From IMG/VR virus record IMGVR_UViG_3300034418_007207, positions 1-21,472 of that record: a DNA stretch of 21,472 bases; one strand, 5' to 3'. The stretch comes from a virus. Below, piece after piece: positions 1-21,472 of this stretch. The notes beneath the pieces are model-generated. The model searched no databases, was not told where the DNA came from, and was given only the letters and a program-made list of their open reading frames with translations. Numbering within the stretch: position 1 is the first letter of the stretch; each line of letters begins with the position of its first letter. The position numbers were made by a program, and so were the translations under genes.

Positions 1-687
1 AGTTGTCGGAAGCGTCGTGTTCGTGAACGGCTGCGTGGGGGTGCTAAACATGCCAGTCGGCATGGGCGACCCGTAAGTCATCGGAGCAACGGGAGCCGTC
101 GCGTAGGCGTTGGCTGGCGTCATGCCAGAACCCAGAAGAGGCGCACCGATGTCGGCAACAAGACCGCCCGTCGGTCCCCCAAGACCACCAGACGGCGCAG
201 GAGTGCCCGCTGGAGCGCCGAGACCACCTGTCGGGGGTGCCCCATAGCCACTGGGCGTGTAACCCGGCTGTGCGGCCTTCTGGGCAGCCTGTGAGGCCAT
301 CGCAGCCATCAGCCCCTGATATCCCGCAGGCCGCACACCAGCGCGATTCAGGCCCGCCGAGAGCATCCCACCTCCGTAAAACCGCTCCCCAGCCCGGCCC
401 GGCCCACCGCCGTTGAACATGTCACGAATGCTTGTGTAGCGCGCCGCACCCAGCAGACCACCCAGCAGACCACCGCCACCCGACGGCATGAACGCCTTGA
501 CCGAGGTAGGTGTCACGTTGCCCTGCCGACTGCCACCCAGCAGCCCGCCGAACAGCCCGCCCATCATGTTCTGAACACCCGGCGCGCCAGCCATGCTCTT
601 CGGCTCGCCACCCCCGCCACCTGGCCCCCGTGGCCCCTGTGTCGCCTGCGTGGGCGTCGGGCTGTAACTCGACTGTTTCTCTGGCAT
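1..687 (-). CDS. Gly-rich probable virion protein, C-terminus cut by window edge
   Basis: The reading frame is open from the ATG at 687 down to base 1, giving 229 residues with no stop; the C-terminus lies outside the window. A purine-rich GGGAA sequence about 8 nt upstream supports this start. The visible part is low in complexity and rich in Gly, Pro, Ala and Met, with runs such as GGLFGGLLGG and GGLGGPTGGL. No catalytic motif, signal peptide or clear membrane segment is visible. Its start overlaps the stop of the 49-aa gene by one base (TGATG), so the two are translated together. Downstream of terL on the same strand it is probably a structural or virion-associated protein; the family is not recognised. 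Such Gly-rich repeats also occur in unrelated tail and adhesin-like proteins, so the role is inference. Confidence 0.72.
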   Translation of the reverse strand, partial: MPEKQSSYSPTPTQATQGPRGPGGGGGEPKSMAGAPGVQNMMGGLFGGLLGGSRQGNVTPTSVKAFMPSGGGGLLGGLLGAARYTSIRDMFNGGGPGRAGERFYGGGMLSAGLNRAGVRPAGYQGLMAAMASQAAQKAAQPGYTPSGYGAPPTGGLGAPAGTPAPSGGLGGPTGGLVADIGAPLLGSGMTPANAYATAPVAPMTYGSPMPTGMFSTPTQPFTNTTLPTT

Positions 688-836
688 CAGCGTTCCCTTT
701 TCCTGCGCGCAGGGCGCGCCTTTCCAGCCTTCGACATGGCAATCGCAACCGCTTGGCGCTGCGGATACCCCTCACGCCGCAGCTTCGACACGTTGCTGCT
801 TACAGTTTTGCGACTTGAGCCACGTTTTAACGGCAT
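687..836 (-). CDS. Small basic conserved phage protein (49 aa)
   Basis: A 49-residue, strongly basic protein that starts [19 protein letters not shown], continues with [20 protein letters not shown] and ends in an Arg/Lys-rich tail. Short proteins of this pattern (PLKRGSS...Q(R/K)QAVAIA.SKAGK) are common in tailed phages near packaging and head genes; no function is established that I know of. GGGGTG lies 4 nt before the ATG as the ribosome binding site. The stop overlaps the next start (TGATG). The net charge suggests nucleic-acid contact or a minor virion component, but this is inference. The gene starts about 40 bp after a strong terminator, so it needs its own promoter or read-through. 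Confidence 0.8.
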
Positions 837-876
837 AAATCACCCCATTTTCTTGCACAAACATAACATTGAGCCA

Positions 877-908
877 GAAATAAAGAAACCCCGCACCGAA
901 GTGCGGGG
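877..908 (-). terminator. Rho-independent terminator after terL
   Basis: On the minus strand there is a perfect 8-bp stem CCCCGCAC/GTGCGGGG closed by a TTCG tetraloop (889-908), followed by TTTCTTTATTTC. This is a textbook intrinsic terminator about 100 bp past the terL stop. It separates terL from the small and Gly-rich genes further left. Confidence 0.9.
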
Positions 909-1007
909 CAAGTTGGGCAGGTTGCCCCACCAACAGAGAGGAAACTAAATGACGAAACTTCCCAACGTCACCGAGCACAGACACCCTTGCACGGCATCCC
1001 CACCCTG

Positions 1008-3488
1008 TCAAACGATTCCTCGAATGTTTCGCCTCAAGGACCGCTTCCAGCCACCCGTGAAACTCGTCCCGTAAGCCATCGTCGTGTGATCTGTCGCCAG
1101 GCACAGACACACCGCATCGGCTCGGTCAGGTGACTTCAGGCCACGCTTTTTGATGCTTTCCTTGCTTTCAACCTGAATTTTTCCCGTAGACGTGAACGAA
1201 TACCGGGGCGAGGCCAGTTCCGCGAACAATTGCTCGTCCCTCGGCAAACTCACGTCCCGGTTCTCCAGCCATTCCTTCGCCTTGAACCACAGTTCCGCTC
1301 GCGTGTTGATGTAAGTCGCGTTGCTCGCAGCCCTCTCAGAGACGTTCAGACCCCTCGCAGGCAGCCCCAACTCCCTCAGACGGTCCAACACCCCCGCACC
1401 CAGCCCAATGCTGTCCACGATGATCTCCGCAGGCCTCAGATGCGGCGGTGACGTGTCATACTCCACCTTCACCGCGCCCGTAAGCTGCATCAGGTCCAAA
1501 TTCCCCCACACCCGCAGCGGATGCACCACCGGCCCCTGGCGCTTGCACAGCACCGAACTGTCATTCCCGTGACGCGCCACGTCCAGCCCCCAGATCGCCG
1601 TCGTGTTATCGTCAATCCGCACCTCGTTGTGCATAGCATGCTCGATCAGATCGACCGGAATCACCGTATCATCTTCCGCAGGCGGGAAGTTCCCCAGCAC
1701 GCGCACATGATACGCCGGGCTATCCTCCCCATAGCGCAGCTTCATCTCAGCCACAAAGTCATCACTGACCCTCGGGCTATCAATGCAACTCACATGCATC
1801 GTGTACCAATCGCCCCGCAAACGATGGTGCGTATCGTAAAACAGACCCGTATTCCGCGTCGGGTTCCCCGTCAGGATCGTCGTCGCACTATGACCAGACA
1901 TCGATCCCGCAGCACTCTCAAACACAGCTTCCGGCACACCGCTCGCCTCGTCCGCAATCAGCAACACATGCGGACTGTGTACCCCCGCCAAGGCCTCTGG
2001 CTGTTCCGCTCGGCTCGTTCGGCAACTGATAAACGCATCCGCCGCACGGCTCTTCAACTCAATGCGATCAGCCTTTACCTCGATCAAAGACGCAAACGGC
2101 TCTTTCATCTGCTTGGCCATCCGCTTGACCTCAGAAAACAACGCGTCAAACAACTGAGCACTCGTCGGGGCAGTCATCACCACCTTACCAGGTACCCGCC
2201 AGATCAAATGCCACAGAGACGCCATCGCAACCGCGCTGCTGTTATGCGTCACATGGAAATCATCCGTCAGATACAGGCTGTCTTTCGCCTCAACCGTGAT
2301 GCACATGCCGTCCAGCAAGCCAACCGGCTCAATGCTATCAATCCAACGCTTCAAATACCGTTCTTCACTGGCAGGCTTGAACGCCGCGCGCCGCTCCTCA
2401 TGCGTAAACGGATTGTCCGGCACCTGTATCGTGGCACGATATGCCAGACGCCCATTCCGCAAGTTCCCATCCCCATCGCGGTATCGAGGTTGCTTAACCG
2501 CCTCCTGCTTCATCGCCTTGTAACCCAGCGAGCGAGCCAACCAAACGACATCATCCAGCAACCGCTCACTCGAACTGGAATAACCACAAGAACCGCTCGC
2601 CTGAACCTCTCCATCCCCATCCATCAAGCCTTCAAACAGTGCCCGACGCTGCGCAACGCCGGCATACTTGTAAGCGTCAGGAATGTATTTCTCCCAACTG
2701 CGGCACGCAAAAACCGGATCAGACTCCCAGTTCACCTTTGTGATGCCAACCGATCTCCCGTTCGATCTAGCCGTCACCCCACCATGATGCCGCGCAGCCA
2801 GTTTTTCGCGCACGGCAGGGCTGTCTTTGGCAATCACACCCCGACTACCATCACCGAGCCAAACACCCATCACATACGGATCAAGCGGCAAACCCTCCAC
2901 ATGAGCAAACCGCACCGCCCCCTGAATCGGTATCTCCCACTGCCGAGCCATGTTCGCCCCATTCGAGCGCTTTACACCCGCCGCAATAAGCCCCTGCGTC
3001 TCCATAAGCCGCCAGCCCAAACCCTTCCGACGGTCTTGCCTACCCTTCACAAGCCATTCATGCTCACCAGACACGACAACACTCGACCGATCGTCAAACG
3101 TCACCCGGTAATGCTCTCGCCTATAGTGATTCGTTGCAATCACCCGCGTCGGAACACCGTCAGCCCCGAACACGTAATCACCGATTTTGATGTCACCCCA
3201 CCTCACCACTTTCATGCCCGTCGCCTCCAAATGACCATCCGGAGACAATGCCACCTGACACGGAATTAGGCAATCCTCATCAACACATTTACCTTTCCCC
3301 ACACCGTGCCCTGATCGCACACTGACACGCCGCAACTTCGGGTCAGCCACAGTCTGCAAAAACTCCACCTGCCAAGGATCAGGATTAACACCCAACACCT
3401 CTTGCGCAAACAACACAGGCGCATTCCCACCACGCCCGTAGCGGTCAGCTAACTTGAGAAACGGATTGGCCTGTTGCTGGTCACTCAT
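1008..3488 (-). CDS. terL: Terminase large subunit (TerL), interrupted by an intein
   Basis: This is the DNA-packaging motor: an ATPase that drives DNA into the prohead plus a nuclease that cuts the concatemer. The precursor has 826 residues; removing the intein (residues 68-416) leaves a 477-residue TerL, normal for the family. The Walker A loop GHGVGKGK (60-67) continues with Ser417 only after splicing. Walker B is LLIADEAS (509-516) and the coupling motif is ILTGNPTR (538-545). The RNase H-like nuclease acidic residues are D636 (WGLDVARHGND), D692 (IIVDSIG) and the SPDRADAV motif (786-793). AAGGAGG sits 8 nt before the ATG. The start overlaps the stop of the upstream small gene by ATGA. 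TerS lies about 690 bp upstream on the same strand. No catalytic residue appears to be missing, so the protein should be active once spliced. Confidence 0.96.
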   Translation of the reverse strand: MSDQQQANPFLKLADRYGRGGNAPVLFAQEVLGVNPDPWQVEFLQTVADPKLRRVSVRSGHGVGKGKCVDEDCLIPCQVALSPDGHLEATGMKVVRWGDIKIGDYVFGADGVPTRVIATNHYRREHYRVTFDDRSSVVVSGEHEWLVKGRQDRRKGLGWRLMETQGLIAAGVKRSNGANMARQWEIPIQGAVRFAHVEGLPLDPYVMGVWLGDGSRGVIAKDSPAVREKLAARHHGGVTARSNGRSVGITKVNWESDPVFACRSWEKYIPDAYKYAGVAQRRALFEGLMDGDGEVQASGSCGYSSSSERLLDDVVWLARSLGYKAMKQEAVKQPRYRDGDGNLRNGRLAYRATIQVPDNPFTHEERRAAFKPASEERYLKRWIDSIEPVGLLDGMCITVEAKDSLYLTDDFHVTHNSSAVAMASLWHLIWRVPGKVVMTAPTSAQLFDALFSEVKRMAKQMKEPFASLIEVKADRIELKSRAADAFISCRTSRAEQPEALAGVHSPHVLLIADEASGVPEAVFESAAGSMSGHSATTILTGNPTRNTGLFYDTHHRLRGDWYTMHVSCIDSPRVSDDFVAEMKLRYGEDSPAYHVRVLGNFPPAEDDTVIPVDLIEHAMHNEVRIDDNTTAIWGLDVARHGNDSSVLCKRQGPVVHPLRVWGNLDLMQLTGAVKVEYDTSPPHLRPAEIIVDSIGLGAGVLDRLRELGLPARGLNVSERAASNATYINTRAELWFKAKEWLENRDVSLPRDEQLFAELASPRYSFTSTGKIQVESKESIKKRGLKSPDRADAVCLCLATDHTTMAYGTSFTGGWKRSLRRNIRGIV
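2241..3287 (-). mobile_element. Intein with LAGLIDADG homing endonuclease, in the TerL P-loop
   Basis: This is an in-frame 349-residue intein (TerL residues 68-416). It begins with Cys (CVDEDCLIP, block A) and ends YLTDDFHVTHN with the expected penultimate His and final Asn; the first residue of the downstream extein is Ser. Block B is seen as VVVSGEHEWLV, where the His fits the family's splicing His. Two dodecapeptide endonuclease motifs are present, GVWLGDG (208-214) and GLMDGDG (287-293), each keeping its acidic residue (D213, D292), so the endonuclease looks intact. Insertion lies inside Walker A, between Lys67 and Ser417, a typical conserved site for inteins in ATPases. Base composition does not differ obviously from the TerL flanks by eye. 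Confidence 0.96.
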
Positions 3489-3500
3489 AAGTCAAAACCC
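3484..3500. repeat. Direct repeat copy 1 (terL start junction)
   Basis: CTCATAAGTCAAAACCC on the plus strand, covering the terL ATG and its upstream spacer. It matches the copy at 3745-3761 at 16 of 17 positions, 261 bp apart and in the same orientation. The two copies bracket the small cassette between them. Confidence 0.75.
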
Positions 3501-3688
3501 TCCTTGTGCTTCCTGGCATGATCAATTCGCCCTTGGGTTGCTCGCAGCTTCCCCAGGGCCTGCGCGTTGCTGCGCGGCGTGTGGTCCCGGCTGTAGAGCG
3601 TGGACTTCGGCATGACCTTGCCAGACAGCGGCTTGCACAGGTCTTCAATGCTGTCCCGTTCAGGCGGTGTGATTTGGCTGTTGAGCAA
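3485..3688 (-). CDS. Small hypothetical protein (67 aa), TTG start
   Basis: A 67-residue, charged protein ending ...KEGFDL whose stop overlaps the terL ATG by four bases (ATGA), which is why this frame is preferred over the overlapping Cys/Arg-rich frames. No ATG is available; a TTG at 3688 has a good GGAGG 8 nt upstream. That TTG lies one base after the TGA of a 19-codon ORF, so translation may be coupled. Alternatively the two are one gene joined by a frameshift. The middle reads PERDSIEDLCKPLSGKVMPK and then a basic stretch. No family is recognised; its position between terS and terL suggests a packaging accessory role at most. Confidence 0.6.
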   Translation of the reverse strand: MLNSQITPPERDSIEDLCKPLSGKVMPKSTLYSRDHTPRSNAQALGKLRATQGRIDHARKHKEGFDL

Positions 3689-3689
3689 T

Positions 3690-3749
3690 TCAATGTCCTC
3701 CGTTGAAGTCGATGGTGGCCTGCATCCGGTCGATGGTGTCGCAGCTCAT
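3690..3749 (-). CDS. Possible 19-codon leader ORF before the 67-aa gene
   Basis: A short frame begins MSCDTIDRMQATIDFN and stops one base before the TTG start of the 67-aa frame. Its ATG sits in nearly the same sequence context as the terL ATG (GGGTTTTGAC, one variable base, then TATGAG). It could be a translated leader that delivers ribosomes to the TTG, or the true N-terminus of the 67-aa protein if a +1 shift or sequencing error occurs near AACGGAGGAC. No function can be assigned. Confidence 0.35.
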   Translation of the reverse strand: MSCDTIDRMQATIDFNGGH

Positions 3750-3761
3750 AGGTCAAAACCC
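3745..3761. repeat. Direct repeat copy 2
   Basis: CTCATAGGTCAAAACCC on the plus strand, one mismatch from the copy at the terL start. On the minus strand both copies encode the end of a frame reading ...GFDL-stop overlapping a new ATG. This suggests duplication of a gene junction. Confidence 0.75.
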
Positions 3762-3887
3762 CCAATGCGCTTCTTTTCATAGCCTCGCACGATACAACAT
3801 GCGGCTCTACAGCCAAGGTTACTGCTGGTAAATTTTTTTTTTTCGGGGGTAAGGGTAATTCGATCTGTGTCATCCGCCTGGGCAAAG

Positions 3888-3920
3888 GCCCCGCCGCCGG
3901 GATCGCAGGGGGGGCTTTTT
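3888..3920. terminator. Terminator-like GC hairpin
   Basis: GCCCC (3888-3892) pairs with GGGGC (3911-3915). On the plus strand TTTTT follows directly; on the minus strand only CTTTG follows. The better reading is a plus-strand terminator, but no plus-strand gene ends here. It may act in both directions, separating terS from terL transcription. Confidence 0.4.
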
Positions 3921-4001
3921 GCGCCAGCGTTACCAGCGGTCAGGCGTCGAGATCGAGGCGAAGACTGACCATTTAACGCAATATGGCCTATAATCCGTAT
4001 T

Positions 4002-4030
4002 ATGTTAAATGTGATTTTGTTTGTTTTCAA
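4002..4030 (-). promoter_or_regulatory. Possible sigma70-type promoter toward terL
   Basis: On the minus strand TTGAAA (4030-4025) is followed by a 17-nt spacer and TAACAT (4007-4002). It lies between the palindrome cluster and the small cassette/terL, so it could drive terL separately from terS. The match is moderate. A competing plus-strand TATAAT lies at 3989-3994 with a weak -35. Confidence 0.35.
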
Positions 4031-4042
4031 ACACTTAGCGTT

Positions 4043-4122
4043 TTCTGCGGCGCAGAATGTCGAGAATGTGCAATCTAAGCAGCAATGTAAGCGCTTACAT
4101 CCTAGTTGCGAATGATTCGCAA
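4043..4122. promoter_or_regulatory. Cluster of three perfect palindromes (operator or packaging site)
   Basis: Three perfect inverted repeats occur within 80 bp: TTCTGCG-G-CGCAGAA (4043-4057), ATGTAAGCGCTTACAT (4085-4100) and TTGCGAAT-G-ATTCGCAA (4106-4122). A fourth, ATAAT-CCGT-ATTAT, lies at 3990-4003. Loops of zero or one base point to DNA sites for dimeric proteins, not RNA hairpins. The second resembles LacI-family operators; the third has the general form of Fur-family boxes. Their place just past terS also fits a packaging-recognition site. Confidence 0.55.
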
Positions 4123-4176
4123 TTGCAATATCGCGCGCGCCCATACCCCCGACCGCTGCCGGTGTGTGATTTCGCC

Positions 4177-4644
4177 CTATTCCTCGCCTTCCTCCCACGC
4201 CTCAAGCTCCTCGTAATCACCTTCAAGCACAGCGCCCACCACCTCATCACCAACCAGTTCGGCCACCTGCGCATGCAGGTCTTCAATCCTCAACGTCACT
4301 GTCGTTTCGCGCTGGCGTACATCGTAATCCTGATTGAGTTTACCGGCCATCCACTTATCAGTATCGACCTTGAGCCTAGCCATGTTCACCAAAGCAGGAT
4401 CATCCACGCCCTGCGCCGTTTCCACGGCTCGCGCAGCGTAGGCATGACCTGCTAGCTTGAGTGCGTCTTGATATCGATCTGCCCGTCCGTCTGCTTTGCG
4501 CAGGAACCTGTAGAAGATACGCAAGCCTACTTCGTATTCACGGCACAGGCTGTTGACGCTTTCGCCATTGGCGATCCGGTCGAAGATTGTATCCTCTCCG
4601 ATCTGTTCCAGCTTGGCGATCTTCATGTCTCCGATTTTGGACAT
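4177..4644 (-). CDS. terS: Terminase small subunit (TerS)
   Basis: A 155-residue DNA-recognition subunit of the packaging terminase. The N-terminal half has a helix-turn-helix-like segment (GESVNSLCREYEVGLRIFYRF, around residues 27-47). This is followed by the ARLKVDTDKWMAGKLN stretch (about 88-103), typical of small terminase subunits, and a very acidic C-terminal tail ending EELEAWEEGEE. The length is normal for the family. The start at 4644 is supported by AAAGGG 8 nt upstream; an internal ATG at 4626 has its GGAG too close. It lies 4 nt after the winged-helix gene, so the two are cotranscribed. terL follows only after about 690 bp, which is unusually far. Confidence 0.88.
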   Translation of the reverse strand: MSKIGDMKIAKLEQIGEDTIFDRIANGESVNSLCREYEVGLRIFYRFLRKADGRADRYQDALKLAGHAYAARAVETAQGVDDPALVNMARLKVDTDKWMAGKLNQDYDVRQRETTVTLRIEDLHAQVAELVGDEVVGAVLEGDYEELEAWEEGEE

Positions 4645-4648
4645 TGCC

Positions 4649-5278
4649 TTATCCCTTTCGTTTCCACAGCACCAACTGCACGCCAGTCTCTTGCCTCGTT
4701 GTCACACGCTTTGCCACTGTCCCACACCTGTACATGTACGCCAGGCGCGCGGATACGTTTGCCACGGGTAAGCCTATTAGTTCCGCTATTTGCCCTGACG
4801 TTGATTCTTTGTGCATGGCGTCGAGAAACCGCTTGTCCAGGTCCATAATCCCGTCACCGTAGTCTGGTCTCAGCACATAGTGCGTCAAGGGCCTTGTAAC
4901 CGACTTCTGGACGCTGAGAGACTTTGAGACGACGCCACCCTCGATCAACCTCTTGAGGCCGTTACGCACCGACGTTTCTGACAGTTTGGTTACCTTTGTG
5001 ATCCGCGCGACTGTCATGCGCTCACCGCAGTCCGCCATTGCGGTGACGATCAGATCGTTCTTTTCGGCCAGTGTGCCATCTGCGTATACCACGCCCGACT
5101 TCTTCTGCATTTCGCCCCTGACCCGCGCGTGCCGCTTTTCCATCTCGATGGCGTCTTTCAACATGAGTTCCCGATATCGATCTTCACCCAGAAGTTCGAT
5201 GACCTTCGGCGCTGTTCCCCTGACGATTTTTGCCGCCACGCGATGCGCCTTTTCAATCGGCGTGTAACCTTCTCTCAC
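4649..5278 (-). CDS. Winged-helix DNA-binding protein, possible phage regulator
   Basis: A 209-residue protein. The middle (about 75-125) reads as a winged helix: MTVARITKVTKLSETSVRNG then RLIEGGVVSKSL. A second such unit near the C-terminus contains STSGQIAELIGLPVANVSAR and then MYRCGTVAKRV. Two winged-helix units suggest a transcription regulator or a replication/partition DNA-binding protein. The GTG at 5278 is chosen because AAGGAG lies 6 nt before it; the ATG at 5284 abuts that sequence directly. It is the first gene of the unit leading into terS. An exact copy of the 11-bp motif TTGTATTGACA lies about 23 bp upstream, suggesting control by the factor that binds the 14.9-kb operator. The precise family is not recognised. 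Confidence 0.75.
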   Translation of the reverse strand: MREGYTPIEKAHRVAAKIVRGTAPKVIELLGEDRYRELMLKDAIEMEKRHARVRGEMQKKSGVVYADGTLAEKNDLIVTAMADCGERMTVARITKVTKLSETSVRNGLKRLIEGGVVSKSLSVQKSVTRPLTHYVLRPDYGDGIMDLDKRFLDAMHKESTSGQIAELIGLPVANVSARLAYMYRCGTVAKRVTTRQETGVQLVLWKRKG

Positions 5279-5300
5279 AGTCATCTCCTTGTTTCATCCA

Positions 5301-5311
5301 TGTCAATACAA
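5301..5311 (-). promoter_or_regulatory. Single operator-like copy of TTGTATTGACA
   Basis: This is an exact match, on the minus strand, to the 11-bp motif forming the inverted pair at 14.9 kb. It contains TTGACA, but the matching -10 position would fall on the start codon region of the winged-helix gene. It therefore looks more like a repressor site than a -35 box. Confidence 0.6.
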
Positions 5312-5343
5312 TGCCAAAACCATCATTGTTCCACAACACCAAT

Positions 5344-5363
5344 CCCCACCCCCTCCCCATCCC
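5344..5363 (-). promoter_or_regulatory. G-quadruplex motif upstream of the winged-helix gene
   Basis: On the minus strand, which is the sense strand for the winged-helix gene, four G-runs of 3, 4, 5 and 4 are separated by 2, 1 and 1 bases. Short loops and long runs favour a stable quadruplex in the DNA or in the leader RNA. It lies about 65 bp upstream of the GTG start. Confidence 0.55.
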
Positions 5364-5454
5364 ATCGCACACCGCCCCAACCAAAGCCTCGCCGCCTGAC
5401 CGCCACGGGGCTGGGGGCGCAAACCCAATATGTTTCAACTCGCTACTGTACAAA

Positions 5455-5573
5455 CTGACTTTATTTGAAAATCCCCTACCTACCCCCTTTTTTAAAACTC
5501 AACTCTCTCAGTCTTAAACTTACTCTGTTATTGATCCTTTGATCCCCAAGAAAAGAAAATAATAAGAAAATAA
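5455..5573. other. A+T-rich tract between primase-helicase and winged-helix genes
   Basis: The last 60 bases before the terminator (5521-5580) hold only 17 G/C, against clearly GC-rich neighbours. The tract has poly-T/poly-A runs, a near-tandem TTGATCC repeat (5533-5547) and purine-rich segments. No gene is convincing; a weak minus-strand frame of 66 codons with TTG start (5253-5453) begins next to it. It could be a DNA-unwinding element or replication origin next to the primase-helicase, or simply an A+T-rich leader. Confidence 0.4.
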
Positions 5574-5613
5574 GGGAAAAAAGTGGGGGCGCAATGTTTT
5601 TCGATTGCGCCCC
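5574..5613 (-). terminator. Strong terminator after the primase-helicase gene
   Basis: A perfect 10-bp stem GGGGCGCAAT/ATTGCGCCCC (5586-5613) with an 8-nt loop, followed on the minus strand by CACTTTTTTCCC. It lies 40 bp past the primase-helicase stop and separates it from the winged-helix/terS unit. Confidence 0.92.
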
Positions 5614-5653
5614 TCATTGGTCCCCCAGCCCCGCATCGCGCCCCGTGGCTCAG

Positions 5654-8116
5654 TCAGAACGGCACATCGTTGTCATCGTCAACTTTCTCAAACCAGTCAC
5701 GCACCCTCTGCTTGGCCCTTTCCGAGTCCATATTAGGGCCCAATTGATACCAGACATAATGCTTGGTCTGACCCACCTTCACGCGCCGCCCATCAACCTG
5801 CGAATACCCCATATCGCGCAACACGTTTGCCAGTGCCCGCGTCTTCGGCATCTCTTTCCCGTCAATACAAACCGCGTTGTTCAAGTAAGTCACATCGAGC
5901 ACATCACTACCGACAATCGCGCACCGGTAATCCTCGATGGCCTCCTCCACCATGATACGATCATCGCTCATATTGGCCGCCCGCATCTCGTCGACACCTT
6001 TCGTCTTCGGGGCGCGCCCGTGGGGCTTGAACTCATCTGACAGGCGACGTTCCATCAAATACCGCCCGATGGCGTCCACGCGCCTCTCTGTCTCTGTGAA
6101 CAGCCTGTCAAAGTACGCTGCCACCCCGTCTGGCCCCCCGTGCTGGTCGAACAAGTCGTCTTGGCGGCGCTGCCTGGTGAAGATGACGCAATACCGCCTG
6201 TCATTGTCTGACATTGGGACCGCGTCTTGGTGATTGGTCGTCATGAGGTACGACGCGAAGTTTGGGGCGTGATACGAGGTGCCGCCCTTTGGCTCGACTG
6301 CGATGGTGCTGTTCGAGATCATCGGCTTAAGCTGATCAAGAATGCGCCACTTGTTGGTGCCGCTGATCCTGATCTCCTCAATACCAATCAGCCTGGAGCC
6401 TACTGCCCAATCGTTGAAAGGCCTCTCGATCATGGAAGTCGTCACTGTGCGGGCGTTACGGCCAAGCAGAAGCTGCATGAGGTGATAAAAATACGTCTTG
6501 CCGTTGCCCTCGATCCCCCAGAGCAACAGGCCCCAGCGGACGCGGTTCTCGGGGCGGCGATAGACGTAAGACATGAAGTCCAGCAGCAGCCCCTGTTCAC
6601 GCGGGTCGTCGATAGTGTTGCGGACGTGCTGAAGGAAGAGATCAACCACCGACTGGCCGTCGTCGTCGCCCTGGAGCGTCTCGCAGGGGTCAATGCCGCT
6701 GTCGTGGTAACTGTTGACGTACTGCTTGCCCTCGGTCTCAAAGGTCTCGGGCTGACCGGGCCAGTACATGGTGCGCACGACTGTGGGGATCTGGACATAG
6801 GTCAGGGCGTAGGTGGCTGCGTCCATCTCCATGGCGGCGCACTCGGGCATGCGGTCAAACTTGGCGCGGAAGGCCTCTTTCTTGATTGCGTAGTCGGACA
6901 CGTTGGTGTTCACGAAGAGGCAATCGGCCTCGGCGTAAACCCAGCCAACCAGCCAGTCGGGGACTTCAACGTTGTGGTCGGGGTCGCGGGTGGCGCGGCG
7001 GACCACGGGCTTGAAGGCGGCCTTGACCTCGCGCAGACCCATCTTCGCGTCATTGGCGTAAACCTCGTGCACGATCTTGGCGAGCATCGACCTGATGTCC
7101 GGGGGCATCTGCACGTCATTGAGGCCCTGCACGCGGCGCTTGAAAGCGTTGTAGCTGTCGCGGTCACAGACCGACGCGGCCTCGTCTTCCAGCGTCTGTG
7201 CGACGGCCTGCGCGCCGCGCTGGACGGCCTCCCCCTTGAGGCCACCGACGGCCTTGATCAGCGTGGCCATCGTCACAGGCGAGGCGTGGCCGCCAAAGGA
7301 CTTCCACTTGACCCTCATCTGGCGGGCGTCGTGCTTGCTGGACTTCTCGGACCATGAAACCCATTGGTCGAAGCCCCGGCCCTCGGTCTGATGGTAGAGC
7401 GCCATGCCGACGCGCAGCCAATCGTCATAATCAAGCCCCTCTGCCGGGTAACTCTCCAGCAGGATCGCCACTTGGTCATCGCTGATGTCGAGCGGCTCGC
7501 TGGCGACAGCGATGGCCAGATCATCAAGCCCATCTTCATCGCCCAGCGCGTCGGCGTAGACTATGCCGCCCTGAACCTGATCGGGGACCGCCCAAGCGGC
7601 ACCGTCTTGGCGCAGCGACCAAGGATCGACGCCGTGGCGGTGACTGGGCAAGAACATGATCTGGTTCATAGTGTATGAACAATCGTCGGGGTCGCCCAGA
7701 TCAATGGCGTCTCGAATCGCGTCAACGATGGGGCCGTATTCGGACCCGGTGACGGGTCTGGAGAGCGGGACGGCCACACGAAAGCGCGGTGCCTCGGGGG
7801 TGTGGCGGAAAGTCGAGTAAGCCACAAAGCCCACGTCAGGCAGGCCGATCTGCAAGGCAAACTCAATGTCTTCAAGCGTAACACCCTCGTCCAGATCGTC
7901 GTAATCCAGCATGGCGATAGTGCGCAGGTGTATGTTCTCGGCCCGACCGGTGGTCTCGTCCTTGCGCAAGCCGCCGATGATAGCCGCGCGTTTGATGCTC
8001 TCTTCCTTGGATGCGTAACCGGTGGACTTCATGCACGCGGCTGCGAACTTGTCCCACGAAGCCTCTCGGGTCTCCGCATGGGCAAAATTTCTGCAATAGG
8101 TGAATTTAAGCATCAT
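5654..8116 (-). CDS. Primase-helicase: AEP-type primase, PriCT and SF3 helicase domains
   Basis: An 820-residue protein that probably primes and unwinds phage DNA. The N-terminal part looks like an archaeo-eukaryotic-type primase: LDYDDLDE (about 70-77) and STFRHTPEAPRFRVAVPLSR (about 101-120). A PriCT-like segment follows (DYDDWLRVGMALY, about 230-275). The C-terminal part is an SF3/D5-like helicase: Walker A GIEGNGKTY (about 534-542), Walker B RLIGIEEI (about 575-582), sensor TTNHQDAVPMSDNDRRY with the likely Arg finger. The first of two tandem ATGs (8116) has GGAGG 5 nt upstream; the frame extends 18 codons further but overlaps the upstream gene more. It overlaps the small HTH gene by 11 nt, so the two are coupled. 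Confidence 0.9.
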   Translation of the reverse strand: MMLKFTYCRNFAHAETREASWDKFAAACMKSTGYASKEESIKRAAIIGGLRKDETTGRAENIHLRTIAMLDYDDLDEGVTLEDIEFALQIGLPDVGFVAYSTFRHTPEAPRFRVAVPLSRPVTGSEYGPIVDAIRDAIDLGDPDDCSYTMNQIMFLPSHRHGVDPWSLRQDGAAWAVPDQVQGGIVYADALGDEDGLDDLAIAVASEPLDISDDQVAILLESYPAEGLDYDDWLRVGMALYHQTEGRGFDQWVSWSEKSSKHDARQMRVKWKSFGGHASPVTMATLIKAVGGLKGEAVQRGAQAVAQTLEDEAASVCDRDSYNAFKRRVQGLNDVQMPPDIRSMLAKIVHEVYANDAKMGLREVKAAFKPVVRRATRDPDHNVEVPDWLVGWVYAEADCLFVNTNVSDYAIKKEAFRAKFDRMPECAAMEMDAATYALTYVQIPTVVRTMYWPGQPETFETEGKQYVNSYHDSGIDPCETLQGDDDGQSVVDLFLQHVRNTIDDPREQGLLLDFMSYVYRRPENRVRWGLLLWGIEGNGKTYFYHLMQLLLGRNARTVTTSMIERPFNDWAVGSRLIGIEEIRISGTNKWRILDQLKPMISNSTIAVEPKGGTSYHAPNFASYLMTTNHQDAVPMSDNDRRYCVIFTRQRRQDDLFDQHGGPDGVAAYFDRLFTETERRVDAIGRYLMERRLSDEFKPHGRAPKTKGVDEMRAANMSDDRIMVEEAIEDYRCAIVGSDVLDVTYLNNAVCIDGKEMPKTRALANVLRDMGYSQVDGRRVKVGQTKHYVWYQLGPNMDSERAKQRVRDWFEKVDDDNDVPF

Positions 8117-8285
8117 CGCTGCCTCCGTCGTTCGACGCCCGCAGCGCGGCGACGACATCGTTAAAATCAAACCTGTAATGCCCGCTGGGCAGCTTGGTAG
8201 CGGGGATGTGGCCCTCGTTGGCTAGGCGCAGAACAGTGTTCTTTGATACCCCGAGCGCGACAGCCAGTTCGCTGGATCGCATCAT
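8106..8285 (-). CDS. Small MerR/excisionase-type helix-turn-helix protein (59 aa)
   Basis: A 59-residue DNA-binding protein. It reads SSELAVALGVSKNTVLRLAN followed by GHIPATKLPSGHYRF, the pattern of helix-turn-helix_17/excisionase-like proteins (helix-turn-helix plus a short wing), then an acidic tail. AAAGG lies 8 nt before the ATG at 8285. It is the first gene of the leftward unit and faces the rightward early operon. A TGCGT-ATTG-ACGCA inverted repeat (8302-8315) 17 bp upstream is a natural operator for it, so it may regulate both transcripts. Excisionase function is unlikely to be testable here because no integrase is visible. The family call is good; the role is inference. Confidence 0.82.
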   Translation of the reverse strand: MMRSSELAVALGVSKNTVLRLANEGHIPATKLPSGHYRFDFNDVVAALRASNDGGSDDA

Positions 8286-8301
8286 AACTGTAACCTTTCG
8301 T

Positions 8302-8336
8302 TGCGTATTGACGCAGAACGTGCCACATGATAGCGC
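8302..8336 (+). promoter_or_regulatory. Divergent control region: operator and probable rightward promoter
   Basis: TGCGT (8302-8306) and ACGCA (8311-8315) form an inverted repeat. TTGACG (8308-8313) followed by 17 nt and TAGCGC (8331-8336) gives a plausible alphaproteobacterial promoter 30 nt before the ATG at 8366. The core GTATTGAC is shared with the TTGTATTGACA motif at 5.3 and 14.9 kb. The operator overlaps the -35, as expected for repression. Confidence 0.5.
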
Positions 8337-8365
8337 TGGTCGGCAAGACAAAAAGGAAGGTTACA

Positions 8366-8716
8366 ATGCTAGAAGAAGAAATCATGAAACTGCGTTACGC
8401 CGTCGAGGCCCTGACGGCCCAGCTTGCTGGCGCACAGACACCCACAGTCGAAGAGCCTGTTGAAGAGGGTGTCGAAGAGCCTGTTGAAGAGCCTGTTGAA
8501 GAGGCTGTCGAAGAGGCTATCGAAGAGCCTGTCGAACCCACAAAAGATGTGGTGACTGCCGAAGAGTTGCACGCGCTGGCGCTAAGTATTTCTCGTGAAA
8601 AAGGCCCCAAGGTCATCAAGGACGTGCTTGCCAAATATGGTGCCAAGCGGATCGGAGCGATTGACGCTAAACATTACGCCGAAATCAAGGCGGCGCTTGA
8701 AGCGGAGCAAGGCTAA
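8366..8716 (+). CDS. Acidic-repeat protein at head of early operon (116 aa)
   Basis: A 116-residue protein in three parts: a short N-terminal helix (MLEEEIMKLRYAVEALTAQL), an acidic repeat built of VEEP/VEEA/IEEP units (about residues 28-57), and a C-terminal helical domain (residues about 62-116) with SREKGPKVIKDVLAKYGAKR near its middle. Similar C-terminal domains occur in small phage proteins next to recombination genes, but no function is known to me. The acidic linker could mimic nucleic acid or hold partners apart. GGAAGG lies 5 nt before the ATG at 8366. The stop overlaps the DUF2800 start (TAATG), linking it to the nuclease. Confidence 0.82.
   Translation: MLEEEIMKLRYAVEALTAQLAGAQTPTVEEPVEEGVEEPVEEPVEEAVEEAIEEPVEPTKDVVTAEELHALALSISREKGPKVIKDVLAKYGAKRIGAIDAKHYAEIKAALEAEQG
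8447..8536 (+). repeat. 12-bp coding tandem repeat (VEEP units)
   Basis: Seven full and one half copies of a 12-bp unit close to GTYGAAGAGSCT (last full copy begins ATC). They encode the acidic linker. The synonymous changes at the third codon positions suggest it expands and contracts by slippage under protein-level selection. Confidence 0.85.
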
Positions 8717-9888
8717 TGACCGCGCACGCAAAATTGGGTGCCAGCAACGCGCATAGGTGGCTGGTCTGTGCCGGATCGGTTGCCGCAGAAGACGGACTGG
8801 CGGATAAAACGTCATCCTTTGCAGAAGAGGGCACACGCGCCCATGAGATGGCTGAACAGTGTTTGGCCATTGCCCATAACTACCCTGAGCACGTTGATTT
8901 TGACGACTGGCCGCGCTACGCGCAGATTAAGTCGGAGGAGTACCTGTCGCACGTCGTGGACGACACCGAGATGGGTGGCCACGTCTCGATGTACGTCGAG
9001 TATGTAAACAGGCTGATTGCTGACTGTGACGTGTACGCGATTGAACAGCGTGTCGATTATAGCGATTGGGTTGAAGGCGGGTTCGGCACCGCTGACGCTG
9101 TTATTGTGACCGACAACGTGCTGCACGTCTGTGATCTTAAGTTTGGGATGGGTGTGCGGGTCGATGCTGAAGAAAACCCACAGGGCATGCTGTACGCGCT
9201 TGGTGCTTACGCCAAGTACTCACAAGAGCATACCATTGGTGTGGTGCGCATCAGCATCATCCAACCGCGCCTAGACCATATCAGCGAATGGGAGATCAGC
9301 GTTGAACGTCTGTTGCGCTGGGCCGAATGGGTAAGCCAGCGGGCCGAAGCGACGCAAGACCCCGACGCCGAGCGCGTGCCGGGTGAAAAGCAGTGCAGGT
9401 TTTGCAAAGCCAAGGCAACCTGCGCGGCGCTGATGGACTACACAGAAGCCGTCATCATGGCCAATTTCGACGACCTTGACGGCGTGCCCAAGGCTAACAC
9501 GCTGAGTGATGCCGCGCTGCGCAAGGCGCTGGACGCTAAGGGGCTGATTGAGGGTTGGTTGTCGGCTGTTGAGACGGTGGTCAAAGAGCGCCTGGAAGGC
9601 GGAGACGGGTTTCCCGGTTACAAGCTGGTGGAGGGTCGGTCGCAACGGCGCTGGAGCAATGAAAAAGCTGCCGAGGCGGTCTTGGTTGATCTGGTTGGTC
9701 AAGATAAGGCCTTCGCCGTTAAGCTGATCAGCCCGAGCCAAGCGGAAAAGGTGCTTGGCAAGGTGCGCAAGGAAGACATTGCCGATCTGATTACCAAGCC
9801 GAGCGGGGCACCGACACTGGCCCCGGAAAGTGACAAGCGACCAGCGGTCAACTTGGCCGATGACGACTTCGACGTGATTGACGAGTGA
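8716..9888 (+). CDS. DUF2800 protein, Cas4/RecB-like PD-(D/E)XK nuclease
   Basis: A 390-residue protein of the DUF2800 family, related to Cas4 and RecB nucleases. Visible features: the N-terminal GASNAHRWLVCAGS and the EEGTRAHEMAE segment; the nuclease core GTADAVIV followed by VCDLKFG (the D-x-K pair, about residue 140); and the C-terminal PGEKQCRFCKAKATC (about 220-235), which with an upstream Cys could bind an iron-sulfur cluster as in Cas4. A Lys/Glu-rich C-terminal half follows. It sits directly before DUF2815 and the DNA polymerase, the usual order in phage replication and recombination modules. It probably processes DNA ends; the exact polarity is unknown. Confidence 0.88.
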   Translation: MTAHAKLGASNAHRWLVCAGSVAAEDGLADKTSSFAEEGTRAHEMAEQCLAIAHNYPEHVDFDDWPRYAQIKSEEYLSHVVDDTEMGGHVSMYVEYVNRLIADCDVYAIEQRVDYSDWVEGGFGTADAVIVTDNVLHVCDLKFGMGVRVDAEENPQGMLYALGAYAKYSQEHTIGVVRISIIQPRLDHISEWEISVERLLRWAEWVSQRAEATQDPDAERVPGEKQCRFCKAKATCAALMDYTEAVIMANFDDLDGVPKANTLSDAALRKALDAKGLIEGWLSAVETVVKERLEGGDGFPGYKLVEGRSQRRWSNEKAAEAVLVDLVGQDKAFAVKLISPSQAEKVLGKVRKEDIADLITKPSGAPTLAPESDKRPAVNLADDDFDVIDE

Positions 9889-9930
9889 CGCGCCAGTTCG
9901 GCGCACAAACAAAGCTAGAAGGATAGAACC

Positions 9931-10455
9931 ATGGCTAAAATCAAACTGCATAACGTCCGGCTTTCGTTCCCGAGCCTGTTCCGCAAGGCGGTATTTTCAG
10001 GTGAAGAAACCAAGTATGAAGCGACGTTCCTGCTCGACAAGGAAGAGCATGCCGACAAGGTTTCGGAGATTGAGGCGGCGATTGACCGGATGGTGAGGGA
10101 CAACCTCAAGGGCGCGAAGCTGAAAGAGGATAAGATTTGCCTCAAGGATGGGGACGATATCGATTATGACGGCTACGCCGGGAAGATGTCGATTAAGGCA
10201 TCGAACAACAAGCGCCCGAAGGTCATTGACCGCGACAAGTCGCAACTGACCGAAGACGACAACCGCCTATACGCGGGGTGCTACGTTAACGCGGTGATCG
10301 AGCTGTGGGCGCAGAATAACCAGTGGGGCAAGCGCATCAACGCTAACCTGTTGGGTGTGCAGTTTTACAAGGATGGCGAGCCGTTCTCGGATGGGGCGGT
10401 TGCGTCTGATGACGACTTCGACATGTTCGAGGTTGATGAAGAAGACTTCATGTAA
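9931..10455 (+). CDS. DUF2815 protein, ssDNA-binding protein
   Basis: A 174-residue protein of the DUF2815 family, thought to act as a phage single-stranded DNA-binding protein. The N-terminus KIKLHNVRLSFPSLFRKAVF is typical, followed by the charged YEATFLLDKEEHADKV segment, a central DGDDIDYDGYAGKMSIKA stretch and an acidic C-terminal tail (DDDFDMFEVDEEDFM). The acidic tail resembles the partner-binding tail of SSB proteins. GAAGGA lies 7 nt before the ATG. It lies 42 bp after DUF2800 and upstream of the polymerase, consistent with a role at the replication fork. Confidence 0.86.
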   Translation: MAKIKLHNVRLSFPSLFRKAVFSGEETKYEATFLLDKEEHADKVSEIEAAIDRMVRDNLKGAKLKEDKICLKDGDDIDYDGYAGKMSIKASNNKRPKVIDRDKSQLTEDDNRLYAGCYVNAVIELWAQNNQWGKRINANLLGVQFYKDGEPFSDGAVASDDDFDMFEVDEEDFM

Positions 10456-10461
10456 GTCTCA

Positions 10462-10503
10462 GGCGGGGCTGCCGGGCAACGTATCACCGAAGGCCGCCCC
10501 GCC
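10462..10503 (+). other. GC-rich hairpin between the SSB and polymerase genes
   Basis: GGCGGGGC (10462-10469) pairs perfectly with GCCCCGCC (10496-10503), with three more pairs inside (GCC/GGC). No T-run follows, so it is not a classical terminator. It may be an RNA processing site or stabiliser between the abundant SSB and the polymerase messages. Confidence 0.5.
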
Positions 10504-10537
10504 GCATTACTAATGCCAAACATGGAGGCCACCCCTC

Positions 10538-12325
10538 ATGGCACTGATCCTAGATGTTGAATGTTACTCAAATTTTTTCTTGGTCTGCTTTATGGACCTC
10601 GACACTGGCAAAGTCGGCTCGTTCCAAATGCACGAAGGTAAGCCGCTAAACGTGTCAAAGATCGCGCATTTGATGCGGTCGCACACGACAGTCGGCTTTA
10701 ATTCAAGTCAATATGACCTGCCGATGATCGCTGCGGCGCTTGAAAACCGATCCTGCGATGAGTTGAAAAAGGTCAGTGATGCCATCATCACAAGCAACCT
10801 GCCAAGCTGGCGAGTGTTGCAAGACCTTGGTGTCAATGTGCCGGATGCTTGGGACCACATTGACATCATTGAAGTCTTGCCAGGGCGGGCGGGCCTTAAG
10901 GTCTACGCCGGGCGGATCGGATACCCCAAGCTGCAAGACCTGCCAATCGAGCCAAGCGCGATGATTAGCCCTGACCAGCGCGATCTGCTGAAACAATACT
11001 GCATCAACGATGTGCGTGTGACTGCTGAACTGTACCAGATGATGGGCAAGCAGATCGCGCTGCGGGTTGATATGGGTCAGCAGTATTCTGTTGATCTGCG
11101 GTCGAAGTCGGACGCGCAGATCGCTGAGACTGTGCTGAAGAGTGAAATTGAAGGGGTCAGCGGTAAGACGCTGCGGCCCCAGCGGCTGAGAGACGACGCG
11201 AGGTTTCGTTACCTTGATCCGAAGATCATCAGCTTTGAAAGCGATCATCTTACAGACATTCTGAAGCGCATCATGGCCGAGGGCTTTGAACTGTCTGCTA
11301 ACGGGTCAATCAAACTGCCCGACTGGCTGAAGGATACCCGCATCAAGATCGGCCAGAGCGAGTATCAGATGGGGATAGGTGGTCTGCACTCATGCGAAAA
11401 GGGCCGGAGCGTCTACGCTGGTCAGGATCACATCTTGGCGGACTTCGACGTGGCGTCATATTATCCCAGCATCATCCTGCAACAGAAGATCGCCCCCGAT
11501 AACATGGGCGACGACTTCACGGACATATACAAGAGTATCGTGGAACGCCGCCTCGCAGCAAAGCACGCGGGCGACAAGGTAACGGCTGACACCTTAAAGA
11601 TCGTCGTCAACGGGTCGTTCGGTAAGCTTGGCAGCAAGTATTCAACTCTTTACGCCCCTAATCTTTTGATCCAGACCACAATCACGGGGCAGTTGGCCCT
11701 ACTGATGCTGATTGAACGGCTTGAGGCAATCGGCGCGTCGGTAGTCAGCGCAAATACGGACGGTATTGTGGTGTTTGCCTCAAAGGCGCTGGAAGACAGC
11801 ATAGCGGATGTGGTGTTTTGGTGGCAGGTGGATACGTCGTATGAACTTGAGCGCAGCGATTACACGTCGCTGCACAGCCGCGACGTTAATAACTACATCG
11901 CTGTAAAGGGCGATGGGTCTTACAAGGCCAAGGGCGTGTTTTCGGAACCTGGGTTGATGAAAAATCCGCAGTTCCCGATTGTCTCAGAGGCCGTGGCCAA
12001 GCACCTCAGCGGACAAAGCGATTATCGTGACGTGATACGCTCATGCAAGGATATTGGCCGGTTCGTCATGCTCCGCAAGGTGACCGGTGGGGCGGTATGG
12101 CGCGACGAACCCTTGGGGAAGGCCGTGCGGTTTTACTACAGCACCGAAGTCGCTCCTGACGAAACGATCAATTACGCTAAGAACAGCAACAAGGTACCGC
12201 AGTCCGATGGGGCAAGACCCTGCCTCGATCTGCCCGATCAGTTTCCAAATGACGTAGACGTGGAGCGTTATGTTGGGATGGCTCGGATGGTGTTCAAACA
12301 ATTGGGGATTGGCATTGATGCTTGA
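10538..12325 (+). CDS. Compact family-B DNA polymerase with 3'-5' exonuclease
   Basis: A 595-residue replicative DNA polymerase of the B family. Exonuclease motifs: ILDVE (D6, E8), VGFNSSQYD (N55, D60), YCIND (Y154, D158). Polymerase motif A: DFDVASYYPSII (302-313). Motif B: KIVVNGSFGKLG (354-365). Motif C: ANTDGIV (405-411). All are complete, so it should be active. The size is near that of small phage enzymes such as phi29 polymerase and much below the 800-900 residues of larger B-family enzymes. No sign of protein priming is seen nearby; the primase-helicase on the other strand probably supplies primers. GGAGG lies 9 nt before the ATG. The end overlaps the VRR-NUC start. Confidence 0.92.
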   Translation: MALILDVECYSNFFLVCFMDLDTGKVGSFQMHEGKPLNVSKIAHLMRSHTTVGFNSSQYDLPMIAAALENRSCDELKKVSDAIITSNLPSWRVLQDLGVNVPDAWDHIDIIEVLPGRAGLKVYAGRIGYPKLQDLPIEPSAMISPDQRDLLKQYCINDVRVTAELYQMMGKQIALRVDMGQQYSVDLRSKSDAQIAETVLKSEIEGVSGKTLRPQRLRDDARFRYLDPKIISFESDHLTDILKRIMAEGFELSANGSIKLPDWLKDTRIKIGQSEYQMGIGGLHSCEKGRSVYAGQDHILADFDVASYYPSIILQQKIAPDNMGDDFTDIYKSIVERRLAAKHAGDKVTADTLKIVVNGSFGKLGSKYSTLYAPNLLIQTTITGQLALLMLIERLEAIGASVVSANTDGIVVFASKALEDSIADVVFWWQVDTSYELERSDYTSLHSRDVNNYIAVKGDGSYKAKGVFSEPGLMKNPQFPIVSEAVAKHLSGQSDYRDVIRSCKDIGRFVMLRKVTGGAVWRDEPLGKAVRFYYSTEVAPDETINYAKNSNKVPQSDGARPCLDLPDQFPNDVDVERYVGMARMVFKQLGIGIDA

Positions 12326-12584
12326 GAAGGACATTGAACGGGCGCTGGTGCAGCGCGTAAAGGAACTGGGTGGCATGGCTGAGAAGTTTGTCAGCCCGAC
12401 GCGACGCGCCGTGCCAGACCGGATCGTAACGCTCCCAGGGGGTCGGGTGATCTTTGTTGAGTTGAAGGCCCCCGGCAAGAAACCGACAGACCTTCAGGCG
12501 CGCGACCATGAGCGTCGCCGGGCGCTGGGGTGTGATGTGCGCGTGATCGACAGCATGGAGGCAGCCCGTGCTTTCGAGGGGTGA
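12318..12584 (+). CDS. VRR-NUC domain nuclease (88 aa)
   Basis: An 88-residue stand-alone VRR-NUC domain, a PD-(D/E)XK nuclease related to Holliday-junction-type enzymes. The core reads VPDRIVTLPGGRVIFVELKA, with the acidic D, E and K of the active site (about residues 36-53), followed by a Lys-rich helix. The ATG at 12318 lies inside the polymerase stop region (8-nt overlap), so translation is coupled. Phage VRR-NUC genes typically lie between a polymerase and an SNF2-type helicase, as here apart from the inserted HNH gene. It likely resolves branched DNA during replication or before packaging. Confidence 0.9.
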   Translation: MLEKDIERALVQRVKELGGMAEKFVSPTRRAVPDRIVTLPGGRVIFVELKAPGKKPTDLQARDHERRRALGCDVRVIDSMEAARAFEG

Positions 12585-12646
12585 TCTTGACAGACCAACC
12601 CCTTGTCGATATGGGGTTGGTAAACATCTATTTTGGGGGTTTGCAT

Positions 12647-13114
12647 ATGGCCGATTTGGGCGATTGCGTAGATTGCGGGGAACCTGTTCATTCGACGGGA
12701 AGATGCAAAAAACATTATAAATCATGGTGGCATAAGCAACCCTACAAAGACTGCGAGTGCGGCTGCGGAAAGAAAACAAAAGGTCGCTACGCCAAAGGGC
12801 ACCACACTCGGTTTTTTACGAATGACGAACAGCGCCGCCGAGCCAAAATGAATGATGGTTCAACACAAAGAGAAAGAGGTGATTTGACAAGCACTCATTA
12901 TAGGAAGGTGCGTGGCCAGCACGAACACAGATTGGTTGCTGAACAAAAGTACGGCAGGGTTCTTGGGCCAGATGATATTGTTCATCACGTAGATGGAAAC
13001 AAAAGAAATAACCACCCTGACAATTTGCAGCTCATGACGCGGAGTGAGCATATCGCTGTTCACAGAAAAGAAATGGTGGAGGCGTTGCGTGCTAAATCGA
13101 AAAAATCTTCATAA
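12647..13114 (+). CDS. Free-standing HNH endonuclease (homing type)
   Basis: A 155-residue HNH_3-type endonuclease. The N-terminus carries likely zinc ligands (CVDCGEP, RCKKH, CECGCGKK). The catalytic part reads HEHRLVAEQKYGRVLG then DDIVHHVDGNKRNNHPDNL and ends SEHIAVHR. The ATG at 12647 follows GGGGG 8 nt upstream; a GTG at 12581, overlapping the VRR-NUC stop, would add 22 residues. It is much richer in A+T than its neighbours (22 G/C in 12841-12900 against 36 in 12421-12480), a sign of recent acquisition. It overlaps the helicase start by 26 nt. It is probably a selfish homing gene inserted between two replication genes. Confidence 0.88.
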   Translation: MADLGDCVDCGEPVHSTGRCKKHYKSWWHKQPYKDCECGCGKKTKGRYAKGHHTRFFTNDEQRRRAKMNDGSTQRERGDLTSTHYRKVRGQHEHRLVAEQKYGRVLGPDDIVHHVDGNKRNNHPDNLQLMTRSEHIAVHRKEMVEALRAKSKKSS

Positions 13115-14426
13115 ATATCAAGAAAAAGCCGTTGAATTTGTTTTAAGAAAAGAACGCTGCGCGCTTTTTCTTGGGCTAGGTCTCGGCAAAACGGTCACTA
13201 CCCTCACAGCCATCAGCGACATGCTGGGGGCTATGGTGGCAAGCAAGGTGCTGGTCATCGCGCCCCTGCGTGTTGCGAATAGCGTGTGGGCGCAGGAGGC
13301 GCGCGCGTGGCGGCATTTAGAGCATTTGAGGGTGTCGGTATGCACCGGGCCGGAGAAGGCCCGTAGGGCCGCGCTGAGTCTCGATGCGGACGTGTACGTT
13401 ATCAACCGCGAAAACATCATGTGGTTGGTTGAAAATTATGGCAAGCGGTGGGAATTTGACACGGTGGTCATTGATGAGAGTTCTTCGTTTAAGAACTCGT
13501 CAAGCAAGCGGTTCAAAGCCCTCAAGAAAATGTTGCCAGCGATTGAACGTATGATCCTGTTGACTGGCACGCCGTCGCCAAACGGGCTTTTAGACCTTTG
13601 GCCGCAGATGTATCTGATCGATTACGGGCAGCGTCTGGGCCGCACACTGACAGGTTACAAGCAGCGCTTTTTTGAGCAGGATTATATGGGCTATCGCTAC
13701 ACACCACGCGCGGGGTCGTCTGACCGTATTCACGAATTGATCGGGGATAAAGTGATCCACATGAGCGCGGAGGATTACTTAGACCTGCCCGACCGGATCG
13801 ACATTGAACAGCGCATCGACATGCCCACCAAGGCGTTGAGCGATTACAAAGATTTTGAGCGCACGATGTTGGCAGAACTTGATGACGAGGTGGTCGAGGC
13901 CACGACTGCGGCGGTGTTGGCCAATAAGCTTCTGCAATGGGCGAACGGGGCCATGTACACCGACGAGAACAAGAACTGGGCGCAAACCCACACGGCCAAG
14001 CTAGACGCCTTGGCGGAGATCGTTGAAGACAATGAAGGCGAGAACATTCTCGTTGCTTACAATTACAAGAGCGATCTTGAACGGCTGTTGACGCGCTTCC
14101 CGCAGGCGCGCGTGTTAGACAAGCAACAAGACACTATTGATGCGTGGAACCGTGGCGAAATCCAAATGCTGCTGGCCCATCCGGCATCCGCCGGGCACGG
14201 GCTTAACCTTCAACGCGGTGGCGCGCTTTGCGTCTGGTTCGGTCTGAACTGGTCCCTTGAGTATTACCAGCAGTTCAACGCGAGACTACACCGGCAAGGA
14301 CAGACCCGCCCGGTGCGAATCGTTCATATCGTTTGCAAAGACACGATTGATGAGCGCGTATTGACTGTGTTGCGCGACAAGGACGCAGTTCAAGGGGCGT
14401 TGCTGGCGGCCCTCAAGCCGACTTAG
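13089..14426 (+). CDS. SNF2/DEAD-type helicase
   Basis: A 445-residue SF2 helicase of the phage SNF2-like kind. Motif I is LGLGLGKTV (about 28-36), motif II VIDESSSFK, motif III LLTGTPSPNG; the second RecA-like lobe has HPASAGHGLNLQ (motif V) and QFNARLHRQGQTRPV (motif VI). All helicase motifs are complete, so it should hydrolyse ATP and move on DNA. The GTG at 13089 is chosen because GGAGG lies 6 nt before it and the typical opening (LHKYQEKAVEFV) follows directly. It overlaps the HNH gene by 26 nt. Its 3' end overlaps the convergent DUF6378 gene by 14 nt. It probably helps replication fork processing or recombination. Confidence 0.9.
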   Translation: MLNRKNLHKYQEKAVEFVLRKERCALFLGLGLGKTVTTLTAISDMLGAMVASKVLVIAPLRVANSVWAQEARAWRHLEHLRVSVCTGPEKARRAALSLDADVYVINRENIMWLVENYGKRWEFDTVVIDESSSFKNSSSKRFKALKKMLPAIERMILLTGTPSPNGLLDLWPQMYLIDYGQRLGRTLTGYKQRFFEQDYMGYRYTPRAGSSDRIHELIGDKVIHMSAEDYLDLPDRIDIEQRIDMPTKALSDYKDFERTMLAELDDEVVEATTAAVLANKLLQWANGAMYTDENKNWAQTHTAKLDALAEIVEDNEGENILVAYNYKSDLERLLTRFPQARVLDKQQDTIDAWNRGEIQMLLAHPASAGHGLNLQRGGALCVWFGLNWSLEYYQQFNARLHRQGQTRPVRIVHIVCKDTIDERVLTVLRDKDAVQGALLAALKPT

Positions 14427-14691
14427 ACCCCATCTCGCCAGCTAGAGCCATGTACCCGCAGGCGTCAATAAAACTGTCTTGATGCGGCCCGTTGGCAAGG
14501 CGGGCGATCTTTAGCAGTGCAAGCATGTTAGCTGCGTCTACTGCTGATATGCGCACGGCAATTGCGTCACCAAGGTAAGCTGTCCACAAGTCACCGATCC
14601 GCGCAAAGCTATCCTTTGGCGACCCGTAGTGTTGCTGGCGTTCGCCGTTGATCAGTTGCTTGGCTGTATCAAGTATTTCGTCTCTGGTCAT
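14413..14691 (-). CDS. DUF6378-family protein (92 aa)
   Basis: A 92-residue mostly helical protein matching the DUF6378 pattern seen in many phages: ILDTAKQLINGERQQHYGSP, then RIGDLWTAYLG, then ANMLALLKIARLA and DSFIDACGYMALAGE. The function is not established; a helical nucleotide-related role has been considered for such proteins but I cannot support it here. The ATG at 14691 has GAGGA 6 nt upstream; a GTG at 14694 is an alternative. It is coupled to the ribbon-helix-helix gene (TGATG) and lies opposite the rightward operon. Confidence 0.78.
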   Translation of the reverse strand: MTRDEILDTAKQLINGERQQHYGSPKDSFARIGDLWTAYLGDAIAVRISAVDAANMLALLKIARLANGPHQDSFIDACGYMALAGEMGSKSA

Positions 14692-14912
14692 CACATATCC
14701 TCAGCAGGGGGCAACGCTGCCCCTTCATTGCCCCCTGCCCCAACCGCCCCTAGGGAGGATGTGGGGCGGTGTTTCTTTGCTACACGATCCAGCGCGGTGC
14801 GGCAAACATCGGCCAATGTTCGCCCGTCAACCTGTAGCGCCTCGCGCCAAGCCTGCCACTCTTGCGGCGTTGCGCGGAACTGCAACATGCGTGTTCGGTT
14901 CTCAATGCTCAT
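14691..14912 (-). CDS. Ribbon-helix-helix-type repressor candidate (73 aa)
   Basis: A 73-residue protein whose first 50 residues fit a ribbon-helix-helix DNA-binding fold: TRMLQFRATPQEWQAWREAL, then QVDGRTLADVCRTALDRVAK. The tail is Gly/Ala/Pro-rich and probably flexible. The ATG at 14912 lies about 23 bp from an inverted pair of TTGTATTGACA motifs, so autoregulation is likely. A promoter TTGTCA-17-TATGAC may lie just before the start, giving a very short leader without an obvious ribosome binding site. It forms a two-gene leftward unit with DUF6378 inside the rightward early region. It is a good candidate to bind all copies of the motif, which is inference. Confidence 0.75.
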   Translation of the reverse strand: MSIENRTRMLQFRATPQEWQAWREALQVDGRTLADVCRTALDRVAKKHRPTSSLGAVGAGGNEGAALPPAEDM

Positions 14913-14934
14913 GTGCTGGTCATAACTTAATGGT

Positions 14935-14981
14935 TTTGTATTGACAAGCCCAAAGGCACCCTTTATCTGTGTCAATACAAA
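14935..14981 (+). promoter_or_regulatory. Inverted-repeat operator over a strong promoter
   Basis: A perfect 12-bp inverted repeat: TTTGTATTGACA (14935-14946) and TGTCAATACAAA (14970-14981), 23 bp apart. The left arm contains the -35 TTGACA (14941-14946); 17 nt later comes TATCTG (14964-14969), which abuts the right arm. A protein bound to both arms would block RNA polymerase. The promoter drives the tiny-gene operon starting at 15006; the right arm may serve the leftward repressor gene. Confidence 0.78.
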
Positions 14982-15005
14982 TGAGAATAGCAGGAGAGAG
15001 AGACG

Positions 15006-15209
15006 ATGACTTACGAACAAGCCGACGACTTTTACATTGCTCAGATTGATCAGCCTTACGGGTCCAAATTTGCGGCCACAGTCTGGCGATATCAGGAAGG
15101 CTTCTTGGGGGACGTAACTGACGATCCGGCAGAAGCGTTTCGCCGCGCCGTTGACACTACGTCCCGCCTTCTGCCCGCAATCAAGGCCAGCGCCGAGGCT
15201 GCGTCATGA
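15006..15209 (+). CDS. Hypothetical early protein (67 aa)
   Basis: A 67-residue acidic protein, first gene of the operon behind the 14.94-kb promoter. It begins MTYEQADDFYIAQIDQPYG and ends with an Ala-rich helix. GGAGAGAGA precedes the ATG by a few bases. The stop overlaps the next ATG (ATGA). No family is recognised; early expression under a strong repressed promoter suggests host takeover or regulation, which is inference. Confidence 0.75.
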   Translation: MTYEQADDFYIAQIDQPYGSKFAATVWRYQEGFLGDVTDDPAEAFRRAVDTTSRLLPAIKASAEAAS

Positions 15210-15364
15210 CCATCAGCGAACTGATCAAGATCCTTGAAAGTCAGCTTGAAGCGCACGGTGACGTATTTGTCGAGCGCCATGACGGGCGCGAACCTCTTGG
15301 GGTGGCTGGCATTTTCGAAGTGGGGAAGAAAAACCCCAAAGTAATTGCGGTGAAAATCCAATGA
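15206..15364 (+). CDS. Hypothetical early protein (52 aa)
   Basis: A 52-residue protein starting MTISELIKILESQLEAHGDV with a predicted N-terminal helix, then a strand-rich part (VFVERHD, VAGIFEV, VIAVKI). The pattern of a helix followed by short strands is frequent in small phage proteins of unknown role. It overlaps both neighbours by ATGA, so it is read as part of a tightly coupled series. Not recognised. Confidence 0.72.
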   Translation: MTISELIKILESQLEAHGDVFVERHDGREPLGVAGIFEVGKKNPKVIAVKIQ

Positions 15365-15528
15365 GCCACACCGACAAGGATCACTTTTTTGAGACCCGCA
15401 AAGAGGCGGAGGTGTTCGCTGACGAGGCGCGCGCCAATCGCCGCGCCAATCCGATTGCTGACGTGTATGTGGTCGGGCCGTTTCAGTATAATGATCTGTG
15501 GGTCGTCAACATTGAGGTGTTCAAATGA
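15361..15528 (+). CDS. Hypothetical early protein (55 aa)
   Basis: A 55-residue protein: charged N-terminal helix (HFFETRKEAEVFADEARANR) and a C-terminal strand region (ADVYVVGPFQYNDLWVVNIE). The helix-then-strands order with a central turn suggests a small compact fold. ATGA overlaps with both neighbours. No family is recognised. Confidence 0.72.
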   Translation: MSHTDKDHFFETRKEAEVFADEARANRRANPIADVYVVGPFQYNDLWVVNIEVFK

Positions 15529-15680
15529 GCAACATTGTTGAAGCCCGTGAGGCGCTGAAAGATGCCGCGCAGCACCTGAACAACAAAGCAGCCGCCTTCC
15601 GCGCTTTTGACTGGCAGGACTTGGCCGCAACCGTGTTTCTTCTCGCGCTGACCATTGGCGCGCTCATGATCGGAGGATGA
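15525..15680 (+). CDS. Small single-pass membrane protein (51 aa)
   Basis: A 51-residue protein with a soluble N-terminal helix (VEAREALKDAAQHLNNKAAAF) and one hydrophobic segment near the C-terminus (LAATVFLLALTIGALMIGG, about residues 33-51). It is probably an inner-membrane protein with the N-terminus in the cytoplasm. The helix resembles one in the gene at 15990 (REALKDAVQHL), hinting at shared ancestry or a shared partner. A holin or superinfection-exclusion role is possible but not shown. It overlaps the upstream gene by ATGA. Confidence 0.7.
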   Translation: MSNIVEAREALKDAAQHLNNKAAAFRAFDWQDLAATVFLLALTIGALMIGG

Positions 15681-15684
15681 CGAT

Positions 15685-15990
15685 ATGACGAAAGCAAAAC
15701 CGACGCCTAGGCCTTGGGTTCGACACGTTGACGGCGACGGGTTCTATTGTGGTGAAGTCCGTGGCCCGGTAGGAACCGACTTTGAAGAAGATGTTGTCGC
15801 CGATTGGGTTAGTGAGGCCAACTCGCACTTGGTTACCGCCGCTCCTGACCTGCTGGAAGCGCTGGAGGCCATGCTTTCTCACAGCGACGGTTGGGATGTG
15901 ACGCAACTTCGGAAGCGGTGGGGAGAACAGGTCGTGAATGAAATTCTCACGGCCCGCGCCGCCATTGCCAAAGCGAAGGGGGAGTTGTGA
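15685..15990 (+). CDS. Conserved phage hypothetical protein (101 aa)
   Basis: A 101-residue protein of a kind common in phages: a Pro/Trp-containing N-terminus (KPTPRPWVRHVDGDGFY), a central stretch leading to EANSHLVTAAPDLLEALEAM, and a C-terminal helix. The A(N)xHLVTAAPDLLEALE segment is a frequent phage and prophage motif of unknown function. GGAGGA lies 7 nt before the ATG. The stop overlaps the next start (TGATG). Confidence 0.78.
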   Translation: MTKAKPTPRPWVRHVDGDGFYCGEVRGPVGTDFEEDVVADWVSEANSHLVTAAPDLLEALEAMLSHSDGWDVTQLRKRWGEQVVNEILTARAAIAKAKGEL

Positions 15991-16301
15991 TGTTCCGCTA
16001 TCGCAACACGCCCGAACGGCTGGCCTTCCGCGACGTTGAAGGGCAGGCCCAAGCCGCGCAGATCAGCGAGGCCCGCGCCAGCCAAGCCGCCGCCCGTGAG
16101 GCGCTGAAAGACGCCGTGCAGCACCTTGAGCCGGACGAAGCGTTTGACCTGCTGACAGCCCACTACGCCGCGCGTGTGGACGCGAAGATACTGCACATGG
16201 TCATGCAGCGCTTGGAACGCGCCGCCGACGCCTTGCAGCGGGAACAGCACCTGACGACCAATGGACCAGCCCTCGCGCGTGTCGCTATGGGCGGGGAATA
16301 G
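15990..16301 (+). CDS. Helical hypothetical protein (103 aa)
   Basis: A 103-residue Ala-rich, mostly helical protein with possible coiled-coil character (QAQAAQISEARASQAAAREA, later RLERAADALQREQHL). The ATG at 15990 has GGGAG 5 nt upstream; a GTG three bases earlier is an alternative. Its EALKDAVQHL segment resembles the N-terminus of the membrane protein at 15525. No family is recognised. Confidence 0.7.
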   Translation: MFRYRNTPERLAFRDVEGQAQAAQISEARASQAAAREALKDAVQHLEPDEAFDLLTAHYAARVDAKILHMVMQRLERAADALQREQHLTTNGPALARVAMGGE

Positions 16302-16311
16302 GAGAGAGACG

Positions 16312-16497
16312 ATGATTGACCGTTGCCGCGCCCACCTGTCAGCGCCTGACGTATACGACCCGCCAGAAACCTTTGATATGTGCCGCGCGCTGATAGAGGC
16401 ACACGACGCACTTGCGCGCGTGGTTTGTGGCGATGATGACGCGCAAAGATACGCGATCTGGGCGCTGGCCGAGATCAAGGGAAGCGTAAAGAGATAG
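16312..16497 (+). CDS. Hypothetical protein (61 aa)
   Basis: A 61-residue protein starting MIDRCRAHLSAPDVYDPPET, followed by helical segments (ALIEAHDALARVV, AIWALAEIKGSV). GGAGAGAGACG stands directly before the ATG at 16312. It has two Cys in the first half but no clear metal site. A frame extending further upstream overlaps the previous gene and lacks a ribosome site. Not recognised. Confidence 0.7.
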   Translation: MIDRCRAHLSAPDVYDPPETFDMCRALIEAHDALARVVCGDDDAQRYAIWALAEIKGSVKR

Positions 16498-16555
16498 CCG
16501 CACCCCCAGAGCGGAACGGCTACCCCCGGCGGCAACGCGCATGAACCGCCGGGGG
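16498..16555 (+). other. Paired hairpin module, copy 1
   Basis: The first hairpin is CCGC-ACCCCCAGA-GCGG (16498-16514), also within a larger AGCCG/CGGCT pairing. The second is a perfect 10-bp stem CCCCCGGCGG/CCGCCGGGGG (16523-16555) with a 13-nt loop. No T-run follows. It lies between two early genes and is echoed at 17002-17062. Confidence 0.65.
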
Positions 16556-16580
16556 AACTGAAACAAGGAAGGAAATCGGA

Positions 16581-16997
16581 ATGCAATTGAGTGTTAAGAC
16601 CGTGCAAAAAATCACCGTGACACGCCTCAAGGCTGAGTGTGGCGTTCGGTATTGGGAAGACGGGGAAGTGAACGGCGTTCAAGATGAAGAAGGGGCGCTA
16701 ATCCCACTTCGCCAAGGCGACGTTTGGCGCATTTTCGTCAATCTCGATACCGGCGTGATTGATGACTGGCCCGAGGGAGTAACGGCGAAGGTACACTACA
16801 AGGTCTGCGACGCGGGTGTTTACAGCCTGATTGACGCTGATGGAAAGGAGTGGGCGAAGCGCGAATGGTACGTTCCGCCGATGCTTTCCCCAGGCGGCGC
16901 TGGTTATGGCGACTACGTCATCATGGAAATCGACGGCACCGGCAAAATCGACAACTGGTCAGCCGATCTAAGCTATTTCGAAGACGACGACCAATAA
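16581..16997 (+). CDS. Hypothetical protein (138 aa), strand-rich
   Basis: A 138-residue acidic protein rich in Gly, Asp and Trp with alternating short strands: VRYWEDGEVNG, DVWRIFVNLDTGVIDDW, VHYKVCDAGVYSLIDADG, then WYVPPMLSPGGAGYGDYVIM and DGTGKIDNW. The repeated (I/V)DxWP/(I)DNW pieces suggest a beta-rich fold. Similar proteins occur in other phages of marine alphaproteobacteria as far as I can judge, without known function. AAGGAAGGAAA precedes the ATG. It stands between two hairpin modules. Confidence 0.78.
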   Translation: MQLSVKTVQKITVTRLKAECGVRYWEDGEVNGVQDEEGALIPLRQGDVWRIFVNLDTGVIDDWPEGVTAKVHYKVCDAGVYSLIDADGKEWAKREWYVPPMLSPGGAGYGDYVIMEIDGTGKIDNWSADLSYFEDDDQ

Positions 16998-17001
16998 CCC
17001 A

Positions 17002-17062
17002 CCCGCACCCCAAGAGCGGGCCGGGTTCCCCGCCGTGGATACCGTGACACGAAGCGGCGGGG
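17002..17062 (+). other. Paired hairpin module, copy 2
   Basis: The first hairpin is CCCGC-ACCCCAAGA-GCGGG (17002-17020), almost the same as in copy 1. The second is CCCCGCCG/CGGCGGGG (17028-17062) with a 19-nt loop. It is followed by GAGAGAGGATAGAGGG and the next ATG, as in copy 1 where a purine-rich ribosome site follows. Confidence 0.65.
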
Positions 17063-17084
17063 GCTTATGAGAGAGGATAGAGGG

Positions 17085-17180
17085 ATGAAAAACCCAAACT
17101 GGACCTACCCCGAGGACGTGCCGAGCGAGGCCATGCGGCAACACCAGCGCCGCCCTCGCAGAACAGGAGAAGCAAGATGA
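17085..17180 (+). CDS. Very small basic protein (31 aa)
   Basis: A 31-residue frame opening MKNPNWTYPEDVPSEAMRQH and ending in an Arg-rich tail. A purine-rich ribosome site (AGGATAGAGGG) precedes the ATG. The stop overlaps the next ATG by ATGA, as for its neighbours. The NWTYPED start looks like a natural protein. No function is known. Confidence 0.55.
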   Translation: MKNPNWTYPEDVPSEAMRQHQRRPRRTGEAR

Positions 17181-17440
17181 CTGAGCGAGTGGACCTTGAC
17201 GCCGTGCGCGCTCAAGTCATGACGGTTCAGACAGGCGGTAACGTCTATGTTTTTGCAGAGGACTACGCCGCCCTCCTTGCCGAGCGTGACGCGCTGGAGA
17301 CGGAGAACCAGAGGCTCAAAATGGCAATTGCCATCCACGGTGCGGAGGCTTGTGGGTTGCTTAAAGCATACCACAAAGGGGATGGCACAAGACTGGCGAC
17401 TGCACTTCGCGCCGCCCTCGCACAGAAGGAGGGGGAGTGA
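17177..17440 (+). CDS. Hypothetical protein with short coiled coil (87 aa)
   Basis: An 87-residue protein. The N-terminal half contains VYVFAEDYAALLAERDALET and a heptad-like stretch (ERDALETENQRLK) that probably forms a coiled coil; a Gly-containing helix and an Ala-rich C-terminal helix follow. The start overlaps the upstream stop by ATGA, the end overlaps the next start (TGATG). Small phage proteins of this design are frequent; no function is assigned. Confidence 0.72.
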   Translation: MTERVDLDAVRAQVMTVQTGGNVYVFAEDYAALLAERDALETENQRLKMAIAIHGAEACGLLKAYHKGDGTRLATALRAALAQKEGE

Positions 17441-17535
17441 TGCCGCGCTTGGTATTCAATAACGCAGACGCCACGCCGACCCACTGGATGCCGCCCTTCC
17501 ACCCCGCCGCGCGATGGTGTAGAATAGGGGCCTAA
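17440..17535 (+). CDS. Very small protein with THWMPP motif (31 aa)
   Basis: A 31-residue frame containing TPTHWMPPFHPA, which recalls the C-terminal (I/V)THWMPLP motif of DUF551 phage proteins. GGGGGAG directly precedes the overlapping TGATG start. It could be a shortened DUF551-like protein or a remnant of one. Confidence 0.45.
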   Translation: MPRLVFNNADATPTHWMPPFHPAARWCRIGA

Positions 17536-17679
17536 CCGCCGTTGGCCCGTGGCGGTATATAAGTCCTTCGGGGGTGGGATGCTCTGGGTCCATACCGGAG
17601 CGCGCTAACGGGCTGCCAACTTAGCCGCTTTCCGAGCGGTGCACCCGGCCCGCGCTCTACCCACACCACAGGAAAATTA
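17536..17679 (+). other. Structured spacer, possible leader or small RNA
   Basis: No gene is visible in these 144 bases. Nested pairings can be drawn: GTGGG (17574-17578) with CCCAC (17660-17664), GAGCGCG (17598-17604) with CGCGCTC (17651-17657), and an inner hairpin CCGCT/AGCGG (17625-17639). Ahead lies another hairpin CCGCC...GGCGG (about 17536-17555). It does not fit a tRNA (no T-loop sequence). It might be a cis-acting RNA for the HTH gene that follows, or a small RNA. Confidence 0.4.
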
Positions 17680-17910
17680 ATGCGAAACGGAAACCGTCGC
17701 CGCGTCGAAGAACTGACACTGCAAGGATGGTCAGCCGCGCAGATCGGACGCGAACTCGGGATTAGCCCAAGTACCGTCTATGTTCACCGTCACGCTGCAA
17801 AGAAGAGAAGCCGAGAGCCGTTGATTACGACTGAGAACGTGGCGCATTCGGTAGCGCGCAACCAACTCAAACCACACTTGCCGCCGGATCGACGGTTTGC
17901 TGTTGAGTGA
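17680..17910 (+). CDS. Small helix-turn-helix protein (76 aa)
   Basis: A 76-residue basic protein. The segment VEELTLQGWSAAQIGRELGI followed by SPSTVYVHRHAAKKR is a clear helix-turn-helix of the kind in LuxR-type regulators and sigma region 4, here standing alone. The C-terminal half is basic and lacks visible motifs. AGGA lies before the ATG in CACAGGAAAATTA. It may be an auxiliary transcription regulator. The stop overlaps a TGATG start of a broken short frame. Confidence 0.75.
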   Translation: MRNGNRRRVEELTLQGWSAAQIGRELGISPSTVYVHRHAAKKRSREPLITTENVAHSVARNQLKPHLPPDRRFAVE

Positions 17911-18059
17911 TGGCTCTCGGCCAGATCAACCTAGCAAGCAAGAAAAGAGGGAGCAAGGGATAGACTACCGGCAGGCCCCAGGTTTTTGTGGACATAGACG
18001 GCAAGTTGCCGAATGATTGCACCTGCTACCCGGTGCCGGTATTATGGGGCCACATATAG
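17910..18059 (+). pseudogene. Short frame interrupted by an in-frame TAG
   Basis: From the ATG at 17910 the frame reads MALGQINLASKKRGSKG, a TAG at 17961-17963, then continues open as TGRPQVFVDIDGKLPNDCTC and further to a TAG at 18057. The second part looks protein-like. It could be a broken small gene, an amber read-through gene, or a gene starting later (GTG within VFVDIDG) without a good ribosome site. The next gene starts 9 nt later. Confidence 0.4.
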
Positions 18060-18068
18060 GAGGCCGAC

Positions 18069-18212
18069 ATGGCAACAGTTAAAAAGACCGCCCCAAAAGC
18101 GCCCGACACGACCAAGGAAGTCGCGGCGCTGGACAAACTCTCTCATACCGGAGGTTACCACACCCAATGGGATGCCGCGTGGCAAGCTTACAAAGAGGCA
18201 GCAGGTCTGTGA
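18069..18212 (+). CDS. Small basic protein (47 aa)
   Basis: A 47-residue protein with a Lys/Pro/Ala-rich start (MATVKKTAPKAPDTTKEVAA) and a C-terminal helix (QWDAAWQAYKEAAGL). GGAGG lies 5 nt before the ATG. The stop overlaps the next start (TGATG). The basic N-terminus suggests contact with nucleic acid; no family is recognised. Confidence 0.68.
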   Translation: MATVKKTAPKAPDTTKEVAALDKLSHTGGYHTQWDAAWQAYKEAAGL

Positions 18213-18388
18213 TGCGCCCGGAGATTGCGGAACTTATCAACACGTTGCGAACTGTTCATCGCATCGAAAACCCCCGCGCCGTTGATCGCATTTGCCGGGA
18301 AGCCGCTGACGTGATCGAGGAACTCGCAACAGCCCCAGCGCCGAAACGCCGAGGCCGTCCGCCGAAGCATGAGGCTGTTAGCGGTTAA
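18212..18388 (+). CDS. Small protein with AT-hook-like tail (58 aa)
   Basis: A 58-residue protein: helical N-terminal part (EIAELINTLRTVHRI, AVDRICREAADVIEELA) and a tail KRRGRPPKHEA that matches the AT-hook core (RGRP) and should bind the minor groove of A+T-rich DNA. The start overlaps the upstream stop. It is the last gene of the rightward operon and overlaps the convergent virion gene by 11 nt. Confidence 0.72.
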   Translation: MRPEIAELINTLRTVHRIENPRAVDRICREAADVIEELATAPAPKRRGRPPKHEAVSG

Positions 18389-20540
18389 GAATACCAATCG
18401 GGGCAGGAGCGGTTCCGCGCTGTTGCAAATACTGCGTGACGGCTGGTTGCGTGCCTAGCCCGATCTGATAGCCGCTGCGGACACCGGTTCGCATCAGTTC
18501 TTGGGGTAGGGCCTCTGCCGCTTGGACGCGGGCTAAGTAATCCCGCAGTTGACCCAACTCATCAGCCGGGCGTTGCCGCGCCGCGAACGGACCCAATTCC
18601 CCAAGGATGTTGCTCATCGTTTCGCGCGAAGTCGGTGTCCCGGACGCGAGAACACCGGTCAACATGCCTGGAATCGCCTGCGGGTTTTGCGCAGCGCGCT
18701 CAAGCGCCCCCGGTTGCGCCAAGCCCTGCACAGTCTCCATCCCAAATTGGCGGGGGGCCGTCGGAGAGCCACCACCAACCGCTCGGATCGCAAGAGGCTC
18801 AATGTTTTCTTGTAACCGCTCAATAAACGCATCGGCTTCATCCCCAAGGATCATGCGAAGCTTGGCTTGAGCGTTTGATGTGGTTAGCGCGCGCAAGGCA
18901 GCAACAGCCTCTTGAGCTTCTTGACCCTCAGGGTCTAGCGGTCGCGACACCCGCCCCACCAATTCATCAATGTAGTCCCTGACACCGGCTCTCACGCTGG
19001 TTATTTCACCCTCGGTCAAACCATCCAATTCCATTTGAAGGATGTCACGGCGTGTACCGGGCAGCATTGCGTTATACCCAATTTCAAGGGCATCAATGTT
19101 GCCAAGAAGTTGGGCGGCCTCTGACCTAGCCGCACGATATTCCGGGACGAGTTCGTCCAGCGTGCCGCGAATATCCACCAGTTGGGCGGTCAGCGTTCGC
19201 ACGTCCTCGGGTTCGGCCCCCATCGCCCTGGCGCGGGATTGCAAGGCGCGCGTGATGTAGTCCAGTTGCATCACGTCGGGCAGTCGCTCGGTCGAAACGA
19301 TTTCACCGTTTTCGTCCAACGTCACCCTGATCTGGTTTGATTGATTGCCTTCGCGGGCCATCAGTCGATTGGCGCGTTCAATAATGTCAGGGTCAACGCG
19401 ATCCAACAATGTAATCAACCGGTCGCCCTGTGGCGTCGTGTAATCTATGGGCGCGGCATACGCGGCATTGTAAGCATCGCGGCGGGCTTGCATGGTTGCC
19501 TGCCGCATCTCGGCTTCCCGAATTGCAGGCCCCACAGCTTCACCCAATGTTTGATTGAGTTCGCCATTAAGCCGCTGACTGGCCTCAGTCGCTTGGCGGC
19601 TCAGCATGCCTCGCGTCTCAGCGCGTCCAGCGGATGGGACAGACATGGACAGGTCCAGTAGACTGCTCATTTCAGGCGACGTTTCAGCCAAAGACCGAGG
19701 AACCGGGGCGGGCAGAATGTCGGGGCCGCCTTGCTCAAACGCCCTGTAACCACCCGCCACCTGCGTTGCTTCTGGGGACAGGCCCACAGCCCTCGCAATG
19801 CGTTCCATGGCAGGATTGCCCCGGAAAGTATTATAGGCACCTGCTGCCCCTGCCCCAGCGGCGGGAAGGGCCATCCCAAGCGGGCCGCCAATCATCGTGC
19901 CAACCTGCGCTTGTTGCGCGGCGTTATAGGCGCGCGCCTCTGGGGTTTCACCCATACCACCCCCGGCGATTGCGCCTTCAAGCCCACCGCCTGCTGCACC
20001 CATAAAGCCGCCTTGCAACATGGCTCGACCAAGAGACATTGGAGCGGCGGGTGTCGTGGCAACGCCAAACGGAAGGCTGGTAGCAATGCCGGTGCCGAGT
20101 TGAAGCCCAAGGGTTTCCATCGGGCGGGTCTCTTGCATGGCCTCTTGAGCAAAGCGCACCCCGGCGGCGGCCTCGGGGCCGTAAAGACTGCCAACGGCTT
20201 CGTCATACCATCCGCGAAGCCCTGGCACACCTGACATCATAGCCGCCCCGCGCGCTAGCGCCGGGTCTTCGGAAACAATAGCTTCTTGGTAAGCCCGCCT
20301 AGAAGCTTCGCCTGCGGTCATGCCTTGTTCGCGAATGTTGCGGATCGCCTCGGGGTCGGTCGTGGCGTAGCCCGGAGACGTGTAACTTTCATCGCCCGTG
20401 GCAAGGTTGCGAATGATAATCCCGCTTTCGTATTGGTCGGGGTAGAACTCACGAAACAGAGCGCGCGCCTCGCCGGGGCTGTTAGCCTCAACTTCACGCC
20501 GTTGCCCGGTGCTGTCAAAGATCGCGTAAGTATCGGCCAT
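18378..20540 (-). CDS. Large virion protein, likely internal/ejection protein (720 aa)
   Basis: A 720-residue Ala/Gly/Glu-rich protein. The first 30 residues are charged (YAIFDSTGQRREVEANSPGE); a glycine-rich amphipathic stretch lies around 165-215 (GGFMGAAGGGLEGAIAGGGM and PLGMALPAAGAGAAGAY), suited to membrane insertion; long helical segments follow. No enzymatic motif is seen. Such composition fits internal virion or pilot proteins ejected with the DNA. GAGG lies 8 nt before the ATG. The start overlaps the stop of the upstream virion-type gene (TGATG). Its 3' end meets the rightward operon with an 11-nt overlap. The role is inferred from composition and context only. Confidence 0.75.
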   Translation of the reverse strand: MADTYAIFDSTGQRREVEANSPGEARALFREFYPDQYESGIIIRNLATGDESYTSPGYATTDPEAIRNIREQGMTAGEASRRAYQEAIVSEDPALARGAAMMSGVPGLRGWYDEAVGSLYGPEAAAGVRFAQEAMQETRPMETLGLQLGTGIATSLPFGVATTPAAPMSLGRAMLQGGFMGAAGGGLEGAIAGGGMGETPEARAYNAAQQAQVGTMIGGPLGMALPAAGAGAAGAYNTFRGNPAMERIARAVGLSPEATQVAGGYRAFEQGGPDILPAPVPRSLAETSPEMSSLLDLSMSVPSAGRAETRGMLSRQATEASQRLNGELNQTLGEAVGPAIREAEMRQATMQARRDAYNAAYAAPIDYTTPQGDRLITLLDRVDPDIIERANRLMAREGNQSNQIRVTLDENGEIVSTERLPDVMQLDYITRALQSRARAMGAEPEDVRTLTAQLVDIRGTLDELVPEYRAARSEAAQLLGNIDALEIGYNAMLPGTRRDILQMELDGLTEGEITSVRAGVRDYIDELVGRVSRPLDPEGQEAQEAVAALRALTTSNAQAKLRMILGDEADAFIERLQENIEPLAIRAVGGGSPTAPRQFGMETVQGLAQPGALERAAQNPQAIPGMLTGVLASGTPTSRETMSNILGELGPFAARQRPADELGQLRDYLARVQAAEALPQELMRTGVRSGYQIGLGTQPAVTQYLQQRGTAPAPIGILNR

Positions 20541-21472
20541 CAGTTTACCTCACGAAACGGGTTGTCAGGTTGGGCGGATTCGCCGCTGGATTGCTCCGCC
20601 AGAAGTCGCTGAAGTTCACGTTGAATTTGCATCAGAGTCCGCACGGTTCCAGCGGGGTCGTTAATATCCAGCGTACCTCGCGTGCCACCAAAAACCGCGA
20701 TTTCGCCCTCAGAGAGTGCGCCGGTTGTGACCTGTTGCAAGGTCTCAAGAAGTTGTCCAGAGCGCACCGTGTTGAGAATGTTTTGCAGGTCGTTATAGGC
20801 CGTCGGGTTAAGACGGCGGAACGCCTCCATACCAAGCGGGCCGGTGAACTGCGGGTCAATGACCGGGTTTCCGTTTTCATCGGTGCCCTGCACAAGGTAT
20901 CCGAGTGCAGCTTCGATGCGCGGTAGTTCCACCGTTTGCGCCCGTTCAACCGCCGCAGCCGTCTCTTGGCCGGTTACAACAGTTTCTTGAAGCGCATCAG
21001 ACAGTCGGTTGCGCTCGTCCATAAGAAGCTGCATCTGCGCCGATGTGTCCACACCAAGCATCGAACCGCTGGCAAGGCGTGCAAGTTCCGCGTCAATATC
21101 ATCAATCCGCTGTTGCGTGGTCTGCGGAGGCTGAGCACCAGTGCCCCCAGCCGGCGCGGCGGTTGGTGCTGCCGTGGTGGGGGCAACGCCAGGCGCGCCG
21201 GGGGCCGCCCCAGATGCTGCGCTAGGAGCACCTCCAACACCAAGTTGGGCGTAAACATCAGCGAGCGCCGCGTCAAACGCGCTCAATGCCTGCTGATCAC
21301 CAGAGAATGCCGCATAGGCGCGCGCCTGCTGCAACGCCGCGAGGTTTTGCAAACCCCCCTGCCTGCGCAACCGTTCGCGTTCCCGCCCCTGATCGAAGAC
21401 ACCAAGCGCATCGCTAAAGTAACCGCTTTCTTGGCCTTGCAGGGCCGCCCCAGCGTCCCGCAGGGCGGCAAA
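20540..21472 (-). CDS. Virion-type protein, N-terminus cut by window edge
   Basis: The frame is open from the right edge (21472) to the TGA at 20540, 310 visible residues; its start lies outside. The visible part begins with an Ala/Gln-rich helical region, then a Pro/Ala/Gly/Thr linker (APTTAAPTAAPAGGTGAQPP) and a long, mostly helical domain (RIDDIDAELARLASG, MQLLMDERNRLSDALQETVV). The order helical-linker-helical is common in phage internal virion and tail-associated proteins. The stop overlaps the start of the 720-aa gene. No family is recognised. Confidence 0.7.
   Translation of the reverse strand, partial: FAALRDAGAALQGQESGYFSDALGVFDQGRERERLRRQGGLQNLAALQQARAYAAFSGDQQALSAFDAALADVYAQLGVGGAPSAASGAAPGAPGVAPTTAAPTAAPAGGTGAQPPQTTQQRIDDIDAELARLASGSMLGVDTSAQMQLLMDERNRLSDALQETVVTGQETAAAVERAQTVELPRIEAALGYLVQGTDENGNPVIDPQFTGPLGMEAFRRLNPTAYNDLQNILNTVRSGQLLETLQQVTTGALSEGEIAVFGGTRGTLDINDPAGTVRTLMQIQRELQRLLAEQSSGESAQPDNPFREVN

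Follow-up and report, generated by a model that had tools for sequence, protein, structure and literature searches.

A probable mobile class 3 intein bearing a LAGLIDADG endonuclease in the Walker A motif of a phage terminase large subunit

The TerL locus

The window analyzed here, that is, the whole 21,472-nt stretch of DNA, is an IMG/VR virus record. A terminase large subunit (TerL) gene on its minus strand contains an in-frame insert with the features of an intein. The key features are listed below, and the conservation counts come from an unfiltered tblastn tally of 182 homologous loci.

1008..3488, minus strand: TerL precursor gene, 826 aa plus stop; single open frame, the spliced product of which matches phrog_2 and Terminase_6N
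3294..3488, minus strand: N-extein, TerL residues 1-65, ending with the Walker A sequence GHGVGK; intein-free relatives run straight into Ser/Thr
2241..3293, minus strand: intein, probably class 3, Gly66-Asn416, 351 aa; delimited from relatives that lack it, from a block A profile and from the structural register
3285..3287, minus strand: Cys68, third residue of the intein; replaced by Thr in L045 and by Pro in L048, hence not conserved
3216..3260, minus strand: block A hairpin expansion, approximately residues 77-91 (limits approximate); 12-15 extra residues compared with other relatives, forming a hairpin in the model
3054..3062, minus strand: block B His143-Glu144-Trp145 (B:10 to B:12); His in 182/182 loci, Trp in 180/182
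2358..2903, minus strand: LAGLIDADG endonuclease domain, approximately residues 196-377, the range aligned to I-Tsp061I; Pfam LAGLIDADG_3
2850..2852, minus strand: D213, acidic residue of LAGLIDADG motif 1 (GVWLGDG); Asp in 165/182
2613..2615, minus strand: D292, acidic residue of LAGLIDADG motif 2 (GLMDGDG); Asp in 182/182, a count partly built in, since D292 was included in the patterns used to search for loci
2301..2303, minus strand: Cys396, fourth position of block F and predicted nucleophile of the class 3 pathway; Cys in 182/182
2241..2249, minus strand: block G Thr414-His415-Asn416; Thr in 181/182, His in 181/182, Asn in 182/182
2238..2240, minus strand: Ser417, +1 nucleophile and Walker A Ser; Ser/Thr in 170/179 loci
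1008..2240, minus strand: C-extein, Ser417 to residue 826 plus stop, the remaining ATPase and the nuclease part; homologous to intein-free TerL

Once residues 66-416 are removed, the remaining 475 aa match phrog_2, the phage terminase large subunits (1.9e-43), and the match to Terminase_6N exceeds the family cut-off. A terminase small-subunit gene lies upstream of TerL (4177-4644). A 582-aa open frame on the plus strand (1521-3269), antisense to the C-extein and the intein, resembles a shadow frame of TerL and not a gene. Elsewhere in the window, a small predicted protein (8327-8716, plus strand) contains a Glu/Pro/Val-rich repeat (EEPVEEGVEEPVEEPVEEAVEEAIEEPVEP).

Boundaries of the insert

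More than 30 intein-free TerL relatives, found by scanning viral contigs and phage records, have the sequence GHGVGK|S/T, with no residues between Lys and Ser/Thr; the nearest is 84% identical over 466 residues. In the window, the junctions read SGHGVGK-GKCVDEDC...VTHN-SSAVAM. Because the intein-free relatives join GHGVGK directly to Ser/Thr, the insert consists of residues 66-416 and interrupts the bond Lys65|Ser417. The original prediction of an intein in the TerL Walker A motif, ending with His415-Asn416 before Ser417, is thus borne out, as is the insertion itself by the proposed alignment of intein-free homologs across the junction. The start that it gave, Cys68, is two residues off, so that the intein has 351 aa instead of 349; the lysine next to the insertion is Lys65 and not Lys67, which belongs to the intein, and the expected mature TerL has 475 aa instead of 477.

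The same prediction named a segment shared as a normal domain by homologous TerL proteins as a finding that would count against an intein, and what these relatives display is the lack of the segment. The possibility that the insert is instead an ordinary domain of TerL, or that the gene is broken, for which we found no supporting point, is further contradicted by the intact frame, the predicted intein fold and the purifying selection described below, and can be given next to no weight. Separately, one intein-free TerL relative (L040, 3986-5414) is frame-shifted, probably through a sequencing error or because the gene is broken.

The register of the N-terminal junction can be compared with that of related inteins. 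The L045 intein, 84% identical to that of the window, starts with GK|GHTFDYDC, those of L046 and L048 with GK|GRCKST and GK|GSPCN, respectively, and Cys68 is therefore not conserved. A block A profile built from 64 relatives scores +7.3 in the window with Gly66 as residue 1, compared to +1.5 for Cys68 and +3.7 for Cys73. The Gly66 register is clearly preferred by L046 and L048, with +10.6 in L046 for the Gly66-type register against -7.6 for the +2 register; L045 block A by itself does not separate the registers (0.6, 0.8, 2.3). Among 68 relatives, residue 1 is Ala in 33 and Gly in 15, and is Cys in just 2.

Two other starts were considered and rejected. If Gly66-Lys67 were a two-residue insert kept in the mature P-loop, it would have no counterpart in any intein-free relative; its second residue varies (K/H/R/S), and the dipeptide moves with the intein between unrelated terminases. 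Cys73 as residue 1, proposed because CLIPCQVALSPDG resembles a class 1 block A, is ruled out by the intein-free relatives, and the profile scores in L046 and L048 are against it, this register being the top-scoring one in L045 alone.

Intein class and predicted splicing pathway

Blocks A, B, F and G are all present, followed by the terminal His415-Asn416 and then Ser417, and these blocks had been recognized, along with the two LAGLIDADG motifs, in the original prediction. Class 1 inteins have Cys, Ser or Thr as residue 1, whereas residue 1 here is Gly66. Class 3 inteins are defined by the lack of an N-terminal nucleophile together with Trp at B:12, Cys at F:4 and Thr at G:5 (PMC3196547; PMC5050341); Gly66 is no nucleophile, and the WCT signature is complete (Trp145, Cys396, Thr414). 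In the unfiltered tally of homologous loci, Trp is found in 180/182, Cys in 182/182 and Thr in 181/182, and His143 in 182/182; residues of the intein are shared across the 182 loci far beyond chance. A regex survey that required H.W and an HN end is biased, and the 68 sequences chosen by regex were also required to contain WCT, so neither set was used for conservation counts. The best PDB sequence matches of the insert are the mycobacterial DnaB inteins 6rix, 6riy and 6bs8, all of class 3 (PMC7664689).

An intein of class 1 starting at Cys68, as originally predicted, would leave Gly-Lys in the mature P-loop and produce a TerL of 477 aa. In favor of this reading, Cys68 could act as a nucleophile, the sequence CVDEDCLIPC bears a loose resemblance to block A of class 1 inteins, and the profile score in the +2 register is positive, if low (+1.5). 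Set against these points are Thr at this position in L045 and Pro in L048, the Gly-Lys dipeptide that occurs in no intein-free relative and travels between unrelated terminases with a variable second residue (K/H/R/S), the full WCT signature, and the placement of Gly66 as residue 1 in the structural register. We regard this reading as very improbable. The sequence features together indicate a genuine intein that belongs to class 3, not class 1, and is probably functional.

Since residue 1 is not a nucleophile and WCT is present, the first nucleophile should be Cys396. In the predicted pathway, Cys396 in block F would attack the Lys65-Gly66 peptide bond to form the branched thioester of class 3, the acyl group would then move on to Ser417 (+1), and cyclization of Asn416 would free the intein. 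The acyl shift would give a normal 475-aa TerL with an unbroken P-loop, GHGVGK-SSAV, and the Walker A sequence GHGVGK-S in this product has the form found in intein-free relatives. Splicing of the class 3 AceL NrdHF intein was lost in an Ala1-to-Gly mutant (PMC7891396), but Gly1 is natural in 15/68 relatives. As a consequence of the change in class, the residue to mutate is Cys396 and not Cys68.

Predicted structure

The AlphaFold model of the intein, obtained with the alignment of 68 sequences, has a pLDDT of 91.7 and a pTM of 0.90; without an alignment, the pLDDT is 33. In VIA-align comparisons, the whole intein matches many solved inteins (Z 12-26), including forms of PI-SceI (Z up to 25.9, rmsd 3.2, 315 aligned) and the class 3 DnaB inteins 6riy (Z 16.1), 6bs8 (Z 15.9) and 6rix (Z 15.8), with 122-127 residues aligned, and the endonuclease domain matches I-Tsp061I (2dch; Z 14.2, rmsd 3.3, 159 aligned). 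The predicted fold is thus a HINT splicing fold combined with an endonuclease, as in intein-endonucleases and, for the splicing fold, class 3 DnaB inteins.

Gly66, model residue 11, is superposed on residue 1, and Asn416, model residue 361, on the final intein residue, of 6bs8, 6rix, PI-SceI (1vde), PI-PfuI (1dq3) and 2cw7, and Gly66 likewise falls on residue 1 of 6riy, a register that is partly dependent on the AlphaFold input alignment, in which the GK of all members was already in register. The block A expansion of 12-15 residues, limited to the window, L045, L046/L047 and L048, is the sole distinctive feature of this intein and may have no role.

The homing endonuclease and intein mobility

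Both LAGLIDADG motifs are intact with their acidic residues, D213 and D292, and LAGLIDADG_3 is matched with 26.9 bits, above the Pfam cut-off of 22.5, in agreement with the earlier description of a complete endonuclease. Between the window and L045, dN/dS is 0.13 for the endonuclease, 0.15 for the whole intein and 0.13 for the extein. The value of 0.13 means that the endonuclease is still constrained by purifying selection. The L046 intein is 69% and its terminase 32% identical to the counterparts in the window, and the respective values for L048 are 63% and 29%. The presence of related inteins in such dissimilar terminases is best explained by horizontal movement between terminases.

According to the prediction, the endonuclease would cleave terL genes that lack the intein at the conserved codons of the P-loop, upon which the intein would be copied in. 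Within the TerL clade of the window, the intein is in the minority: it is present in the window, L008 and L009, which represent one phage type, and in L045, against roughly 25-30 intein-free contigs, so that intein-bearing alleles occur in two phage types only. The 40 nt at the junction are 62-78% identical between the window and close intein-free relatives, and one pair known to be cleavable is 75% identical (PMC5050341). Homing by this endonuclease today is plausible. At +1/+2, the window (2235-2240) and L045 have the codons AGC AGY (Ser-Ser), and close intein-free relatives have TCN ACN (Ser-Thr); the AGC AGY codons following the intein might be a mark of imported flanking DNA. Block identities reveal no clear co-conversion tract around the junction.

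Alternatively, the intein might splice while its endonuclease no longer homes, with inheritance being vertical only. The identity between the window and L045, 84% for the intein and 86% for the extein, is as expected under vertical descent, and the first LAGLIDADG motif contains SDG instead of GDG in L045, L046 and L048. Given the retention of D213 and D292, the purifying selection on the endonuclease (dN/dS 0.13) and the related copies in unrelated terminases, we consider this scenario unlikely, albeit a serious contender. With high confidence, we favor a mobile class 3 intein, Gly66-Asn416, that carries a two-motif LAGLIDADG homing endonuclease and separates Lys65 from Ser417 in the Walker A motif of a phage TerL. 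The boundaries, the WCT signature, the predicted intein and endonuclease fold, the purifying selection and the related copies in unrelated terminases are read directly from the sequence; the chemical steps of splicing, the activity of the endonuclease and its homing today are inferred.

A free-standing HNH_3 endonuclease gene (12581-13114, plus strand), flanked on one side by a VRR-NUC gene (12270-12584), overlaps the listed start of an SNF2-type helicase (13044-14426) and is possibly a second mobile endonuclease of the same phage.

Splicing and DNA packaging

Before splicing, the precursor should have a broken Walker A motif, as originally suggested, and splicing is very probably needed for packaging. 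It does not follow that splicing times packaging, which had also been proposed. A switch based on conditional splicing would fit the expected inactivity of the Walker A motif in unspliced TerL, and there is a precedent in the class 3 intein DnaBi1, which is inhibited by H2O2 through oxidation of the catalytic Cys (PMC6195587). Nevertheless, the window intein shows no sequence signs of conditional splicing, the TerL inteins assayed splice fast to the ligated product (PMC5050341), and packaging goes on without an intein in many close relatives, so we give such a switch only a small chance. A narrower version of the idea, in which the hairpin and extra cysteines of the Gly1/block A hairpin subfamily (window, L045, L046/L047 and L048) would make splicing conditional and hold the TerL ATPase and packaging until a cellular signal such as a redox change, is likewise very unlikely.

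Relationships with known inteins

Inteins in the TerL P-loop are common and well described, as are class 3 inteins that bear LAGLIDADG endonucleases, contrary to the earlier impression that a full-size, endonuclease-bearing TerL intein is less common. About 40% of mycobacteriophage inteins reside in TerL, P-loop sites are the commonest among TerL1 sites, and one of these lies between Lys and Thr (PMC5050341); LAGLIDADG motifs are found in 82.5% of 1701 class 3 inteins surveyed (PMC7891396), and 708 phage records match at least 80% of the window intein.

In mycobacteriophages, the TerL1-a and TerL1-b inteins (Kelley et al. 2016, PMC5050341) likewise interrupt Walker A of TerL, and TerL1-a separates the invariant Lys from the hydroxyl residue, the exact site of the window intein. 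Five TerL-type inteins splice, and two of the five cut intein-free terL (PMC5050341). The likeness to TerL1-a and TerL1-b is one of site; they come from other phages, and the window intein differs in its Gly start and block A hairpin expansion. The class 3 inteins MP-Be DnaB, Dra Snf2 and MP-Catera Gp206 (PMC3196547) resemble it in having WCT and not needing an N-terminal nucleophile. The Msm DnaBi1 and Mch DnaB1 structures (6bs8, 6rix, 6riy) share the splicing fold of the model (Z 15.8-16.1), and DnaBi1 has the same combination of P-loop insertion and Ser at +1, but these three structures are of endonuclease-free mini-inteins, and the protein that hosts them is a helicase.

Among the closest relatives, the inteins of L045, L046/L047 and L048 (84%, 69% and 63% identical to that of the window) have Gly1 and the block A expansion in common, whereas the terminases of L046 and L048 are only 29-32% identical to the window TerL. 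The locus contributes an uncultivated-virus example of class 3 inteins occupying the P-loop in unrelated terminases, together with a small intein subfamily with an enlarged block A hairpin, and leaves knowledge of inteins or packaging in general unchanged. The Salmonella phages 66FD, 65FD and PAT1 (MT580117, MT580116, MT261384) carry a TerL intein at the same site, GHGIGK|...HN|S, with WCT and LAGLIDADG motifs and 36% identity over 97% of the window intein, but without the block A expansion and with Ala as residue 1. In the 66FD record (L006, MT580117.1), the product of the TerL gene (869-3319), with its class 3 intein at the P-loop site, is named only terminase large subunit.

Follow-up and report, generated by a model that had tools for sequence, protein, structure and literature searches.

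Dif-like Xer sites beside the terminase genes of tailed phages suggest a host-assisted route to genome circularization

Between its terminase genes, the viral DNA analyzed here (the window, a virus record of 21,472 bases from a marine phage) contains a gap unusually rich in inverted repeats, which raises the question of which proteins use it and for what function. The genes are encoded on the minus strand in the order wHTH (4649-5284), terS (terminase small subunit; 4177-4644, Sf6_terminase, PF20901, E 9.6e-14), gap, and terL (terminase large subunit; 1008-3488), the latter with a LAGLIDADG intein (LAGLIDADG_3, E 2e-5) that is inserted at the ATP-binding loop (GVGKGK/C...HN/SSAV). Three perfect palindromes were found within 80 bp of the gap (4043-4122): the 15-bp TTCTGCG-G-CGCAGAA (TTCTGCGGCGCAGAA, 4043-4057, detected by repeat search), the 16-bp ATGTAAGCGCTTACAT (4085-4100), LacI/cre-like in form only, and the 17-bp TTGCGAAT-G-ATTCGCAA (TTGCGAATGATTCGCAA, 4106-4122), Fur-like in form only. 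A looser one, TGTTTG-TTTT-CAAACA (4018-4033), was also present in locus L038. An earlier, sequence-only reading had correctly noted three perfect palindromes and a looser one here and had considered their symmetry to exceed chance, which was borne out by shuffling: the 168-bp segment from terS to the dif-like site described below held four palindromes with a half-length of at least 6, with 0.27 expected (0 of 300 shuffles reached four), and the three with a half-length of at least 7 in the 397-bp gap were equaled in 1 of 3000 shuffles. Seven palindromes of this strongest class were counted in the whole 21-kb window, three of them in the terS-terL gap. Also present were an alternating GC box adjoining the terS stop (4132-4140), kept by relatives as GCGCGTGCGCG, and, between the dif-like site and terL, a C7 tract on the minus strand (3908-3914), kept by relatives as GACCCCCCC(C).

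In order to score candidate Xer sites, a position weight matrix was built from 46 published dif sites (Carnoy and Roten, PMC2731167). A 28-bp site on the plus strand (3983-4010) reached 31.4 bits for the arms alone, in the upper range of the 46 real dif sites (11.7-37.7 bits). The second-ranked distinct location scored 3.6 bits (a value of 7.6 corresponded to the opposite strand of the site itself), and shuffled windows gave a mean of 6.2 bits (sd 3.5, maximum 24.6, n = 400). The layout was that of dif, with two 11-bp arms, one of XerC type (ATGGCCTATAA, 3983-3993) and one of XerD type (TTATGTTAAAT, 4000-4010, identical to the XerD arm of Escherichia coli dif), around a 6-bp centre, TCCGTA (3994-3999). 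The site is contained in a 42-bp imperfect inverted repeat (3970-4011; 17-bp arms, 82% complementary), which also includes a degenerate second XerD arm in inverted orientation (ATTTAACGCAA, 3971-3981). No Rfam match was obtained in the window. Judged by its sequence, the core of the symmetric region is thus a dif-type Xer recombination site. With chromosomal dif from E. coli and other Proteobacteria it shares the 28-bp layout, the XerD arm as the best conserved part and a variable centre, but it differs in being carried by a tailed phage beside terS and terL and, in several lineages, in having an accessory motif at fixed spacing. Its centre also differs from the usual gamma-proteobacterial TGTATA, although TGTATA may not be the centre used by the host of this phage. 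The starting point of the symmetric region in the sequence-only reading, position 3990, pointed to the right region but cut through the dif-like site, and its proposal of a set of binding sites for several dimeric proteins gave way to an Xer/dif recombination site as the conserved core.

Relatives were collected by TerS and TerL; among GenBank phages, no close relative was found by DNA or by TerS. Within the terS-terL gap, a dif-like site of constant place and orientation was observed in 113 loci comprising 75 distinct sequences (some loci being the same contig), including the MAG contig L024, and persisted in relatives with as little as 47% TerS identity. The XerD arm was nearly fixed, and the centre occurred in 22 forms. 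In 61 close pairs, defined by a flank similarity of 90% or more, changes per site amounted to 0 in the XerD arm, 0.036 in the XerC arm, 0.093 in the centre and about 0.047 in the flanks, the centre thus changing about twice as fast as the flanks. A variable centre combined with an invariant XerD arm is the pattern expected of an active site that has to match only itself. Near the site, L129 and L132 differed almost exclusively in the centre and the outer XerC arm, and L004 and L005 differed in a roughly 90-bp cassette starting at the centre; such differences would be expected of an active site whose centre is free to vary, other routes to them being possible. The site was degenerate or not recognizable in a few relatives (L026, L027, L042, L030, L041, L059 and L061). 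In L059 and L061, which have no recognizable dif, the gap contains tandem CGTTGACGTAAGAGGCATAG repeats. In L035, L106 and L150-L170 the second XerD arm was well preserved, forming an inverted pair TTAACATAAT...ATTATGTTAA. A second inverted XerD arm at a distance of 20-50 bp, found in these loci as well as in L039 and L040, recalls the paired attP of CTXphi. A second dif-like match 5-8 kb downstream in G002 and G006 was discarded, as it lay inside a gene and did not represent a site.

The palindromes behaved differently from the dif-like site. Among the loci examined, the 16-mer ATGTAAGCGCTTACAT was restricted to the window and the near-identical L002 and L003, and within this phage family the 17-mer TTGCGAATGATTCGCAA was likewise confined to the window and near-identical contigs, while cousins of the 15-mer (TGCTGCGSCGCAGCA) flanked dif in L039, L040, L046 and L151. 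Enrichment of perfect palindromes was rejected as a family trait, since the excess in ten representative segments (7 vs. 3.1 expected) came from the window. As the LacI-like and Fur-like palindromes showed no conservation in the gaps of relatives, they do not qualify as a terminase signal of the family. The sequence-only proposal of a packaging region therefore stood only in part: the dif-like site adjoins terminase genes in most of the contexts examined, but the palindromes as such a signal of the family had to be abandoned. Host DNA-binding proteins, also suggested there as users of the region, are rated likely, and the palindromes beside dif probably represent operators or accessory sites specific to this lineage. 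Outside the family, the 17-mer was present, as TTGCGAATNATTCGCAA, in about 33 other viral contigs (L362, L387, L365, L375 and L367 among them), sometimes with TTGCA following it, and in two of these other contigs it lay 14-29 bp upstream of the start of a terL-like ORF.

An accessory motif, GCTAAGTGTTTGA (4027-4039, minus strand), overlapped by the loose palindrome, occurs in the window as a single copy whose distance to the XerD arm is 31 bp. The same arrangement, GCTAAGT-NN-TTGA 31 bp from TTAACATAA, was found in several lineages. Its reverse complement, (W)ATCAATGACTTA, resembles the consensus for IHF binding, WATCARNNNNTTR; the version found in relatives (AATCAATGACTTA) fits this consensus, and that of the window (TTTCAAACACTTA) has one mismatch. 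The composite GCTAAGTNNNTGA-N18-TTAACATAA was detected in at least 119 viral contigs, and with the spacing shifted by 6 bp (N24) in none. Moreover, TTAT was located exactly at the place expected for the XerC arm in 58 of 68 new loci, even though this arm was absent from the search pattern. Matches in L269 and L285 had no XerC arm and were set aside as looking like chance. The IHF-like motif was missing from some dif-bearing clades.

Of 109 composite loci, 83 were beside a terminase of the window type and 14 were assigned to a second, unrelated family of tailed phages, where dif and GCTAAGT at 31 bp are situated about 0.4-1.2 kb from a terS-like gene (L211, L214, L215, L243, L258, L270 and L301, among others). 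One of these 14, L298, had been assigned by a weak portal match and is better placed with a third type, the order TerS-dif-TerL with another type of terminase found in L289, L298 and L300; in L263, L308 and L282 the site was upstream of a terS-like ORF, both arrangements being judged from translated sequences by eye only. The composite motif was accordingly present in at least three unrelated terminase neighborhoods. Since the terminases differ between carriers of the accessory motif, a host protein is the likelier ligand, and the resemblance to the consensus suggests that IHF may bind it.

Whether the site lies within the ends of the packaged genome was approached through Sinorhizobium phage phiM5, whose TerL is 53% identical to the C-terminal extein of the window TerL. 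The direct terminal repeat of phiM5 begins within a terS-like ORF and stops about 35 bp before terL, with a C tract of the kind kept in the window family just inside its end. Dif is missing from this phage, which carries an integrase gene of its own and has a TerS without obvious relationship to that of the window. If the window family packages its DNA like phiM5, dif would be inside its terminal repeat; by this analogy, the terminal redundancy of the window phage is predicted to cover the site. The ends of contigs were scattered instead of accumulating at a single base and thus give no indication of the physical ends. The 3' end of one public contig, L149, resembles a Nextera adapter (CTGTCTCTTATACACATCT), an assembly artifact.

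The position of dif relative to genome ends could be read directly in the rV5-like phages, a group of lytic phages infecting E. coli. They carry (A)TTTAACATAATACC(T/C)ATTATGCGCACC within a large non-coding gap (6001-6024 in phage V5, L348; also in L349, L351 and L353). The records of Gotham, EdH4 and HdK5 open at physical ends, and in them an exact 459-bp terminal repeat contains dif at base 172 and again in its right copy; similarly, Erwinia phage Hena1 has a dif-like site within an annotated repeat. Both arms of the rV5-like sites match E. coli dif, but their centre is TGGGTA or TAGGTA instead of the TGTATA of the host (4 of 6 bases matching in Gotham and 3 of 6 in V5; host centres from the table in PMC2731167). 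Xer strand joining requires matching centre bases (PMC4246890), so this mismatch favors recombination of repeat by repeat over integration. The rV5-like phages (Vequintavirinae) share with the window phage the dif core, the tailed morphology and the lack of any sign of integration; unlike it, they are large lytic myoviruses with a 459-bp terminal repeat devoid of annotated genes and no GCTAAGT motif. No published description of the rV5-like site was found. Rheinheimera phage Barba8S (L357) has a dif-like match (4001-4024) in a 1.3-kb gap without annotated genes, which may be a terminal repeat too.

Tyrosine integrases (PF00589) were not detected in the window or in any of 41 screened relatives and composite-motif records, nor serine recombinases (PF00239) in any of 37 such records screened, many of the records being fragments. 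Thirty-six dif-bearing records were screened for both types (G017/L041, without a recognizable dif, being excluded), including three closed circular assemblies of 36-37 kb (G001, G005 and G006). In a sister clade without dif, a serine recombinase was encoded near terL in six of eight records (L064, L082, L086, L088, L090 and L103), and in L064 it was directly upstream of terL, in the slot of the gap where others have dif. A small HTH_17 protein encoded near the primase gene of the window (8106-8351, minus strand) is weakly similar to excisionases.

Taken as a whole, these observations are best accommodated, with somewhat more confidence than doubt, by a dif site located within the terminally redundant ends of the window phage genome, whose two copies would be recombined by host XerCD to circularize or monomerize the genome. 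The DNA would enter as a linear molecule with dif at both ends, and after injection host XerC and XerD, the presumed recombinases of the window site, would join the two copies into a circular genome; the same reaction could also resolve genome multimers. A host DNA-bending protein would probably assist, given the IHF-like motif 31 bp from the XerD arm. With recombination supplied by host XerCD, the phage would need no recombinase of its own. A parallel is offered by phage P1, in which loxP is near the packaging start, so that the terminal redundancy carries two copies that are recombined by the phage-coded Cre. The window phage would resemble this loxP-Cre system beside pac in having a recombination site near the packaging start, its redundancy being a prediction, but differs in that no phage recombinase was found in the window or in relatives, host XerCD being proposed instead. 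Having no cognate recombinase of the phage, the dif site may work like loxP without being a member of that class. The excisionase-like HTH protein speaks against circularization as the function, as it could point to lysogeny. Further points on this side are the lack of dif and the presence of an integrase in phiM5, the phage on which the terminal-repeat analogy is built, the dif-bearing clades devoid of the IHF-like motif, and the degenerate or missing site of a few close relatives (L026, L041 and L059).

Lysogeny is central to the main rival, in which the site is an attP and a temperate phage integrates at the chromosomal dif of its host by XerCD, as do IMEX, microviruses and tailless phages among them. 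Phage dif sites are known to serve integration, all those described in PMC5357621, PMC4246890, PMC9966536 and PMC10589892 being attP sites, and the IMEX (CTXphi, VGJphi, TLCphi, NO16 and Jorvik) share with the window phage a phage-borne dif-like site and the lack of an integrase gene. The excisionase-like protein, HTH_3 repressor-like genes in some relatives and the two inverted XerD arms reminiscent of CTXphi would agree with this explanation, as would the centres of bacterial dif sites, which also vary between species. However, the IMEX are filamentous or tailless, with integration at dif demonstrated or inferred, unlike the tailed phages with the site beside the terminase considered here, and integration does not need such a placement. 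A search of 84,980 species genomes with two peptide patterns found no integrated copies of the window phage family and returned a single relative, a 17-kb MAG contig without attL/attR or host flanks. Near-identical phages (L129/L132, L004/L005) differ in the centre, and the centres of the E. coli phages depart from that of their host despite fitting arms. Integration at dif is consequently regarded as an unlikely function, albeit one that deserves consideration.

Clearly less probable is a monomerization site like cer or psi on a prophage maintained as a plasmid, where host regulators bound to the palindromes would impose directionality in the manner of ArgR/ArcA. Cer and psi do resemble the window in that accessory DNA lies to one side of an Xer core, and the one-sided motif at fixed spacing, the adjoining palindromes of the window and a self-acting centre would all suit such a site. 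Nevertheless, ParB was found in 0 of 20 relatives, the centre has 6 bp as in dif instead of the 8 bp of cer, the accessory motif is a different one, no ArgR/PepA site was identified, most relatives have no palindromes, and the dif inside terminal repeats of lytic phages would be left unexplained. It is highly improbable that the palindromes are the functional elements, serving as operators or for recognition by the terminase, and that the likeness to dif is incidental. Their significance in the window and the occurrence of TTGCGAATNATTCGCAA in further viral contigs, in two cases a short distance upstream of a terL-like ORF, would be in line with this possibility, but relatives show no conservation of the 16- and 17-mers, and a dif kept over more than 100 loci and beside unrelated terminases cannot be an incidental resemblance.

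Circularization by XerCD thus remains the preferred explanation for the window phage, and it may extend further. Since many unrelated tailed phages carry a dif-type site at the known or predicted junction of their genome ends, they probably borrow the host enzyme to circularize. With slightly less assurance than for the window phage, it is proposed that many tailed phages with terminases of several unrelated lineages, among them lytic phages, retain dif in their terminal redundancy and rely on host XerCD instead of a recombinase of their own to circularize or monomerize the genome, a host bending protein assisting in some lineages. In phages without cohesive ends or a recombinase, genome closure is usually credited to general homologous recombination. 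Phages exploiting Xer are already known among filamentous phages, microviruses and tailless phages (PMC5357621, PMC4246890, PMC9966536, PMC10589892). A search of openly accessible literature found no reports of dif in terminal repeats or beside the terminases of tailed phages. If the proposal is correct, terminal repeats with a host Xer site would offer a dedicated and testable circularization route. Such a site would account for non-coding gaps in widely used E. coli phages as well as in abundant marine phages, and would provide a sequence signal for locating genome ends in metagenomes. The circle of Xer-exploiting elements, made up of filamentous and tailless phages that integrate, would also be widened to include tailed and lytic phages.
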